Shown here: in pieces, positions 1 to 64,000 of the stretch
How the letters are laid out: each line of letters opens with the position of its first letter
How positions within the stretch are numbered: the stretch's first letter is position 1
Source of the DNA: Thermoplasmata archaeon
GTDB lineage: Archaea; Thermoplasmatota; DTKX01; JAHFTX01
Direction: 5' to 3'
Length of the DNA stretch: 64,000 nucleotides
Assembly: GCA_023265395.1 (NCBI GenBank)
Contig: JAHFTX010000006.1
Coordinates: 696 to 64,695 of the forward strand
Made by a program: the position numbers and the translations under genes
The notes under the pieces: model-generated
Seen by the model: only the letters and a program-made list of their open reading frames with translations
What the model was told of the DNA's origin: nothing
The model's database searches: none

Positions 1-702
1 CGCATCATCCCTCGATCTTGTAGATATGGGGAGTTTCCACCATTGGTGAATCTCCATCCCCGTTGGTCTGATTTCAAGACGGTGCCCCGGGAGGAGTCTC
101 TGGATTCCTTTGAACATCGTCCCGGAGGTGTGGGCGATTGCTCCAAAGGCGAGGAAATCGAAGACTGCGCCCTCATCGATTTCAGCCGGTTGAACCAATT
201 CGGGTAGAAGCGCTTTGATCTCCGATGCGAAGACAAGCCGGTGAGAATCAGCGTAGAAATAGAGCGGTTTTACTCCCATCCGGTCCCGAATGATGTGGAG
301 GCACGCAGTCTCGCGGTCTAAGAAGGCTGCGGCGAACATGCCGTTCAAGATATCGAGCCCAGCGATTCCACGTCTGATGAGCAATTCCAGCAGGACCTCC
401 GTATCGCTCTCGGTGCGAAAGATGGATCCCGCCTTCTGAAGGTCCGACCGCAGTTCTCGATAGTTGTAGATCTCCCCATTGAACACCAGGATGTAGCGGC
501 CAGTGGCGTCAGTGAAGGGCTGGTTTGCCTCATCAGAAAGATCGATGACCTTTAGTCTCGCCGAACCAAGACCACACCGGGTGTCTCCATCTATTCCTTG
601 GTGGTCAGGGCCCCGGTGTCGAAGACGCCCAACCATCGCAAGGACTGCCTCACGGTCGGCGGGTAGGCTATCGAAATGGTAGATCCCAACAATCCCACAC
701 AT
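1..702 (-). CDS. asnB: Asparagine synthetase (glutamine-hydrolysing), N-terminal glutaminase part, truncated by window edge
   Basis: Reverse translation from ATG at 702 gives MCGIVGIYHFDSLPADREAVLAMVGRLRHRGPDHQGI...RCGLGSARLKVIDLSDEANQPF...YILVFNGEIYNYRELR; Cys2 class II glutaminase. Not in ORF track because it runs off the edge. Confidence 0.95.
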   Translation of the reverse strand, partial: MCGIVGIYHFDSLPADREAVLAMVGRLRHRGPDHQGIDGDTRCGLGSARLKVIDLSDEANQPFTDATGRYILVFNGEIYNYRELRSDLQKAGSIFRTESDTEVLLELLIRRGIAGLDILNGMFAAAFLDRETACLHIIRDRMGVKPLYFYADSHRLVFASEIKALLPELVQPAEIDEGAVFDFLAFGAIAHTSGTMFKGIQRLLPGHRLEIRPTGMEIHQWWKLPISTRSRDDA

Positions 703-823
703 CGTTCTTCAAACCTTGGATCAAGTGGAATTGGCGGCCCATGAGATTCTGGGGAAGGAGGGAAAGGGGGCAGCGAGCATCAGTCGATCTCAAGGCAGAC
801 CCGAATTACCAGCTAAGGCTACC

Positions 824-1129
824 CTAGTACTCCCGCCACTTGTACCCGCATTTGGTGCATTGGTAGATGCGGGTCGCCGGTTCGTCTGCCGCACGGGTCT
901 GGCGGAGCACCCAGTAGGCCTCGTTATTGTCGCACTTCTTGCAGTGCTGTTTGGTCTTGGGAAGGGTCTCGAGCTTCTCGGTGATGACGGTCTGCTCACG
1001 TTCGATGGATTTCTCTACCGCCTTGCCGGGAGCCTCGATCTTGGTGGCCTCGGTGACCGTCCCGCACTGCCGACAAGAAATCTTCCCGCCCTTGGGGAAG
1101 ACCATCCCACCACACTTGGGGCAGAACAT
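824..1129 (-). CDS. tfs: Transcription factor S (TFIIS/RpoM-like)
   Basis: MFCPKCGGMVFPKGGKISCRQCG...CKKCDNNEAYWVLRQTRAADEPATRIYQCTKCGYKWREY; two Zn ribbons. The ORF track start (1501) is over-extended. Confidence 0.95.
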   Translation of the reverse strand: MFCPKCGGMVFPKGGKISCRQCGTVTEATKIEAPGKAVEKSIEREQTVITEKLETLPKTKQHCKKCDNNEAYWVLRQTRAADEPATRIYQCTKCGYKWREY

Positions 1130-1241
1130 CCCCTCGACCACTGCGGTCGGGGTTAGATAAGGCTTCAGGCAAAGGCCAGGCGAGCGGTTGGGTCGCCCTT
1201 GTCCCTTGCGACGGTGTGCCCATGCAAGCGGGGCCGCCTCG

Positions 1242-2984
1242 TCAGCTGACTGCGTGGGTCGTTGGTATCTCCTCGAAGAACCGCTCTCCGCGTCGCAGTC
1301 GCGTGGCAATCTTGACCACCTGGGCGCGCTCGCGGCGCGTGGGGGTGTGCGCCGCCAAGAAGCGCGCTGCACCGGCGAGGATCTGCCCCTGCTCCTCCGA
1401 GCCGTCGGGCCAGGCTCGCGCCTGGCGGATGGCCGCTTCGATTGCCTGGTACCAATGGAAGTTCGCGTCCTCCTGCAGCAACGCGGCGCCAAGGTCAGCA
1501 ATCAGGGCCGAGACGTCACCGCCCTTTCGAACGTGGTGGTAGGCGATGGCCCCTGCTTCGTCGATGTGCCCTTGCTCGTCCCAGCAGGACTGCAGCCCCT
1601 GCAGGCCCGCAGGGGCCTGCTTGGGGATGGACGCCGTCGGGATGTTGAGGAAACGGTCCAGGTGGACCTTGAGCAGCGCGTGGACCAAGCCGCGCGCCAT
1701 CAGCGGATCGCCCGAGCGCACCAGGCATTGATGCAAGGCGTTGGCATGGGTGAACCCATGGTGGACGATGTTCCAATCCTGGTGGTCATTCTGGATGGGG
1801 AAGCGGGTGATGCGGAGGGCTGCAGCGTAGGCGACCGCCCGGGCCGCCTGTTCGAGGGTAGCGCCCAGCGCCAGCCCGTCGAGCAACAGATCGCACGCAA
1901 TGCGGGGGTCCTCGCACAGCAGGGAGACGCCAAGCGCACCAAGCCGTTCCTCGGGGAAGCCACCCTTCGCCGCTCCTGCTGCCAGCGCCGCCGGGAGGCG
2001 TGCGCAGGCTTCCTCGCCAAGGGCGATCAGGTCGACCGGGTGCCGCCAGGCGGATTCCTCCTCAGTGCGCTCCGCCCCGCTGATCTGTGGCACCAAGGAC
2101 GCCAGGACGGCGGATGCTTGGTCCCATCCGACCCATGCCAACAGTTCGAAGGCCTTGTTGGCGAAATCAAGCGTGTGCCCCTCGTCGATGTAGGGGTGGT
2201 CCGTGATCGCGCTCAGGAGAATCCGCTCGATCTCGATCGGGGTGAGGCCAGCGACCAGGGCCGTCCGAAGGGTCCGCTCCGCGCCGTCAGCTGTCCGGGT
2301 CTCGATGAACTGGCGGAACCAGGGCTGGAGCCGCTCTCTGTCAACAGAATCACTCGAGAGCGGGGGGAGGGCAAAGGCGGGGGCGTGGCCGGAGACGTCT
2401 GCGGCGAGCCACCGCAGGCCATGGACCAGCGCCAGGACGTGGTCCTGCTCCCGCAGTACCGGAAGCAGGTTTGCCATCGCCGCCAGGACCGTCAACCCGC
2501 CACTGAAGCCCTCGGTGCGGTTGGCCGTCCCAAAGCGGCTGGCGACCGCAAGGATACGGCCTGGGGGAACACCCGCCTCGCTCAGACCCAGGACCGCCTT
2601 TGCGGTCACGAGGGTGATGTTCTGCTCCAGGCCCTCCTGGAGGCGTCGCAGGTTATGGTCGACCGCGTCACGGGGCGGTGGGGGGGAGACGAACACCTCG
2701 TCGCCGACGACCTCGATGGGGAAGGTCGCCACATCATCGGCCCAGGGGTCAAAGGTGCCCCCGGAGCGCAGGTCGAAGCGGGCGTGGTGCCAGTGGCACG
2801 TCAGGAGCCCATCACACACGGAGCCCCGGTGGAGCGGGAAACCCATGTGGGGGCAACGATCGTCGATGGCGTAGACCTCCCCTTCATGCCACAGGACGAG
2901 GACCTGGTGGGTCCCGACCGTCACCCGTAGCTGTCCCTGCTGTTGCAGCGCCTCGAGGCTGCCTGCCCGAGTTCGTGCGGTCAT
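1242..2984 (-). CDS. Rieske [2Fe-2S] domain fused to a ~450-aa helical domain
   Basis: N-terminal CPHMGFPLHRG and CHWHHARFD Rieske ligands; long Ala/Leu-rich C-terminal region with conserved-looking His (HHGFTHANALHQC, HLDRFLN). Confidence 0.85.
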   Translation of the reverse strand: MTARTRAGSLEALQQQGQLRVTVGTHQVLVLWHEGEVYAIDDRCPHMGFPLHRGSVCDGLLTCHWHHARFDLRSGGTFDPWADDVATFPIEVVGDEVFVSPPPPRDAVDHNLRRLQEGLEQNITLVTAKAVLGLSEAGVPPGRILAVASRFGTANRTEGFSGGLTVLAAMANLLPVLREQDHVLALVHGLRWLAADVSGHAPAFALPPLSSDSVDRERLQPWFRQFIETRTADGAERTLRTALVAGLTPIEIERILLSAITDHPYIDEGHTLDFANKAFELLAWVGWDQASAVLASLVPQISGAERTEEESAWRHPVDLIALGEEACARLPAALAAGAAKGGFPEERLGALGVSLLCEDPRIACDLLLDGLALGATLEQAARAVAYAAALRITRFPIQNDHQDWNIVHHGFTHANALHQCLVRSGDPLMARGLVHALLKVHLDRFLNIPTASIPKQAPAGLQGLQSCWDEQGHIDEAGAIAYHHVRKGGDVSALIADLGAALLQEDANFHWYQAIEAAIRQARAWPDGSEEQGQILAGAARFLAAHTPTRRERAQVVKIATRLRRGERFFEEIPTTHAVS

Positions 2985-3079
2985 GGCCTCCCAGCAGGAG
3001 CGAGAGGGGTTAAGGGCTGCTGATTACCAAGTTGAGAAAACCGGCAGACTCCCACGGGCGGGTGCGCAAGGAACGCGCC

Positions 3080-3871
3080 CTATCGCGTCACGGCCCTGCG
3101 GAACAGGAGCGTGGTCGCGCCCAGCGAGACGAAACCGACCAGCAGGATGACGACCAGCGCCCGTGCCACAAGCCCCCAATCAAGACCGGTGATGATCAGC
3201 GCATGGAGCGCATCGGCGATGTAGCTGATGGGATTGACCACTGCGATCCGCTGCACCACATCGGGTAACAGCTCCTTGGGCATCACCGCGGTGCTCAGGA
3301 ACAGCAGCGGGAAGGTGGTGATCACCCCGATCATCAGCGTCGCCTCGCTGTCCTTGGTGGTCAAGGCGATGAAGACCGAGATCCCCGCCCATGCGATCCC
3401 AAAGGCCAGGGCGAGCATCAGGAGAACGAGGATCCCCAGCGGCCCGGAGCCAAATCGCACACCCAAGGCGACCGCCAGGACGAGGATCACGCACGTCTGG
3501 ATGACGATGCGAACACCATCGGCGAGCAGCTTTCCCATCAGGATCGAGGCGCGGGAGATCGGGGCCACCTGCATCTTGTCGAGGTAGCCGGTCTCGATGT
3601 CGGTGACGAACCCCATCCCCGACTGCATCGATGAGGTCAGCACCGTTTGGATGACCACGGCCCCCGAGAAGAAGGTCAGGTAGTTGTCGGTCCCGGTGAC
3701 CTGTTCGAAGTTGGGGATGTCGGCGATGGCGCGGAAGGATTGGGTGAAGAGCAAGAACCAGATGATGGGCTGGAAGAGCGCGAAGAAGACGAACGCCGGG
3801 CGGCGGAAGGTCTTGAGCAGCCACCGGTGGCTGATCCCGATGGTCTCGGAGAGGAACTCGGAGACGGTCAT
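3080..3871 (-). CDS. ABC-2 type transporter permease (DrrB-like)
   Basis: 263 aa multi-TM ABC-2 protein; overlaps the ATPase gene by 4 nt. Confidence 0.88.
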   Translation of the reverse strand: MTVSEFLSETIGISHRWLLKTFRRPAFVFFALFQPIIWFLLFTQSFRAIADIPNFEQVTGTDNYLTFFSGAVVIQTVLTSSMQSGMGFVTDIETGYLDKMQVAPISRASILMGKLLADGVRIVIQTCVILVLAVALGVRFGSGPLGILVLLMLALAFGIAWAGISVFIALTTKDSEATLMIGVITTFPLLFLSTAVMPKELLPDVVQRIAVVNPISYIADALHALIITGLDWGLVARALVVILLVGFVSLGATTLLFRRAVTR

Positions 3872-4905
3872 CGGCGTTTGGGCCCCCGTGGTCCTCCCCA
3901 GGGCGTCCGCCCGGTGGGTTTGACGCTCTCGACGCGCAGGGTGCGCCCCGTGTGCTTGACGAAGACGTCGTCGAGGGAGGGTGCAGAGAGGTTGAGTCCG
4001 TCGAAGCCGATCTTGGCATCATCTAGGGCGCGGACGATGGCAGCGACCTTCCCAGGACCATCCTTGGCGTAGACTGCCACCCCCTCGTCGTAATCGGACA
4101 TGTCACTGATGCCTGCGACCGCGGCCAGCGCCGCCCGCAGCGCGACTCGGCCCTCAGTCAGTCCCTCATGTGGCAGCCGCAGCTGGATGACGTCGGCACC
4201 GATGGCTGCCTTGAGCTCCTTGGGGGTCCCCTCGGCGACGATCCTGCCCATGTCGATGATGCACAGCTGGTGGGCCAGCTTGTCGGCTTCCTCCATGTAC
4301 TGTGTCGTCAGGAAGATGGTGGTGCCGGACTCATTGAGGCCGCGGACGTAGTCCCACATGTGGGTGCGGTTCTGCGGGTCGAGACCCGTGGTGGGCTCAT
4401 CCAAGAAGAGCACCTTGGGTCGCGGGACCAGGGCACAGGCAAGGTCCAGTCGCCGGCGCATCCCGCCGGAGTAGGTCATCGCCGGGCGATCGGCGGCCTG
4501 CTGCAGGTCGACGGCGGTGAGCAGCTCCTCGGTGCGGGCGATGGCCTCCCTCTTGGGAAGATGGTAGAAGGTCGCCATCAGTCGCAGGTTCTCTCGGGCG
4601 GTGAGGTCACCGTCGACCCCGATGTCCTGGGCGCCGTAGCCGATCATGCGGCGCACGGCGGCGGCGTCGGTGACGGGGTCGAGGCCATCGATGCGCATGG
4701 TGCCTCCACTCGGCTGGAGCAGCGTCGCGAGCATGCGGATCGTCGTCGTCTTCCCCGCGCCGTTAGGACCGAGGAACCCGAAGATCTGGCCCCGAGTGAC
4801 GGAGAAGGAGACGTCGTCGACGGCGACGATATCAGGATTGAAGACCTTTCTCAGCTTCGAGACCGTGATGATAGGGTCTGCGTCACCACTAGCCATCCTC
4901 CGCAC
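3868..4905 (-). CDS. ABC transporter ATP-binding protein (DrrA-like)
   Basis: Walker A GPNGAGKTTT, signature YSGGMRRRLDLA, Walker B VLFLDEPTTGLD, DrrA-type C-terminal extension. Start may be internal (MASGDADP). Confidence 0.92.
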   Translation of the reverse strand: MRRMASGDADPIITVSKLRKVFNPDIVAVDDVSFSVTRGQIFGFLGPNGAGKTTTIRMLATLLQPSGGTMRIDGLDPVTDAAAVRRMIGYGAQDIGVDGDLTARENLRLMATFYHLPKREAIARTEELLTAVDLQQAADRPAMTYSGGMRRRLDLACALVPRPKVLFLDEPTTGLDPQNRTHMWDYVRGLNESGTTIFLTTQYMEEADKLAHQLCIIDMGRIVAEGTPKELKAAIGADVIQLRLPHEGLTEGRVALRAALAAVAGISDMSDYDEGVAVYAKDGPGKVAAIVRALDDAKIGFDGLNLSAPSLDDVFVKHTGRTLRVESVKPTGRTPWGGPRGPKRR

Positions 4906-4984
4906 CTCTCGCGGCCAATCGGCGCAGCCAAGAAAACCTTTGGGGTACGGGTGCCGGTGAAGGAAGGTCAGACAAGGTCGAGCG

Positions 4985-5004
4985 CATGTTGACGTTCCAA
5001 CATG
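4985..5004. repeat. Perfect 7-bp inverted repeat CATGTTG-N6-CAACATG
   Basis: CATGTTGACGTTCCAACATG between two ABC-transporter operons. Confidence 0.55.
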
Positions 5005-5078
5005 GATGATCCACCGTTCCGTCCCACCTCGACGGATTGAGGGCCTGGCTGCTGCGATTCCACACGCTTCGGAATCCT

Positions 5079-5621
5079 CTAGCGACGACGGCGCAACCTG
5101 GGATCAGGCACGATTGCCAGTAGCGCCGCGGCCGCAACGACAGCGATGATCCCCAGCAGTGGGGTCGCAAGGTCGATGGTGGGCGCCGGATGGACGGTGA
5201 TGAGTTGCCATGTCCCGTAGGTCACAGGGATGTATTCCCCTTGCCGGACCACAAGGATGACGAATCCGACCTGGTGCTCCCCCTCGATCGCTACCCAGGT
5301 CGCCTGCAGCGGCAGCGAGCCGCCGGCGGGCAGGTCGAAGGGCACCGGCGTGCCGACGAGCTGACCATCGACATTGAACGACCAGGAGGCATTGACGCTG
5401 GCGTTCCACGCGTTGTGCAAGCTGCCCAGGAGCGTCACCTCCTCACCGACTTCGATGTAGGTCGAGGACGCGGTGGTGTTGTCGATGCTGAGGAAGGCCA
5501 CTCCTATGGGGAACTCGGGGTCGCCCGGGAGCAGGGGTGGACCACCTTGAGCGACGCTGCCAGGGCTGCAGAGGACCAGGCCCCACAGCAGGACGATCGC
5601 CACCAGCGATGGCCCCCTCAT
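5079..5621 (-). CDS. Secreted/anchored CARDB/Ig-like protein, accessory to ABC operon
   Basis: MRGPSLVAIVLLWGLVLCSPGSVAQG signal peptide, beta-rich middle, C-terminal TM (LATPLLGIIAVVAAAALLAIV) and RLRRRR; start overlaps upstream permease by 4 nt. Confidence 0.75.
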   Translation of the reverse strand: MRGPSLVAIVLLWGLVLCSPGSVAQGGPPLLPGDPEFPIGVAFLSIDNTTASSTYIEVGEEVTLLGSLHNAWNASVNASWSFNVDGQLVGTPVPFDLPAGGSLPLQATWVAIEGEHQVGFVILVVRQGEYIPVTYGTWQLITVHPAPTIDLATPLLGIIAVVAAAALLAIVPDPRLRRRR

Positions 5622-6409
5622 TCGGCGTGCCTCCAGACGATGATGAGGCGACTGAGGAGAAGCCCGACGATGGCGTAGAGTGACCACACCCGCACCCCCA
5701 TCCCAAACTCGGGGGTGAACAGGCCCGGGCCCCCGAAGGAAGGGGTCGCCCCCAAGACCGTGGTGATGAGGTCCTCGTAGTAGGTCAGTGCCCAGGTGGG
5801 CTCGTTCTTGGCCGCCAGGGCGACGAAGCTGAGGATTGGGATGATCAGCAGCAGGGAGAAGAAGGTCAGCAGGCTCGAGATGACCGAGGACGAGGTGAAG
5901 GAGCTGAACACGAATGCCAGGCCCACGCAGGAGGCGCCAAAGAGCATCGCCAGCAGCAGTGACGTTCCGGCCCCGGCCGGCAGATGGTCGATGCCGTACC
6001 CGGCGATGCCCTCGAGGGTGACGATCCCATAGAAGATCGCCACCACCATCCAGGTGGCGAGCAGGGCCGCGACGAACTTGGAGGCGACCACCGTCGAGCG
6101 CCGCTGTGGCAGCAAGTAGAGCGTCAGGTAGGTGCGCTTGTCCAGCTCTCCCGAGAGCGCATCGCCGGCGAAGAAGGCGGCGCTGGTGATGATCAGCAGG
6201 ATCGAGAAGCCGACGATGTTGGCGGCGGCGACCTCCGCATCGGCGGGCAGGTCTGAACCCAGCGCCCGCGGGACGACGTAGAAGAGGGCCGGGATCACCG
6301 TCGCGAGCAGGAGCGCCCACAGCAGCCGCTGCCGCCGCAAGTGCTTCTCGAGCTCGAAGCGCACTCCCAGCACGAACTGCTGCAGCGGGGTGGTGGCGAC
6401 GACCTTCAC
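5618..6409 (-). CDS. ABC-2 type transporter permease
   Basis: 263 aa, multiple TM segments; overlaps ATPase gene by 4 nt. Confidence 0.87.
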   Translation of the reverse strand: MKVVATTPLQQFVLGVRFELEKHLRRQRLLWALLLATVIPALFYVVPRALGSDLPADAEVAAANIVGFSILLIITSAAFFAGDALSGELDKRTYLTLYLLPQRRSTVVASKFVAALLATWMVVAIFYGIVTLEGIAGYGIDHLPAGAGTSLLLAMLFGASCVGLAFVFSSFTSSSVISSLLTFFSLLLIIPILSFVALAAKNEPTWALTYYEDLITTVLGATPSFGGPGLFTPEFGMGVRVWSLYAIVGLLLSRLIIVWRHAE

Positions 6410-7410
6410 TTGACCCCACCCTCCTTGCCCACGACGCTGATGTAGAGGTCCTCGAGGCTCAGGCTCTCGGGAGAGAAACCGACCACCGGCATCTGGTCGA
6501 CGACCTTGTGGTGCAGCGCGACGAGGTCCTTGCGCTGTCCGTGGTAGCGGAAGGAGAGCTCAGGACCACGGCGCTCGAGGAGCTCGAGGGTGCCCAGGTC
6601 CGAAAACCATTGCAGCTGCGCGGCGGTCGGCTCCTCCTCCAGTTCGATGTGCAGCCGGCGCTCGTCGCCCTTGTTGCGCAACGCCTCGACCGTGTCCTGG
6701 ATGACCATGGTGCCCTCGTTGATCATCAACACCCGGTTGCACATCTCCGTGACCTCGTGGAGCAAGTGCGACGAGAGCAGCACGGTCTTGCCCTGCTTCT
6801 GCAGGTCGTGGACGATCATCCGCACGTCTTGCAACCCCTTGGGGTCCAGTCCGAGCGCGGGCTCGTCGAGGACCAGCAGGTCGGGGTCGTGCAGCAGCGC
6901 CGAGGCGATGTGGAAGCGCCGCCCCATCCCGGTGCTGAAGCCCCCAAGCTTCGAGTCCTTCCATTTGGTCAGCAGGACCAGTTCCAGCATCTCGTCGATG
7001 CGCGCATCGAGCTGGGCGGTCGGGATCCCGCGGACGCGGCCGAGGTAGCGCAGCAGCTGGACAGGGGTGAGGTACTCGTAGATCCCTGGGACCTCCAGTA
7101 GCGCGCCGACATGCTGGAGCGCAGCGACCGGCTCCTCATGGACGTCGAGCCCGAAGACCTCGATCGACCCGCTGCTGGGGGTGAGGATGTTGACGATCAT
7201 CTTCATCGTCGTCGTCTTGCCGGCACCGTTGGGACCGAGGAACCCGATGACGTCGCCAGCGTGGGCTTCGAAGGAGATCCCCTTGACGGCCGTCACGCCG
7301 GTGCGGTAGCGCTTGACCAATCGATCGACGCGCAGGACGGCTGCCACGGCCGTGCAGGGCCGAGGGGGTGCCTTGGTTCTTGTGGTCGGGTCCCTTGTCC
7401 GACTCACCAC
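6406..7410 (-). CDS. ABC transporter ATP-binding protein
   Basis: GPNGAGKTTTMK, FSTGMGRRFHIASALLHDPDLLVLDEPALGLD. Confidence 0.92.
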   Translation of the reverse strand: MVSRTRDPTTRTKAPPRPCTAVAAVLRVDRLVKRYRTGVTAVKGISFEAHAGDVIGFLGPNGAGKTTTMKMIVNILTPSSGSIEVFGLDVHEEPVAALQHVGALLEVPGIYEYLTPVQLLRYLGRVRGIPTAQLDARIDEMLELVLLTKWKDSKLGGFSTGMGRRFHIASALLHDPDLLVLDEPALGLDPKGLQDVRMIVHDLQKQGKTVLLSSHLLHEVTEMCNRVLMINEGTMVIQDTVEALRNKGDERRLHIELEEEPTAAQLQWFSDLGTLELLERRGPELSFRYHGQRKDLVALHHKVVDQMPVVGFSPESLSLEDLYISVVGKEGGVK

Positions 7411-8609
7411 GATGGCGCGCCATGTTCAAGGTGGAACTGCGGAACCGCCGCGGTGCGACCGGTGACCTCCTGCAGCAGTGCCAACATCTGGGCGTTGGCG
7501 CGCTCGCGGCCAAAAGAGGAGGCAGCGACCTGCGCACTATGTGCGCCGATGCGGCGCAGGGTCGCAAGGTCGGTGCCGAGGTTGACCACCATCGTCGGAT
7601 AGGTCTCGACGTCGTCGGTCCATCGGCCCAGTTGGTGCCGGTCGATCAGGTCACTGAGGTCCCCTCTGGGACAGAGGCAAGCATTGACCACCCCGCAGGC
7701 AGCGTACTCGAAGGTCTTGATGGGCCAGCTGGCGTCGTAGCCGAGGTTCTCGACATTGAGCCCCACATCGGCGGCCACCAGGTAGGAGCAGACCTGCTCA
7801 TGGGGGACATCCATGAAGATATGCACGCGCTCCTCGTAGCCTTGCTTCCGCACCCAATCCCGGAAGAGGGCGAACGCTCCTGTCGTGCGCTCATCGAGGA
7901 AGCTGACCAACAGCAGGTGCCCATCGCATTGACCGACCCACGCCTCGAGGATGCGGTAGAGCTGCTCGTCAGGACGGCGACCGAAGGTGCCGTTGTAGCA
8001 CAGGACCGGCTGGTTCGCACCGATGCCCAAGGAGGCACGGAGCGCCGTCCGCCGCGCCTCTTCGGTATGGAACAGCCTCGGTTCGATGCCGTTGGGCACC
8101 AGGGCGAACGCGCGCCGTCGGAGGACCGGGAATCGCGTGCGCATGTGGTCCATGCCCCTCGGGGTGACGTGGGTCACCCCTGAGGCCAAGCGGTAGAGCA
8201 TCCCCTCGATGGTGTGGACCACCAGCCACTTGGGCGAGCCCTGGGCGTACATCCCCGCACTGACCTCCCCGGCGGCCCAGCTATCCCGGGCGTCGATGAT
8301 CAGCGGGATGCCGACGAGCCGTGCAACCAGGGCGCCCTGCAACGCCTGCCACCCCGGAGGCGTCGTGGCGATGATCGCCTCCCAGTGGCGCCGCGTAGCC
8401 AGGGCCCTGAGGGCGCGCACGCCGGAGACTCGATGGATAGGGACCTCACCGATGGTGGCGTCGGAGCATCCGTCGGCACGAGGTGCGACGATGTCGACCT
8501 CCCATCCCTGCCCCTGCAGGTAGGGTCCCATGGATGCGACTCGCGCCGTCGGGCCTCCGCTCTGAGGCGGCGCGCGGGGGCTGAGCAGGGCGACGGTTGA
8601 GGGCACCAT
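7404..8609 (-). CDS. Glycosyltransferase, GT4-like
   Basis: 401 aa GT-B-like architecture (PQSGGPTARVASMGPYLQGQGWEVDIVAPRADG; SWPIKTFEYAACGVV). Confidence 0.8.
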   Translation of the reverse strand: MVPSTVALLSPRAPPQSGGPTARVASMGPYLQGQGWEVDIVAPRADGCSDATIGEVPIHRVSGVRALRALATRRHWEAIIATTPPGWQALQGALVARLVGIPLIIDARDSWAAGEVSAGMYAQGSPKWLVVHTIEGMLYRLASGVTHVTPRGMDHMRTRFPVLRRRAFALVPNGIEPRLFHTEEARRTALRASLGIGANQPVLCYNGTFGRRPDEQLYRILEAWVGQCDGHLLLVSFLDERTTGAFALFRDWVRKQGYEERVHIFMDVPHEQVCSYLVAADVGLNVENLGYDASWPIKTFEYAACGVVNACLCPRGDLSDLIDRHQLGRWTDDVETYPTMVVNLGTDLATLRRIGAHSAQVAASSFGRERANAQMLALLQEVTGRTAAVPQFHLEHGAPSW

Positions 8610-8924
8610 GAGCTATCCAAGCTCCCGGCGATAAGGGTTGAGGGGTCAGAGCCGAACCGCCCGGCCCTGCTGAACGAACGGATGACGGAATCCCCCGAAA
8701 TGAGTGCCCTGACCGACCCGCCCCAGAAGGGGGTACGTCCTTGCTGCACCCCGATCGGGGGGGTATCCGCCTGGATTCCCTTCGAACAAAGCCGCCCCGA
8801 TTCTCGCTGGTGAGAATCACCAGTGGTTCTCATGCAATGGAGGCAGGCACAAAGAACGAACGACCTTGCCGGTGGTCGCGGCTGCCCCCCATCGGTGCGC
8901 TGACTGTGGGGAGAAGGGAGCTGC

Positions 8925-9737
8925 ATGTCCACCGCGACGCCTCAGATGCGAACTACCGCATTCCTTGGGCAGGATCAACACGCCCCCACCGAGCCACTCG
9001 TCGGTGCCGTCGCGCAGCGGCTGCACCCACTGACATTGGTGGCATTGGGGATCCTCGTCGTCGTCACCATCCTCGCCGTCCAAGCCGCTGATGCCTGGAT
9101 GGAGCGCACCGCAGCAAGCGGGATGAGCTCGCTCAGCGTCCCAGCTTTCCAAGGCATCCTGATCGTGGTGATGATGTTCCTCGCAGGCCTGCTGCTCAAG
9201 GTCATCGATGACATCTGCGACGAGAAGATCCTGCCCGCCCGGGTGGCGATCTGCCTTGCCGTGGTGGACGGCCTGCTCTTTGCGCTGGTGATGCTCACCC
9301 GCGATGGCTTCATCTTCCTCGGGGCGATATTCTGGTCCGCCCTGGCACGCGGCAAGGTCGACGCGGATGCGTTCCGCATCGGCTACGGCTGGACCGCAGT
9401 CCTGTGGGTCAGCCTCGTAGTCCTGCTCCAGCCCTTCCCCATCGGCGAGCCGCTGCTGTGGGCCTTGCTGGGATGGAACGTGCTCAGTGCAGTGATCACC
9501 TCCAAGGCCCACGACCGACTGGCAGAGCGCCTCTCCGGTGCCCCTGCCTGGGTCTTGCTCGAGCACCGCAACCTCCACTTCCTGCTGCTGGCGCCACTGC
9601 CGGTTCTTGGCCTCGTCGGCTGGGCCCCCTTCTTCGGGATCGTCCTCTTCAACGCTGGCTATAGCCTGGGCAAGCCGACCTCGACCTTCATCGATGCCCG
9701 CTGGGGTGTCGCTGCACGCCCTGCGACCAGCCCCTAG
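8925..9737 (+). CDS. Polytopic integral membrane protein (possibly UbiA-superfamily-like)
   Basis: 270 aa, ~7-8 hydrophobic segments; IDDICDEKILPAR resembles a weak UbiA Asp-rich motif. Confidence 0.65.
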   Translation: MSTATPQMRTTAFLGQDQHAPTEPLVGAVAQRLHPLTLVALGILVVVTILAVQAADAWMERTAASGMSSLSVPAFQGILIVVMMFLAGLLLKVIDDICDEKILPARVAICLAVVDGLLFALVMLTRDGFIFLGAIFWSALARGKVDADAFRIGYGWTAVLWVSLVVLLQPFPIGEPLLWALLGWNVLSAVITSKAHDRLAERLSGAPAWVLLEHRNLHFLLLAPLPVLGLVGWAPFFGIVLFNAGYSLGKPTSTFIDARWGVAARPATSP

Positions 9738-9819
9738 ACCCTACGACCGCTGCAAAAGGCGGGAGGTCAGGAGGTGTGGAGCATGCCCTCATATCCGCCT
9801 AGGGCAGGAGGTGGATGGC

Positions 9820-10659
9820 ATGGTCCCAAATCATCCGATTGATGACCTGCTCTCCGACGAGGAGACCCTCGACTTCTCGGTCGATGTCGGCCAGTGGGAT
9901 CTCCTCGAGCAGACCACGACACCGATCGCGTTGCTCGAGGCTGGGCATTTCGTCCGCTTGAGCACGGCGTGGGAACCCCTGCTCGGCCACACCCGTGCCC
10001 AGCTGCAAGGGGGGAATCTGTTGGAACTGGTCCACCAGGACGATGAACAGCGGGTGCGCGTCGAACTCTCCGCGCTGCGAGACGGGGAACCCCGTGAGGT
10101 ACGGATGCGGCTCCGCACTGCCGAGCGCGGGTGGCGCACACTTCTTCTGACCTGCTCGCCCCTTGCCGCGGGTGGGATGGTGTACGTCGTCGCCTCGGAC
10201 GTCACCGACCAGCCGCGCCCTGCCCCGCACTCCGCTGTTCCGCCGGAACCGTCACGAGCGCAACCAGCGACCGGCCGCCAGGGGCACCCGCAAGATGTTG
10301 GCGCCACGGACAAGGTCGCCATCGCCATCAGCGCTGCCTTGGCCGATCCCCAGTGCGTCGCCATCCTCGCAGCCTGCCGCAGTGAATCGCTGAGCGTGCC
10401 TGCACTCACCGACCGCTTGGCGTTGCCCGCGGCAAGCCTCTACCGCAAGATCGAATCGTTGATCGCCCTGGGGTTCCTCGAGGACCTGGGCAAGGCCGTC
10501 AGCCACCGTGGCCGCCGAGTCCACCTCTATCGCTCGCGCGTCGATGTCGCGAAGGTCCATTTCGAGGGATCGCAGGTCCACATCAGCGTCCGCCTGCGTC
10601 CATACCGGGACGATGACTTCGGCACCGTCGAAGAACAGTCGTACCGCCGCGACCTCTGA
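9820..10659 (+). CDS. PAS-domain plus winged-HTH transcriptional regulator
   Basis: TPIALLEAGHFVRLSTAWEPLLGHTRAQLQGGNLLELVHQDDEQRV is PAS-like; C-term ADPQCVAILAACRSESLSVPALTDRLALPAASLYRKIESLIALGFLED is HTH. ATG at 9820 preferred over ORF track 9538. Confidence 0.78.
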   Translation: MVPNHPIDDLLSDEETLDFSVDVGQWDLLEQTTTPIALLEAGHFVRLSTAWEPLLGHTRAQLQGGNLLELVHQDDEQRVRVELSALRDGEPREVRMRLRTAERGWRTLLLTCSPLAAGGMVYVVASDVTDQPRPAPHSAVPPEPSRAQPATGRQGHPQDVGATDKVAIAISAALADPQCVAILAACRSESLSVPALTDRLALPAASLYRKIESLIALGFLEDLGKAVSHRGRRVHLYRSRVDVAKVHFEGSQVHISVRLRPYRDDDFGTVEEQSYRRDL

Positions 10660-10750
10660 CGTCCTCTCCGCTGCGGGACAGATGATTCGCCGCACTGGGC
10701 GTCCGTGGGGCCGTGGCGTTTGCACATGGGCCTGCAGAACCTTCATTAAG

Positions 10751-10769
10751 TACAACCGGCTACATTGTA
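10751..10769. promoter_or_regulatory. Inverted repeat TACAA-N9-TTGTA just upstream of the toxin-antitoxin operon
   Basis: TACAACCGGCTACATTGTA immediately before ATG 10773; candidate autoregulatory operator. Confidence 0.4.
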
Positions 10770-10772
10770 TCC

Positions 10773-11084
10773 ATGGACAGCATCCAGATTCGGCTGCCCC
10801 CGGCGGAGCTGAAGGAGCTCACGCGGTTGCAGGCCGAGTTCAAGCGAAGCAGGTCCGAGGTGACCCGTCGGGCGCTGGCGGCAGGGGTGCGAGTCTTGCG
10901 GATGGAGCTCGCGTTGGAGCGGTATGCTCGGGAGGAGATCTCGCTCTCGCGGGCGGCCGAATTCGCCGGTGTGTCCATCGCCCAGATGGCGGACGCCGCT
11001 GCGGGGCGCGGAATACCATACTTCCGATACCACCCATCGGACCTTGAACAGGATATCCTCCGGGTCCGGGGGCACATCGAGTGA
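10773..11084 (+). CDS. UPF0175/RHH-type antitoxin-like protein
   Basis: MDSIQIRLPPAELKELTRLQAEFKRSRSEVTRRALAAGVRVLRMELALERYAREEISLSRAAEFAGVSIAQMADAAAGRGIPYF; overlaps the PIN gene by 4 nt. Confidence 0.78.
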   Translation: MDSIQIRLPPAELKELTRLQAEFKRSRSEVTRRALAAGVRVLRMELALERYAREEISLSRAAEFAGVSIAQMADAAAGRGIPYFRYHPSDLEQDILRVRGHIE

Positions 11085-11593
11085 GGGTCCTTGCTGACGC
11101 CTCATCCGTCATCGCGATGGCACGGGCAGGGAAGCTCACTCTACTTCGTGCCGTCGTCCAGGAGCTAGTGATCACCACCATCGTCCGCGACGAACTCCTT
11201 GATCATGAGGATCAGACGAGCGCCGCGATTCACGAAGCGCTGAAAGACTGGATCAGGGTGTGCCGGGGTCCCCCCCCGTCCGAAGCCTATCTCCGTCTTG
11301 GTCTTGGCTTGGGGGAAGCGTCTACGGTGGCCTTCGCCCGCAACGGGGACACGCTGATCATCGATGACAAGCAGGGACGGGCGCTCGCCCATCAGCTGGG
11401 GAAGCGCTCCACGGGATTGCTCGGCCTCCTTGCAGAAGTCGTCCGCCTCCAACGAATCACGTCCGCCGAAGCCACCGAGACGATCGGAGCACTCGAGCAG
11501 GCTGGTTTCTGGATGGCTCCCAGCGTTCGGAAGAAGGCCCTGGATGCCGTTCAAGAGGCATCGAGACAATCAGCAGCACCTCGGGGCGGATGA
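11081..11593 (+). CDS. PIN-domain (DUF3368-like) toxin
   Basis: MRVLADASSVIAMARAGKLTLL...LGLGEASTVAFARNGDTLIIDDKQGRALAHQLG; PIN acidic residues. Confidence 0.82.
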   Translation: MRVLADASSVIAMARAGKLTLLRAVVQELVITTIVRDELLDHEDQTSAAIHEALKDWIRVCRGPPPSEAYLRLGLGLGEASTVAFARNGDTLIIDDKQGRALAHQLGKRSTGLLGLLAEVVRLQRITSAEATETIGALEQAGFWMAPSVRKKALDAVQEASRQSAAPRGG

Positions 11594-11680
11594 GCGAAAA
11601 CGGGTGCCGAGGGGAAGACCCGAACCCTTAAGCGCGCCACTCTCCGTGCCCGACGAGCGGCGCGACTGCGCAGGTGTGCG

Positions 11681-12784
11681 ATGGTGGACCAACCTGGCGC
11701 GATTCCCCTCTCGCGCGTGGTAGTCGACGCCTCGATCCGTCAGGCTGTCGACCGGGTGCTCGCCTCGGGCACCTTCATCAATGGCCCTGAGGTCGTCGCC
11801 TTCGAGAAGGAGTTCGCCGAGTTCTGCGGCAGTGACCTGGGCGTCGCGACCTCCAACGGCACCACGGCGATCATCCTCGCCCTCCAAGCGCTCGGGGTCG
11901 GCCCTGGCGATGAAGTCTTGTGCCCATCCCATTCCTTCATCGCTACCGCGACCCCCGTGTCGCTGCTGGGGGCCACCCCCGTCTTCGTCGATATCGACGA
12001 CGAGACGATGACCATCGACCCGTCGGCTGCGGCGGCATTGGTGACCGACAAGACCGTCGGCATCATCGCCGTGCACCTCTACGGCCAGCCTGCCGACCTC
12101 GATCCGCTTCAGGAACTGGCGGAGGAGCGTGGGCTCTTCGTCCTCGAGGACGCCTGCCAGGCCCACGGGGCGACCTACAAGGGGCGCACCGTCGGCTCGC
12201 TGGCCGACATCGCCTGCTTCTCCTTCTACCCCTCCAAGAACCTCACCGTCGGCGGTGATGGTGGGATGATCGTCTCCGACCGAGACGAGCTGATCGACGC
12301 CGCGCGGGCCCTACGCAACCACGGTCGCGCCCCCGGCGACAAGTACCGCCATACCCGACTCGGCTCCAACTCCCGCTTGAGCGAGATCCAGGCTGCGATC
12401 GGTCGCGCCGGGTTGTCCCATCTGCCAAAGTGGAGCAAACAGCGCCAGGCGATCGCGGCGCGCTATAGCAAGGCGCTCGCGGGCCATGCGCAGGTGCGCC
12501 CACCGACCGCGGCGGCGTACGCGGGCCATGTCTACCACATGTACGTCGTCCGATCCTCACGGCGCGAATCACTGCAGTCGCACCTGATGCAGCGCAAGAT
12601 CGCCACCGGCATCCACTACCCGATCCCGATCCACCAGCAACCCATCTACGTCGACACCCCACCGCGAGCTCCGCTCCCGCGCACCGAGGCCACGGCGCGG
12701 CAGGTGCTCTCGCTGCCGATGTTCCCCGAGCTGAGCGACAGCGACGTCGCCACCGTTTGCGAAGGGCTGAGTACCTTCTCCTGA
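11681..12784 (+). CDS. DegT/DnrJ/EryC1 family PLP-dependent aminotransferase (WbpE-like)
   Basis: GPEVVAFEKEFAEFCGSDLGVATSNGTTAIILAL; FSFYPSKNLTVGGDGGMIVS. Confidence 0.92.
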   Translation: MVDQPGAIPLSRVVVDASIRQAVDRVLASGTFINGPEVVAFEKEFAEFCGSDLGVATSNGTTAIILALQALGVGPGDEVLCPSHSFIATATPVSLLGATPVFVDIDDETMTIDPSAAAALVTDKTVGIIAVHLYGQPADLDPLQELAEERGLFVLEDACQAHGATYKGRTVGSLADIACFSFYPSKNLTVGGDGGMIVSDRDELIDAARALRNHGRAPGDKYRHTRLGSNSRLSEIQAAIGRAGLSHLPKWSKQRQAIAARYSKALAGHAQVRPPTAAAYAGHVYHMYVVRSSRRESLQSHLMQRKIATGIHYPIPIHQQPIYVDTPPRAPLPRTEATARQVLSLPMFPELSDSDVATVCEGLSTFS

Positions 12785-12792
12785 GGTGCTCG

Positions 12793-13791
12793 ATGGTCGG
12801 CGTCGCGGTGGTGGGCACAGGCTACTGGGGCAAGAACCACGTCCGGGTCTGGCGCGAGATGCTCGCCGAGGGGCGTATCGATCGCCTGGTGGTGTGTGAC
12901 ATCGACCCCGGTCGCGCGCAGAAGTTTGCCCGGATGTTCGACATCGAGGCTATCACCGACTACCGCACGCTCCTGCGGGACGAGGGAATCGACTGTCTCT
13001 CCATCGTCACCCCCTCGCAGACCCACGCGCAGCTGGCGACCGAGTGCATGCGCGCGGGCAAGGACGTTCTCGTCGAGAAGCCGATGACGATGGACTCCAC
13101 CCACGCGGAGCAGATGGTCGCCGTGGCCGCTGAGACCAAGGCGGTGCTGATGGTCGGTCACATATTCCGCTACCATCCTGCGGTCCAGGAGCTGACGCGG
13201 CGGATCAAGCGCCGCGACCTAGGGGACCTCTTCTACCTCCATACCAACCGGCTGGCGTACAGCGCCCCGCGCCGCGACATGGGTGTGCTCTGGGCGCTGG
13301 GCATCCACGAGGTCGATATCTACTGTGACCTGATGGGCGTGCACTACCCCAACGCCCTGAGGGCGCAGTGGGGGTGTCACGTGCTGCCGGGCATCGACGA
13401 CCACGCGCTCCTGACCCTCGAGTTTGGGGGAGACACCCAGGGGACGGCGGTCGAGAGCTGGCTCTCACCGGGCAACGCCAAGCAGCGCGACCTGCTGGTG
13501 GTCGGCAAGCGCATGAGCGCCCGCGTCGACTACCTCAAGCCCAACCATCTGCAGCTCTTCGATGTCTCGGTCAGCGAGGTCGAGGAGGCCGGCGGGGGGT
13601 CGCACCTGCAGCTCGACGACGAGGGGAGCCATACCATCACCACCCCCTACAGCGAGCCGCTGCGCAACGAGCTGGACCACTTCCTGCGCTGCCACAAGGA
13701 GCGCGACCGCCCCATCACCGACGGCGCCACTGGGCTGCGGGCGGTCCGCATGATCGAGGCGGTCTTGGCACACAAGGGCACGGTGGGGTAG
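12793..13791 (+). CDS. Gfo/Idh/MocA family oxidoreductase (WbpB-like)
   Basis: MVGVAVVGTGYWGKNHVRVWREML; EKPMTMDSTHAEQM; HIFRYHPAVQEL. Confidence 0.92.
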   Translation: MVGVAVVGTGYWGKNHVRVWREMLAEGRIDRLVVCDIDPGRAQKFARMFDIEAITDYRTLLRDEGIDCLSIVTPSQTHAQLATECMRAGKDVLVEKPMTMDSTHAEQMVAVAAETKAVLMVGHIFRYHPAVQELTRRIKRRDLGDLFYLHTNRLAYSAPRRDMGVLWALGIHEVDIYCDLMGVHYPNALRAQWGCHVLPGIDDHALLTLEFGGDTQGTAVESWLSPGNAKQRDLLVVGKRMSARVDYLKPNHLQLFDVSVSEVEEAGGGSHLQLDDEGSHTITTPYSEPLRNELDHFLRCHKERDRPITDGATGLRAVRMIEAVLAHKGTVG

Positions 13792-13793
13792 CG

Positions 13794-14282
13794 ATGGCCG
13801 AGGAGCCTGCCCCCGGTGCGATCCAGCGCGATGGGGTGCCCTACGGTCCCAACGTCGGCGACGGGACACGCATCTGGCACCATCACAACGTCTATCGCGC
13901 CGCGAAGATCGGGCGCGAATGCAACATCGGCTCCTTCTGCGAGATCCGTCACCGCGTGACCATCGGCGATCGGGTGCGCATCCAGGCCTTCACCTTCGTC
14001 TGCGAGGAGGTCACCATCGAGGATGACGTCTTCATCGGACCGCATGTCTGCTTCACCAACGACAAGCTTCCGCCCTCCAAGGGAACGGCCTGGCAGCCGA
14101 CACTGGTCAAGGCGGGAGCGGCCATCGGTGCCGGTGCCGTCATCCTGCCGGGGGTGACGATCGGCGCGGGTGCGCTAGTCGGTGCTGGTGCCGTCGTCAC
14201 CAAGGACGTCCCCGCCGGCACAGTCGTCGTGGGCAACCCCGCGCAAGTGGTCGGACCTCGTCCTCCAGCGACTGAGGCGTAG
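13794..14282 (+). CDS. Left-handed beta-helix N-acetyltransferase (WbpD-like)
   Basis: Hexapeptide repeats: IGRECNIGSFCEIRHRVTIGDRVRIQ...AAIGAGAVILPGVTIGAGALVGAGAVVTKDVPAGTVVVGNPA. Confidence 0.92.
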   Translation: MAEEPAPGAIQRDGVPYGPNVGDGTRIWHHHNVYRAAKIGRECNIGSFCEIRHRVTIGDRVRIQAFTFVCEEVTIEDDVFIGPHVCFTNDKLPPSKGTAWQPTLVKAGAAIGAGAVILPGVTIGAGALVGAGAVVTKDVPAGTVVVGNPAQVVGPRPPATEA

Positions 14283-14304
14283 TGCCCCCCCTTTTTGCCG
14301 TTCG

Positions 14305-17300
14305 ATGAGTGATGCCCTGAAGGAACGCTTAAGCAACGCCTCGACTCGTGCATCAGGGTCGCTGTCGTGGCGCGGGGCGTGGCAGATGCGTCTTGGCACC
14401 GTCTCGGTCCGCTCCGGACAGGTCGTCGGGCTGGTCCTGCTGCTCCTCACCGCGGGGGTGCCGTTGCCCGGCAGCGATGGCTCGCTCAGTGGGGGGGCGT
14501 CGAGCAACCTCTTCGGCTCTCTAGGGTCGTATGTCCTCAACGGCAACACCAGCGCGGGCTGGGCAGGCTGGAGCGTCGCCCCGATAGGTGACTTCGATGG
14601 CGATGGCTACGACGACTTTGCGGTGGGCGCTCCTGGGGATCTGGATGGGTTCGCTCTGGCCGCTCCCGGCCACGTCGAAATCGTCTTTGGACGCGGGGCG
14701 CCAATGGAGACGCCGCAGATCCTCCAACAAGCAGCCGCCGCCGATGGTCTTCGTCTGACCGGGTTGCAGGACAAGGACCAGTTCGGACGGTCCCTTGCAG
14801 CGCTCGGAGACTTCGATGGTGACGGGTTCGACGATTTTGCGGTCGGGGCGCCAAATCACAAGGTAGTCCTGAAGAACGGAGCTGGACGGGTCTATGTGAT
14901 TCGCGGTGGTGATGGCGATGGCAATGGTGCAGATATCGATGCGGAAGCGGCCGACATCGACACCAACACTTTCCACTGGGATGGGTTGCACGCCGACGAC
15001 CGGGTCGGCTTTTCTGTTTCGGGGGCCGGGGACGTCACCCGTGATGGCAGGGGCGAGCTGCTGGTGGGGGCGCCGGGCTACTCCACCCCTCCCGTTTCAG
15101 ACGATGCAGGAGTGGCCTACCTCATCGATGGCCAATCGTGGAACGATGGGGGGGTGGGGGACGGGGGCACTATCGATTCCGTGGTACATTCCGAATTCAG
15201 AGGCGTCGGCCTCAACGGGCACTTTGGGAACACCACGGCAGGTTGGGGTGACTACAACAAGGATGGTCTCCTCGATGTCGTCATCGGTGCTCCTGACCTC
15301 TCGCCATTGGGCACGACCCTTCCGGGCCGGATCTACGTCTATTATGGCAGCAACGATGGCTGGGGGGCGATAATCGGCGTCGGGCTCGCTGGAGACATCT
15401 TCGACGGACTGAAGAACGACCATCACTTGGGATGGTCCCTCGCCAACATCGGTGACACCGATGGCGATCAGTATGACGACCTGCTCGTGGGGATGTACGG
15501 GGTAGAGAGCGATACGTCTGACGTGATCTCGGGGGAGGATTATCTCCTCTTGGGTCAGGATAGACCTTGGAGGGGGGAGGGGCAGGACATCGGTGACGTC
15601 GCGATGCCCTCCATCATCGCCCCGCAGAACAGCCTTCACATCTTTGGTTTCCCTGTCGGCGCTGCTGGTGACCTCTCTGGGGACACCTGGGCGGACATCG
15701 CAGTAGCGGCCCTGTCCGAATACGACATCGGCTGCCTTCCGGCAGCCGCCGAACAGACCACGTATGTCCGCGCCGGGACCGACCAGCTGACGAACACGGT
15801 GCAGATGGCCAGCCTCACGCCCAGCTACAAGGAGAACTGTGTGAATCGCCCCAAGCTGGCGCCGCAATCGGTCGCGTCGGCCGGTGACTTCGATGGCGAT
15901 GGTGTCGATGAGCTGCTGCTGGGCGGCTGGTCCTCCGACGCGGCCGCTCCCAACGGGGGCGCCGCCTACCTGCTCAACCCAGGGTCCAACAGCGAACCGA
16001 GCCAGCCGAGCGACTTGAAGTTCTACGCCGACCCGGCCTACTCCATCCCCGTCAGCTGGGCTGATGTCGGGCACCGCGTCTACATCCAGCTCGATGCGAC
16101 GGACCCTGATGCCCTCAACGCCAACGTGGCACGACTGCGCGTACGTGCCGATGAGGGGGTGTGGCACACCATACGCGCCTACGAGACCGGCCACAACACC
16201 GGCCGCTATCGGACGTACCTCGACCTGCAGTCGTGGACCGACCTGCACCACCACATCATGGGCGTCGCCATCGGTCAAACGCTTCGTGTCGAGGTCGAGG
16301 CCCTCTCCAACGGAGTCGGCCATACCATATCGATCGGGCCACTGGGGCTCGGCCCGCTGCCGTGGCAGCAGGATGCGACAGAGGACCAGCCCTTCCTGCT
16401 CGGCCTGGTCGTGCAGAATGCGACTGCCCCCTTGGTGGACGCTGTGGCAGGCGCGAACTGGTTGACCTTCGATGCGAGCAACTGGACGGTCGGCGGCACA
16501 CCCGACAACGCTGCAGTCGGTGGCGTTTCGGTCAATGTCACGGTCACCGACGCCTTCGACGTCTCTGTCTTGCGCACCTACCTCATCACGGTACACAACG
16601 AACCCCCGGCAGTCATCGGCCCATTGGTCGCCCCCGATGCCGTCCAAGATGTCCCGTACTCGCTCGATCTCAACAGCACTGACGATGGCCAAGGGACGAT
16701 CACGTGGGTGATCGACCAAGGACCGGCATGGTTGTCGATCGATGGCGCGGGAAGGCTCAATGGCACGCCGAGCAACGGCGATGTCGGGATGAGCGACCTG
16801 AATGTCAGCGTCGATGACGGCAATGGCGGCATCGATACGTGGACGGCTGCTCTGACCGTGCTCAATGTCAACGACCCGCCGACGGTCCTGACCACGGTGA
16901 TGCCGGATGTCGTCGATGAGGACAGTCTGTTGCTGGTGACCCTCCAGGGAAGCGACCCGGACCTCGACGACACGGACCTGGTCTGGAACCTCAGCGGGGG
17001 GGATCCGTGGCTCTCCATCGGTCCTGAGAATGGTACGTTGACGGGGACCCCCAGCAATGCCGATGTCGGCGCCCACGAACTGAGCGTGACGTTGACCGAT
17101 CGTGGCGGAGCGACAGACACGCGTGATTGGACCTTGCAGGTACGCAACGTCAACGACCTTCCCACCTTCATCAGCAGCCCCCCATTGGGGGCCTCGGTCG
17201 GCGCCCCGTATGAGTACAAGGCGCTGGTCGAGGAGGTCGATCTCGGTGACACCGTCAACTTCTCGCTTTCGAGCCCGCCCGCTGGCATGACTGTCGACCG

Positions 17301-20166
17301 AGCGACGGGCTTCGTGCAGTGGGCGCCAGATCCGACCCAAGTCGGGCCGTTCGGCGTGACCATCGTCGCCAGCGATGGCCATGGTGCGACCGAGCAGGTC
17401 TACGAGGTCGTCGTCCGCGCCTCCGGAGGCCCACCCCTGGCACAGCTGCTCGCGCCCAAGGATACCCAGGTGGTCAATACCCTCACCCCCTCGCTCAGCT
17501 GGAGTGGCAGCGACCCCGACAACGATGAGCTCACCTACGACGTCTATCTCTCGTCGTCGCGTGCCCAGTCGGGCACCCTCGCTGGGATTGCCGTGATAGC
17601 GGAGAACATCACGGAGACCTTCATCACTCTCGATCCGCTGACCCCCAACGCAACCTATTACTGGACCGTCATCCCCAGCGACGGGACGGCTCCGGGAAGC
17701 TGCGCCCAGGGTGTGTGGAGCTTCTCCATCGCTGCCGATGCGACGATCAACGCGCCGCCGCGATTCCTCAGTGAGCCGCCGCTGACCGCGCTCATCGGGG
17801 CAACCTACAGTTACGACGTCGCTGGAGACGACCCCGAAGGGATAGGGCTCACCTTCGCTCTGGAGCAAGGCCCCGATGGCATGACCCTGACCGCCTCAGG
17901 CGAGCAAGGCGCCCAGGTGCGGTGGGTCCCCCAGGCTGGCCAGCAGGGGACGGTCCAGGTGGTCCTGCTGCTCAGCGATGACGCGACCACCATCACGCAG
18001 GGCTTCTCGATCCGCGTGGGGGACTCGACGAACTCCCCGCCAACAGTGACCCTCGACTCCCCCGAGGATGGCGAGGTCTTGCAGACCACCATCGTGCAGC
18101 TGCGGTGGTCGCTGACCGACGTCGACGGTACGCTGCTCAATAGCACCATCTACCTCTCGACCGATCAATCGCTCGTCGAACGTCACCACGAGATCAGCCA
18201 GCTGACGGTGCTCTCGCAGAGCAAGAACCAATACCGCCTCCCCATCCCGCTCAAGCCCACCATCGTCTACTACTGGACCATCGTCGTCGATGATGGCGTC
18301 TTCGTCACCCCGGCACCGCGGGTGTTCTCCTTCACCATCGATTCGAAGGCGACCGAGAACCACCCCCCCACGGCCATCGGTCCCGCCGTGGTCAACCTCA
18401 CGGTCGACAAAGGTGCCCACATCCAGCTGCTCGCCAGCGACCATGAGCACGCCACGTTGACCTTCGCCCTCTCGAGCGGACCGCCAGGACTGACCGTCTG
18501 GCCCGGCGGCGAGCTCGTCTGGACGCCTCACGAGGAGAACATCGGGATCACCACCGTGCGGTGGACCGTCTCAGACGGGCTAACGACGACCGAAGGGGTG
18601 ACGGTGCTCAACGTCCGGGCCGCGGGCAGAGGGGACCCCAACGACCCGGTGGTGTTCCACCTGAGCACCCTCCCCGTGCACCTGAGCGGGCTGCTCGCGC
18701 TGCTGGCGGCAGTGGCGATCGGTGCGATCCTCGCGCTGTTGCTGGTGGGCGCTCGTCGGAAGCGCCGCAGCAGTGGAGCGGAGGGCAGCGCCACCAGTGG
18801 CGGCGTGTCAGGAGGGTCGGGTGCCAGCGGTGCAGCGGCGGCAGGAGCCGCCTCGATGGTGGTGCCGATGGAAGCAGCGGCCAGCGACGAGGTCGATCCC
18901 TTCCACATCGCCTCGGTGCTGGTGATGCTCGACGACGGGCGCCTCATCATCAGCCGACATGCCCCCGCGGCCGTCGGGAGCACCTCCGCGCCGACCTCGG
19001 AGGAACTGATGCCCGAGGAGCTGCTCAGCTCGATGCTGGTGGCCATCCGCTCCTTCGTCAGGGAGTCCTTCAAGACGGAGGCAGGCCTGCAGCAGTTCGC
19101 CTTCGACCGCTACCAGGTCGTGCTGCGTGCCTCCGGTCCCGTGCTCATGGCGGTCCTGGTCGAAGGCACGCCCCCGCCGGCGCTCGAAGAGTCGATCGAC
19201 CGGACGCTCTTGGCCCTCACCACCAGTTACGGCGCTGCCATCGCCACCTGGGACGGCGACCTGACGCTCTTCTCGGGAGCGGGCGCCACCCTCGAACCGA
19301 TCTTCGCCCTCGAGCACCAGCTGGCCCAGAAGGCGGTCACCCACGAGGTCCGCCTGCGCTCGGGGCTCGAGTTCTTCCAGGGCTACGTCCGCCTCAAGGT
19401 CGCCGTGCTCAACGACACCTCCGAGGTGGTCACAGACTGCGAGTTGCAAGTGCGGTACGACCGGCAGTACCTCTTCCTCGACCGAGTCGAACCCGCCTTG
19501 GAGCGGGACGGCTCGACGGTGCTGGTGGGCACGGTCAGCCCCGGGGGGAAGAAGACCGTGGCCTTCTTCCTCGATCCGCAGATCTGTCAGGAGACGGCCC
19601 TGGATGCCACGCTCTTCTTCAAGGACGCCAAGGGCGAGGCGCACCACGTCGCCATGAAGCGTCGCCACGTCGACGTCGTCTGCCCGGTGTTCTACACCCC
19701 CTCGACGATCAACTCGGCGATCCTGCGGCGGTTGCTGAGCAAGGCCACCGAGCAGGACGTGCGGACCTACCAGCCACCTGCGGGGACCTCGTTGATGGAC
19801 TTCTACAGCCGCGTCAAGGGGGTCCTCGAGGGATTCCACATCAGCCTCGTGCGCGAACTCACCCAAGACGATGCGCCCCATGGGGTCGTCCCGACGACGG
19901 TCGCATGGTACTATGGGGTCTCCTCAGGCAGCCAAGAGGAGATCGTCCTGTCGGTGGCCACCGACCCGCGCAGCCAGACCGTCTCGGTGACGGTGGCGAC
20001 CTCCAACGTCGCGACCTTGACAGGGCTCTTGGCCGAGCTGCACCACCGCATCAGCGCCGCGATCAGTGGTGCGCGGCCACACCGGGAGGCCATCGAAGGG
20101 CTCACCGAGCGGTCGATGCGCCTGCTCCAGCGCGTCGATGAGGCGGAACTCGAGGTAGCGGAATAG
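14305..20166 (+). CDS. Giant membrane-anchored FG-GAP propeller / cadherin-like adhesin with cytosolic longin/roadblock-like domain
   Basis: Seven FG-GAP motifs (GDFDGDGYDDFAVGAP, GDFDGDGFDDFAVGAP, GDVTRDGRGELLVGAP, GDYNKDGLLDVVIGAP, GDTDGDQYDDLLVGMY, GDLSGDTWADIAVAAL, GDFDGDGVDELLLGG); He_PIG/CADG-like repeats; FnIII-like repeats; TM LSGLLALLAAVAIGAILALLLVGARRKRR; ~430-aa cytosolic tail. Confidence 0.9.
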   Translation: MSDALKERLSNASTRASGSLSWRGAWQMRLGTVSVRSGQVVGLVLLLLTAGVPLPGSDGSLSGGASSNLFGSLGSYVLNGNTSAGWAGWSVAPIGDFDGDGYDDFAVGAPGDLDGFALAAPGHVEIVFGRGAPMETPQILQQAAAADGLRLTGLQDKDQFGRSLAALGDFDGDGFDDFAVGAPNHKVVLKNGAGRVYVIRGGDGDGNGADIDAEAADIDTNTFHWDGLHADDRVGFSVSGAGDVTRDGRGELLVGAPGYSTPPVSDDAGVAYLIDGQSWNDGGVGDGGTIDSVVHSEFRGVGLNGHFGNTTAGWGDYNKDGLLDVVIGAPDLSPLGTTLPGRIYVYYGSNDGWGAIIGVGLAGDIFDGLKNDHHLGWSLANIGDTDGDQYDDLLVGMYGVESDTSDVISGEDYLLLGQDRPWRGEGQDIGDVAMPSIIAPQNSLHIFGFPVGAAGDLSGDTWADIAVAALSEYDIGCLPAAAEQTTYVRAGTDQLTNTVQMASLTPSYKENCVNRPKLAPQSVASAGDFDGDGVDELLLGGWSSDAAAPNGGAAYLLNPGSNSEPSQPSDLKFYADPAYSIPVSWADVGHRVYIQLDATDPDALNANVARLRVRADEGVWHTIRAYETGHNTGRYRTYLDLQSWTDLHHHIMGVAIGQTLRVEVEALSNGVGHTISIGPLGLGPLPWQQDATEDQPFLLGLVVQNATAPLVDAVAGANWLTFDASNWTVGGTPDNAAVGGVSVNVTVTDAFDVSVLRTYLITVHNEPPAVIGPLVAPDAVQDVPYSLDLNSTDDGQGTITWVIDQGPAWLSIDGAGRLNGTPSNGDVGMSDLNVSVDDGNGGIDTWTAALTVLNVNDPPTVLTTVMPDVVDEDSLLLVTLQGSDPDLDDTDLVWNLSGGDPWLSIGPENGTLTGTPSNADVGAHELSVTLTDRGGATDTRDWTLQVRNVNDLPTFISSPPLGASVGAPYEYKALVEEVDLGDTVNFSLSSPPAGMTVDRATGFVQWAPDPTQVGPFGVTIVASDGHGATEQVYEVVVRASGGPPLAQLLAPKDTQVVNTLTPSLSWSGSDPDNDELTYDVYLSSSRAQSGTLAGIAVIAENITETFITLDPLTPNATYYWTVIPSDGTAPGSCAQGVWSFSIAADATINAPPRFLSEPPLTALIGATYSYDVAGDDPEGIGLTFALEQGPDGMTLTASGEQGAQVRWVPQAGQQGTVQVVLLLSDDATTITQGFSIRVGDSTNSPPTVTLDSPEDGEVLQTTIVQLRWSLTDVDGTLLNSTIYLSTDQSLVERHHEISQLTVLSQSKNQYRLPIPLKPTIVYYWTIVVDDGVFVTPAPRVFSFTIDSKATENHPPTAIGPAVVNLTVDKGAHIQLLASDHEHATLTFALSSGPPGLTVWPGGELVWTPHEENIGITTVRWTVSDGLTTTEGVTVLNVRAAGRGDPNDPVVFHLSTLPVHLSGLLALLAAVAIGAILALLLVGARRKRRSSGAEGSATSGGVSGGSGASGAAAAGAASMVVPMEAAASDEVDPFHIASVLVMLDDGRLIISRHAPAAVGSTSAPTSEELMPEELLSSMLVAIRSFVRESFKTEAGLQQFAFDRYQVVLRASGPVLMAVLVEGTPPPALEESIDRTLLALTTSYGAAIATWDGDLTLFSGAGATLEPIFALEHQLAQKAVTHEVRLRSGLEFFQGYVRLKVAVLNDTSEVVTDCELQVRYDRQYLFLDRVEPALERDGSTVLVGTVSPGGKKTVAFFLDPQICQETALDATLFFKDAKGEAHHVAMKRRHVDVVCPVFYTPSTINSAILRRLLSKATEQDVRTYQPPAGTSLMDFYSRVKGVLEGFHISLVRELTQDDAPHGVVPTTVAWYYGVSSGSQEEIVLSVATDPRSQTVSVTVATSNVATLTGLLAELHHRISAAISGARPHREAIEGLTERSMRLLQRVDEAELEVAE

Positions 20167-20427
20167 ATCAGACGGGGCGTGCACAGGCCGCGCCTCCCCT
20201 CCGATGGTAAAGGGTCGCTTACTGGCCAGCTTCGGGGGGCTCGAGAGAGGGCCTGCTATAAGGCACTCCCCAGCCTCGTCCAATGGGCCGGCTCCTGCAA
20301 CCCGTAAACTCCGCAAGATGGACCCCCAAGGGGGGTGCAAGGACCCGGTCTCGGGTGCCGGCGTTCAAGGCCAGCCAACTGCCCCGTTCAAGGGGGCAGT
20401 GGGCGAGGCCATAGGTCCGGACGGACC

Positions 20428-20865
20428 ATGGGCAACTCCATCGATATGACACTGCCGGAGGTTGCCGTCGAGAGCACTCCCGGGTCGTTGGTCCCCGAGA
20501 AGGCTGAAGCGGTGTCGCAAGCCCTCTCCGACCCGGTCAATCTCGCCCTCCTGTCGGTCACTGGCAAGCATCAGCGCTCCGCCCGGCAGATCGCTCACCA
20601 GCTGGACATCGCCCAGGCATCCTGCTATCGGCGATTGCAGATGCTCGTCGGCCTGGGCCTCATCGAACAAGTGGGTCGGCAACTGGGAAGCAGAGGCCGC
20701 CGCGCTTCCTGTTTCCGCTCACGTGTCAATGTCCTGCGCATCACCCTCGAGGGCGATCGGGTCATCATCGACATCGACCTCGCCCCACCGGCGGACGACG
20801 ACCTCACCCCCATCCAGCACCTGCGCGTCGCCCGTCGATGGACGCCACTGGTCCGCCGCCGGTAG
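20428..20865 (+). CDS. Winged-HTH (ArsR-like) transcriptional regulator
   Basis: DPVNLALLSVTGKHQRSARQIAHQLDIAQASCYRRLQMLVGLGLIEQVGRQLGSRGRRASCFRSRVNVLRITLEGDRVIIDIDL; similar to C-terminus of the 9820-10659 product. Confidence 0.78.
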   Translation: MGNSIDMTLPEVAVESTPGSLVPEKAEAVSQALSDPVNLALLSVTGKHQRSARQIAHQLDIAQASCYRRLQMLVGLGLIEQVGRQLGSRGRRASCFRSRVNVLRITLEGDRVIIDIDLAPPADDDLTPIQHLRVARRWTPLVRRR

Positions 20866-20944
20866 CTCGATTCCGCTATTCGATCGGCCCGCGCGAAGGA
20901 ACATCTTTCTAGCCCGCCTGGTCTGTGACCGGCGAGGTGGGCCG

Positions 20945-23041
20945 ATGCCAGACCTCGGGGACGTGCTGCTGTGGGGCACGGCGCTGACGTCGACGCTTGC
21001 CGCTCTGGGCTTTGGCGCGCGCCTGCGGGCCCTAGGGAGCCACCCGCCCGCAGCGAAGGGGGTCCGACCTCGGAGCGGCAAGCGCCCCCGCCGTACGCAG
21101 GATGCGGTGGCCCCGAACAGGTCACCGGGTGGCCCGATGGCGAAGATGGCTCGACCGATGGCGTTCGGAGCCGCCCTGCTGGGCGCGGGGACCTGGTTCC
21201 TGCTGCTCTCCTACTTCGCGCGCGCCGACATCGGCTATGCCTACGTCCACACCCACACCTCGACGGTGACGGAGTCGCTGGCCTACCGCATCGCCGGCAC
21301 CTGGTCGGGCCAGGAGGGATCCTTCTTGCTCTGGCTGTGGGTGATGGCGGTGGCGTTCGTCTTGGTCGACCTCCTCGGCCAGCGGCACCTGCTCCGGTTG
21401 CGCACCCAAGCGGTCGCCGGCCTCAGTGGCGCGCCCCAGAAGCTGCACGACGCCGAGCGCTTCTGGGCACTCACCTGCGCCCTGGGCGCCACCTACGTCG
21501 CGCTCTTTGCGGCGATGGCGATACTCAAGGATCCCTTCCGACCGACCCCCGCGGTGATGCTCAGCGTCGCCCCGGAGGGCTTCGGCCTCAACCCGCTGCT
21601 GCAGACGCGCTGGATGCTGATCCACCCGCTGGTGACCTTCTCCGCCTATGGGGTCTCCTCGGTCCCCTTTGCCATGGCGATGGCGGGGATGGCCTTGGGT
21701 ACGCCCTTGTGGGCCCGCACCTCGGTGGCCTGGGCGCGCCTGGCGGCGTTGCTCTACACGGCAGCGCTGGGGCTGGGGGGCTTGTGGGCCTACGAGGTGC
21801 TCGGTTGGGGAGGGTACTGGGCCTGGGATCCGGTCGAGACGGCGTCCTGGCTTCCATGGCTGGGGACCGTCGCGACGCTCCATGGGTTGTTGCTGGCCCA
21901 GCGCGGGCGCCTCTTCCCCCTCGTGCCCCAGGTGCTAGCGGCGATGACCTTCTGCCTGACCCTCTTTGCGACCTTCGCGACGAGGCTGGGGGGCATCTGG
22001 GTGTTCTCCGTGCACGTCTTCGACCCTTCGACGACCAGTGACCCCACGCTGCGGTTCATCGAGGCGCTGACCTCCTCGGCGTTCAACGTGGTCCTGCTCG
22101 CCTCACTCGTCGCCACGGCCCTTGCCGTCACCCTGCTGGCCGGCCGCATCCTGCGCAACGACGTCGAGGTCCCGATAGAACCGATGCGACGCCCCTGGGC
22201 GGCGGTGCTCACCGACCGATCCAACCTGCTGGTCCTCCCCACCACGCTCGGAGGCCTGGCGGCGTTGATGACCTTCTTCCTGTTGATCAACCGCACCGAA
22301 GGGATCGACCCTGACGAGTTCGACCTCAAGCTCGCCCCCTTCGTGATGCTGGCGGCCATCGGCCTGACCTGGCTCCACCTTGGATGGGCCAAGGACCGGC
22401 GCCTGCCGCTCCTGGCCAGTCTGGCCGGCCTAGGAAGCGGCATCGTCACCCTGCTGCTGCTTCCCGGACGCCCGCTGCTGGCAGGAGTGCTGCCGGTGCT
22501 GTGCGTCGCCTTGGGGGCCATCGGATGGGACCTCGGCCGGGCCATGGTCGGCCGCCACGGCGCCCGCGCGCGGGCGCGCTTGGTGCTCGTCCCGCTGATC
22601 CACCTAGGCGTGATGCTCATCCTCGTCGGCTACAGCACCAGCCAGTGGCTGACCTACGAGGGGCAACTCACGCTCCAGGAGGGCACGCCCGCGACCTTGG
22701 GCAGCTATACCTTCACCCTCGAACGCATCGAGCAAGGGACCGACACCGTGCAGTTGCACATCGCCGTCACCTCTGCGGGCACGCCGGTGGGCGAGGCCTC
22801 CCCTGGGTCGACCCACTTCGCCAACGCCATCGCCACCCAGAACCGTACCGAACTGTCGATCCTCACCCACGGCATCGATGACATCTACGTCGTCTACAAG
22901 TCTCACCTGCAGGCCCAGGGCCGCTCGATGGCCATCATCGACGTCAAGGTCCTCCCCCTCGTCACGCCGATCTGGAGCGGGATGGGCTGCATCCTCCTTG
23001 GGATCGCCGGGCGGATCGTCCTGCTCCCGGCACGCTACTGA
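20945..23041 (+). CDS. ccmF: CcmF/CcsA-type haem lyase (cytochrome c maturation)
   Basis: WAWDPVETASWLPWLGT tryptophan-rich motif; SGQEGSFLLWLW; many TM helices; C-terminal periplasmic-like domain. Confidence 0.9.
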   Translation: MPDLGDVLLWGTALTSTLAALGFGARLRALGSHPPAAKGVRPRSGKRPRRTQDAVAPNRSPGGPMAKMARPMAFGAALLGAGTWFLLLSYFARADIGYAYVHTHTSTVTESLAYRIAGTWSGQEGSFLLWLWVMAVAFVLVDLLGQRHLLRLRTQAVAGLSGAPQKLHDAERFWALTCALGATYVALFAAMAILKDPFRPTPAVMLSVAPEGFGLNPLLQTRWMLIHPLVTFSAYGVSSVPFAMAMAGMALGTPLWARTSVAWARLAALLYTAALGLGGLWAYEVLGWGGYWAWDPVETASWLPWLGTVATLHGLLLAQRGRLFPLVPQVLAAMTFCLTLFATFATRLGGIWVFSVHVFDPSTTSDPTLRFIEALTSSAFNVVLLASLVATALAVTLLAGRILRNDVEVPIEPMRRPWAAVLTDRSNLLVLPTTLGGLAALMTFFLLINRTEGIDPDEFDLKLAPFVMLAAIGLTWLHLGWAKDRRLPLLASLAGLGSGIVTLLLLPGRPLLAGVLPVLCVALGAIGWDLGRAMVGRHGARARARLVLVPLIHLGVMLILVGYSTSQWLTYEGQLTLQEGTPATLGSYTFTLERIEQGTDTVQLHIAVTSAGTPVGEASPGSTHFANAIATQNRTELSILTHGIDDIYVVYKSHLQAQGRSMAIIDVKVLPLVTPIWSGMGCILLGIAGRIVLLPARY

Positions 23042-23088
23042 GTGCCATTCCCTTGGGACCGGAACGGTACGCATATGTGAACAGCACG

Positions 23089-23095
23089 TTATATA
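23089..23095 (+). promoter_or_regulatory. TATA-box-like element upstream of the metalloprotease gene
   Basis: CACGTTATATACCG ~47 nt before GTG 23142. Confidence 0.5.
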
Positions 23096-23141
23096 CCGCC
23101 CATCGCCCAGCAAGGCGGCAGCCGAAGGTGGGGTGTTCTAG

Positions 23142-25967
23142 GTGCTGCGTTCGTCGTCGGTCCGGTCGCTGCGATGGGGCATGGGCCCCAGCCTTCTGGT
23201 GCTTGCGTTGCTGGTCGTTGCCCCCATGGTCGGTGGCATGCCCATCGTCGACCAGCAGGACGCCGAGGCTGCCGGCGCGGCGTGGCTCGCCCAGCGTGAC
23301 GCTGCCGCGACATGCCCCGACGGGCCGAGCGGCCGCGATGTGGTCCAGACCTTCGATGTGGACGTCTCCTTCGAGTGGAAGGCGACCTTCCAGCAGTTCT
23401 CGCAGATGGACACCGGCTGGCACAACGCCAACGACCTGCTCTACGACGTCACTGATGGCCAGACCGCCTACCGCAAGGTCGACCTGTGGTGGAACAAGAA
23501 GAATTGGGGCACCGCGGATGTGCGCGTGCATGATGAGGGTAACTACCGTGCCTATACGTTTCGTGGGGCCATCACCGATCCGAGCGTGCCGATCCACGTC
23601 GGGCGCGACAGCCAGGGTGCTGCCTGGAACAGCTACGTGGGCGCTGCGACTCTGGTGCACGAATGGGGACACTACGCCTTCTGGCTCGACGACGAGTACG
23701 TCGACGGGCCGGGGGGCTCGGTCCCTGCGGAGAGCAACATCAACATCATGGCCGACGGTTCCACCTCGGAGTGGTGCACGGCGACCAACCACAACTCCGT
23801 TAGTCCGGGGCAAGAGGCCCTGAGCGCCTGGTCCCAGGCGGTCAACCACTATGCTCAGATGAACGTCCCGGCGGCCCTTCCTGACCCCGGGGCACCAGGG
23901 AGCGCCCCCGACGTCGAGGTGGTCTGGCACTTCCCCAACCTGCACATCCTGCCCACCGGACTGGTGCCCGAGCACGCTGAGGGCTTGGCGGGTTCCACGA
24001 TGGATATCACGATCCAGGTCGAGAACGACGAAGGGCTGGTCAACGAGGAGGTCCGCGTCGCTCTCTACGATGGAGACCCCCGCATCGACGGCCAAGAGGT
24101 CGCCTACGCGCTGTACAACCCCTCCAACGAGGCCACCAGCTGGGTCACCCTCCCCTACACCCTGCTGGATGGCGAGCAGACGCTGTGGGCAGGTATCGAC
24201 CACGACCTCAAGCAGCCCGAGCTCGACGAGGATGACAATTACCAATCCGTCGAACTCTATGGCCGGCAGGCCCCGCTGATCGCCACCAACATCGGCTCGA
24301 CGCTCAAGGGCGACGAGGACCACCCGCTGATGGTCGATTTCTCCTCCTATGCCTCTGACCCCGAGGACGATGCCGCCGACCTGCGCTGGTCGGCGATCGA
24401 TGTCGACGAGGATGCGATCGCCGAGGTCCTCCCCGACACTGGAGACGGCGTGCTCACCTTCGTGCCCGTCGCCAACTTCAACGGCAAGACCGACGTCACC
24501 CTCGTGCTCACTGACAGCGATGGCATGCAGGCCACCAAGGTCATGTCGCTGAGCTTCACCGCCCTCAACGATGCACCTCAACCGGCTGACATCATGCTCT
24601 TCCCCGCGACCGTCTACCGCCTCTCGCCCTTGCAGATATCCTTCTCGGGGGTCGACGTCGAGGATGCGCCGACCTCGCTGGTGGGCACCGTCGGTCTGCG
24701 CCCCAGCGGCGACGAGGGGCTGTGGCAGGAGATTCCCGCCCTGTTCGATGGCAGCCGCTTCCTGGCCACGCTGACACCCTCGGGGGACCAGCAGCCGGGG
24801 AGCTACGACGTTCGGGCGACCCTGACGGATTCTGAGGCTGGCCTCAGCGAGCCCTTCTACACCAACGGCAGCCTGCAGATACTCGACAACCTCCCGCTGG
24901 TCAGCGACGACTGGGAGGTCGTCGACGACGACCTCGATCGAGGCCAGACGATGGAATTGCAGGTGAGCGCCACCGATGCCGAGGATTCCTCCTCGGACCT
25001 GCGCTTCGAGCTCGAAGTCTCCCTCGCGGGCCGGGGCCGCTGGCGGTCGCTCGATGCTACCGAATTCAACAACAGCGCAGAATCCGACGGCGGTAACGGA
25101 TGGATCCTCAGCCCCGTGCTACCGCTCGATCTGACGGTGGGCCCGCAGGACCTGCGCCTCCGGGCCATCGACACCGATGGCGTCGCTGGGGAATGGGTCG
25201 AGCTCTCCCGGGCGATCACCGTCCAAAACGTAGCCCCCTCTTTGGTGCAACTGAAGGCCGCGGACAGCTCCATCGCGCGGCTCGGGCAGACCACCCTCCA
25301 GGTGGTCGTCTCCGATGCTGAGAGTCCCGCGGAGCAGGTACATGTAGAGTTGACCATGACCACCTCCGAGGACCGCGGCGGCTACACCGAGGATGGGGTG
25401 GGCACCCCGCTGTGGAACGCCACCGTCGGTTGCTGGGACATCCCCTTCCAGCCCCCGCACGGTCTGGCCCCCGGGGACCTAGAGGTCCAGGTCGTCTTGA
25501 CCGACCAGGACGGCGGCACCTCCACCACCGAGCAGCTCGAGGTGCTCAAGGTGACCAACAATGCCCCGTCCATCGTCGCGACCGTGCCCACCAAGATCAA
25601 GGCGGGTGCGGTGTTGCGCGTCGATGCCCACCTGAGCACCGACCTCGAGGACCGCAGCAACCAGCTGACCTACTCTTGGTCCTTTGGCGACCGCAAGCAG
25701 CCGACCCTGGGCAGCATCTCGACCCATAGCTACAGTAGCGCGGGGAACAAGGTCGTCACCCTGACTGTCACCGACCGCGATGGGGGCAAGAGCACCCAGA
25801 CGTTCAAGGTCAAGGTCGAGTCGGCCGGGCTGAGTTCGACCTTCAGCAGCGGCAATGGCGGCAGTTCCGCGTTGGTGCCAATCATCCTGCTCCTGGCCTT
25901 GGTCGGCGTACTCGCCGTGGTGTTCTTTGTGTTCCGCGGCCGACTGATGGGACTGCTCAAGCGCTAG
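23142..25967 (+). CDS. Secreted, C-terminally anchored zinc metalloprotease with CLCA-type catalytic signature and Ig/PKD-like repeats
   Basis: Signal peptide; LVHEWGHYAFWLDDEY zincin motif; SNINIMADGSTSEWCTATNHN; Ig/PKD repeats; C-terminal TM ALVPIILLLALVGVLAVVFFVFRGR. Confidence 0.85.
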   Translation: MLRSSSVRSLRWGMGPSLLVLALLVVAPMVGGMPIVDQQDAEAAGAAWLAQRDAAATCPDGPSGRDVVQTFDVDVSFEWKATFQQFSQMDTGWHNANDLLYDVTDGQTAYRKVDLWWNKKNWGTADVRVHDEGNYRAYTFRGAITDPSVPIHVGRDSQGAAWNSYVGAATLVHEWGHYAFWLDDEYVDGPGGSVPAESNINIMADGSTSEWCTATNHNSVSPGQEALSAWSQAVNHYAQMNVPAALPDPGAPGSAPDVEVVWHFPNLHILPTGLVPEHAEGLAGSTMDITIQVENDEGLVNEEVRVALYDGDPRIDGQEVAYALYNPSNEATSWVTLPYTLLDGEQTLWAGIDHDLKQPELDEDDNYQSVELYGRQAPLIATNIGSTLKGDEDHPLMVDFSSYASDPEDDAADLRWSAIDVDEDAIAEVLPDTGDGVLTFVPVANFNGKTDVTLVLTDSDGMQATKVMSLSFTALNDAPQPADIMLFPATVYRLSPLQISFSGVDVEDAPTSLVGTVGLRPSGDEGLWQEIPALFDGSRFLATLTPSGDQQPGSYDVRATLTDSEAGLSEPFYTNGSLQILDNLPLVSDDWEVVDDDLDRGQTMELQVSATDAEDSSSDLRFELEVSLAGRGRWRSLDATEFNNSAESDGGNGWILSPVLPLDLTVGPQDLRLRAIDTDGVAGEWVELSRAITVQNVAPSLVQLKAADSSIARLGQTTLQVVVSDAESPAEQVHVELTMTTSEDRGGYTEDGVGTPLWNATVGCWDIPFQPPHGLAPGDLEVQVVLTDQDGGTSTTEQLEVLKVTNNAPSIVATVPTKIKAGAVLRVDAHLSTDLEDRSNQLTYSWSFGDRKQPTLGSISTHSYSSAGNKVVTLTVTDRDGGKSTQTFKVKVESAGLSSTFSSGNGGSSALVPIILLLALVGVLAVVFFVFRGRLMGLLKR

Positions 25968-26003
25968 GCTCGAGGGCGGCCGCACCTTCGCGGCCGAATC
26001 GTT

Positions 26004-27173
26004 TCACTGGCTGGCGCTCGGGACGCGACCGTCGGATTGCGGGGCAGGGAGCTCCCGCGGTCCCGGTCGGTCCACCAGCAGCAAGAAGTTGGACGAGACG
26101 TCGGTCAAACCCATCTCCTGGATACCCTGCATCAGCTCGGAGAACCGCACTCCTCGCGCCGTCAGGTGATAGCCCTCCTCCCGCGTCGACGCGATGACGT
26201 CATCCTTTGCCAGCTTCTTGAGATGGAACGCTAGGGCGCTGCTGTTGATGACCCCCAAGGCGTCCTTGATGGCGCCAAAGGGCTGCGGTCCCTTCTGCTG
26301 CAGGAAGTGGACGATATCGACGCGCGCCTTGTTGGTCAGGCTGTCCCCGAAGGTCTTGAAGAAGTCCTGAGTCACCAGCGACCCGATGTCTTGGAGCACC
26401 CCGCTCTCGAGCCCCGTCGGATCGGTGGTCAGGATGATACGATGCTTGGGACCAACCAGTTGTTCGTACAGGACGTAGATGAACTTCTTGACGTTGGTCC
26501 ACTGGTGGATCGCGATCAGCTGTTCGAGCCCCTGGAGCAGGATGATCCCCCGCTCGTGACGGGTGGTGAAGCTCTGGATGACCCCCTTGAGGTCGACCAG
26601 CCTGCGCGGGGAGATGCGCACGCCCTCGCCGACCTCCTCGGTCATCCACACTCCCTCGGCCCCTTCGAGGTGGTAGCGCGCGATCACGGCGATCGGGTCG
26701 TCGCGGGTGACCAACAGCATCGGGGCGTCGAGATTGGCCGTGCTCAGGAACTCGAAGTAGTCGATGCCCTCGAACTGCTCGATCAACCGCACGTTCTCCA
26801 TGTTCGTCCGGATCATCTTCTCCTGATGGATGTGTTCGAGCTTCTCGACGAGGTCCTTGGCCTTGAAGGGCTTGGGCAGGTAGTCGTACGCTCCCAGCTT
26901 CATCGCCTCGACGGCGCTCTCGACGGTGCCGAAGCCCGTGAGCATGATCACGAAGGTCTCGGGGTGGGTCTGCCGGACGTGGGCGAGGAGCTGCAAGCCG
27001 TCAATCTGCGGCATCTTGAGGTCGGTGAAGACGACGTCGAAGCTCTGGCTCCGCAACCGTTCGAGGGCGACTGTACCGGACGTCGCTGTGACCACGGCGT
27101 AGTCATGGCGGCTGAGGAATCGTTCGATCTGCTCGAGGATCAGGCTGTCGTCATCCACCACTAGGACGTCCAT
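26004..27173 (-). CDS. Response regulator: REC + DUF835-like + winged HTH
   Basis: MDVLVVDDDSLILEQIERFLSRHDYAVV...FTDLKMPQIDG...KPF; middle LVTRDDPIAVIARYHLEGAEGVWMT...RGIILLQGLEQLIAIHQWTNVKKFIYVLYEQL...RIILTTDP; C-terminal HTH. Confidence 0.85.
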   Translation of the reverse strand: MDVLVVDDDSLILEQIERFLSRHDYAVVTATSGTVALERLRSQSFDVVFTDLKMPQIDGLQLLAHVRQTHPETFVIMLTGFGTVESAVEAMKLGAYDYLPKPFKAKDLVEKLEHIHQEKMIRTNMENVRLIEQFEGIDYFEFLSTANLDAPMLLVTRDDPIAVIARYHLEGAEGVWMTEEVGEGVRISPRRLVDLKGVIQSFTTRHERGIILLQGLEQLIAIHQWTNVKKFIYVLYEQLVGPKHRIILTTDPTGLESGVLQDIGSLVTQDFFKTFGDSLTNKARVDIVHFLQQKGPQPFGAIKDALGVINSSALAFHLKKLAKDDVIASTREEGYHLTARGVRFSELMQGIQEMGLTDVSSNFLLLVDRPGPRELPAPQSDGRVPSASQ

Positions 27174-28971
27174 GACATACCCCGGGCAGTCGCACGACCA
27201 CCCTCGCGCCCCCCGCAGCAACGTTGCTGGCGGATATAGTCCCTTGGTGGGCCCGTACCAGTTGGTGACAGACGGCCAGCCCCAGCCCCGTCCCCTTGCC
27301 CACCGGCTTGGTGGTGAAGAACGGGATGAACAATCGGGCGAGGGCCTCCTTGGAGAATCCCGGACCATCGTCGCGCACGCTCACCTCCATCTCCTCCCCA
27401 TCGATGGCGGTGGAGATCTCGACGGTGCCCCCGCCGCCAGCTTCGAGGGCGTCGATGGCGTTGCTCAGCAGGTTGATCAGTACCTCACGCACCTGGTAGG
27501 GGTCGGCGCGCAGCAGCGGGCGGCCTGGGGCCAGCGCGGTGGTGATGGTCACCCCTGCGGGGACCGGTTGGAGGTCGGCGATCGCCGCCGCCACCTGGTC
27601 ATCGATGCACACCTCGGCACGGTGCAGCGAGCCACGGCGTGAATAGTGCAACAGGTCGCGCACGATCCGCGCGGCCATCTCGACGCGGTCGCGGATCTTT
27701 GCCAGGTCACCTGCGAGGGAGGGGTCGTCGACGCCCTCCTCGAGGGCGTTTGAGGCGATCAGCTCGATGGCGGCCAGGGGGGTGTTGAGCTCATGGGCGA
27801 TCCCGCTGGCCAGGGTGCCGACCGCTGCCATCTTCTCGCTCTGCAGGAGCTGCTCCTCGAGCTCCCGTTGATCGGTGACATCCTCGACCAGCAGCAGGAT
27901 CCACGAGGTCCCCACGTCTTGGACCAACGAGGCGGTCATCTCCCCGACGAAGGTGTGCCCATCGTGCGCACGGAACGGGAGGTCGGAGAATCGGTGCTGT
28001 CCTGCGACGAGCTGCTGCAGCAGGTTCCCAAAGGGCCGAAGGTCATGCCCGACGGGGAGCAAGTCCCACCAGGCGACGGCGTCCGACTGGCTGGGAGCGA
28101 CCGTTGTCGGTGCGGCTGCGGTCGCCCCCCGCGCGGCAGGAGCGCTCGCAGGTCCGCTCCCGAGCATCGAGAGTTTGTGCACCTGGCTGGTGCCGCTGCC
28201 GCGCATGGGACTGCGAGCCGCCAGGCGCACCGGCATGGGCAGTACCGGACCGCCGATGGTCAGCTCCCCTTGCGTCGTCCCCGTCACGGAGAGGGAACGA
28301 CCGGTCGGCGAGGTCCCAAAGAGGGCGCTCCAGCGGGGGTTGGCCTCCACCAGCAGTCCCTGGGGGGAGAAGACCGCGATGGCAGAGGCAGCCCCCTCGA
28401 AGATGGTCTGGTACCGTGTCGCCAGGGAGCGCACCTGCTCACGCAGGAAGTCCTCCGTGCGCACCCGCTGCAACCGCACTTGGAGCAGTGGCGTCCCACC
28501 ACGTGTGCGGCCGCCCAGCTGCAGGGTGATCGCCCGAAGGCTGGCGCGCAGGAAACGGGGGCTTCCGGCCCCATCGTCGAGCGGCAGGACGGGGCTCTCG
28601 CGCTCCTCGGGGACCTCTTCGCTCCCCAGCTGCTCATGGAGCCACAAAGCCAGGGCAGGGAAGGCTTGACGCAGCGGCATGCCCCGCAACGGCAGGCTCC
28701 GCAACGTCGGAGTGCGCAACAATCGCTCCGCCTCTCGCGAGAGCGCGACGATGTTCTGGTTCCCATCCAGGACCACCAATGGGCTCGCGACCCTGGTCAG
28801 AAGGCCCAGGCTGGGGTGGTCCCAGGTCTCCTTCGCCAAGGTCTCCGACATCGGGGCAGGCTCGTCCTTCGGGGTCTGGGGGGGCACCTTGGGTGCCTCA
28901 GGCGCAGGGAGGGGGTCCGCGCGATCGGACCACAGCAGACGGCGGCTTCGCGGAGGGTCGTTGGTGCTCAT
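27151..28971 (-). CDS. PAS-containing sensor histidine kinase
   Basis: SEKMAAVGTLASGIAHELNTPLAAIELIA (HisKA), NLLSNAIDAL, DDGPGFSKEALARLFIPFFTTKPVGKGTGLGLAVCHQLV (HATPase); overlaps the response regulator start. Confidence 0.92.
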   Translation of the reverse strand: MSTNDPPRSRRLLWSDRADPLPAPEAPKVPPQTPKDEPAPMSETLAKETWDHPSLGLLTRVASPLVVLDGNQNIVALSREAERLLRTPTLRSLPLRGMPLRQAFPALALWLHEQLGSEEVPEERESPVLPLDDGAGSPRFLRASLRAITLQLGGRTRGGTPLLQVRLQRVRTEDFLREQVRSLATRYQTIFEGAASAIAVFSPQGLLVEANPRWSALFGTSPTGRSLSVTGTTQGELTIGGPVLPMPVRLAARSPMRGSGTSQVHKLSMLGSGPASAPAARGATAAAPTTVAPSQSDAVAWWDLLPVGHDLRPFGNLLQQLVAGQHRFSDLPFRAHDGHTFVGEMTASLVQDVGTSWILLLVEDVTDQRELEEQLLQSEKMAAVGTLASGIAHELNTPLAAIELIASNALEEGVDDPSLAGDLAKIRDRVEMAARIVRDLLHYSRRGSLHRAEVCIDDQVAAAIADLQPVPAGVTITTALAPGRPLLRADPYQVREVLINLLSNAIDALEAGGGGTVEISTAIDGEEMEVSVRDDGPGFSKEALARLFIPFFTTKPVGKGTGLGLAVCHQLVRAHQGTISASNVAAGGARVVVRLPGVCHGRPSGG

Positions 28972-29197
28972 TCTCCCACTCTCGCCTGGTGAACCAATTG
29001 CGCGTCGCGCCGGGACACGCACGCTCCTGCCACCTCTGCCTCTGGGAGGAGGCAGCCATCAACCTTGCGTGGCCCAAGCGCTCGGTCCCCCCGACGAATC
29101 AGGGGCCATCCTGGGTGGCCGTTCCCCAGCCAGCGAACCTACGGTAATCCCGTAAGGATGCTGTGTCTTTATAGGACTACATATACCTCTAACCCAG

Positions 29198-29716
29198 GTG
29201 GTCGATCCGGGGAAGGGTGGCCATGCGCGCCTGGGCGAGCAGCCCCGCGGGGGGCTCCCAGCCCCCGAAGAAGAGGGGCAGGACCTCGGAGGGACCACGA
29301 AGACCACGATCGAGTTCCCCACGTCGCTGCTCCACCACGCCAAGGTCAGCGCCACCCGGGAGCACTTGTCACTGCGGATGTGGATGACCGCCCTGGTGGC
29401 CGAGCGTCTCGAGGCTCTTGAGACGGGCCAGGTCGACCGCCATTGGCCCAAGGTCTACCAGCTGGGGGAAGAGCAGAACCCGCTGCTGGGGAAGCTGCTC
29501 GATGTGCTCTCGGCCTCCATGCCCCGCCCTGTCGCCGCGCGCCTGCTGGCGGGCATCGCCCACCGGCACGGCCGGAGCCTGGCGACCCTCTACCCCACCG
29601 CCTGGACCAAGGAGGTCCGCGCCGACCTGCGGCAAGCGATCGACTACTACAGCGGCACGCTCGAGGCGGAGCACCTCCTCCGCTCCGTCGAGGCACTCTT
29701 GGCGAGGAGCCCATGA
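29198..29716 (+). CDS. RHH-like small protein co-encoded with KaiC-like ATPase
   Basis: TTIEFPTSLLHHAKVSATREHLSLRMWMTALVAERLEALE resembles RHH/Arc fold; ATGA overlap with next gene. True start may be internal. Confidence 0.6.
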   Translation: MVDPGKGGHARLGEQPRGGLPAPEEEGQDLGGTTKTTIEFPTSLLHHAKVSATREHLSLRMWMTALVAERLEALETGQVDRHWPKVYQLGEEQNPLLGKLLDVLSASMPRPVAARLLAGIAHRHGRSLATLYPTAWTKEVRADLRQAIDYYSGTLEAEHLLRSVEALLARSP

Positions 29717-30465
29717 GTCTGGCGCGCGCGATTCCGGGGATGCACCAGGTCCTCCGGGGCGAGCCTCCCGAGGGATCGGTGATCGTGGTGCTGGGTCCTC
29801 CGGGGAGCATCAAGACCGGGCTGATCTACAACCTGATGGCCAACGCGCTCAACCACAAGGGCGCCCAGGGCGCCTGCGCCATCCACATCACCCTCGATGA
29901 GTCGCGGGGCTCCATCCTGCGCAACCTCACCTCCCTGCACATCCCCGTCCACCCGCGCATCCAGGTCTCCGACCTCGCCTCCTTCGTGAACTTCCTCGAA
30001 GAGACGCACGCCGAAGACCTGCAAGGCGAGGAGGTCCTCGACATCGTGGCGGGCAAGGTCTCCCAGCATCCGCTCTTCCCCTCAGCTGACGGAGCCGCAA
30101 CCGAGCGATTATGCCCGCGCTTCATCGCCATCGATTCGCTCAATGGCTTGATCGCCCTCACCCAGCTAGACCCTTCGCGGCTGCGGAGGCGGTTGTCGCG
30201 CCTGCTCTTTACGTTGCGTCAGCAGGGGATGACTAGCTTCCTCGTACTCGAGACGACCCAGGGCTGGGCCAATGCCCCCGAATTGCACCTCGCCGACGGG
30301 GTCATCGAGCTGGGCTTTGACAAGACCCCCGACGACCTCCACCGCCGATTCATCTGGGTGCGCAAGATGCGGGCGACGCCACATTCGGTCGAACCCTTCT
30401 TGTTCGAGGTCACGGACAAGGGACTCTCCATCGTAGGGGTCCTGATCGGAGAACCCCAGAGGTGA
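29713..30465 (+). CDS. KaiC/RadA-superfamily ATPase
   Basis: GSVIVVLGPPGSIKTGLIYNLM Walker A; RFIAIDSLNGLIAL Walker B-like. Confidence 0.82.
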   Translation: MSLARAIPGMHQVLRGEPPEGSVIVVLGPPGSIKTGLIYNLMANALNHKGAQGACAIHITLDESRGSILRNLTSLHIPVHPRIQVSDLASFVNFLEETHAEDLQGEEVLDIVAGKVSQHPLFPSADGAATERLCPRFIAIDSLNGLIALTQLDPSRLRRRLSRLLFTLRQQGMTSFLVLETTQGWANAPELHLADGVIELGFDKTPDDLHRRFIWVRKMRATPHSVEPFLFEVTDKGLSIVGVLIGEPQR

Positions 30466-30653
30466 GACGATGCATCCCCTCTCGTCTCCTGACGCTCAAC
30501 GGCACCCTGCGCGCCTGCGCAGTCAAGGACCGCACCGATGCGATGGGGGTTGGCTGCCACCATCGCGCACGGACACGGGCCGAACAACCGCGCGCAGGGT
30601 GCGAGATTTCTAGACCGCCACTTGGGGCTCGGATCTCCTGCGATCGCAGGGGA

Positions 30654-31192
30654 TCAGGCGAGTCTGCCGATTCCCAGTGCCGGGTGGATCTCGTTCCAGC
30701 CGTGGGTGGTGTCCCGAACGTGCGGACCACGCACTTCTGGGTGCAGCCCGACCGTCTGCTGGGGCAGGATGCCAACGTCCTCAGTCTCGGTTTCGATGAC
30801 CAAGGCGCCGCCCTCCTGTGCATCGTTGAGCGGGTCGGGCAAGGTGCGGTGCCCTTCGTCAGGGACCAACAGGGGATGGTAAGTCGTCCTCTCGTCCTTG
30901 ATCTCCTTGACGACTGCTGTCACGCGCCCCTGGACCTTTCCGCAGGAGGTGATCAGCTCGAGGTGGTCCGCCTCCTCGTCGTCCTCGAAGGGCTCGTCCT
31001 GCCAGGGACAAGCCCCCGCGGGCTCCCCCTTGCACTTTTCGGAGAACTCCAGGATGACGTTGCCCTCCCCCGACCGGTGGTCCGTGTGGGGCGAAGGGAT
31101 GATGACCGCTTGGGCGGCAATCCCGATGGCGACCCCGCCCCAAGCAGAGCGATGGCAAGCAGGGCGATGGTTCTCGTACCGAGGGTGATCAT
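30654..31192 (-). pseudogene. Probably frameshifted secreted/membrane-anchored protein
   Basis: MITLGTRTIALLAIALLG in one frame continues as GGVAIGIAAQAVIIPSPHTDHRSGEGNVILEFSEKC... in another; shift in a GGGGCGGGG context. C-term ends RGPHVRDTTHGWNEIHPALGIGRLA. Confidence 0.6.
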
Positions 31193-31275
31193 GGCGCGGA
31201 CGCCGACTGGTCAGGTAGGACACGCGGCCATGATCCTGTCTGTCTGCCCCTCGGTTCGGTGCGTTCGAGGCTGGC

Positions 31276-32127
31276 TCACCGGGGTGGGTTCCGGACTCCT
31301 TGGAGCAGGCGGAGGGTCGGCTCGTCGACGGCCGCGAGGAAGTTCCGACGCTCCTGCAGCCCCAGCGGGACGTCGAGGAAGTCCTCCCTATCCGCCAACC
31401 CCATCACCCCGCCGGCCTCGCGCACGATGAGCTGGGCGGCAGCCACATCGAGCACCCGCGCCCCCTCGCGCAATCCATCGATGACCCCCAGGAACGCACC
31501 GCTGGCGACATGGCACAGGTCGAGGGCGAGGGCACCCAGGCAACGCACGCGCGTGAAGGTCGGCGCAAGTGCCGGTGCAAGGGCTCCCAGGGCTCCCAGC
31601 TGGCGCAAGCGGATCTCAGCACCGAGGATTCCGCTCTCCCATTGCGGTCGCGTCTGCAACGGCACGCCGTTGCGGAACGCCCCGCCGCCGCGTATCGCCC
31701 AGAAGGTGTCCTCGTGCATGAGGTCGGCGACGTAGGCGACCTCGACGTCGCCGAGGCACTCGCCCCGTCCGGCGGCGATCGAGATGCCACACAGGGGGAG
31801 CTGGGTCTTGGCGTTGGTCGACCCGTCCAAGGGGTCGAGCAGCACCCGCCAGGGACCACCGCCAAGGTCCCGTACCCCACACTCCTCCGAACGCAGTTCC
31901 ATCCCGCCCAGTGGCCGCAGCAGGTCGATGGCGATCTGCTCGAGGGTCGCGTCGAAGACCATCGTGACATCCCCACCTGCGCCCCGCCCCAGCGGTCGTC
32001 GCGCCGCGGGGTCGTACCAGGCGGTCGCAGTGGCCGCCCGCGCGGCCTGCCCGATGCGATGGTACGCAGCGAGCATCTGTTGCGGGGAGGGGACGTCGCC
32101 GACGGAAGTCGCCACGTGCGCGCCCAC
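31276..32127 (-). CDS. Inositol monophosphatase / archaeal FBPase family
   Basis: LLDPLDGSTNAKTQLPLCGISIA metal-binding motif; DVAAAQLIVREAGGVMG. Confidence 0.88.
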   Translation of the reverse strand: MGAHVATSVGDVPSPQQMLAAYHRIGQAARAATATAWYDPAARRPLGRGAGGDVTMVFDATLEQIAIDLLRPLGGMELRSEECGVRDLGGGPWRVLLDPLDGSTNAKTQLPLCGISIAAGRGECLGDVEVAYVADLMHEDTFWAIRGGGAFRNGVPLQTRPQWESGILGAEIRLRQLGALGALAPALAPTFTRVRCLGALALDLCHVASGAFLGVIDGLREGARVLDVAAAQLIVREAGGVMGLADREDFLDVPLGLQERRNFLAAVDEPTLRLLQGVRNPPR

Positions 32128-32169
32128 GGGTCCCCCCCTTATGGAGATATGCTCCCGGTCGGCGCAGCC

Positions 32170-33093
32170 TCACAGCCGCATGCCACGGTCGATGCGGTCG
32201 AGTACCTGCTCGAGCGTGGGCAGGTTCGATTGGGGGCCATGGTCCTCGACCACGAAGCTGGCCGTGGCCGCCCCCAACACGCCGCACTCCGACAGATCGA
32301 GGCCCTTGCGCAGGCCGCAATAGAACCCAGCTCGGTACGCATCCCCTGCGCCCGTGGGATTGGCGAAGCGCTCGGGGGAGAACGCGGGGACCTCGATGAC
32401 CTCCCCCTTGTGCCGGATCTCCGATCCCTTGCTGCCCTTGGTGGTGACGAGCAATGGGACGCGCTGGGCGAGCGCATCGAGGTCTGCCAGGTGCAGGATG
32501 TCCAACATCCGCTGCGCTTCGGAGCGGTTGCTAAAGAGCCGGTCGGTGTGGGCGAGGATGGTCGCAAGGTGGTCGGTGCCGCCGTAGGAATAGTGGATCT
32601 CCTGCGCAGGGTCGAAACCGACCTGCTTGTGCGCCCGCTTGGCCGCCGCGGCCACCTTGACGTAGTAGGCTGGTGCACCGGTCGTGATGTGAATCATCTC
32701 GGAGGAGTCGATTGCCTGTTGCGGCACCTCGAAGCTCGGCAAGTCCCGCATCGGTCCTTGGTTGATGATGGAGAACTGGTTCTGCTCCTTGTCGGTCATG
32801 ATCCAGCAGGTGGGAGTGAAATAGGAATGCATGCGGGTGAAGTGGGAGAGGTCGACCCCGTCGCGCCGCAATGCGGAGACGTAATCCTCGGGGAAGTTCT
32901 CCCCCACCCACGAGACCAGCGCGGTCGGGACGCCCAGCTTGGCGGCACCGCGCGCGATGTCACCAGCGACCCCGCCGAAGAACTGCCGCCCATGGATCAT
33001 CTCGACCGAGGTGTCCGGGCCCGGCAGGCTCGGCAGGTCGATCAAGTAGTCCATGTTGGTGTGACCAAACACCGCCAAGAAGTTGTGGGCCAC
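32170..33093 (-). CDS. PfkB-family sugar/nucleoside kinase
   Basis: VAHNFLAVFGHTNMDYLIDLPSLPGPDTSVEM...FFGGVAGDIARGAAKLG; C-terminal NPTGAGDAYRAGFYCGL. GTG start at 33093 preferred. Confidence 0.88.
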   Translation of the reverse strand: MAHNFLAVFGHTNMDYLIDLPSLPGPDTSVEMIHGRQFFGGVAGDIARGAAKLGVPTALVSWVGENFPEDYVSALRRDGVDLSHFTRMHSYFTPTCWIMTDKEQNQFSIINQGPMRDLPSFEVPQQAIDSSEMIHITTGAPAYYVKVAAAAKRAHKQVGFDPAQEIHYSYGGTDHLATILAHTDRLFSNRSEAQRMLDILHLADLDALAQRVPLLVTTKGSKGSEIRHKGEVIEVPAFSPERFANPTGAGDAYRAGFYCGLRKGLDLSECGVLGAATASFVVEDHGPQSNLPTLEQVLDRIDRGMRL

Positions 33094-33118
33094 GGTCCGC
33101 TCCCTCCACCCTGGGGCG

Positions 33119-34399
33119 CTAGGTCCCGCTCTGCCAGGATGCCAGGTATCGTTCCTGGTCCCCACTGAGCGTGTCGATGGTCACACCCATGGTCTGGAGC
33201 TTGATCCGAGCCACCTGCTTGTCGATGTCGGCGGGGACGTCGTAGACCTTGGCTTGGAGGGTCCCGCCCTTCTTCGCGAGGTATTCGGCCGTCAGCGCCT
33301 GGTTGGCAAACGACATGTCCATCACCGTCGCAGGATGCCCCTCGGCGGCAGCAAGGTTGACCAGCCGCCCTTCGCCCAGCAGGAAGATCCGCCGACCGTC
33401 GGTGAGGGTGTACTCTTCGACCGAGGGTCGGACGGTCCGCTTGCGGCCCTTGCTCAGCTTCTCGAGCGCCGGGATGTTGATCTCGACGTTGAAGTGCCCC
33501 GTGTTGCAGACGATCGCCCCATCAGGCATCACCTCGAGGTGCTCCCTGTCGATGACGTTGCGGTTGCCAGTGGCGGTGATGAATACCTCCCCGACCGCGG
33601 CCGCCTGGGCCATGGTCATGACCGAGAATCCGTCCATCGTGGCTTCGAGCGCCCGGATTGGGTCGACTTCGGTGACGATGACCTGCGCGCCCATTCCCCG
33701 GGCGCGGCTGGCCACCCCTCGGCCACACCAGCCGTAGCCGCCGACGACGAATCGCTTGCCCGCCAGCAGGACGTTGGTGGCCCGCAGGATCCCATCGATG
33801 CTGCTCTGGCCCGTACCGTAGCGATTGTCGAAGAAGTGCTTGGTCGCGGCATCGTTGATGGCGATGATCGGGTAGCGCAGCACGCCCTCCTTCTCCATCG
33901 CGCGGAAGCGGATCACACCGGTGGTGGTCTCCTCGGTGCCGGCCTTGACGTGCGGCAGCACCTCCTTGCGGCTCTTGTGCAGGGTCGAGACGAGGTCCCC
34001 TCCATCATCCATGGTCATGGTGGGTTTGGAGTCGAGCACGGTGTTGACGTGGGCGTAATAGGTGGTGTTGTCCTCGCCGTGGCGGGCGAAGACGGCGATC
34101 CCAAAGTCGCGCACCAAGGAGGCGGCGACGCTGTCTTGGGTCGAGAGGGGGTTGGAGGCGCACAGCAGCACCTCAGCCCCTCCGGCGTGGAGGGTGCGCA
34201 TGAGGTTGGCCGTCTCCGAGGTCACATGCAGGCAGGCGGCGATCCGCTGCCCCTTGAGGGGATGCTCCTTCTCGAACCGGGCCCGGATGGACGAGAGCAC
34301 CGGCATCTGTCGGTCGGCCCACTCGATCCGCAGGCGTCCTTCGTCGGCGAGGGTCGGTGCACTGATGTCGCTTTGCATCGCGTTCACGATTGGGGGCAT
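33119..34399 (-). CDS. ahcY: Adenosylhomocysteinase
   Basis: [74 protein letters not shown]. Confidence 0.95.
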
Positions 34400-34527
34400 C
34401 GCCGTGCGCCCCTTCAACCTTGGGCGTCGATCGGATGGATGGCCGTCCAGGGCCGTCCAACCCATTAAACTAGGGCTAGACAAAAGGGCTAATACCAACG
34501 ATGTAGATGGACGTCCGTACGATAATC

Positions 34528-35067
34528 ATGAGCAAGACCGGCACAGAAGAGGTCACACAGAGGAGCACAAAGGGCAGCCTCAAGGCCAAGGGCTCTCGGC
34601 CTCGCGCCAAAGCTGAGCCGCTCGACGAGGTCGACCGTGCCATCCTCGCGGCACTTCAGGAGGATGGGCGGCGGCCGATCCGGGCGATCGCGACCGCCAC
34701 AGGGCTGCGCCCCTCAACCGTCCACCAGCGTCTCGCTCGCTTGCTGCAGCGCAAGGTGATCCGCCGCTTCACCATCGATGTCGATGAGGAGGCCGTCGGT
34801 GGTGGACTGGTGGTCTTCCTGCTCCTGAGCGGGGACCTGGACACCTACCTCGACGATTCCTTCCTGCGCCAACCGGCCGTCTTGGAGATCTTCGGCATCA
34901 CCGGCGAGTTCGACCTGCTGATCAAGCTGCGCTTCTCGGGGATGGGGCAGTTCAGCCGATTCCTCATCGACTTTCGGGAGCGCTATCGCGGGTCGGTGCA
35001 CAAGACCGTCACGATGGTTGCGACGGCGCAGCTCAAGGACCAGCGTTGGGCGGTGGGCGCGGACTGA
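34528..35067 (+). CDS. Lrp/AsnC-family transcriptional regulator
   Basis: LDEVDRAILAALQEDGRRPIRAIATATGLRPSTVHQRLARLLQRKVIRRFTIDVDEEAVGGG. Confidence 0.85.
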   Translation: MSKTGTEEVTQRSTKGSLKAKGSRPRAKAEPLDEVDRAILAALQEDGRRPIRAIATATGLRPSTVHQRLARLLQRKVIRRFTIDVDEEAVGGGLVVFLLLSGDLDTYLDDSFLRQPAVLEIFGITGEFDLLIKLRFSGMGQFSRFLIDFRERYRGSVHKTVTMVATAQLKDQRWAVGAD

Positions 35068-35077
35068 GGTCCAGCCC

Positions 35078-35803
35078 CTACCGGAGGACCTTCTCCTCGG
35101 CGGCGACTTCGAGTCCGTTCTCGGTGATGAGCAACGGGTGGGTCGCGGTGTCGTGGCGGGTGAAGCGCGCCTTGCGCACGGTGATCGTGCGGCGCAGCTC
35201 GCCCTTGACATCCTCGAGACCGAGCGTGATGAAGCTGTCCGCGATGAACTGCTCGATCCCGTAGCGCGTCAGCTGCTGGTTCTCGAGGCTCTCGGTGATC
35301 AGCAGGCTGGTGACGCCGAACTCCTTGAGCATCCGCGCGAAGCGGAACATCTCACGGCGCAGGACCTCGACGGAGGTATAGTAGAGCCCCACGGCGGTGA
35401 CGCTGTCGATTGCCACACGCTTGGCGTGGGTGACGGAGAGGTGCTTCTGCAGGAATTCCGTCAGGGTGCTGAAGGCCAGCAACCCGGTCTCGATCTCCTC
35501 GGCGGTGTCGACCTCCTTGCGGAGGTCGCCCAGGTCGATGAGGTAGAACTTGCCCTGGTCCTCCAGCGCCTGGAAGTCCATCTTGTAGTTGAGCATCGCG
35601 CGCTCGATGTTCTCGCGACTCTCCTCCAAGGTGATGTAGACCCCAGTGTCGCCGAACTCACGAGCCCCGTTGAAGATGTACTCCAGTGAGAGCAGGGACT
35701 TGCCGCTCCCAGCAGGACCGCTCACGAGGTTGACGGTGCGCTCGGGGAATCCGCCCTGGAGCAGCTCGTCGAGCCCCTCGATACCCGTCGGGACGCGTTC
35801 CAT
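35078..35803 (-). CDS. KaiC-like RecA-superfamily ATPase
   Basis: MERVPTGIEGLDELLQGGFPERTVNLVSGPAGSGKSLLSLEYIFNGA; RVAIDSVTAVGL. Confidence 0.88.
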   Translation of the reverse strand: MERVPTGIEGLDELLQGGFPERTVNLVSGPAGSGKSLLSLEYIFNGAREFGDTGVYITLEESRENIERAMLNYKMDFQALEDQGKFYLIDLGDLRKEVDTAEEIETGLLAFSTLTEFLQKHLSVTHAKRVAIDSVTAVGLYYTSVEVLRREMFRFARMLKEFGVTSLLITESLENQQLTRYGIEQFIADSFITLGLEDVKGELRRTITVRKARFTRHDTATHPLLITENGLEVAAEEKVLR

Positions 35804-35840
35804 GCTTTCTCTCCCCTGCGTGCGGCGGCTCGGGACCCTC

Positions 35841-36551
35841 TTACACATTAAAAAGGCCATGGTTGAGGCCCTGGAGCAGCCCATACTGCTCGACGATCTG
35901 CAGGTCCGATTGACTCAGGCCCTTGGTGCTCTGACGCACCATCGTCTTGGTGTAGAGTGCGCCCAGCTGCTCCTCGAGGGCGTGCAGCAGCACGCGGAAG
36001 AGCGCGGTGAAGGCGTCGCGGACCCGTTGGACCTCGTTGAGGTTGTGAGTCCTGATGATCCGCGCCAGTCGAGCTCGGGCCTCGTCTGCCGACGGCTCGT
36101 CGAGCCACAGCTGGAACAGCTCCTCCTGGAGGGGATCCTTCTCGACGGTGCGCGCGGCAGCAGTCGCGACTTGGGAGAGCATCCCCGGTCCTCCCATGAT
36201 CTCGAGGCGTTCCCGTAGGGAGAGCACCATCGTCAGGTAGACCACCCCGACCTCCTCGAGGCCGGGCGCGCTGCCCTCGCCCACATCATCGAGCATCGCC
36301 AGGAGGTCCGCCCCAGCGTGGCCATGGAGCTGGTATTGTACATAAGTGTCTGGGCCTCTCTCGATCACACGACGAAGGACCACCCCGCGGTGCTCTAAGT
36401 CGCTCAGGAGGGCCCGGATGGACTCCAACGGCACAGCTGCGAGGCGCTGGAGGTCCCCTTGGGGGTGCCACTGACCATCGGCCAGCGCGCGCAGGACCGC
36501 GCGGCCACCTGGGCGCGCGAGCGCCGTGGCGATGATCTCCGAGTGCTCCAT
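35841..36551 (-). CDS. Winged-HTH regulatory protein
   Basis: MEHSEIIATALARPGGRAVLRALADGQWHPQGDLQRLAAVPLESIRALLSDLEHRGVVLRRVIERG; directly upstream of the KaiC-like gene. Confidence 0.68.
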   Translation of the reverse strand: MEHSEIIATALARPGGRAVLRALADGQWHPQGDLQRLAAVPLESIRALLSDLEHRGVVLRRVIERGPDTYVQYQLHGHAGADLLAMLDDVGEGSAPGLEEVGVVYLTMVLSLRERLEIMGGPGMLSQVATAAARTVEKDPLQEELFQLWLDEPSADEARARLARIIRTHNLNEVQRVRDAFTALFRVLLHALEEQLGALYTKTMVRQSTKGLSQSDLQIVEQYGLLQGLNHGLFNV

Positions 36552-36651
36552 GTTCACCCACCTCTCCCGCAGGGGAACTGTAAACACTCGGGCGTCGAAC
36601 CATAAAGGTGGTCGTCAAGGGGTCTGAAGCACCCTGAACTACCCGAGGGGG

Positions 36652-38019
36652 TCAGGGTTCCGCGCCGCTCTCGTGAAGCTCGTCGCGGCGGTCGACGACG
36701 ACCTTCCCGTCCTTGAGGACCAGCACTGCAGCATTGCTCCCTTGATGGTAGGGCAGGTGTTGATAGGTCGGCACGTCGAGCAGGAGGATGTCGGCACGCT
36801 TGCCGACGTCGAGGGAGCCAACCTCCTCGCCCAGGCCGACGGCATAGGCACCGTTGATCGTCGCAGCCGTGATCGCCTCCTCGGGCGTCAGTCGCAGCAT
36901 CATGCAGCTTAGTCCGATGATGAACTGCATCGACTCGATCCAGCAGTTTGGATTGCAATCGGTGGCGATGGCCAGCGGCAAGTTCCGCTGCACCATGCGC
37001 CGCGCCTGGGGGTAACGCCCATCCATGAGCATGTAGGGGGTCCCTGGCAGGAGGCACCCGATCGTCCCAGCGCGTGCGAGCAGCTCGACTTGCGAATCGG
37101 TGGTGCACACCAGGTGCTCGACGGTCACGGCACCCAGCCGCGCCGCCATCTCCGCACCGCCGAGGTTGACCAGCTCATCGATGTGAGCGCGAGGGCGCAG
37201 CCCAGCGTCCTTGCCTGCCTGCAGGACGCGCTCGGACTGAGCGACCGAGAAGACCCCCTCCTCGCAGAAGACGTCGCAGTGAGTTGCCAATCGGGCCGCA
37301 GCGACCTGCGGGATCATCTCGTCGACGACCAAGGTCACGTAGTCGTCGGGCCGGTCGGTGTATTCCTGGGGGACCGCGTGGGCGCCCAGGAAGGTGGGGA
37401 CGAGCCGCAGGGGGTGCTCCTTCTGCAGCTGGGCGATGACCTCCAGGCTCTTGATCTCGTCCCGTGTCGTCAGCCCGTAGCCGCTCTTGACTTCGACGGT
37501 CGTCGTCCCGGTCGCCAGCATCGCATCCAACCGGCGGCGCGTCTGCGCGGCGATGGCCTCGGCGGTGGAGTTGCGCGTGGCGCGGGTGGTGCGCAGGATC
37601 CCCCCACCCTCCTTGAGGATCTGCAGGTAGCTCGCGCCCTCGAGCTTCCGTTGCAGTTCGTCCTCGCGCGAACCGGCGAACGCCACATGGGTATGGGGGT
37701 CGACGAACCCAGGAAGGACCAACCGACCGGTGCAGTCGATGATGGCTGGGTCAGACCCGGCACAGCGGCGCAACATCTCCTCGGTCGAACCCACATGGAG
37801 GATGCGGCCATCCTTGATGGCGATGGCACCCTTGGGCACGGTCCCAAGGTGGGTCGCATCGGCACCCACGCGCGGGCGGTTGGGCCCCCGCAGGGTGACC
37901 ATCTGGTGTGCGTTGATGAGGATGGTCTCGGGCTCCAGCCTCGGCAACGGCGACACACCCCCCGGTCCCGTGCACGCACGGATCCGGCCCGGCTGCGGCA
38001 GCGCGGGGCAGTGCATCAA
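36652..38019 (-). CDS. hutI: Imidazolonepropionase (start uncertain)
   Basis: LVLPGFVDPHTHVAFAGSREDELQRKLEGASYLQILKEGGGILRTTRATR; TTTVEVKSGYGL; ATDCNPNCWIESMQFIIGL. Confidence 0.93.
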   Translation of the reverse strand: MMHCPALPQPGRIRACTGPGGVSPLPRLEPETILINAHQMVTLRGPNRPRVGADATHLGTVPKGAIAIKDGRILHVGSTEEMLRRCAGSDPAIIDCTGRLVLPGFVDPHTHVAFAGSREDELQRKLEGASYLQILKEGGGILRTTRATRNSTAEAIAAQTRRRLDAMLATGTTTVEVKSGYGLTTRDEIKSLEVIAQLQKEHPLRLVPTFLGAHAVPQEYTDRPDDYVTLVVDEMIPQVAAARLATHCDVFCEEGVFSVAQSERVLQAGKDAGLRPRAHIDELVNLGGAEMAARLGAVTVEHLVCTTDSQVELLARAGTIGCLLPGTPYMLMDGRYPQARRMVQRNLPLAIATDCNPNCWIESMQFIIGLSCMMLRLTPEEAITAATINGAYAVGLGEEVGSLDVGKRADILLLDVPTYQHLPYHQGSNAAVLVLKDGKVVVDRRDELHESGAEP

Positions 38020-38038
38020 TGTGTTGGAAGCGCAGCAG

Positions 38039-38779
38039 CTATTCGACCGCTATCGGGTCCCTCGGCTTGCGGCCGTCGAAGCGGCACTCGTCGTAGATCG
38101 GACATTCTGCACATCGCCAACCGACCGGCTTGCAGATCTGCTGTCCGAAGTTGACGAGCAGGTCGTTGGTGAGCATCCACCAGTCGCGAGGGACCAGCTC
38201 CAAGAGTGCCTGCTCTGTCTCCTCGGGGGTCGTGGTGCGCACCCATCCGATGCGATTGGCGATGCGGTGGACATGGGTGTCGACCGCCAGGGCCTCGGCG
38301 CCAAAGCCGTAGCACAGGACGCAATTGGCGGTCTTGCGCCCCACTCCGGGGAGGCTGAGCAACTCCTCCATCGTCGAGGGCACCTCGCCGTCGAATCGTT
38401 CCTGCACCACTTGTGCGACGGCGATGAGGGTCTTCGCCTTGGTGCGATAGAAGCCCACTGGTCGGATGAGCGCCTCGATCCGCTGCGGGCTCGCCGCAGC
38501 GAGCGAGATGACGTCGGGGAAGTGGGCGAAGAGCTGCCGTGTCGCCTTTCCGGTGGCCTCGTCGCGGGTGCGCTGCGAGAGGATCGTCCCCACCAACGTG
38601 CGCCACGGTCCATCGTTCCACGTGCGCGATTGTGGCGGGAAACGCCCGGCGAGGCCCTCGAGCGCTCGGCGGACCTGCCGCCGCGGTGGCGGCGCCCAGG
38701 CATGGGCGCGCCGACGACGGGCCGACGGGTCGTCGACCGTAGCCTCGGCTCGGAGCGGCCGCCGTGGCTGGCGACTCAT
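38039..38779 (-). CDS. nth: Endonuclease III
   Basis: GTILSQRTRDEATGKATRQLF; LPGVGRKTANCVLCYGFGAEALAVDTHVHRIANR; CKPVGWRCAECPIYDEC FeS cluster. Confidence 0.93.
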   Translation of the reverse strand: MSRQPRRPLRAEATVDDPSARRRRAHAWAPPPRRQVRRALEGLAGRFPPQSRTWNDGPWRTLVGTILSQRTRDEATGKATRQLFAHFPDVISLAAASPQRIEALIRPVGFYRTKAKTLIAVAQVVQERFDGEVPSTMEELLSLPGVGRKTANCVLCYGFGAEALAVDTHVHRIANRIGWVRTTTPEETEQALLELVPRDWWMLTNDLLVNFGQQICKPVGWRCAECPIYDECRFDGRKPRDPIAVE

Positions 38780-39534
38780 GGTCCCCTCGTGCCAAGGTGC
38801 ACTTCGACGGATGTGAGGATAACCCCAAGGAGGGTCTCCTGGTCGAGCGGGAGCTGCTCGGGAGCCGAGGTGTCTGCCCGGTCGCTCGGCGGCGCGACCA
38901 GCTGGGCGAGCAGGTGGGCATCGGGCGGGAGCGGACCCACCCCCGCGGGGGTGCCGGTGCTCACGATGTCCCCTGCCACTAGCGTCATCGAGGCACTGAT
39001 GTCAGCCAGGACCTTGGCCACGGGGTTGAGCATCGCTGCCGTCCGACCGCGCTGTCGGAGGGCGCCGTCGACCCACAAGCGGAGTTCGAGATGGTGCAGG
39101 TGCTCGAGGGCAAGCCCTCGCACCAGTGGGCTCAGAGGCGCCGCCCCATCGAAGCCCTTGGCCTGTGCCCAGGGGCGTCCTTGGGCCTTGGCGGCACGTT
39201 GGAGCTCCCGGGCGCTGAGGTCGATGAGCACCCCTGCCCCGATGACCGAGGCCCCGGCCGTCGCCTCGCTGGCATCGCGCAGGGTCGTGCCGACCATGAC
39301 GGCCAACTCGACCTCATGGTGGAGCACTCCCAAGTGGCGGGGGACCAGCAGCCGCTGGCCGCTGTGGGCCAGCGCCGTGGTCGGCTTGAGGAAGTAGGTG
39401 ACGCGTTGGGGAGGGGTGCCACCCATCTCGATGGCGTGGGCGTGGTAGTTGCCCACGAGGCAGACGACTTTCGTCGGTTGCGGGAGGGTCGACCCGTCGA
39501 GGGCAGCGACGACCTGCGTCTCGTACCCGCCCAT
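38776..39534 (-). CDS. Fumarylacetoacetate hydrolase family protein
   Basis: VCLVGNYHAHAIEMGG...YFLKPTTALAHSG...LHHEVELAVMVG; GDIVSTGTPAGVGPL. Confidence 0.9.
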   Translation of the reverse strand: MGGYETQVVAALDGSTLPQPTKVVCLVGNYHAHAIEMGGTPPQRVTYFLKPTTALAHSGQRLLVPRHLGVLHHEVELAVMVGTTLRDASEATAGASVIGAGVLIDLSARELQRAAKAQGRPWAQAKGFDGAAPLSPLVRGLALEHLHHLELRLWVDGALRQRGRTAAMLNPVAKVLADISASMTLVAGDIVSTGTPAGVGPLPPDAHLLAQLVAPPSDRADTSAPEQLPLDQETLLGVILTSVEVHLGTRGP

Positions 39535-39630
39535 CGCCGCCGCAGCCGGTCCGGTGGTATATCAAAGGACGGTCCTGACCTGCGTCCCGCTGCGCCGGGG
39601 TTTTTGTAGGCCTCGCGCCATCGTCGGCCG

Positions 39631-40311
39631 ATGGCGACGGAGGGCCTGGGCCTTGCCCAGCTCGATGGGATCTATCAGCAGGAGCGCACCAGTGCGCAAC
39701 TGACCAAGCTCCCGCACGACTACTTCAGCGCCCTCCATGGCGCGATCTCCGAGCTCCGAAACGCCTATCATCGGGCACAAGGGGAGAACCCTGGCTCCGC
39801 CAAGGTCCTGATGCTCGGCGACGAGCTGCGCAAGGTCACTCAGCTCGCCGGGGAGATCTACGTCAAGCGGATCCGCAAGGTCACCCTGCTGGCCCTCACA
39901 CACGCCAGCGGTGTGACGGTGGACACCAAGGCCCTCCATCCCAAGGAGATCGAGGTCTACACCCAGCTGGTCACCGCGCTCACCCACGGGCGCGACGTGA
40001 TGCTCCCACCCGACGGTAGCGCCGCCGCCCAAAGGAGGCCGCGCACGATGAGCTCGGCCCTCGGGGCGCCCGCACCGCGGCCGACAGAGGCCGCGCCCTC
40101 ACGGACGAGCCCCGAGGTCGTCCCGTCTCCTGGGGGCGACCGGCTCCTGGTGGAGGCCCTCGAGGACATCGGTGCCTTCGTTGCCCAGCAGGGGGAGACG
40201 GTCCAGCTCCACAAGGACGATGTCGCCTCGGTCCCGGCCGCCGCGGCCAAGGCGCTGCTCTCCCGCGGGCTGGTTCGCCTGATCGCCCCGGCCGGTCCGC
40301 CGCCAGGATGA
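39631..40311 (+). CDS. Archaeal GINS replication factor (Gins15/51-like)
   Basis: LDGIYQQERTSAQLTKLPHDYFSALHGAISELRNAYHRA (A domain); C-terminal ETVQLHKDDVASVPAAAAKALLSRGLVRLI (B domain). Confidence 0.82.
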   Translation: MATEGLGLAQLDGIYQQERTSAQLTKLPHDYFSALHGAISELRNAYHRAQGENPGSAKVLMLGDELRKVTQLAGEIYVKRIRKVTLLALTHASGVTVDTKALHPKEIEVYTQLVTALTHGRDVMLPPDGSAAAQRRPRTMSSALGAPAPRPTEAAPSRTSPEVVPSPGGDRLLVEALEDIGAFVAQQGETVQLHKDDVASVPAAAAKALLSRGLVRLIAPAGPPPG

Positions 40312-40315
40312 GACC

Positions 40316-43300
40316 TCAGCGGCCTGCCCGCCGGCGCCGCCGCCGACGGACCCACGCCGGCACGCCCACCACCACGGCGATGCCCGAGCCGATCACAAGC
40401 AGGATCAAGAGTGCGGTCATCGGTGGCCCCAGGACGTGGGGAGGGCTTTCCTCCGAGACCACGACGACGACCTTCTCGTCCGCCGAGGCGTTCCCGTCGT
40501 CGACGACCCGCAGCCGCACCAGATAGGTGCCGCTCCGATGGTAGGTGTAACTGGTCGCACCGGTGACGTTGGAGACGAAGTCGTCGACCCCATCGCCGTC
40601 GAAGTCCCAGGAGTACTGGACGATCCGACCGTCGATGTCGATCCCCTGGCCCTCGACGATCATGCGTTCCCCGATCAGGAGTTGGCGCGCGCCGCCGGCG
40701 AGCGCCCGTGGGGGTTGGTTGGCAGGCACCTCCAGGCGCAGGCGGTTGTCCGTCTCGTTCTCCTCGGGGGTTGCGCCGGAGGGGTCGAGGATCGCCGTCA
40801 GCAGGTGGGCGGAGGGCTCCCCTTCGAAGGGGACCAGTACGCTGGTGGTCGCGCCCGCACGCAACAGGGGCACCTGGCGGTCCTCTGCGACGGCGCCATC
40901 GACGAGGATCCGGACTACCAGCCCATCGAGGTCCTGTACGCCCCGGTTGTGGACCTCCACTGCGATGTCGTAGCGGTTGAGACTGAGGTTGCCGCCGCTC
41001 CGGACGGTGCGGTACTGGTGGCGGGTGAGGTTGAGCAGCTGGGCTTGGGTCCCCTGTGCAGTCTCGAAGGTGACGTTGACCGGTGCACCGACCGCGGGGC
41101 GCCCGATCTGGAGCTGCGCCTGCTGCATGCTCTCGTTGGGCAGGGCCAATGCGCCGGTGGCATCCAGCCGGAGGTGCAACTCGTCCCCTGCGCCGGGTTC
41201 GGGTGGTGCGGCCAGGCCGATGACCGAATCTCCGCCTGCCTCGAGCCCGACGATCCCCCGATGCGTCGTCGCAGCGGCGGCGCCATCCAGCTGCACCTGC
41301 CAGGGGCGCGCAGAGGTCGCTCCGGAGTTCCGCACGGTCACGAAGAACCACCGGGCCTGCCCGGCAGGATCGAGGCCCAGGGAGACGTTGCTGATGACCA
41401 CGGAGGGTCGAGGGACGTCCCACTGCACCTGGAGCCGGTTGTCCCCGGTCTCGAGCTCGCCTCCCAGATGTTCGGCGTTGACGATCACCGCCACCTCCGT
41501 GGCGCCGGCGACGGCGGTGCGCAGCACCTGGAGGTCGGCACTGGCACCGGCGCCCAGCGCTGGGCACGGTCCGGTTGCGATCCCATTGCCGTCGGCAAGG
41601 GCCACCAACCGTGGTGCTCGGAGCGTGGCACCGCCGTCGTTGTGCAGTCGCAGGGGCAGCGCTGCCAGCAGGCCGTCGGGCAGTGGCGGCGGAGCCAGGC
41701 CCGAGAGCCGCCACTCGGGGGCGCTGACGTTCAGACCCACCGCCTGACGGTTGTCGAGCGTCAGTCGTTCGGTGACGTTCAGGCCGGTGACCTCGGCGAC
41801 GATCTGGTGGCGCCCTCCGACGGCTTGGAGGATGGTCCCCACGTCGCTGCCGCCCGCAGGGAGGGCTCCGATCACGGTGGTCGCCACGGGTTCACCGTCG
41901 AGGCTGAGGTTGAGCAGGATGGGACCGAGCAAGGGCTGGTCGGCCCGCAGATGGACACTCAGCAGCACCCGCTCCCCGTCGATGGGCTGCGGAGGGCTCA
42001 GCGTCACTCCAGAGACCTCGATGTTGGGTGCGGCCGCCGTCGGCCCGTCGGTGCGCGGCAGCTCCCCAAGGATGACGACTTGGGCGGATCGATGTCCCCC
42101 CTCGAGGGCCTCGGGCACGAGGTCATCGGGGTCCGCTAGGAGTGCCAGGTCGACCGTCCCTTCGAGGCTCGCGACGTGGGGGACGACCGCGCTGACGATG
42201 AGCGTACCACCACCCTCGAGGCCGGGGGCACTGGCTCGCCCGACCTGCGCACCGTCGAGCTGAAGGGCGGCGCTGACCGTGCGCAGGGTCGGCCCCCCGA
42301 TGTTCGTCAGGTGGCCTAGCACCAGCAGTCGGCCATCGTGCAAGTCATAGGCCTCGAGCGCACCAGGGAGCAACTGGGCAGGTTGCGCGACCACGGAGAG
42401 GTTGAGGAGCTGGTCATCCTCCGCGGCTTCGGCGATGGCGTCGGCAGGATCGATCGTCGCCCGTAGGATGTGTCGGCCCGCTAGGGCGACAGCCTCGACG
42501 CCGACCCACGTGCTGTTGCCGCTGCCCAGCGGGGGCAAGCGCGCCTGCGCAAGCAAGGCGCCATCTTGCGTGAAGAGGACCGACCCAGGGAGGATCGATG
42601 GCCCTCCGAGGTTGGTCACCAACATCTGCACGATGACCGGAGCGCCATCGATGCCGCTGCCGAGGACCGCCAGCTCCAGGCCCTCGAGCTGGGGAGGGTC
42701 AGGGCCCTCAAGCAGGAGGGTGCGGACGTTGTCTGCCTCGCTGGCCTCGCGCAGCAGGTCCGTCGGGTCGACGAGGCATTGCACCACATGGGACCCTGGT
42801 CCGAGCGTGACTCGCACGACGGCTGCTGCATGGCCGTCGCTGGGAAGGCCACCGATGGCCCATTGCTGGACCACGTCCCCGTCGGCGCGCACCTGCACGA
42901 GCGCCTCGCCGAGCAGGGGTGCGCCGTCGTTGTGCACCGTCACGCGCACCAGCAGGCTGCCATCAGCCGGGGCGGCGTCGGTGGGCAACACGACGGGCTC
43001 GAACGTCTCGATGCGCAGCTGCGGTGCCGGGATATCGACGATTCCCAGCGGGGTCACTCCGCGATCGGCCTCATTGGCCTCCGTCAGCGCGTCGGCGGGA
43101 TCCAGCAACAGGCCCAGCTCATGCAGCCCCGGAGCGAGCGGGACGCTGAGGGTAAGGGACTGGTTCGACAGCCCGGTCATTGGGAGCAACCGCACCTGGC
43201 TGAGCACCTGCCCGTCACGCAGCAGGAGCGCTGGCGGAGGGTCAGCGACCGCGCCCCCGCGGTTCTGGATCGTCAGTTGCAGCGGTAGCGGCAGACCCGC

Positions 43301-46093
43301 GGCCTGCTGCACCGGAAGGGATGGTCGCACCACGAAGAGGTCGGGCACCGTCACCCCAGCGGTGCCCACGGCCAGCTGGTCGGAGAGGTCCGAAGCTCCC
43401 CACTGCTCCAAGGGATCGACCACGGCAGCGATGGCGTGGAAGCCCGGCGACAGCCGAGCGCTCAACGCCACGGTCACGGCGCCATCGAGGGAGACACCAT
43501 TGAGGGTGCGCCGTCCGAGGAGCTCGCCGTCAGCATAGAAGCGGACCTCCGCTCCGCCACCGAGCGCCCCGGCGCCACGGTCCGTGACGGTCGCAAAGAG
43601 GGTGGTCTGCTCGCCCGCGACGGCCAACGGCGGGACCGCTTCGATGGAAGCCAGCGCCAGGTCAGGACGTTGGAGCGAGAGGTTGGCTGTCGCGCGGTTG
43701 TCCCCCTCGTCGAGTTCCAGCAGATGGCCTTGGTGGTCGAGCCAGACGAGATACTGGTGCTCCCCGCCCATGGCAGTGGTATGAAAGGTCATCGTCGAGA
43801 CGTCGGCCTCGAAGGTCAATGACCCGACCGCGGAGAGGCGTCCATCCGTCAAGAGGGCTACCGAGGGCGGTCCTAGGGCATCGGCGTCCCCGGTGGCCCT
43901 GACGCTGACGATCACGTCCAGAGGATCACCGACGTGCGGCTGGGCGGGGTCGAGCCGCAGTGCACTGACCGTCAGGTCGACCGCCTGCAAGGGGGGAACG
44001 GCGATACCGCTGGGAAGCGCGATCGCCATCGTGTTGTCGAGCTCATTGGCCTCAGCAACCGCGTCGGCGGCATCGAGGATGGCCGAGAGCACGCCCCCCT
44101 CGAGTGTGGTCGAGAAGGAGAGTGCACGGACTCCACCGCCGACGAGCCCAGGGAGGCTGCGGCTGCCCACGAGCACCCCGTCGGCACGGATCTCGACCAG
44201 TAACGGCCGCAGCGTGCTGCCTCCGAGGTTGCGCGCCAGCAGCGTTACCGTCACCGGGTCACCCAGCCCAGCATCGGCTGGGGAGAACTGCAGGTCATCC
44301 ACCCGCAGCTGCGGGGCCAGGCCCACGGGCGTGCGCAGCTGGGTCCGATCGCCCAGGGTCGCATCGGGGACCACCCCAGAGGGATCGACCTCGACGCTCA
44401 CGAGGGCGGCACCAAGGGTGACGACCCATGGCAGGTCCAGCGTCGTGGTACGGTTGGCACCCAGCCCGGCGATCGTCGAAGAGGCGATGGGCGCCCCATC
44501 CTGCAAGAGCACGACGTCGAAGGAGCGCACGGTCGGCGCACCGACGTTGCGGACTTCGATGTGCACCAGGCCGTTGGCGCCATCGATCCCGGTGCTGGGC
44601 ATGGTGACATTGGTCAGGCGCAGGTCCGGCCTCGAAGTCGTGGCGTTGGTGGACGCGGCATTGTCTCCCCAGCGAGATTCGAGCACGCGGCGGTCCTCGT
44701 TGACGCTCAGCCGATACAGATGCACCCCCGAGCGGTGGGGCAGGTGCAGCGTCACCGTGGTCGTGCCGTCGGCCGGGGGCACGGGCAGCAACACGCTGGC
44801 CGTCTCGCCGCCATCGACCGTCGCGACCACCGCGACGTCGCCCAGGTGGTCCCCGCCGGAATTGCGGACCTGCGCGCGCACCTCGATGGTGCCCCCGTCG
44901 ATCGGGACGAGCGGACTGATCAGCAGGTTCTCGACACTCAGTTGCGGTTGGGGGATGACGACGAGGAGCTGGGTACCATCCGGGGCGCGGTCGTCCTCCA
45001 AGAGGAGCCCTTCAGGATCGACCTCGACGCGCAAGAGGTGGCTTCCTCCGGTGGCTCCCCAGGGGAAGATGAGGGTCGTGTTCTCGCCGGCGGCCAGTCC
45101 CACCACGCTCGCACTTCTGATGGGACTGCCATCGACGGTCAGGCGCACCGGGACCCGAGCGAGGGTGCTGGCGGCACCATTGGTGATGTTGGCGACGACC
45201 TGGGGCTGCTCCCCGGAGCGAATCCCCTCGGGCCCGACGGCCGTCCCGTTGGCGTGCAGCAGCCGGAGCGGGCCGATGCCCAGATCGGGCAACTGTTGTC
45301 CCAGGATCGCAACGACGGAGTTGTCGACCTCCGTCCCTTCGGCGATGGTGTCGGCAGTGTCGGCGATGCCGCGCAGGACGAGCGGACCGTTGCCCATGCG
45401 GGCCGTCGCCCGCAGGTGCCAGGTGCTCCCCGCCGACAGGCCTGCGACGGTCTGGGCCCCGATCGTCTGCTCGCCGGCGCTCAGGCGCACGACGAAGGGG
45501 CGTACGGTGGTGGCGCCGTCGTTATGCAGCCGCAGGTCGACGCTGACCTGCTCCCCCGGCAAGGGGTCGGTCGTAGGCTCGATGGCCAGCGGCTCGAGGC
45601 GGAGCTGCGCACGGGGCACGCTGACGACGGTGTCGGCGGCATTATTGGCACGATCGGCCTCTCCCAACCCCAGTGCGGTCGCCTCGACACGCAACTGATG
45701 GATGCCTGCCTCTGCGGGCCACTCCAACACCGCCGAGGTGGTGACGGCGAGCACCTGCACGGAAGCCGCAGCCTGCGGGAGGCCGTCGACAGAGAGTTGG
45801 AGCCGGACCTCGTCCGGCAGGGGGACAAGTGTGCTCCGCAGTGTCACGACCACCTGCAGTGGCAGGCCGTCGACCGGTGCCGGCGGCGTCAGGGCGATGC
45901 CCTCGACCGATAGGTCGTCCCCAGAGCCCAGTTGGCGGCCGAGCGTCGTCATGGCAGGCCGGGGTCCCTCGATGCCGTCCTCGATCGGGGCGGTGGCGAT
46001 GAGCTGCAAGGGGGATGTCAGCACCACGGCGAGCAGGATCGCCGTGATGGTGCGGAACGAGCGCAGCGACGCTGCCGAAGGCCGTGCGGCCAT
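40316..46093 (-). CDS. Giant CARDB-repeat surface protein with C-terminal PKD domain and TM anchor
   Basis: MAARPSAASLRSFRTITAILLAVVLTSP signal; ~16 degenerate CARDB-like repeats; PKD GIDIDGRIVQYSWDFDGDGVDDF...TYHRSGTYLVRLRVVDD; TM then RRRRRRRAGR. Confidence 0.88.
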   Translation of the reverse strand: MAARPSAASLRSFRTITAILLAVVLTSPLQLIATAPIEDGIEGPRPAMTTLGRQLGSGDDLSVEGIALTPPAPVDGLPLQVVVTLRSTLVPLPDEVRLQLSVDGLPQAAASVQVLAVTTSAVLEWPAEAGIHQLRVEATALGLGEADRANNAADTVVSVPRAQLRLEPLAIEPTTDPLPGEQVSVDLRLHNDGATTVRPFVVRLSAGEQTIGAQTVAGLSAGSTWHLRATARMGNGPLVLRGIADTADTIAEGTEVDNSVVAILGQQLPDLGIGPLRLLHANGTAVGPEGIRSGEQPQVVANITNGAASTLARVPVRLTVDGSPIRSASVVGLAAGENTTLIFPWGATGGSHLLRVEVDPEGLLLEDDRAPDGTQLLVVIPQPQLSVENLLISPLVPIDGGTIEVRAQVRNSGGDHLGDVAVVATVDGGETASVLLPVPPADGTTTVTLHLPHRSGVHLYRLSVNEDRRVLESRWGDNAASTNATTSRPDLRLTNVTMPSTGIDGANGLVHIEVRNVGAPTVRSFDVVLLQDGAPIASSTIAGLGANRTTTLDLPWVVTLGAALVSVEVDPSGVVPDATLGDRTQLRTPVGLAPQLRVDDLQFSPADAGLGDPVTVTLLARNLGGSTLRPLLVEIRADGVLVGSRSLPGLVGGGVRALSFSTTLEGGVLSAILDAADAVAEANELDNTMAIALPSGIAVPPLQAVDLTVSALRLDPAQPHVGDPLDVIVSVRATGDADALGPPSVALLTDGRLSAVGSLTFEADVSTMTFHTTAMGGEHQYLVWLDHQGHLLELDEGDNRATANLSLQRPDLALASIEAVPPLAVAGEQTTLFATVTDRGAGALGGGAEVRFYADGELLGRRTLNGVSLDGAVTVALSARLSPGFHAIAAVVDPLEQWGASDLSDQLAVGTAGVTVPDLFVVRPSLPVQQAAGLPLPLQLTIQNRGGAVADPPPALLLRDGQVLSQVRLLPMTGLSNQSLTLSVPLAPGLHELGLLLDPADALTEANEADRGVTPLGIVDIPAPQLRIETFEPVVLPTDAAPADGSLLVRVTVHNDGAPLLGEALVQVRADGDVVQQWAIGGLPSDGHAAAVVRVTLGPGSHVVQCLVDPTDLLREASEADNVRTLLLEGPDPPQLEGLELAVLGSGIDGAPVIVQMLVTNLGGPSILPGSVLFTQDGALLAQARLPPLGSGNSTWVGVEAVALAGRHILRATIDPADAIAEAAEDDQLLNLSVVAQPAQLLPGALEAYDLHDGRLLVLGHLTNIGGPTLRTVSAALQLDGAQVGRASAPGLEGGGTLIVSAVVPHVASLEGTVDLALLADPDDLVPEALEGGHRSAQVVILGELPRTDGPTAAAPNIEVSGVTLSPPQPIDGERVLLSVHLRADQPLLGPILLNLSLDGEPVATTVIGALPAGGSDVGTILQAVGGRHQIVAEVTGLNVTERLTLDNRQAVGLNVSAPEWRLSGLAPPPLPDGLLAALPLRLHNDGGATLRAPRLVALADGNGIATGPCPALGAGASADLQVLRTAVAGATEVAVIVNAEHLGGELETGDNRLQVQWDVPRPSVVISNVSLGLDPAGQARWFFVTVRNSGATSARPWQVQLDGAAAATTHRGIVGLEAGGDSVIGLAAPPEPGAGDELHLRLDATGALALPNESMQQAQLQIGRPAVGAPVNVTFETAQGTQAQLLNLTRHQYRTVRSGGNLSLNRYDIAVEVHNRGVQDLDGLVVRILVDGAVAEDRQVPLLRAGATTSVLVPFEGEPSAHLLTAILDPSGATPEENETDNRLRLEVPANQPPRALAGGARQLLIGERMIVEGQGIDIDGRIVQYSWDFDGDGVDDFVSNVTGATSYTYHRSGTYLVRLRVVDDGNASADEKVVVVVSEESPPHVLGPPMTALLILLVIGSGIAVVVGVPAWVRRRRRRRAGR

Positions 46094-46104
46094 CGCTGCG
46101 CCCC

Positions 46105-46332
46105 CTAGATCCCAGCCAGGCCGACGACAGCGGCGGTGACGACGAGGACCATGAGCAACAACAACAGGTGGGCGTGGGGGAGGAAGCGATTCTGCTCCAG
46201 ATCGTCGCTCTCGCCCTCCTTGAAGAGGATCCTCATGGCATCGAGCGTGCCCTGGAGGGGTCCCATCGGCGGCGCGTCGGAGACATGCTCCTCGGGCGCT
46301 CCGGTGGGTTCCTCCTCGCTCTGCTGCGCCAT
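46105..46332 (-). CDS. Small single-TM protein upstream of the CARDB gene
   Basis: MAQQSEEEPTGAPEEHVSD...LEQNRFLPHAHLLLLLMVLVVTAAVVGLAGI; 12 nt from the next CDS; TATA-like GGTAATATACC 25-35 nt upstream. Confidence 0.65.
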   Translation of the reverse strand: MAQQSEEEPTGAPEEHVSDAPPMGPLQGTLDAMRILFKEGESDDLEQNRFLPHAHLLLLLMVLVVTAAVVGLAGI

Positions 46333-46356
46333 CCATCCTCTGGTACCTAGGAGGTC

Positions 46357-46367
46357 GGTAATATACC
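46357..46367 (-). promoter_or_regulatory. TATA-box-like element for the 46332 operon
   Basis: GGTAATATACC, A/T-rich island in a GC-rich region. Confidence 0.5.
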
Positions 46368-46450
46368 ATCTGGTGGAGGCACAATCGGGCCGCGGTGACG
46401 TCGCTGCAAAGGGCGCACATCCGCCAGCACGCGCCACCCTCGGCGGATCC

Positions 46451-47773
46451 CTACGGGACGATCCTCTCACGATCCCGTGGGAAGAGCACGCACTCACGGA
46501 CGTTCTCGCGCTGCGTGAGGATGAGCGTCAGACGGTCGGCGCCCAGGCCCCAGCCCGCGTGCGGGGGCATGCCGTAACGGAAGGCCTTGAGGTAGTACGC
46601 GAAGGCCTCTGGATCCAACCCTTGGTCGAGCAGGCGCTGCTGCAACATGCCGACATCGTGGACTCGTTGCCCCCCAGAGGTGATCTCCTTCTCGCGGTAT
46701 TGCAGGTCGAAGGCGAAGGAATGTTGGGGGGAATCCGGTACTGGCCGGATGTAGAAGGGCTTGGCTGCCGAGGGCCAGCGGGTGATGAAGTAGAGGTCGG
46801 GGAGCTCATCGGCGATCGCGCGCAGCACCTCCATCGAGAGGTCCTCTCCGAATGCGACGGTGATGTCCCTCTTCGCGGCCAGGGCGCGGCAGTGGTCATA
46901 GGTGATCCGTGGAAGGGGGAGCTGGGGTGGCACAAGGGTGACGCCGAGCGTCCGAAGGGCGTCGGGCGCGTGCTCGTTGAGGGAGCGCATCGCCGCCTGC
47001 AGCACGCGCTCGAGCACCCCCATGACCGCCTCGTCATCGGCATAGGCCATCTCGATGTCGATCGAGGTGAACTCGTTGAGGTGGCGGGTGGTGTTGTGCT
47101 CCTCGGCACGGAAGGCCGGTCCCACCTCCCAGACCCTGTCGAGTCCGCTGGCCATCAGGATCTGTTTGTAGAGCTGCGGGGATTGGTTGAGGTAGGCCTT
47201 GCGCTCGAAATACTGCATCGGGAAGAGGCCCGCGCCGCCCTCAGTGGCGGTGGCGACGATCTTGGGCGTCTGCACCTCGATGAAGTCCTCCTGTTGCAGC
47301 TGCTCACGGACTCCACGCAGGATCGCCGCGCGGCAGAGGAACACCGCCATGGTCTGGGGGCGGCGCAGGTCCAAGAAGCGGTTGTTGAGCGCGGTCTCGA
47401 CCTCGACGCCCACCGCATCGGCAGGTCCCAGCGGCAGCGGGCTCTCGGCTGCTCCCAGGAGGCGCAGCTGCGACGGCAGGAGTTCGAACCCGGCGTTGGC
47501 CTTCTCCGATCGCTGGACCTTGGCGGTGGCGGCGACGACGCTCTCACGGGAGAGGGACGACGCCAAGGCGAACAGCTCGGGCATCTTCTTCTTGAGCAGT
47601 GTCAGCTGGACCTTGCCGCTGCGGTCCCGAACCGTCAGGAAGGCGATGTTGCCGAGGTTGCGCAAGTCCTCGACGAAGCCTGCGACCACCACGGTGCCCC
47701 CGTCGTCACCTGGCCCGATCGAGCCGCAGGGGCGGCGCTGGGCGATGTCATCGGGCAGCAGGTCGTTGGTCAT
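46451..47773 (-). CDS. aspS: Aspartyl/asparaginyl-tRNA synthetase (archaeal AspRS type)
   Basis: [80 protein letters not shown]; class II motif 3 GWGLGADRL. Confidence 0.94.
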
Positions 47774-47836
47774 GGCTGCTCGGACGCACCAACGGGACAG
47801 GCCTATGAAAGACTTGCGTGCAGGGGGAAAGGCTCG

Positions 47837-48553
47837 TCAGGGCGATGGCGGGGTGGCCCGCCCGGCCTCGACATCGCGGGTGGCGGCCTCGATGGCCTTC
47901 TGCAGCTCGGAGTACCCCTCGACGATCTGCGTGAGGTCGACGATGAAGATGATGTCCGTGTGACACGACGTCATCTCGATGACGTTGATGCCATTGTGCG
48001 AGAGGATGGAGGTCAGATGCGCCACGACGCCCGGAGTCTCTGCGATGTTGGGCGGGGATTTCACCAGGATCTCGGCGAGGTCGGTCCGCGTGTTGATGAT
48101 GGTCTCGCTGCCGACGGCCGCGACCATGTCCTCGAGGTTGTCCTGGTCGGTGATGATCGTGATGCTGTCGGTCCCTTGGATGACCTGCAGGAAGGCGCGA
48201 CGTGAGAACATCCCCTTCATGACCTTCTCGAGGCGCGCCATGACCAACCAGTCGTTCGTGGCGGTGATGATCACCACCTTGGTCCGCATCTCCAGACGGC
48301 TCTTGGAGAGCAACCGGGAGAGCTCGAGGCTCCCGACGTCGCCAGCGAGCTGCTGCTCGAAGCGGCGGGTGGCGACCTCGACTGCCTCTTCGGAGGAGAT
48401 CCCCAGCAGCGGGGCGAGCCGCCGCGCCAGGGCGGCGTGGTTGATGACCCCCATCTGCAGGTAATGGCGGAGCATCGGCTGCCGTTCGAGGTGGTCGCGC
48501 ACCCGCCGAGCCGTGGAAGGGCCCTTGTTGCGATCGTTGTCGAGGTCGGTCAT
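47837..48553 (-). CDS. ACT-domain regulatory protein
   Basis: VVIITATNDWLVMARLEKVMKGMF...ITIITDQDNLEDMV...NIAETPGVVAHLTSILSHNGINVIEMTSCHTDIIFIVD. Confidence 0.78.
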   Translation of the reverse strand: MTDLDNDRNKGPSTARRVRDHLERQPMLRHYLQMGVINHAALARRLAPLLGISSEEAVEVATRRFEQQLAGDVGSLELSRLLSKSRLEMRTKVVIITATNDWLVMARLEKVMKGMFSRRAFLQVIQGTDSITIITDQDNLEDMVAAVGSETIINTRTDLAEILVKSPPNIAETPGVVAHLTSILSHNGINVIEMTSCHTDIIFIVDLTQIVEGYSELQKAIEAATRDVEAGRATPPSP

Positions 48554-48792
48554 CGACCCCCCTCCGCAGGCTCGGGCTGCTCGATTGGCCCGATGAGCGT
48601 CTCCTGTGGGTCCCCGACCAACGCGAGGACGGAACCGCTTCCCGTACGAAGGTCCGCGTCGGCGATGGCGACCCCGGCGCCGGTGGCGCCGATGGCCTTG
48701 CGCGAGGGCAGCCGCGTCGCCGACGGCTTGGCGCAAGATCCTTGAGAACGATCCGTGTCGGAGGTGCGGATGGAGGGGTGCAACAGCCGCAT
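48550..48792 (-). CDS. Small hypothetical protein overlapping the ACT gene (ATGA)
   Basis: GAGVAIADADLRTGSGSVLALVGDPQETLIGPIEQPE; TATA-like GGAGATTTTAAGG ~30 nt upstream of the ATG. Confidence 0.4.
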   Translation of the reverse strand: MRLLHPSIRTSDTDRSQGSCAKPSATRLPSRKAIGATGAGVAIADADLRTGSGSVLALVGDPQETLIGPIEQPEPAEGGR

Positions 48793-48940
48793 GGGCGACT
48801 GGCCACCGACTGACCCGCCTTAAAATCTCCCGCGCGCACCGCCGCCGTTGGCCCCCAAGACGTGGTTCCGCCGAGCGCAACGACTAAGGCCTTGCCACTG
48901 CTGGAGCTGGTGCGACCCTCCGCCGGGCACGTGTGGTTCG

Positions 48941-49759
48941 ATGGGATATCCACCGCGACGCCAGGGCCTCGACGGGCTTTTCGACGACATCGATCATGCC
49001 GTCGGGGGCGCCACGGGCAACATCCGCACCTGCCCCTGTGGCCGAGGGGGCGTCATCGAATGGGTCCCCCAGTACGCCCAGTGGTATTGTCGCACGTGCA
49101 GCCAGTACATCAAGCCGGCCCAGCTCCAGCAAGTCCTCCCCCAATCGCCCGTCTGTCCACGCTGCAGTCAGCCTGCGCTGTTCTTCTCCCAATACTACCA
49201 ACGCTGGTACTGCAACTCGTGTAAGCAGTACTCCGATTCACCCTCGACGGCAGGTGCGGCCGCGGCGGTGCCTTCAGGCCCACCGGTCGGGTCGCCGATG
49301 GCAGCGCACGGCGGCGCAGGGCCCGGTGGCGTTGCGCAGCAGTCGGCGCAGACGGGGACGATAATCGAGGACCTCTTCCTGCTCTACAACGACGGGCGGT
49401 TGATCCGGCACCACACCCGGCGGCTCAAGCCCCACATGGACAGCGACATCCTCACGGGGATGCTCAGCGCCATCCAAGACTTCGTGCGCCAGACGATCGC
49501 GACCGACGATGACTCGACGCTCGAGCAGATCCACGTCGGCCGCAACAAGATCTTCCTTCGCCGGGGCCGGTACCTGAGCATCGCCGCGATGGTCGATGGC
49601 GAGGACGTCGAGGGGATCAGCGGGCAGCTCCAGCGGTTCGTCACCGAGGTCGAGCGCGATCATGAGGGCGTGCTCAAGGACTGGCAGGGGGACATCGCCT
49701 CGCTCAAGCCCCTCAACGAGCCGCTCCAGCGGCTGCTCACCACCGGCTTCCAGGGCTGA
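48941..49759 (+). CDS. Double Zn-ribbon protein with C-terminal longin/roadblock-like domain
   Basis: TCPCGRGGVIEWVPQYAQWYCRTC and VCPRCSQPALFFSQYYQRWYCNSC; C-term GTIIEDLFLLYNDGRLIRHHTRR...ILTGMLSAIQDFVRQTI homologous to the 14305 product tail. Confidence 0.85.
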   Translation: MGYPPRRQGLDGLFDDIDHAVGGATGNIRTCPCGRGGVIEWVPQYAQWYCRTCSQYIKPAQLQQVLPQSPVCPRCSQPALFFSQYYQRWYCNSCKQYSDSPSTAGAAAAVPSGPPVGSPMAAHGGAGPGGVAQQSAQTGTIIEDLFLLYNDGRLIRHHTRRLKPHMDSDILTGMLSAIQDFVRQTIATDDDSTLEQIHVGRNKIFLRRGRYLSIAAMVDGEDVEGISGQLQRFVTEVERDHEGVLKDWQGDIASLKPLNEPLQRLLTTGFQG

Positions 49760-51228
49760 TGCTGCAGCCAACGCTTATGGCGCTGCCCCAAGATGGGCGA
49801 GCCATGGTCGTGCCGACCTCGTCTGAGCCCACGTTCGGCCTCTTGGGCCTACCCCTTGCGGCAGCGGCAGAGCGCTGCGCCCTGCGCAAGGTCAAGGTCG
49901 CTGTGGTGGGCTTCGGGTACGTCGGCAGCTGCATCGGCGCTGTGCTGGCGCACAAAGGCTTCCTGGTGCATGGCATCGAGGTCGATCCGAGGATCGTCGC
50001 CGCCGTCCGCGCCGGTCGGGCACCGGTCGAGGAACCCGGCCTCTCGGAGCTGATCGCCGACGTCGTCCTCGAAGAGCGCCTGACGATCGGGAGTGATCTC
50101 TCGGCAGTCTCCGGGTGCGAGGTGGTGCTCGTGACCGTCGGAACGCCGCTGGGGCCCGACCACGGTCCAGACCTCGGAGCCGTCATCGCCGTCGCCAAGG
50201 CCCTCGCCCCACACTTGCGCAAGGGGCACCTGGTGATCCTCAAGTCGACGGTGGTGCCCAAGACCACCACCGAGGTCGTCGTGCCGCTGCTGCAGCACGG
50301 CAGCGGGCTGCGCCAGGGTGTCGACTTCGGAGTCGCCTTCTGCCCCGAGCGCTTCGAGGAGGGCAACGCCCTGCGGCAGCTGCGCAACCTCCCCGTGGTG
50401 GTCGGCGCGACCAGTCCGCAAGTCGGCGCGACCGTCGCCGCCTTCTGGGAGTCGGCAGGGCTCACGACGATGCGCGTCGCCTCCCCCACCGCAGCGGAGC
50501 TGGTCAAGCTGGCGGACAACCTCTGGATCGACCTCAACATCGCCCTGGCCAACGAGCTGGCGCTGCTCGCCGCCCCCCTGGGAGTCGACGCTCTGGAGGT
50601 GATCGCGGCGGCCAACACCCTGCCCAAGGGCCAGCACGCGGTCAACATCATGACTCCCGGGGCTGGCGTCGGCGGCAGCTGCCTGACCAAGGACCCCTAT
50701 TTCGTCCATCAACTGGGGAGGACCTTGGGGATGGAGCTGCGCCTGCCCTTGGCCGGGCGCGCGGCCAACGAAGCGATGCCTGCGGTGATGGCTACCCTCG
50801 CCGCGGAGGTGGCGCAGGCTATCGGCAAGGCACCGGGCAGCTGCGCCGCGCTGCTGCTGGGAATCTCCTTCAAGCCCGACACCGATGACATCCGCGGGAC
50901 GACGGCCCTTCCCCTGGCCGAAGCGCTGGGCGCCCGTGGGTTTGCGGTCCTCTGCCACGACCCGTGCATCCGATCGGGGCGGCGACCTGCACTGCCCACG
51001 GGGGCCGCCTGGGTCGATGACCTGTTGGAGTCGGTCCGCGGGGGCCCCGTGTTAGTCCTGCATACTGCCCATGGGGTCTATCGTTCCCAGGTGGCCGCGT
51101 TGTTGACGGCGCTGCCCCGCCCCGGCGGAGTGGTCGACGGCCGTTTCGTCTTCGACCCGCAGGCCGTGGCCTCCGCGGGCCACCACTTTCGGGGGATCGG
51201 GCGGCCGCCGCTCGTGCCGCGTCCTTGA
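49759..51228 (+). CDS. UDP-glucose/GDP-mannose dehydrogenase family (UDP-ManNAc/GlcNAc dehydrogenase-like)
   Basis: VKVAVVGFGYVGSCIGAVLAHKGFLVHGIEVD; PGAGVGGSCLTKDPYF catalytic Cys motif; GISFKPDTDDIRGT. Confidence 0.93.
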   Translation: MLQPTLMALPQDGRAMVVPTSSEPTFGLLGLPLAAAAERCALRKVKVAVVGFGYVGSCIGAVLAHKGFLVHGIEVDPRIVAAVRAGRAPVEEPGLSELIADVVLEERLTIGSDLSAVSGCEVVLVTVGTPLGPDHGPDLGAVIAVAKALAPHLRKGHLVILKSTVVPKTTTEVVVPLLQHGSGLRQGVDFGVAFCPERFEEGNALRQLRNLPVVVGATSPQVGATVAAFWESAGLTTMRVASPTAAELVKLADNLWIDLNIALANELALLAAPLGVDALEVIAAANTLPKGQHAVNIMTPGAGVGGSCLTKDPYFVHQLGRTLGMELRLPLAGRAANEAMPAVMATLAAEVAQAIGKAPGSCAALLLGISFKPDTDDIRGTTALPLAEALGARGFAVLCHDPCIRSGRRPALPTGAAWVDDLLESVRGGPVLVLHTAHGVYRSQVAALLTALPRPGGVVDGRFVFDPQAVASAGHHFRGIGRPPLVPRP

Positions 51229-51270
51229 GGGTCGAAAGGCTCATGGCTGCGCCAGCAGCTGGGTTGCTCG

Positions 51271-52272
51271 ATGCTCGTCGCGCTCGACGATGTGGGCCGA
51301 CGGGTCGCCGTCTGGCCCGATGCGCTCGTCGAACAGCATCCCTTCCATTGTCAGTACTGTGGCAAAGGGGTCGTCCTGCGCGAGTACAAGACGCGCTCGA
51401 GCCAGTTCCTTCACCAGCGCAACGTCCCTTGTCCCCATGCCAGTCGCAACGTGCGCGCCCTCGTCGACCGCAAGATCGCGTTGGCCAGCGCCGTCTCTGA
51501 GGGGGGAGTCAACCTCCGGCTCTGCTGGTCCTTCAACGGGCTCGAGCTCGAGCGTACCCTGCGCCTCCATCACCCTCTGGTCGAGTTGGAGTACCGCATC
51601 GACCTCCCGACGGGCGTGCAGATCCTCGATGTCGCCGTCTCTGACGGCACCGATGTCCGCTACGCCCTCCACATCGACGATGGAGGATGCCTCCTTCCGG
51701 AGATGGCTGCCCTGGCACGCCGCGACATCACGACCCTGCTGCTGCCGCTGGAGCCGGAGCACGAACCACGGGACAGCAAGGGATTCATCGAACTGCACAA
51801 CGTCTACACCCCAACGGGCGAAGGTACCGTCGATGTCAAGCAACAGTTCTGCCTGGGCACCACCGCCCTGGCACGGTTCGGTCCGACCCGGGAGCAGTTC
51901 GCCGACTTCCTCTTGGCGGCGGTGGCCAAGCGTTACTTCGAGGTGGGGGTCGAGGAGTACCGATGGGAGGAGCGGCCGGAGTACTTCCGGTCCTACAAGT
52001 CGCTCCAAGCGTGGTACGGCCGTCTGTGCGCCGCCCACCTGCGCGCTCTCGAGCGCACCGAGCAGGTCAGCCTCTTCCCCCGGGAGATCTTCAACGCCGC
52101 CGGAGGGATGGCCTCCCAGGTGGCAGCGGGCCAGGCGAGCGGTCCCTACCGCGAGGTGTTGCAGGAGCGAATCGCGCGGATCCACAAGGAGCTGGCGGCC
52201 GAGGCCATCGATGTACGCCAGCACCGGCCCCAGCGCCAGACGAGCCTAGCGAAGTACCTGGTCCTCGAGTGA
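51271..52272 (+). CDS. CoiA-like protein
   Basis: HPFHCQYCGKGVVLREYKTRSSQFLHQRNVPCPHASRN resembles CoiA N-terminal Zn motif; remainder unrecognised. Confidence 0.55.
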   Translation: MLVALDDVGRRVAVWPDALVEQHPFHCQYCGKGVVLREYKTRSSQFLHQRNVPCPHASRNVRALVDRKIALASAVSEGGVNLRLCWSFNGLELERTLRLHHPLVELEYRIDLPTGVQILDVAVSDGTDVRYALHIDDGGCLLPEMAALARRDITTLLLPLEPEHEPRDSKGFIELHNVYTPTGEGTVDVKQQFCLGTTALARFGPTREQFADFLLAAVAKRYFEVGVEEYRWEERPEYFRSYKSLQAWYGRLCAAHLRALERTEQVSLFPREIFNAAGGMASQVAAGQASGPYREVLQERIARIHKELAAEAIDVRQHRPQRQTSLAKYLVLE

Positions 52273-52283
52273 GCGGCGGGACG

Positions 52284-52943
52284 TCAGAAGAGCTGGAGCG
52301 CCTCTTCGATCCGGCCCAGCTCGATGCCCGTCGAGGACAGCCCGGTCACCGCACCGTGCCCGTTGGCAACCACCGCCGCGCCAAGCATCGGCGAGCCATA
52401 GTTGGCGGTCCCGATCATCGCTGGCACGCCAAAGATCCGGCCCAGCTCCTCGCGCTCGGCCACCGAGGTCCGGGGGTGGCAGAGCAGCCCCTTGTTGGTG
52501 ACCACCGCGGCGGATCCGACCGTGCGCAGTCCCGCGATGGTCCCCTCGTGGACTTCGACCCCCAAGGTCTGTGCGACCAACGTCCGGTCCTCCTTGGGGA
52601 GGGAGGGATTGACGAGCGCGGCGCGGTCGTTGGCGAGGATGTTGTTGCCCGCCGCGTTGAACTTGCCCTGCAATTGCCCCAGTTCCGGGCTGCCGGGCAG
52701 TGCCTCGAGCTCCGCCGTCGAGAGCAACGGGGTGGTGACGATGCCCCGACTATTGGCGACCATCAACGCCCCAAGGATGGTACTGCCATCGAGCAGCACC
52801 TGGTGGCAGGGGACACCCAGTGCCGCGCCGATCCGGGCGATGGCCCCTGGCGGGAAGCCCGGGGGATGGATGACCCATCGGTCGGTGGCGCAGAGCACGA
52901 CACCGACGAATGGGCTGCCCAGCAGGTCCACTTGCTCGAGCAT
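52284..52943 (-). CDS. eif6: Translation initiation factor 6
   Basis: SPFVGVVLCATDRWVIHPPG...STILGALMVANSRGIVTTPLLS...NNILANDRAALVNPSLPKED...GSAAVVTNKGLLCHP. Confidence 0.95.
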   Translation of the reverse strand: MLEQVDLLGSPFVGVVLCATDRWVIHPPGFPPGAIARIGAALGVPCHQVLLDGSTILGALMVANSRGIVTTPLLSTAELEALPGSPELGQLQGKFNAAGNNILANDRAALVNPSLPKEDRTLVAQTLGVEVHEGTIAGLRTVGSAAVVTNKGLLCHPRTSVAEREELGRIFGVPAMIGTANYGSPMLGAAVVANGHGAVTGLSSTGIELGRIEEALQLF

Positions 52944-52998
52944 GGGCGTGCCTGCAGCGGGAGGGCCGGCGACGGGGGGGCAGAGCGCTCAGGAGCGC

Positions 52999-53361
52999 TC
53001 AGGCGCCAGCGTCGTCCTCGGGCTCGTGCGCCTCGTCGGCCTCAGCGTCGTCTTTGGCCTGGGCTGCCTTGCGGCGGGACTTGGCGCCCTCCTCGGTGTA
53101 GGGCCAGACCTCGATGCGACGCTCCTCGGCGAACTTGGTGACGCGCACCTTGAGCTGGCGCGGGATGTTATGCCGGCCGTGGGTCCAGATGAGCTCGTTG
53201 AGGGTGTTGGCAAAGTAGATGTCCGCAGGGTCGACCTTGAAGTGCCGAGCGAGATGGCGGCGGACGTGCTGCACGGCCGTGGGCGCATAGATGACCCGCG
53301 GTCCTTCGTAGACGGAGCGCAGCGGGATGGTCACGACACGCTCGAACTCTTCACCGGCCAT
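52999..53361 (-). CDS. rpl31e: Ribosomal protein L31e with acidic/Ala C-terminal extension
   Basis: ERVVTIPLRSVYEGPRVIYAPTAVQHVRRHLARHFKVDPADIYFANTLNELIWTHGRHNIPRQLKVRVTKF. Confidence 0.93.
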   Translation of the reverse strand: MAGEEFERVVTIPLRSVYEGPRVIYAPTAVQHVRRHLARHFKVDPADIYFANTLNELIWTHGRHNIPRQLKVRVTKFAEERRIEVWPYTEEGAKSRRKAAQAKDDAEADEAHEPEDDAGA

Positions 53362-53382
53362 GGGACATCACTCCGTCAGTTC

Positions 53383-53538
53383 CTACTTCTGCAGCTTGGA
53401 GCGGCGCCACTGGTGCCGCTTGGGATGAAAGGTGAACCGGCGGGCCGTGCGCATCATCACCCAGGCAGGGACACGGCGGTTGCGGCGCGTCACGCGCATC
53501 AGTCGGATCTTCTTGGCGAAGGGTTTGACACGTGCCAT
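53383..53538 (-). CDS. rpl39e: Ribosomal protein L39e (51 aa)
   Basis: [51 protein letters not shown]; below the ORF track size cutoff. Confidence 0.95.
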
Positions 53539-53551
53539 GGGTTTTCCTCCT

Positions 53552-53881
53552 TCATCGACGGGTGATCGTTATCTCGCGACGCTTGGGGGTGACAGCGGCC
53601 AGGATTTGGCGCAGGGTCGCATCATCGACCATGCGGATCCGTCCTGCCTGGGCCAAGGCAATCAACTGCGACTCGACGGCCGCAGCGACCTGGGGCCGCG
53701 CGGTGCGCAGCGAGCCGAGTCGCTCCCGCGCCTCGGGGGTGAGGATCTGCCGGAGCACGGCCTGTCGTTGCGCATCGAGTTGCGATTGCTGGTCCTGGTA
53801 GAAGCTATCCACGGCATGCTGCTGCTCGACTTGTGCAGCTCTGCGTGCCCGGATAGCCGCGAGTTCGTCCTCCTCTGACAT
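53552..53881 (-). CDS. PDCD5-family DNA-binding protein
   Basis: [21 protein letters not shown]...[39 protein letters not shown]; conserved synteny with L39e/S19e. Confidence 0.92.
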
Positions 53882-53892
53882 CCCGATAGTCC

Positions 53893-54345
53893 TCAGTACT
53901 TGGCAAGTTCGGGGTTCTTGACCGCTAGGGTCGCCATGACTTCCTTGGCCGCAGCATCCAGCAGGCTCCGCCCCGCCGGGGAGATGACCCGACCCTTGCC
54001 TTCGACTGACTGGATGAGCTTTGCTTCCTCGAGCTGTTGGAGAGAGAGGCGTATGATGGCCCGGCTCCCCTTGACCGCGCGGTTGGGTCGGGCGCCGCGG
54101 TCGCGGGAGCCGCCGAACTCCGAAGCGAGCCGCTCGGTTCCCACCGGTCCGCGGATGTACACCTTCCGCAACACTGCTGCCGTGCGGGCGTACCACCAGT
54201 CTGGCTGGTCGGGCGCCTTCTCGCGGTGGGTCCCCGTCTTGACGAACTCCGCCCACTCTGGAGGAGTGATCGGCGAGACCGCTCGCAACTTGCCAGCGGT
54301 GACGCTGATCAACGACTCTGCGGGGACGTCGTAGACCGTGACCAT
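53893..54345 (-). CDS. rps19e: Ribosomal protein S19e
   Basis: MVTVYDVPAESLISVTAGKL...PPEWAEFVKTGTHREKAPDQPDWWYARTAAVLRKVYIRGPVGTERLASEFGG. Confidence 0.95.
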   Translation of the reverse strand: MVTVYDVPAESLISVTAGKLRAVSPITPPEWAEFVKTGTHREKAPDQPDWWYARTAAVLRKVYIRGPVGTERLASEFGGSRDRGARPNRAVKGSRAIIRLSLQQLEEAKLIQSVEGKGRVISPAGRSLLDAAAKEVMATLAVKNPELAKY

Positions 54346-54384
54346 GGTGGTGCCCTGGTGAGGAGGGGTTCCAATCGGCTCCCC

Positions 54385-54392
54385 TTATATAA
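54385..54392 (-). promoter_or_regulatory. TATA-box-like element upstream of rps19e
   Basis: TTATATAA ~40 nt upstream of the rps19e ATG. Confidence 0.5.
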
Positions 54393-54465
54393 TCCTTCCA
54401 GGCGGCCGGACACGCTGACGGCACGCTGGGCAGACCCAGCGCAATCGGAGGGCACGCGAAGGGTC

Positions 54466-55443
54466 ATGCAGGCGCGGCCTGCTGTCCTCCGAGTGGGATC
54501 GGCCCTCGATGTGCCGGCAGCTGCCCCTGGGGGTGCTCGCCAGAGTCGAGACAGGCCAACGGCGACGCGCTCGACGTTCGGATTGTTGCTGGAGCTTCGG
54601 CCGCTCCCGATGCTTGGTGCCCTCTTGGTGGTCGTGCTGGGTGCACGGACGGCGCGACCTGTCCCAACGGCGGTCGATGTCGCCCTCTACGGGATCATCG
54701 TCTTGCTCACCCTCTATGTGGCCCATCTGCGCGACTCGTTGGTGGATACATACGAGCGGCCGCAGCTGCCTGATGCGCCACAAGGTGGGTGGTGGGATCA
54801 CGGTGGGCGGCTGAGCGAGCGGCAGCTGCGGGTTGCGCTGTCGGTCACGATCCTCGCCCTGTGGGGCACGGTGGCGCTGCTGGTGATCGAGCGGCACATC
54901 ACGCCCTTGATCGTGGTCCCGGTGGGATATGCGACGGCTCTGGGCCTGGCCTATTCGCCCTGGCTGGACACGCATCCGGGCAGTATCACCCTCTCCTACC
55001 CTTCGGGTGTCGTCGCGGCGTACCTTGGGGCAGTGCTCCTTGGGGGTGGGATTCTCCCCGAGCAGGCCGGCACGGCCCTTGCGCTGTGTCTGCTGTTTGG
55101 CTGTCACCTCTCAGGGGGCAAGGCGCTCTCCGACCTGCTCGACCTCGAGGAGGATGCCCTGCTCGGCAAGCGCACCCTGGGGCGCGTGCTCGGCAAGTCA
55201 GCCACCGAGCGCGTCGGCCTGGGGCTGTTGGTCACACCCCATCTGCTCATCGCTCTGGCGGTCCTCGCCAGCTGGCTCCCGATGGGGTGGTTGCCCCTGC
55301 TCGTCCTTGGGGCGGCCCTGGCCCTGGTGACCACCCTTCAGGTCCAAGCGGGCCGGCTGCTCGAGGGCATCTTCGTGTCGGTGCTCGGTGCCTACCTGAT
55401 GGTCGGGCTCCTGCTGTGGTGGTGGCCCGGGGGGATCTCGTGA
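54466..55443 (+). CDS. UbiA-superfamily prenyltransferase-like membrane protein
   Basis: LLLELRPLPMLGALLVVVLGART...HLRDSLVDTYE...KALSDLLDLEEDALLGKRTLGRVLG; ~8 TM. Confidence 0.72.
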   Translation: MQARPAVLRVGSALDVPAAAPGGARQSRDRPTATRSTFGLLLELRPLPMLGALLVVVLGARTARPVPTAVDVALYGIIVLLTLYVAHLRDSLVDTYERPQLPDAPQGGWWDHGGRLSERQLRVALSVTILALWGTVALLVIERHITPLIVVPVGYATALGLAYSPWLDTHPGSITLSYPSGVVAAYLGAVLLGGGILPEQAGTALALCLLFGCHLSGGKALSDLLDLEEDALLGKRTLGRVLGKSATERVGLGLLVTPHLLIALAVLASWLPMGWLPLLVLGAALALVTTLQVQAGRLLEGIFVSVLGAYLMVGLLLWWWPGGIS

Positions 55444-56771
55444 GTCGTTCTGAGCCCGATAGTCTGGCCGCCCAGCAGCCTTCTCGCGTCTGGCTCGAGG
55501 GACGTTCATCGCGCGGACCCAGTGCTGGGCTGGAGTCCATCACCGCGCTGTTGGCCGGGCTGGGCAGTCCTCAGGAGGGACTCTCGGTCCTGCAGGTGGG
55601 AGGGACCAATGGCAAGGGCTCGGTCGCGACCTATGCGGCAGCGTTGCTGACCGCCCAAGGTTCTCGCACCGGGCTGTACCTCTCGCCCCATCTGCAACGA
55701 CTCAACGAGCGGTTCGTCATCGACGGCCGCGAGGTCGACGACCATGCCCTCGATCAGGCCCTTGGGCGGGCGATCGCCGCGGTCGACCGGCTCGATGCCC
55801 AGGGCATCCATCCAAGCTATTTCGACGTCACGACGGCCGTCGCCTTGGTCCTCTTCTCCCACGCACAGGTGCAATGGGCGGTCCTCGAGGTGGGCCTAGG
55901 CGGCCGTCTCGACTCGACATCGGCGGTGCGACCGCAGGTCGCTACCGTCACGAGCATCGACCTCGATCACACTGCGCTGCTCGGGGACACCCTCGGCTCG
56001 ATCGCCGCGGAGAAGGGCGCCATCTTCCGCCGTGCGCACGTGGCCGTCTGCGGGGAGAGCCGCCCGGTCCTGGTCCGGCAGTTGCACGGCTGCGCCCCGA
56101 CCGCCCGATGGCGCGAGGTGCCGCGCAGGGCCCTTCGAAGGGTCCAGATCGATGGCGACCGATGGAGAGCCACGGGTGTGCTCGAGGATGGGACGGGAAG
56201 GGTGATCGAGGTCCCGTGCCCCTCGTCGATGGCCCTCCGCAATGGGGCGATCGCCCTCGTGTGCGTCGAGGAGGCGTTGCAGCGACCGGTCGACCCCGCA
56301 CCGCTGGCAACGGTCCCCGTCCGCGGGAGGTTGGAGCGGATCCGTGCGACGCCGCCCGTCATCATCGATGGCGCGCACAACCCAGCGGCGATGACCAACC
56401 TGGTTCGCACCCTTCGGCCCCTGCTCGAAGGCATGCCCGTGCAGGTGGTCTTCGGAGCGATGGGCGACAAGGACCTGCCGGGGCTGGTGGCACCGCTGCG
56501 CTCACTGGCTGCCTCGTGGCACCTGGCCTCCCCGGCGGTGCGGCGCGCCGCATCGACGCGGTCGATCTCCCAGACTCTTGGTGTGCTGGGGGACGCAGCG
56601 CCTCGATTGGAGCATGATTCCGTCGCAGCGGCCATGGGTGCAGCCCATGCCTTGGCTCGTGAGGGCGCAGGTGCCGTCGTCGCCTGCGGGTCCTTCTACC
56701 TTGCAGGGGAGGCTCTGGCTGCACCACTGGAGGCGCCTGGCCCGACCCTCAAGAAGCCATCAACGACTTGA
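55440..56771 (+). CDS. folC: Folylpolyglutamate/dihydrofolate synthase (Mur ligase family)
   Basis: VLQVGGTNGKGSVATYAAALL...TGLYLSPHLQRLNERFVI; LEVGLGGRLDSTSAV; DGAHNPAAM; GTG start with 4-nt overlap. Confidence 0.92.
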   Translation: MSRSEPDSLAAQQPSRVWLEGRSSRGPSAGLESITALLAGLGSPQEGLSVLQVGGTNGKGSVATYAAALLTAQGSRTGLYLSPHLQRLNERFVIDGREVDDHALDQALGRAIAAVDRLDAQGIHPSYFDVTTAVALVLFSHAQVQWAVLEVGLGGRLDSTSAVRPQVATVTSIDLDHTALLGDTLGSIAAEKGAIFRRAHVAVCGESRPVLVRQLHGCAPTARWREVPRRALRRVQIDGDRWRATGVLEDGTGRVIEVPCPSSMALRNGAIALVCVEEALQRPVDPAPLATVPVRGRLERIRATPPVIIDGAHNPAAMTNLVRTLRPLLEGMPVQVVFGAMGDKDLPGLVAPLRSLAASWHLASPAVRRAASTRSISQTLGVLGDAAPRLEHDSVAAAMGAAHALAREGAGAVVACGSFYLAGEALAAPLEAPGPTLKKPSTT

Positions 56772-57078
56772 TCTTGTCCGCCATCGCCTTCTCGGGCAGG
56801 ACCCCGGTGTAGCGGTGGGCCAGCTCCCCATCCTTGAAGAAGAAGAGCGTCGGGATGGCCTGTATCGAGTACTTCATGGGAGTACCGACGTTCTCGTCGA
56901 CGTTCATCTTCCCGAAGCTGACTCCCGAGCGGAACTCCTCGGAGAGCTTCTTGATCGTGGGCTCGACCATCTTGCAGGGGCCGCACCAGGGCGCCCAGAA
57001 GTCGACGACCACGACCCCCTTGGTCTGGATGAAAGTCTCGAAGTCCGAGTCCGTGACGACGGCGACCACGTGGCGCAC
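56749..57078 (-). CDS. trxA: Thioredoxin
   Basis: VVVVDFWAPWCGPCKMVEPTIKKLSEEF...IQAIPTLFFFKDGELAHRYTG; GTG start. Confidence 0.95.
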   Translation of the reverse strand: MRHVVAVVTDSDFETFIQTKGVVVVDFWAPWCGPCKMVEPTIKKLSEEFRSGVSFGKMNVDENVGTPMKYSIQAIPTLFFFKDGELAHRYTGVLPEKAMADKIKSLMAS

Positions 57079-57272
57079 CTTGCGTGCCGATGCTTGCGAT
57101 TCGTATTAAACGATTCGCGGCGGTGTCAGCCGCCTTCGTGGGAACGGCCGACCTCGTGCGCCACTCGGAGCCGTTATCCTGTCCGACCATTCGCGCAGGT
57201 GTCCGCCGTCCCTCTGGGGGCGGTGGGCAGACCCTGTCCACTTAAATACGAGATTCCCCTGTGCCATCGTGG

Positions 57273-57434
57273 ATGCAATCCATCGTCTGCAATCCCTGCG
57301 GTGCCCGATTGACCCAGCAGGGGTACTCGACCTTTCCCTGCCCGATGTGCGGCACGACCGTCGGCCGTTGCGCCAAGTGCCGCGATCAGTCGGTCAAGTA
57401 CCATTGCAACGACTGCCAGTACGAAGGACCCTAG
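57273..57434 (+). CDS. COG2888-like Zn-ribbon protein (53 aa)
   Basis: MQSIVCNPCGARLTQQGYSTFPCPMCGTTVGRCAKCRDQSVKYHCNDCQYEGP; four CxxC pairs, adjacent to aEF-1beta; absent from ORF track. Confidence 0.92.
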   Translation: MQSIVCNPCGARLTQQGYSTFPCPMCGTTVGRCAKCRDQSVKYHCNDCQYEGP

Positions 57435-57464
57435 GGCCGTCGATGCTGGTGGGAGGCTCAGCCC

Positions 57465-57731
57465 ATGGGACAGGTGATGATAGTCTTCCGCCTGATGCCC
57501 ACCACTGCCGAAGTGGACATGGCCGCTGTCGCCAAGAAGGTCCCCGCAGTCATCCCCACGGGTGCGCAGCTGCGTGGCACCACGCTCGTCCCGGTGGCGT
57601 TCGGCCTCAAGGCCTTGCACGTCACCGTCATCGTCGCCGATGAGGAAGGCTGGACCGACCGCCTCGAGGAGACCTTGCGCTCGGTCCCCGACGTCGAGAG
57701 TGTCGAGGTCCAGGAACTCTCCCTCGTCTGA
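57465..57731 (+). CDS. ef1b: Translation elongation factor 1-beta
   Basis: MGQVMIVFRLMPTTAEVDMAAVA...VPVAFGLKALHVTVIVADEEGWTDRLEETLRSVPDVESVEVQELSLV. Confidence 0.93.
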   Translation: MGQVMIVFRLMPTTAEVDMAAVAKKVPAVIPTGAQLRGTTLVPVAFGLKALHVTVIVADEEGWTDRLEETLRSVPDVESVEVQELSLV

Positions 57732-57799
57732 GGCCGACGGCACGCGGCGATCGGCCGACCCGGTAACGTTGAAGTAGGCCCGACCCGTAGGCGCGAGAT

Positions 57800-58204
57800 G
57801 TGGCCGACGCCACCCGCAAGTACAAGGACTTCAAGATCTACGCTTGCTTCGTCCTCAACCGACTGGTGTCGATGCTCGACATCGACCTCTACCAGCCGGA
57901 CCTCGAACAGAACCTGCCGACGATCCTTCAGGTGCGGCAGGACCGCTTCCTGACCAAGAGCGACATCCGCCACGAGATCCGTTCGAACCACCACATGACG
58001 GAGAAGATCCTCGAGCACCTCCAGGAGGAGGGATACGTCTCGCTGGACGCACAGGAGCGCTCCTACCAGGTCCGGATCACCCCCGCGGGGGTCCTCCACA
58101 TCCGCAGGTTCAACGAGTTCTACATCCACATCTACGACTCTGCCATTCGGGACCACTACCGCTACCAGGACCTCCCCAGCTGGGTCACCCACGGCAAGGG
58201 ATGA
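57800..58204 (+). CDS. Winged-HTH protein
   Basis: NHHMTEKILEHLQEEGYVSLDAQERSYQVRITPAGVLHIRRFNEFY; GTG start. Confidence 0.68.
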   Translation: MADATRKYKDFKIYACFVLNRLVSMLDIDLYQPDLEQNLPTILQVRQDRFLTKSDIRHEIRSNHHMTEKILEHLQEEGYVSLDAQERSYQVRITPAGVLHIRRFNEFYIHIYDSAIRDHYRYQDLPSWVTHGKG

Positions 58205-58253
58205 GGCCGAAGATGCGCGACAACCTTGATGCGCCCACCCCCTTGCCGAGGCC

Positions 58254-58778
58254 GTGGACGAGGCACATCCGCGTGACCTCGCCGCCAGCATCGAGGGGCT
58301 CTCGTGCTCGCTCCCCCGGCCGAGCGGGCTGACGCTGCGACGGTTCACCTTCGAGGACCGGCAGTGGTTGGCCTCGCTGCTCAAGATCAACAGCGTCCCA
58401 GAGTATGACCACCTGCAGATGGCCGACATCCTCTGGATGATCGATCAGGTCCACCCGGCGACGATGGTTGTGGGCCTGCGCCACGGTTCTCCCGTGGCCA
58501 TCCTCGCGGCGCGTCCAAGCGGTCCGTACCTCCACCTGCTGTTCATGGATGTCGAACCGACCCAGCAGCGCCAGGGGATCGGAGCGTTCCTGCTGCGCGG
58601 GCTCCAGGCCCACGCTGCCAAGGTCCACCGATCGATCATCGCGGAGGTCTACACGGGCAACGGCTCGGCGTTGCGCTTCTACCTGCGGTACGCCTTCGAG
58701 ATCGTCGGCAGGATACCCGACTACTACGAGCAGGGGCTCGACGCCCACGCGATCCAGTGGGATTCCCCGCTGGTCTAG
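58254..58778 (+). CDS. GNAT-family N-acetyltransferase
   Basis: LLFMDVEPTQQRQGIGAFLLRGLQAHAAKVHRSIIAEVYTGNGSALRFYLRYAFEIVGR. Confidence 0.88.
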   Translation: MDEAHPRDLAASIEGLSCSLPRPSGLTLRRFTFEDRQWLASLLKINSVPEYDHLQMADILWMIDQVHPATMVVGLRHGSPVAILAARPSGPYLHLLFMDVEPTQQRQGIGAFLLRGLQAHAAKVHRSIIAEVYTGNGSALRFYLRYAFEIVGRIPDYYEQGLDAHAIQWDSPLV

Positions 58779-59641
58779 GGCAGCTGGTCGGGGGTCGTGC
58801 CGATGACGGGCACGAAATCGTACGTCCCGTCGGCATCGATGGAGATCGCCTGGATGGCGTATGGGAGCCGGTGGCGCCCCAGCGGCACCACGAACCCCCC
58901 GCTGATGAGCCGCTGGTAGGCGTCCTCGGGAATCACGCTGTCGCTGCCCTGACGCACGAGGGCGATGACCCGACTGGGTTGGATCTGTGAGCGTGCGGTG
59001 ACATCGGCGATGGCGATCTCCAGGGCCTGGAGGTCCCGCAGCGTCGGCGCGGTGTCGAAGGCCTTGACGAAGAGCGCCCACCCACGGTCGCCACGGCCGA
59101 ACATCTCCCACGTGGCCGAACAGGGGATGAAGGCGTAGGCGTCGAAGTGGTAGGAGACCCCGCTGCGCCCCGGCAGGATCGCCGGGGTATGGATGTAGTG
59201 GGGGAATTGGGCGCCCAGCTGGCCGAAGCGCGGCGATTGCTGCTTGAGCAGTTGCAGCAAGCGGTCGACATCGTCGCGGCCCTTGGGGATGTACACGATC
59301 GGATCGGCATCCCGGACGATCTTGATCGTCCGGTGGCGAGCCTCGAAGTAGTCGAAGAAGGAGTTGGTCCGATACATCGCGACGAGCAGGTTGCCCAGCA
59401 CCAGCAGGGCCACAAGGAACAACAGCGCAGCGATTGGGTTGCCTTGGGCGAGGAAGACCAACGTCAGGATCCCCACGAGCAGGAAGACGATGGAGGTCAG
59501 CCCCATCGCGATGCGCAAGGTCCGCCGGATGATCGGGACCCGCTCGTTGATCTGGTCCGCGAGGTCGAAGATCGCGATCAGCGGGTTCTCGAGGGAACGG
59601 ACCACCGGGGGCGCACGCAGGTCGACGCTGGGGGCCGCCAC
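58775..59641 (-). CDS. Membrane protein with two TM helices and soluble C-terminal domain
   Basis: IVFLLVGILTLVFLAQGNPIAALLFLVALLVLGNLLVAMY; GTG start at 59641 supported by TATA TTTATAG ~25 nt upstream. Confidence 0.7.
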   Translation of the reverse strand: MAAPSVDLRAPPVVRSLENPLIAIFDLADQINERVPIIRRTLRIAMGLTSIVFLLVGILTLVFLAQGNPIAALLFLVALLVLGNLLVAMYRTNSFFDYFEARHRTIKIVRDADPIVYIPKGRDDVDRLLQLLKQQSPRFGQLGAQFPHYIHTPAILPGRSGVSYHFDAYAFIPCSATWEMFGRGDRGWALFVKAFDTAPTLRDLQALEIAIADVTARSQIQPSRVIALVRQGSDSVIPEDAYQRLISGGFVVPLGRHRLPYAIQAISIDADGTYDFVPVIGTTPDQLP

Positions 59642-59663
59642 GCTCGAATCTGCTCTCGATGGT

Positions 59664-60575
59664 CTATAAAGTGGTAGGAAAGACTGCCGCCGCTGTCGCA
59701 GAGCCGTGCAAGTCCGCCGTGCGCACCACCGGCACGTGCGCCTGTCCCAGCATCCTCTCGAGCCGCTCACGCGTCGCCGCGGGAATGGCCTTGCGATGCA
59801 AGTAGGCACCCACGACGCCAGGAGTCGCGTCGCAGAGCGCTCGGAGGATGGATGGCTCGAGGTCGTCGAGCGCGTAGGAAGGGACCAGATGGCCGACATC
59901 GGCGACACCATCGAGGACAAGATCCCCCAGCCGCGGGACGTAATGCCCTCCACCAAAGCCAAGGACCACCGGCCGTTGCACCGGGCGCTCGCTGGTCAGA
60001 CGGAGGAGGGCTTCAGCCACGACCGTCGCTGGTTGGGGCAACTCCCACTGGGCCGGACCGGAGCCGACCTCGACGAAGAAGGTCGGCGAGCGCACGAACG
60101 GGCCATGGTGCGTTCCTTCGAAGGTCACTGGCCATCCGAGCCCGTGCTCCGCGTTCGATCGCTTGAGATGTCGCAACACCGCAGACATCGCCGCTGGGGC
60201 CGTGGGGCAGACCGTGCGGGGGAGTCCCCCAAACTGGGCGGCGCCGCTGAGGTTTCCGATCGGATGGGTCGTCAGCGAGGGAGCTCCGCTCTCGGCGCGA
60301 TGCCGGGAGGCGAACACCAGCAGTGGCAATGGGGGGGCTTCAGCGGTGGGCTGGGGCAGAAGACCCAGCCGGTGCAGGTCGGCGGCGATGGCGGCGTCGA
60401 TGTGGTCCGCTTCGAGATGACCCCCCCCATGTTCGACGACGACCCACCCTCCAAGGTTCCATGCGGGGTGCTTGAGCACGAGTCCTGCTGGGCGTGCGTT
60501 CGGCTGTCCAAGGAGTGCTCGTGCGATGGCGGTACTCGCAGGGTCGGTCTTGGTCCACAGCACGACGCCATCCAT
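59664..60575 (-). CDS. dtdA: D-aminoacyl-tRNA deacylase, archaeal type (DTD2)
   Basis: VLKHPAWNLGG...LVFASRHRAESGAPSLTTHPIGN; FEGTHHGPFVRSPTFFVEVGS; GFGGGHYVPRLGDLVL. Confidence 0.95.
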   Translation of the reverse strand: MDGVVLWTKTDPASTAIARALLGQPNARPAGLVLKHPAWNLGGWVVVEHGGGHLEADHIDAAIAADLHRLGLLPQPTAEAPPLPLLVFASRHRAESGAPSLTTHPIGNLSGAAQFGGLPRTVCPTAPAAMSAVLRHLKRSNAEHGLGWPVTFEGTHHGPFVRSPTFFVEVGSGPAQWELPQPATVVAEALLRLTSERPVQRPVVLGFGGGHYVPRLGDLVLDGVADVGHLVPSYALDDLEPSILRALCDATPGVVGAYLHRKAIPAATRERLERMLGQAHVPVVRTADLHGSATAAAVFPTTL

Positions 60576-60701
60576 GGGCCCGAGTGTCGATGCGCCGTGA
60601 AAAAGCCTCCGCGGGGAGCGTGGGGCGAAGCCTTCTTAGCGTCACTCAGGGTCGCCCATGCACGGTAGCGGACGGAGAGCTACCTCCTCGCACCCCACCA
60701 T

Positions 60702-60773
60702 GGGCTCGTAGATCAGCGGAAGATCGCCCCGCTTGCAACGGGGAGGTCGTGGGTTCAAATCCCACCGAGTCCA
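60702..60773 (+). tRNA. tRNA-Ala (anticodon UGC, 60734-60736)
   Basis: GGGCTCG acceptor pairs CGAGTCC; anticodon arm CCCCG-CTTGCAA-CGGGG; T arm GTGGG-TTCAAAT-CCCAC; discriminator A; CCA not encoded. Confidence 0.96.
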
Positions 60774-60944
60774 CTTCCCCCTCCGCCGCGGGGGGGTGGT
60801 CCTGGATGCCTGGGGGGGAGCGGCCGGTGAACCAGACGCGGCGCGAAGGAGCCGCCACCGAATCGACTATGCGCCCTGCAGGGACTTGGGGGGACAGATG
60901 GTACGCAGCAGCTTGATGGAGGCCTTCGAAGGCTCCGTCGTTGG

Positions 60945-61334
60945 GTGAGGTCGGAGATGGTCGAGGAGCCGGAGGGCGTGCGCACGCTCTATGTGACGTT
61001 CCCCAGCGAGGAGCAGGCCCGCACCATCTGCTCGACTCTTGTCAAGGAAGGCTTGGCCGCGTGCGCCAACGTCTTCCCCGTCTGGTCCGTCTACCGCTGG
61101 AAGGGAGTCGTCGAAGGGCACGGGGAGTCGGCTGCCCTCCTCAAGACCACAGCGGCGGGCGTGCCGGCCCTCGAGGGGCGCATCGTCGAATTGCACCCCT
61201 ACGAGACTCCGTGCATCGTCGCATCCGGCCCCGAAGGGGCCTTCGACCCCTATCGCGCCTGGGTCGAGCAATCGGTCACGCCAGGGAGGAGGCCCAGGGG
61301 CGGCGGCACCACGGGCAAGGGTCGCGGCCACTAG
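60945..61334 (+). CDS. cutA: Divalent-cation tolerance protein CutA
   Basis: LYVTFPSEEQARTICSTLVKEGLAACANVFPVWSVYRWKG...HPYETPCIVA. Confidence 0.93.
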   Translation: MRSEMVEEPEGVRTLYVTFPSEEQARTICSTLVKEGLAACANVFPVWSVYRWKGVVEGHGESAALLKTTAAGVPALEGRIVELHPYETPCIVASGPEGAFDPYRAWVEQSVTPGRRPRGGGTTGKGRGH

Positions 61335-62026
61335 CGTGCCCACGACTGCGGCGGTCCCTCGCCGATGAAGGCGAGGTTGTCGAGCTGCAGCATGCCGATG
61401 AGGACCGCTGCCCAGGTGAGCTTGCGCAACTTGCGCTCCGAGGGTGTCTTACCGCTGCTGCTCGACGGGGTGGTGAAGTCGAAGCCCACCAGGGTGATCG
61501 TCGCGGCGCCGAAATGGTCCGCCAGGAAGACCGCGCGATCGCCGTCGGTGAATCCTCCGAAGTTGTGCACCTCTTCAGAGGGCTGGGTCTGGGTCGTCAG
61601 CAGCAGCGGCCCAGCCACCTTGGGGAGATACCGACGGAGCGCGGGAAGGTTGTCCCCATGGGCGTGGACCACCAGCAACGAGCCCTGTCCATTGGCCTGA
61701 AGTTGGTCTTCTACCCGTCCGTCGAGGTCGGTGACGATGATCTCAGGTCGGATGCCCGCAGTCATCAACGTCGAGGTCGCACCATCGGCGGCAATCCGCG
61801 TGCCGCTGAAGGGATGCTCGGTGACCTCCTGGCGCAAGGCAGGACCATCCCCGCAGACGAGCACGCGACGGTCGAATATCAGCGCCGACAGCCTACCGAT
61901 GGAGGCCAGCTGGGCACGCGGCGCCAGCTTGGCCGCTTCTAGGGCCGCCTGGGTGTCGGCAGCGACGTCAAGGTGGAGATCCGCGACGATCTGCTCGTAG
62001 TAGGGTTGCCAGGTGCTGTACTCCAT
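61331..62026 (-). CDS. mptE: 6-hydroxymethyl-7,8-dihydropterin pyrophosphokinase (MptE/DUF115)
   Basis: VLVCGDGPALRQEVTEHPF...IAADGATSTLMTAGIRPEIIVTDLDGRVEDQLQANGQGSLLVVHAHGDN...GFTDGDRAVFLADHFGA. Confidence 0.9.
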   Translation of the reverse strand: MEYSTWQPYYEQIVADLHLDVAADTQAALEAAKLAPRAQLASIGRLSALIFDRRVLVCGDGPALRQEVTEHPFSGTRIAADGATSTLMTAGIRPEIIVTDLDGRVEDQLQANGQGSLLVVHAHGDNLPALRRYLPKVAGPLLLTTQTQPSEEVHNFGGFTDGDRAVFLADHFGAATITLVGFDFTTPSSSSGKTPSERKLRKLTWAAVLIGMLQLDNLAFIGEGPPQSWAR

Positions 62027-62042
62027 CGTCCCATCTCCCTCC

Positions 62043-63461
62043 TCAAGGCCCGTCCGCCTCGTACTGCGCGTCTGTGCTCGACCCCAGCTCGGCGCGCTCG
62101 CGGAGCAGGTCGCGCCTGCCGCGCGCTCGTTCCATCGCCGCCACCAGGGCGCCCTCGAGCTCCTCTGTCGGCGGCGGGGGACCAGCAGCGACCACCGCCT
62201 TGAGGGGCGTGTAGGGAGCCTCGCGGAACGAGACCTCGAGCAACTCGGCAGCCCCCCCGAGGGTGCGCAGATGCAGCCCGCGCCCACCACAGACCTTCCC
62301 GATGACCGTTGCCGGTGCACCGACCTGTGCCAGAGCCGTCTGGATCGGGGGGAGGTCCTGCGGTGCCACCGACAGCAAGAGCGCGTCGATGGAGACGCGC
62401 AACGGGTCGACATGGACGTCGTGCAGCAGGCGCAGCACCCGCGGGTCGAGACTGGCATGGACCGCCCCCTCGTCGAGGTCCACGCGCAGCCGCTGGGCCA
62501 ACGGCGCGAGGTCGCCCACGAGGCCGCCGTTGGTGACGTCGGTCAGCAGATGGGTGGTCCGGAGCAGCTGGGGGGAGGCGACGAGCATCGCACCAGCACG
62601 GAGCGTGCGAAGGTTGAGCGTCGGGGCGACGTCCTGGGGGCGGCCATGGTAGAGCGCGGTGGTCGTGATGGTGCCGCCTCCGGCGCCTCGGCTGAGCAGC
62701 AGGAGGTCACCCTCCTTCGCGCCCACCCGGCTGCGGACCTGCACGGCAGTGCCAACGGCCGCCACGCAGCCGCTGAGCCGATCGCCAAGGACCAGGTCCC
62801 CACCGATGCGCAGCGTCGAGCCAGCGACCACCGGCACCTGCAGCGCGCCGCTGACGGCGCCGATCCCGGCGATGAAGTCGAACAGTCGTGCGACGTCGGC
62901 GTCATTGGCAAGGTGGACATCGATGAGCATCGCCTGGGGCGTCGCCCCCATCACGTAGAGGTCCCGCAGTGCCGCCCGCGCGACATGGAAGCCCGCCAGC
63001 AGTGGGAAGTGGCTCAGCCGCGAGTGGACGCCATCGACGGTGGCGACCATCAGTGTGCCGCCCGTGTCATCCGGCGGCAAGCGCACGACTCCGCCATCAT
63101 CCTGCTCCAAGGGTCCGACCAGCGCACCGGCGGATGGGAGCAGCTGCGCCAACAGCTGGTGCACCAGGGTGTCCCCGCTCCCTCGGCAGCCGACGCCTGC
63201 TCGGTCCATGGTCCAGCCGCTGGTCGGCGTGCTGAGCAGTCCGTCCAGGATGGCGCTCGGGATGTCGATCGTGGCCGCGACTTCCTGCACCAACGCCGCA
63301 GCGCGGGTCCGAGCCGAGCTATCGTGGGCACCTTGCGAACGTGCGTGCGTGGTCAGCTGCTCGAGGACCCATCCTTCGACCGCGGTGCGACTCTCTCCAG
63401 CGGCAAGGCGGCTCCGCACCTGCTCCTCGAGGTCGATCAGACCACCCCGGCGGCCGCTTGA
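62043..63461 (-). CDS. AIR synthase-related (PurM/HypE/SelD superfamily) protein; start approximate
   Basis: TLMVATVDGVHSRLSHFPLLAGFHVARAALRDLYVMGATPQAMLIDVHLAND...DLVLGDRLSG...LLTDVTNGGLVGDLAPLA; true start is within the 63701 ORF. Confidence 0.83.
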   Translation of the reverse strand, partial: SSGRRGGLIDLEEQVRSRLAAGESRTAVEGWVLEQLTTHARSQGAHDSSARTRAAALVQEVAATIDIPSAILDGLLSTPTSGWTMDRAGVGCRGSGDTLVHQLLAQLLPSAGALVGPLEQDDGGVVRLPPDDTGGTLMVATVDGVHSRLSHFPLLAGFHVARAALRDLYVMGATPQAMLIDVHLANDADVARLFDFIAGIGAVSGALQVPVVAGSTLRIGGDLVLGDRLSGCVAAVGTAVQVRSRVGAKEGDLLLLSRGAGGGTITTTALYHGRPQDVAPTLNLRTLRAGAMLVASPQLLRTTHLLTDVTNGGLVGDLAPLAQRLRVDLDEGAVHASLDPRVLRLLHDVHVDPLRVSIDALLLSVAPQDLPPIQTALAQVGAPATVIGKVCGGRGLHLRTLGGAAELLEVSFREAPYTPLKAVVAAGPPPPTEELEGALVAAMERARGRRDLLRERAELGSSTDAQYEADGP

Positions 63462-63478
63462 CCTGCACGGGCTTAAGT

Positions 63479-64000
63479 CTACGCGGCAGAGATCTTGGGA
63501 CCACCGCTGCCGCCTTCGGGGGGGGTGCGGGGCGGTTGCTCGCTTTGGCGCTGGCCACGGGACCGCAGGTCCTGTCGCCGGCGGATGTACTGGTAGAGGA
63601 GGACCGCCGCCCCGGTGCTCAGGAGTGCTGCGGCATAGAAAGGGAAGGTCGCCGGAAACACCCGGGGCAAGGGCTCCTCCTTTACGGTGAGCAGGATCCA
63701 CACCGACAACAACAACCCCTCCAGCACGAAGCCCACCGTCAAGGTCGTCAACAGCTGGGTCAAGCTCGCCCAGCGGATGCGCCGGAGCGTCACGAGTCGG
63801 TCGGCGAACGTCCCGGCGGTCCGCAGCAACGCCGCACCCACGGCCCAGGGGGTGAAGTTGATCAAGAACAGGACCACGCTCTGGGTCTCGTCGACGGGGG
63901 TGAATTCCCCGCGCAGGATCGCATTGTAGGAGCTGAGCGCACCGATCACCAAGAGCGTGACGGCAAAGAGGGTTGCTGCGACGCTGATGCGCGCCTGGTG
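63479..64000 (-). CDS. Multi-TM membrane protein, truncated at right edge
   Basis: Frame is open to the window end: HQARISVAATLFAVTLLVIGALSSYNAILRGEFTPVDETQSVVLFLINFTPWAVGAALL... Confidence 0.7.
   Translation of the reverse strand, partial: HQARISVAATLFAVTLLVIGALSSYNAILRGEFTPVDETQSVVLFLINFTPWAVGAALLRTAGTFADRLVTLRRIRWASLTQLLTTLTVGFVLEGLLLSVWILLTVKEEPLPRVFPATFPFYAAALLSTGAAVLLYQYIRRRQDLRSRGQRQSEQPPRTPPEGGSGGPKISAA

Follow-up and report, generated by a model that had tools for sequence, protein, structure and literature searches.

The building blocks of vesicle coats are usually framed as an Asgard-to-eukaryote story. The longin domain is the fold of the AP/COPI small chains and of Sec22; in eukaryotes, longins often act in the service of small GTPases or in the assembly of coats, and the longin proteins Mon1-Ccz1, TRAPP and DENN act as GTPase exchange factors. 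Adaptin appendages have been published in archaea, among them those of the 'Meth_adaptin' ESCRT loci, notably the GOLD-TM-appendage protein WP_013898578.1, and Asgard multidomain proteins combine Vps28-C, an adaptin appendage and a longin (Makarova et al., 2024, PMC10936438), and the Asgard AP/COPI domains were described as 'not fused to each other' (Eme et al., 2023, PMC10307638). A study from 2016 (PMC4915359) recorded single Rab-like GTPases, without longins, in Aciduliprofundum and in a Thermoplasmatales archaeon. In the openly accessible literature, no mention was found of surface receptors with a longin-appendage tail or of longins and GTPases co-occurring in the phylum.

The locus analyzed here encodes a euryarchaeal membrane receptor that combines, in one chain, a surface ectodomain with predicted longin and appendage-like domains. 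It resembles WP_013898578.1 in being a TM protein with an Ig-sandwich plus helix-grip appendage-like unit outside Asgard, in a genome that also has Vps4, Snf7 and SPFH-like proteins, but differs in having a longin before the appendage, a propeller/Ig ectodomain and 12 paralogs. Compared with the 'Meth_adaptin' loci, the receptor gene lies outside the ESCRT locus and belongs to a different lineage, whose ESCRT has been described as reduced. With the Asgard proteins it shares two domains of archaeal occurrence and a predicted GTPase link; unlike them, it joins longin and appendage in tandem as a single-pass tail, lacks Vps28-C and is non-Asgard. The predicted folds and the sandwich-then-platform order are those of the eukaryotic AP2/COPI appendages and the AP/COPI/SNARE longins, whereas no sequence-level signal is present and the putative adaptor is covalently part of the receptor, with the ectodomain and TM in place of the HEAT-repeat trunk of an AP/COPI subunit.

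The receptor ORF occupies positions 14305–20166 (+) of the window, that is, the whole 64,000-nt stretch of DNA analyzed, and comprises 1953 aa. The internal ATG at 14386 is a plausible alternative start, giving a more typical signal-peptide start and being preferred by a codon-usage gene caller; the signal peptide or N-terminal hydrophobic segment (14386–14472 (+), aa 28–56) follows from there. Pfam found exactly seven FG-GAP stretches (E 3e-33), which make up a predicted seven-bladed propeller of the integrin-alpha type (14530–16070 (+), aa ~76–589), with seven regular motifs between aa 96 and 540. These DxDxDG-type (Ca-binding) motifs lie at aa 96, 169, 243, 316, 384, 456 and 528, and their regular spacing of 68–74 aa indicates that the propeller repeats are not due to chance. 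Ig-like repeats follow at 16072–18624 (+) (aa ~590–1440), with six He_PIG stretches (E 1e-35), Big_9 repeats and a weak FnIII-like segment. Both the seven FG-GAP motifs and the He_PIG/CADG repeats had been read from the letters in the first-pass annotation and were confirmed, while its two FnIII-like segments shrank to one fn3 match (E 0.086, below threshold). By analogy with these families, the propeller probably binds Ca2+, and propeller and Ig stalk together may bind a ligand or surface. Since FG-GAP matches are frequent in the receptor's own genome (70 at E<=1e-3) and integrin-type propellers are already known from bacteria (PMC3192720), the ectodomain alone is ordinary. A dedicated partner gene adjoining the receptor was sought and rejected: the neighbours, which are sugar-metabolism-like upstream and wHTH and ccmF-like downstream, show no apparent relation to it.

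A single TM helix was identified at 18691–18747 (+) (aa 1463–1481), with a Kyte-Doolittle value of 3.06 and a position that is conserved among homologous tails, and a basic stop-transfer, GARRKRRSSG, follows directly on the cytosolic side (18748–18777 (+)). The only other hydrophobic candidate segment in the receptor is the N-terminal signal (1.71 at aa 38–56). About 460–470 aa thus remain inside the cell, slightly more than the ~430 aa first predicted. Among the distinct full tails of the phylum, 22 of 24 have a TM segment <=180 aa upstream, and in 21 of these 22 TM-bearing tails the inside flank is the more positive one (mean net charge −0.9 outside and +2.7 inside), indicating that the membrane side of the tail is conserved. 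The arrangement of one membrane pass and a large, structured tail in the cytosol, including the TM and its basic stop-transfer as originally proposed, is therefore real and conserved, and the AlphaFold model of the tail does not have the fold of extracellular Ig-like domains.

The earlier designation as an integrin/dystroglycan-like protein was upheld for the propeller and the Ig repeats only. Integrin alpha and the bacterial integrin-type propeller proteins (PMC3192720) also have seven FG-GAP blades, an Ig-like stalk and a single TM, but the Ig repeats of the receptor are of the He_PIG/Big_9 type, GFFKR is missing after the TM, the tail is long and folded (~460 aa), and this tail is common to paralogs with other ectodomains and without the propeller. 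As regards dystroglycan, which has CADG repeats plus a SEA-like autoproteolysis domain, He_PIG/cadherin-like repeats were found in the receptor and Pfam gave no SEA match. The integrin/dystroglycan comparison is superficial.

The cytosolic tail (window 18856–20163) matched no family in Pfam or NCBIfam, in which a kinase, receiver or other enzymatic domain was also not found. Its structure was predicted with AlphaFold2 from the window tail and seven homologs (8 sequences; pLDDT 78.5, pTM 0.54), and that of a homologous longin domain from a second, equally shallow alignment (8 and 9 rows in the two cases). The first predicted domain of the tail is a longin at 18904–19332 (+), whose order of elements, b1-b2-a1-b3-b4-b5-a2-a3, is the longin topology and recurs in the sister copy. 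This copy (49355–49753) is the homologous domain of a soluble protein encoded at 48941–49759 (+), in which it follows zinc ribbons. The sister model (pLDDT 79, pTM 0.73) structurally matched AP2 sigma, zeta-COP, AP1 sigma, Mon1-Ccz1, roadblock proteins and Sec22b. The best superposition, which was run on this soluble copy as a homolog of the receptor tail, was on the Sec22b longin (TM 0.75/0.77, rmsd 2.8 Å, 130 columns). A roadblock fold was considered and rejected on the strand-helix order and on the superposition (TM 0.75 for Sec22b against 0.4–0.6 for roadblock). The MglB/roadblock GTPase regulators are members of a related longin/roadblock superfamily and are likewise associated with GTPases, but the receptor-tail family has the longin order, and GTPases track the longin rather than Robl_LC7. 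In Pfam, Fuz_longin_1 was the top family for 26 longin copies, with weak matches (best E 0.014).

After the longin, the model shows an eight-strand beta-sandwich (19348–19653 (+)), then a platform at 19714–20064 (+), whose a-b-a-b-b-b-b-a succession contains the b-a-b4-a core and is the order of a helix-grip platform, and finally a C-terminal helix of low confidence (20089–20160 (+), pLDDT about 42–48). When the whole tail was compared with the PDB by Foldseek, ranks 1–11 were all taken by COPI leaf, AP2-alpha, AP2-beta and gamma-COP appendages (E 5e-10 to 4e-8, prob 1.00). The alignments covered entire appendages, with both subdomains in order, and AP2 mu and BBSome chains came after these hits. 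The whole-model TM to the appendages was low (0.28–0.37 by target, rmsd ~16 Å), perhaps because the inter-domain placement is uncertain at a pTM of 0.54, or else because of a real difference in pose. Comparison of the profiles of the tail and of the longin, and of an appendage consensus, with PDB sequences gave nothing relevant, and the tail matched none of the Pfam appendage models. Similarly, hhalign of the tail profile against single sequences of AP2-alpha, AP2-beta, gamma-COP, mu2 and sigma stayed at the noise level set by shuffled and reversed controls. Homology to the eukaryotic adaptors thus rests on structure only, and the unit was therefore named appendage-like and not filed as an appendage member. 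Based on these models, a longin followed by an adaptin/COPI appendage-like unit (sandwich plus platform) is well supported as the predicted make-up of the tail, which takes the place of the cytosolic signalling-type domain of the first-pass annotation; shared ancestry with AP/COPI is probable on the predicted folds, a descent that the sequence does not show.

The tail proved to be a multiplied module. When used as a single sequence against genome contigs it found no relatives, while an alignment-based contig search recovered 7 loci, spread over three MAGs named 'Euryarchaeota archaeon'. The receptor's own genome has 11 further ORFs with a nearly full-length tail (31–49% identity), giving 12 full tails in total, and about a dozen copies of the N-terminal longin part alone. 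Full tails were present in all five genomes examined of the class, and the single domains are more widespread in the phylum. An alignment of 21 tails with 29–49% identity to the query has 22 invariant columns. Two of the positions invariant in 21/21 tails are cysteines near the sandwich/platform junction (C244 and C276 of the alignment), which is unusual for a cytosolic domain; they may serve metal binding, a disulfide or packing. On the outer side, most paralogs bear other ectodomains than the propeller receptor, the combinations being FG-GAP/He_PIG, Kelch/laminin-G/fn3, PKD/CARDB, Big_13/CARDB, He_PIG/Big_9 or none recognised; across the family, then, the tail side is conserved and the ectodomains are not. 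Longin and sandwich occur with no platform detected at L038, L045, L072 and L073 in genomes of other families (G007, G389 and G094), and this arrangement is possibly a step towards the full tail. A 622-aa membrane protein (L126:3944-5809 (+)) carries two longin-family copies in tandem, an arrangement also seen in other genomes (G001:C282, G003:C268).

The distribution of the longin family was compared with that of Ras/Rab-like GTPases. Ten Ras-like GTPases were found in the receptor's own genome at E<=1e-12, and the two tested were assigned to the Ras family by Pfam. Among 41 relatives, ten genomes have the longin family, and precisely these ten, with no others, have Ras-like GTPases. In a set of 390 genomes from the phylum, the longin was present in 52, a Ras-like GTPase in 54 and both in 48 (Fisher 7e-50), that is, the GTPases are present in 48/52 longin genomes versus 6/338 of those without the longin. 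At the family level, which alone allows for kinship and does so partly, a GTPase was found in 25/26 longin families versus 2 of at least 28 others (p about 1e-11). Robl_LC7 roadblock genes were rejected as an explanation of GTPase presence, with 3/64 genomes having a GTPase when Robl was present without the longin, against 13/17 when the longin was present without Robl. Longin and GTPase matches lie within about 1.2 kb of each other in nine genomes of six families. This association holds for the entire longin family, in which most copies are without the appendage half, and the receptor gene itself (14305–20166) has no GTPase gene beside it. A coupling of the longin family to Ras/Rab-like GTPases is thus moderately supported. 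Longin-family genes are neighbours of Ras-like GTPase genes in several families of the phylum, for example at G001:C282, G014:C33, G250:C23 and G079:C159, which are ready candidate pairs.

That longin relatives occur almost only in archaea with Ras/Rab-like GTPases suggests that this non-Asgard archaeal receptor is connected to a system of sorting or membrane remodelling under GTPase control. On balance, we think it probable, if by no great measure, that the protein is a single-pass surface receptor of type I that carries its own adaptor as a cytosolic tail, in which the longin docks a GTPase and the appendage recruits partners. Outside, the propeller and Ig stalk would bind a ligand or surface; inside, the longin would dock one of the cell's Ras/Rab-like GTPases in a nucleotide-dependent manner, and the sandwich-platform unit would recruit cytosolic partners, probably by way of short linear motifs, in the manner of AP2 and COPI. 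Such GTP-dependent docking may cluster, position or sort the receptor with its cargo, or drive local membrane remodelling. The wider view, put forward tentatively as a possibility that we find somewhat doubtful, is that of a GTPase-controlled cargo-receptor system in non-Asgard archaea, in which a longin-plus-appendage adaptor was fused to a surface-receptor family as a one-piece counterpart of eukaryotic AP/COPI sorting, possibly ancestral to it or parallel. Whether archaeal small GTPases recruit longin-bearing membrane receptors thereby becomes testable outside Asgard, and the question is raised of whether a receptor-fused adaptor tail is an old or an independent way of sorting membrane proteins.

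Outside-in adhesion and signalling in the integrin sense, by which a ligand would change the tail and thereby regulate a GTPase with no sorting or membrane remodelling, could draw on the same propeller/Ig ectodomain, single TM and GTPase-linked longin, and some longin proteins are indeed GTPase exchange factors. It is nevertheless unlikely in our view, as in known systems the appendage-like half serves for recruitment (PMC10936438), the ectodomains are too diverse for one common signalling geometry, and the tail is devoid of enzymatic domains; the observations are explained no less well by an adaptor or sorting role linked to a GTPase. Still less probable is a passive adhesin, whose tail would merely anchor or space surface proteins and whose likeness to appendages would reflect convergence of a common sandwich plus alpha/beta domain. 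The undetected sequence homology to adaptor proteins and the abundance of FG-GAP and Ig surface proteins in the same genome would agree with it, but convergence sits poorly with 11 top Foldseek matches that are all appendages with both subdomains in order, with the 22 invariant positions in such divergent tails, and with the near-perfect co-occurrence of longin and GTPases.

The remaining alternative, to which we give about as little credence as to the passive adhesin or marginally less, is an ESCRT-linked sorting receptor, whose appendage would pass cargo to the ESCRT-III/Vps4 machinery of its own genome. An ESCRT-like cluster does lie on another contig of this genome (G000:C54:34000-53900; L135:2213-15842). 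It encodes a Vps4 with MIT, AAA and AAA_lid_3 that is CdvC-like over its length, a Snf7 (Pfam E 4e-4, below the cut-off), a protein that is SPFH-like by sequence reading (Pfam giving only SHOCT), a protein with a winged-helix-like C-terminus, and two sandwich/platform proteins, one of 238 aa resembling this unit by eye and the other a 1916-aa membrane protein with a clear match (E 3e-47). The cluster resembles the 'Meth_adaptin' ESCRT loci of Methanobacteriales, which pair appendages with ESCRT (PMC10936438). It is also richer than the ESCRT systems of Thermoplasmata, which have been reported as reduced. In another genome (G004), wH, Snf7 and Vps4, recognised by sequence likeness, are kept together. 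Against an ESCRT link, the receptor gene lies outside this locus, and a 99% complete genome with many tails (G002) has no Snf7 match at E<=0.01, indicating that the tails are not strictly dependent on ESCRT.

Two further proteins of the window were recorded. A 928-aa protein encoded at 23181–25967 (+) has a metalloprotease-like HEWGH motif, in a region with no Pfam match, together with Ig/PKD repeats and a C-terminal TM. At 40316–46093 (−) lies the gene of a very large repetitive surface protein of 1925 aa, which has a PKD domain besides its 11 CARDB stretches.

Follow-up and report, generated by a model that had tools for sequence, protein, structure and literature searches.

Within the stretch of 64,000 nucleotides of a Thermoplasmata archaeon analysed here (the window), a giant surface protein, hereafter the adhesin, and a small soluble Zn-ribbon protein appeared to have a region in common. 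Three collinear blocks had been aligned by eye between the tail of the adhesin and the product of 48941-49759, and the original prediction took them for a longin/roadblock-like domain common to two proteins, with a possible link to small GTPases. The locus raises the question of what this domain is, how many proteins of the organism carry it, and whether the adhesin and the soluble protein are partners of each other or of something else.

The shared domain and its copies

Compared as a single pair by BLASTP, the adhesin tail and the C-terminal half of the soluble protein share 25% identity over 134 columns (E=1e-12), which bears out the three blocks. With the soluble protein as query, a genome-wide search delivered 31 matches, among which the adhesin tail ranks 24th (E=6.3e-6). 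A domain profile was built from nine members, the two window copies included, and finds about 29 copies of the domain in the 2.78-Mb genome; it also matches the adhesin copy (E=1.6e-40) and the soluble copy (E=4e-49), both values being non-independent as both copies are in the profile. Judged by sequence, the two domains are homologous members of a large paralogous family. The domain common to two proteins was therefore correctly recognized, but its extent was understated. The region marked out for it, 18880-19400, holds the longin-like domain of the adhesin (Table 1), but a second conserved domain lay outside it and was missed, as the open frame continues to 20163.

Table 1. Positions of the adhesin, the soluble protein and their domains in the window
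Feature	Position	Strand	Description	Basis
Giant surface protein (adhesin)	14386..20163	+	Probable signal peptide, FG-GAP, He_PIG/Ig-like/cadherin-like repeats, one TM helix, cytosolic tail	Within open frame 14182-20166
Adhesin TM helix	18691..18747	+		Hydropathy peak at frame residues 1505-1523
Adhesin longin-like domain	18892..19302	+	Approximate ends	Profile matches; AlphaFold2 model ma9b38316ffd8
Adhesin appendage-like domain	19342..20061	+		Profile E=4e-109; AlphaFold2; Foldseek
Soluble protein	48941..49759	+	Two Zn-ribbons and a longin-like domain	ORF; AlphaFold2 model m62ed205b4f1c
Soluble-protein longin-like domain	49355..49735	+	C-terminal half	Profile match; Foldseek

The start of the adhesin is proposed at the methionine codon at 14386. 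Pfam models for FG-GAP (E=3.6e-33), He_PIG (1.6e-35) and Big_9 (2.4e-21) match the protein. The sequence ARRKRR is read directly after the TM helix and, by the positive-inside rule, places the tail in the cytosol. The Zn-ribbons of the soluble protein are matched weakly by Pfam. The stop codon of its gene overlaps the ATG of a UDP-glucose/GDP-mannose dehydrogenase frame (TGATG, 49757-49761), which suggests co-transcription of the two, provided that this ATG is used. Elsewhere in the window, a further giant secreted protein of 2034 residues with nine CARDB repeats and a PKD domain is encoded at 40316-46420 (-), and at 26004-29022 (-) a PAS histidine kinase adjoins a response regulator composed of receiver, DUF835 and HTH.

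In the genome of the window, single-pass proteins whose ectodomains are large (FG-GAP and Ig-like in the window) have the domain as their cytosolic tail, and 12 of them contain another conserved stretch of about 240 residues. Other membrane proteins end in it, among them two with multiple TM helices and one with a tandem pair of copies. It further occurs after TPR repeats, behind the Zn-ribbons in the window and, in about six genes counted by eye, inside STAND-type ATPases, where it separates the Walker A region from the remainder of the ATPase. Insertions between Walker A and the rest of STAND/TPR proteins were noted at L044, L056-L058, L098, L101, L105, L107-L110, L118 and L119; the longin-in-STAND arrangement recurs across families, often beside a gene for a Rab-like GTPase. 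In other genomes of the phylum the domain is fused to response-regulator receivers (L088-L090, L096, L097), HEAT repeats (L096), a different double Zn-ribbon (L092) and a beta-propeller/coiled-coil/Ig protein (L104), or stands in a short frame of 151 residues (L094); the domain names for these fusions (L088-L104) are a reading of the sequences, made without profile searches. Tandem copies in one protein occur at L038, L100 and L106.

The longin-like domain was detected in 33 of the 293 sampled genomes of the phylum, and the appendage-like region of the adhesin tail in 12 of the 293. Copy numbers of 12 or more are confined to the genome of the window, a pair of genomes from the same class and one other genome.

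Predicted folds

Sequence searches with the longin-like domain gave no Pfam, NCBIfam or PDB family above cut-off. Weak independent hints are the matches to Fuz_longin_1 (Fuz/MON1 longin 1, E=0.0018) and Robl_LC7 (E=0.013), each in two of the nine members; MON1 appears in the PDB sequence search with an E-value of about 1.

AlphaFold2 was run with 16 related sequences for the adhesin tail and 12 for the soluble protein, and reached a mean pLDDT of 79 and 72, respectively. Within the longin parts the pLDDT is mostly 60-90 in the adhesin, with one insert loop below 50, and mostly 65-93 in the soluble protein. Both are modelled as beta-beta-alpha-beta-beta-beta-alpha, the core fold of longin and roadblock domains. 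Foldseek lists 50 PDB matches for the model of the soluble protein; going by their descriptions, every one is a longin/roadblock protein or a complex containing one, namely Ragulator, the sigma and mu subunits of AP-2, AP-1 and AP-3, zeta-COP, Mon1-Ccz1, MglB, TRAPP and VAMP7. The E-values of 1e-4 to 1e-3 (best 1.5e-4, TM-score by target up to 0.68) are modest, as would be expected of a small and common fold. Longin domains are without the N-terminal helix of roadblock domains and have an extra C-terminal helix (PMC10933270); the order predicted in both models, strands first and two or more helices last, is that of a longin rather than a roadblock. Models and structural matches support a longin/roadblock fold for the shared domain, in agreement with the pattern recognized originally.

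The second half of the adhesin tail is modelled, with pLDDT mostly 85-95, as an Ig-like sandwich of about eight strands followed by a platform of the order alpha-beta-alpha-beta-beta-beta-beta-alpha. In a Foldseek search with the whole tail, COPI gamma (1.3e-10), the AP2 alpha (2e-9) and beta2 (2.4e-8) appendages and the isolated gamma-COP appendage (1.4e-7) match best, and BBSome chains appear lower down. The succession of Ig-like sandwich and TBP-like platform is collinear with the adaptin/COP appendage over about 250 columns (E 1e-10 to 1e-7). Over both halves together the TM-scores are low, with an rmsd of about 16 A, which suggests that in the model sandwich and platform are set at a different angle from that in the appendages. 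This domain has no Pfam or PDB sequence match, and hhalign against single gamma-COP and alpha-ear sequences scored no better than shuffled controls. The predicted likeness to appendages is a structural one, and the domain may or may not share descent with the eukaryotic ears.

In Methanoperedens-type archaea the appendage-like domain is also found in proteins lacking the longin domain, N-terminal to a TM helix. At L069-L075 (Methanoperedens and Euryarchaeota MAGs) the helix is mostly followed by a C-terminal domain that by eye resembles formylglycine-generating enzyme, and genes near L069-L072 encode another, diverged appendage-like domain together with DSVVQRS motif repeats.

Rab-like GTPases and the role of the domain

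In the genome of the window no GTPase gene adjoins any domain gene, including the two in the window. The genome yields 11 matches to a GTPase profile, about eight of them canonical Rab-like GTPases with intact motifs. None of the canonical ones has a C-terminal (prenylation-type) cysteine; no prenyl anchor is thus evident, and recruitment to the membrane by a TM-anchored longin tail would follow naturally. One Rab-like GTPase of this genome carries an N-terminal Zn-ribbon (L128:1552-2349).

Among the relatives, 14 domain copies at 12 loci in eight families lie less than 1 kb from a GTPase gene (gaps of 54-968 bp), where 1.22 were expected (Poisson P=6e-11, or 4e-5 counting each family once; both values assume random placement, relatedness being allowed for in the family count alone). 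Among the domain proteins encoded beside a GTPase are STAND ATPases (L107-L110), proteins of the adhesin type (L111, L112), one with the domain in tandem (L113) and a small membrane protein (L114). All 12 neighbouring GTPases match Pfam Ras (best E=3.1e-44) and have intact G1-G5 motifs with invariant VGKTS, WD..G, NK.D and TSA. Fusions of TPR-like repeats to a Ras-like GTPase, divergent from the adjoining STAND-longin genes, were noted at L107:2843-3865 and L108:2237-3265, and no fusion of a GTPase to the domain was seen in the loci read.

The GTPase profile, built from these domain-neighbouring GTPases and used with a threshold of 130 bits, is matched in 30 of the 33 domain-positive and 3 of the 260 domain-negative genomes (n=293; Fisher 3.5e-34). 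The sampled genomes are related and thus non-independent, but the association persists by genus (21/22 versus 1/115) and by family (15/16 versus 1/27). The bias of a profile derived from neighbours is mostly answered by the independent Pfam Ras model, which agrees with it (at least 80 bits in 30/33 versus 6/260 genomes). Copy numbers of domain and GTPase correlate (rho=0.83), and in eleven genomes a single copy of the domain is accompanied by exactly one GTPase. The GTPase link suggested originally holds for the relatives by adjacency and co-occurrence, but is not visible as adjacency in the genome of the window.

The reading we favour, with a probability of about 0.68, is that longin-fold platforms, both membrane-anchored and soluble, recruit or regulate Rab-like GTPases devoid of an anchor of their own, with the ear recruiting further partners, in a non-Asgard lineage. 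The shared unit would serve as a docking or regulatory platform for Ras/Rab-like small GTPases, its anchored copies lying beneath giant adhesin or sensor ectodomains and its soluble copies on Zn-ribbon, TPR, STAND-ATPase and response-regulator proteins. The domain may bind its GTPase directly, possibly as a dimer, in the manner of MglB and the TRAPP longins. A TM-anchored tail would draw the anchor-less GTPases to the membrane, where it would set or sense their nucleotide state, possibly by GEF or GAP activity. Contact of the ectodomain, the state of the ATPase or phosphorylation of the response regulator would alter longin-GTPase binding, and through the GTPase step external contact or a two-component signal would reach cytosolic effectors. 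The appendage-like ear beside the longin domain in 12 proteins of this genome probably recruits partners through short peptide motifs.

Longin domains also act independently of GTPases, as in SNAREs. An unlikely alternative is that the domain is mainly a homo- or heterodimerisation module wiring receptors to soluble effectors, the GTPases merely sharing the same signalling repertoire. Longin/roadblock domains do typically dimerise (PMC10933270), and many copies in very different contexts, tandem ones included, suit such a role, which leaves unexplained the tight gene adjacency and the genomes that pair one domain copy with exactly one GTPase. Less probable again is that the adhesin tails are true coat or trafficking adaptors that recruit an archaeal machinery, of vesicle or ESCRT type, to cargo at the cell surface, as the match of the appendage fold to AP, COP and BBSome proteins could indicate, together with the appendage proteins of archaeal ESCRT loci and the Asgard proteins joining Vps28-C, appendage and longin (PMC11188069). 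Against this, neither Vps28-C nor a coat alpha-solenoid was seen in the domain proteins, the adhesin tail comprising only TM helix, longin and appendage without the adaptin trunk (the alpha-solenoid of the large subunits), and the appendage is absent from most domain-positive genomes. ESCRT-III (Snf7) was matched weakly and below cut-off in 3 of 15 genomes by a model that fails its cut-off in Sulfolobus too, and the weak match in the genome of the window lies more than 30 kb from the nearest domain gene. The receptor-plus-soluble-partner module first proposed, a dedicated pair of the window adhesin and the Zn-ribbon protein, is very improbable and was rejected: the domains are homologous and on the same contig, but the genes are 30 kb apart among unrelated neighbours, the soluble domain is closer to many of the about 29 paralogues than to the adhesin copy, and in a tree of the copies of this genome the adhesin groups with other adhesin tails (C6 and C4, starred branch) and the soluble copy stands elsewhere, the deep branches being weakly supported.

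Relation to known systems

Appendage regions of Ig and TBP type are known from archaeal ESCRT loci, and appendage-plus-longin proteins from Asgard archaea (Makarova et al. 2024, PMC11188069). The Asgard proteins with Vps28-C, adaptin appendage and longin and the Methanobacteriales 'Meth_adaptin' proteins share with the adhesins the combination of appendage (Ig and TBP-like) and longin in archaeal multidomain proteins; one Meth_adaptin protein has a Zn-ribbon and another a TM linker (PMC11188069). They were described in an ESCRT context, whereas here the tie is to Rab-like GTPases, and the combination serves giant FG-GAP/Ig adhesins as their cytosolic tail. It has undergone an expansion of about 12-fold in a single genome, and Vps28-C was not seen with it. 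With the bacterial Ras-like GTPase MglA and its roadblock partner MglB, and with the GTPase, roadblock and longin sets of Asgard archaea (PMC10933270), the predicted fold and the link to small GTPases are the same, but the GTPases described here match the Ras family best and the domain resides in receptors, STAND ATPases and response regulators. In strain MK-D1 such longin/roadblock genes generally lie outside the operons of their GTPases (PMC10933270), unlike the 12 loci at which the two adjoin here. AP-2 and COPI have both folds on separate subunits (sigma/zeta longins, alpha/gamma appendages); here they would be joined in one polypeptide, TM-anchored, without adaptin trunk and without significant sequence similarity to the appendages. 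Single Rab-like GTPases were noted in the euryarchaea Thermoplasmatales and Aciduliprofundum (Surkont and Pereira-Leal 2016, PMC4915359), in a paper whose main text is without the terms longin and roadblock; the GTPases here are expanded and coupled to the longin family.

Appendage domains in archaea, and their combination with longin in Asgard proteins, have thus been published before. A description of longin in Thermoplasmata or Euryarchaeota was not found in the literature searched, which leaves out most subscription journals, so that a prior description is possible. The usual view of longin domains, and of an expanded set of Rab-like GTPases, is that they are Asgard features bearing on the origin of eukaryotes. 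The present data suggest a membrane-to-GTPase switch network of a kind described so far mainly in Asgard archaea and eukaryotes. That it is a phylum-level network outside Asgard, in which adhesins with a longin and coat-appendage tail work with lipid-free Rab-like GTPases as a receptor-to-GTPase module made of vesicle-adaptor parts, we consider an even chance. If true, the components from which vesicle adaptors and GTPase platforms are built would be in use as receptor tails outside Asgard archaea, and receptor tail and GTPase together would offer a testable system for the role of longin-GTPase pairs before endomembranes.
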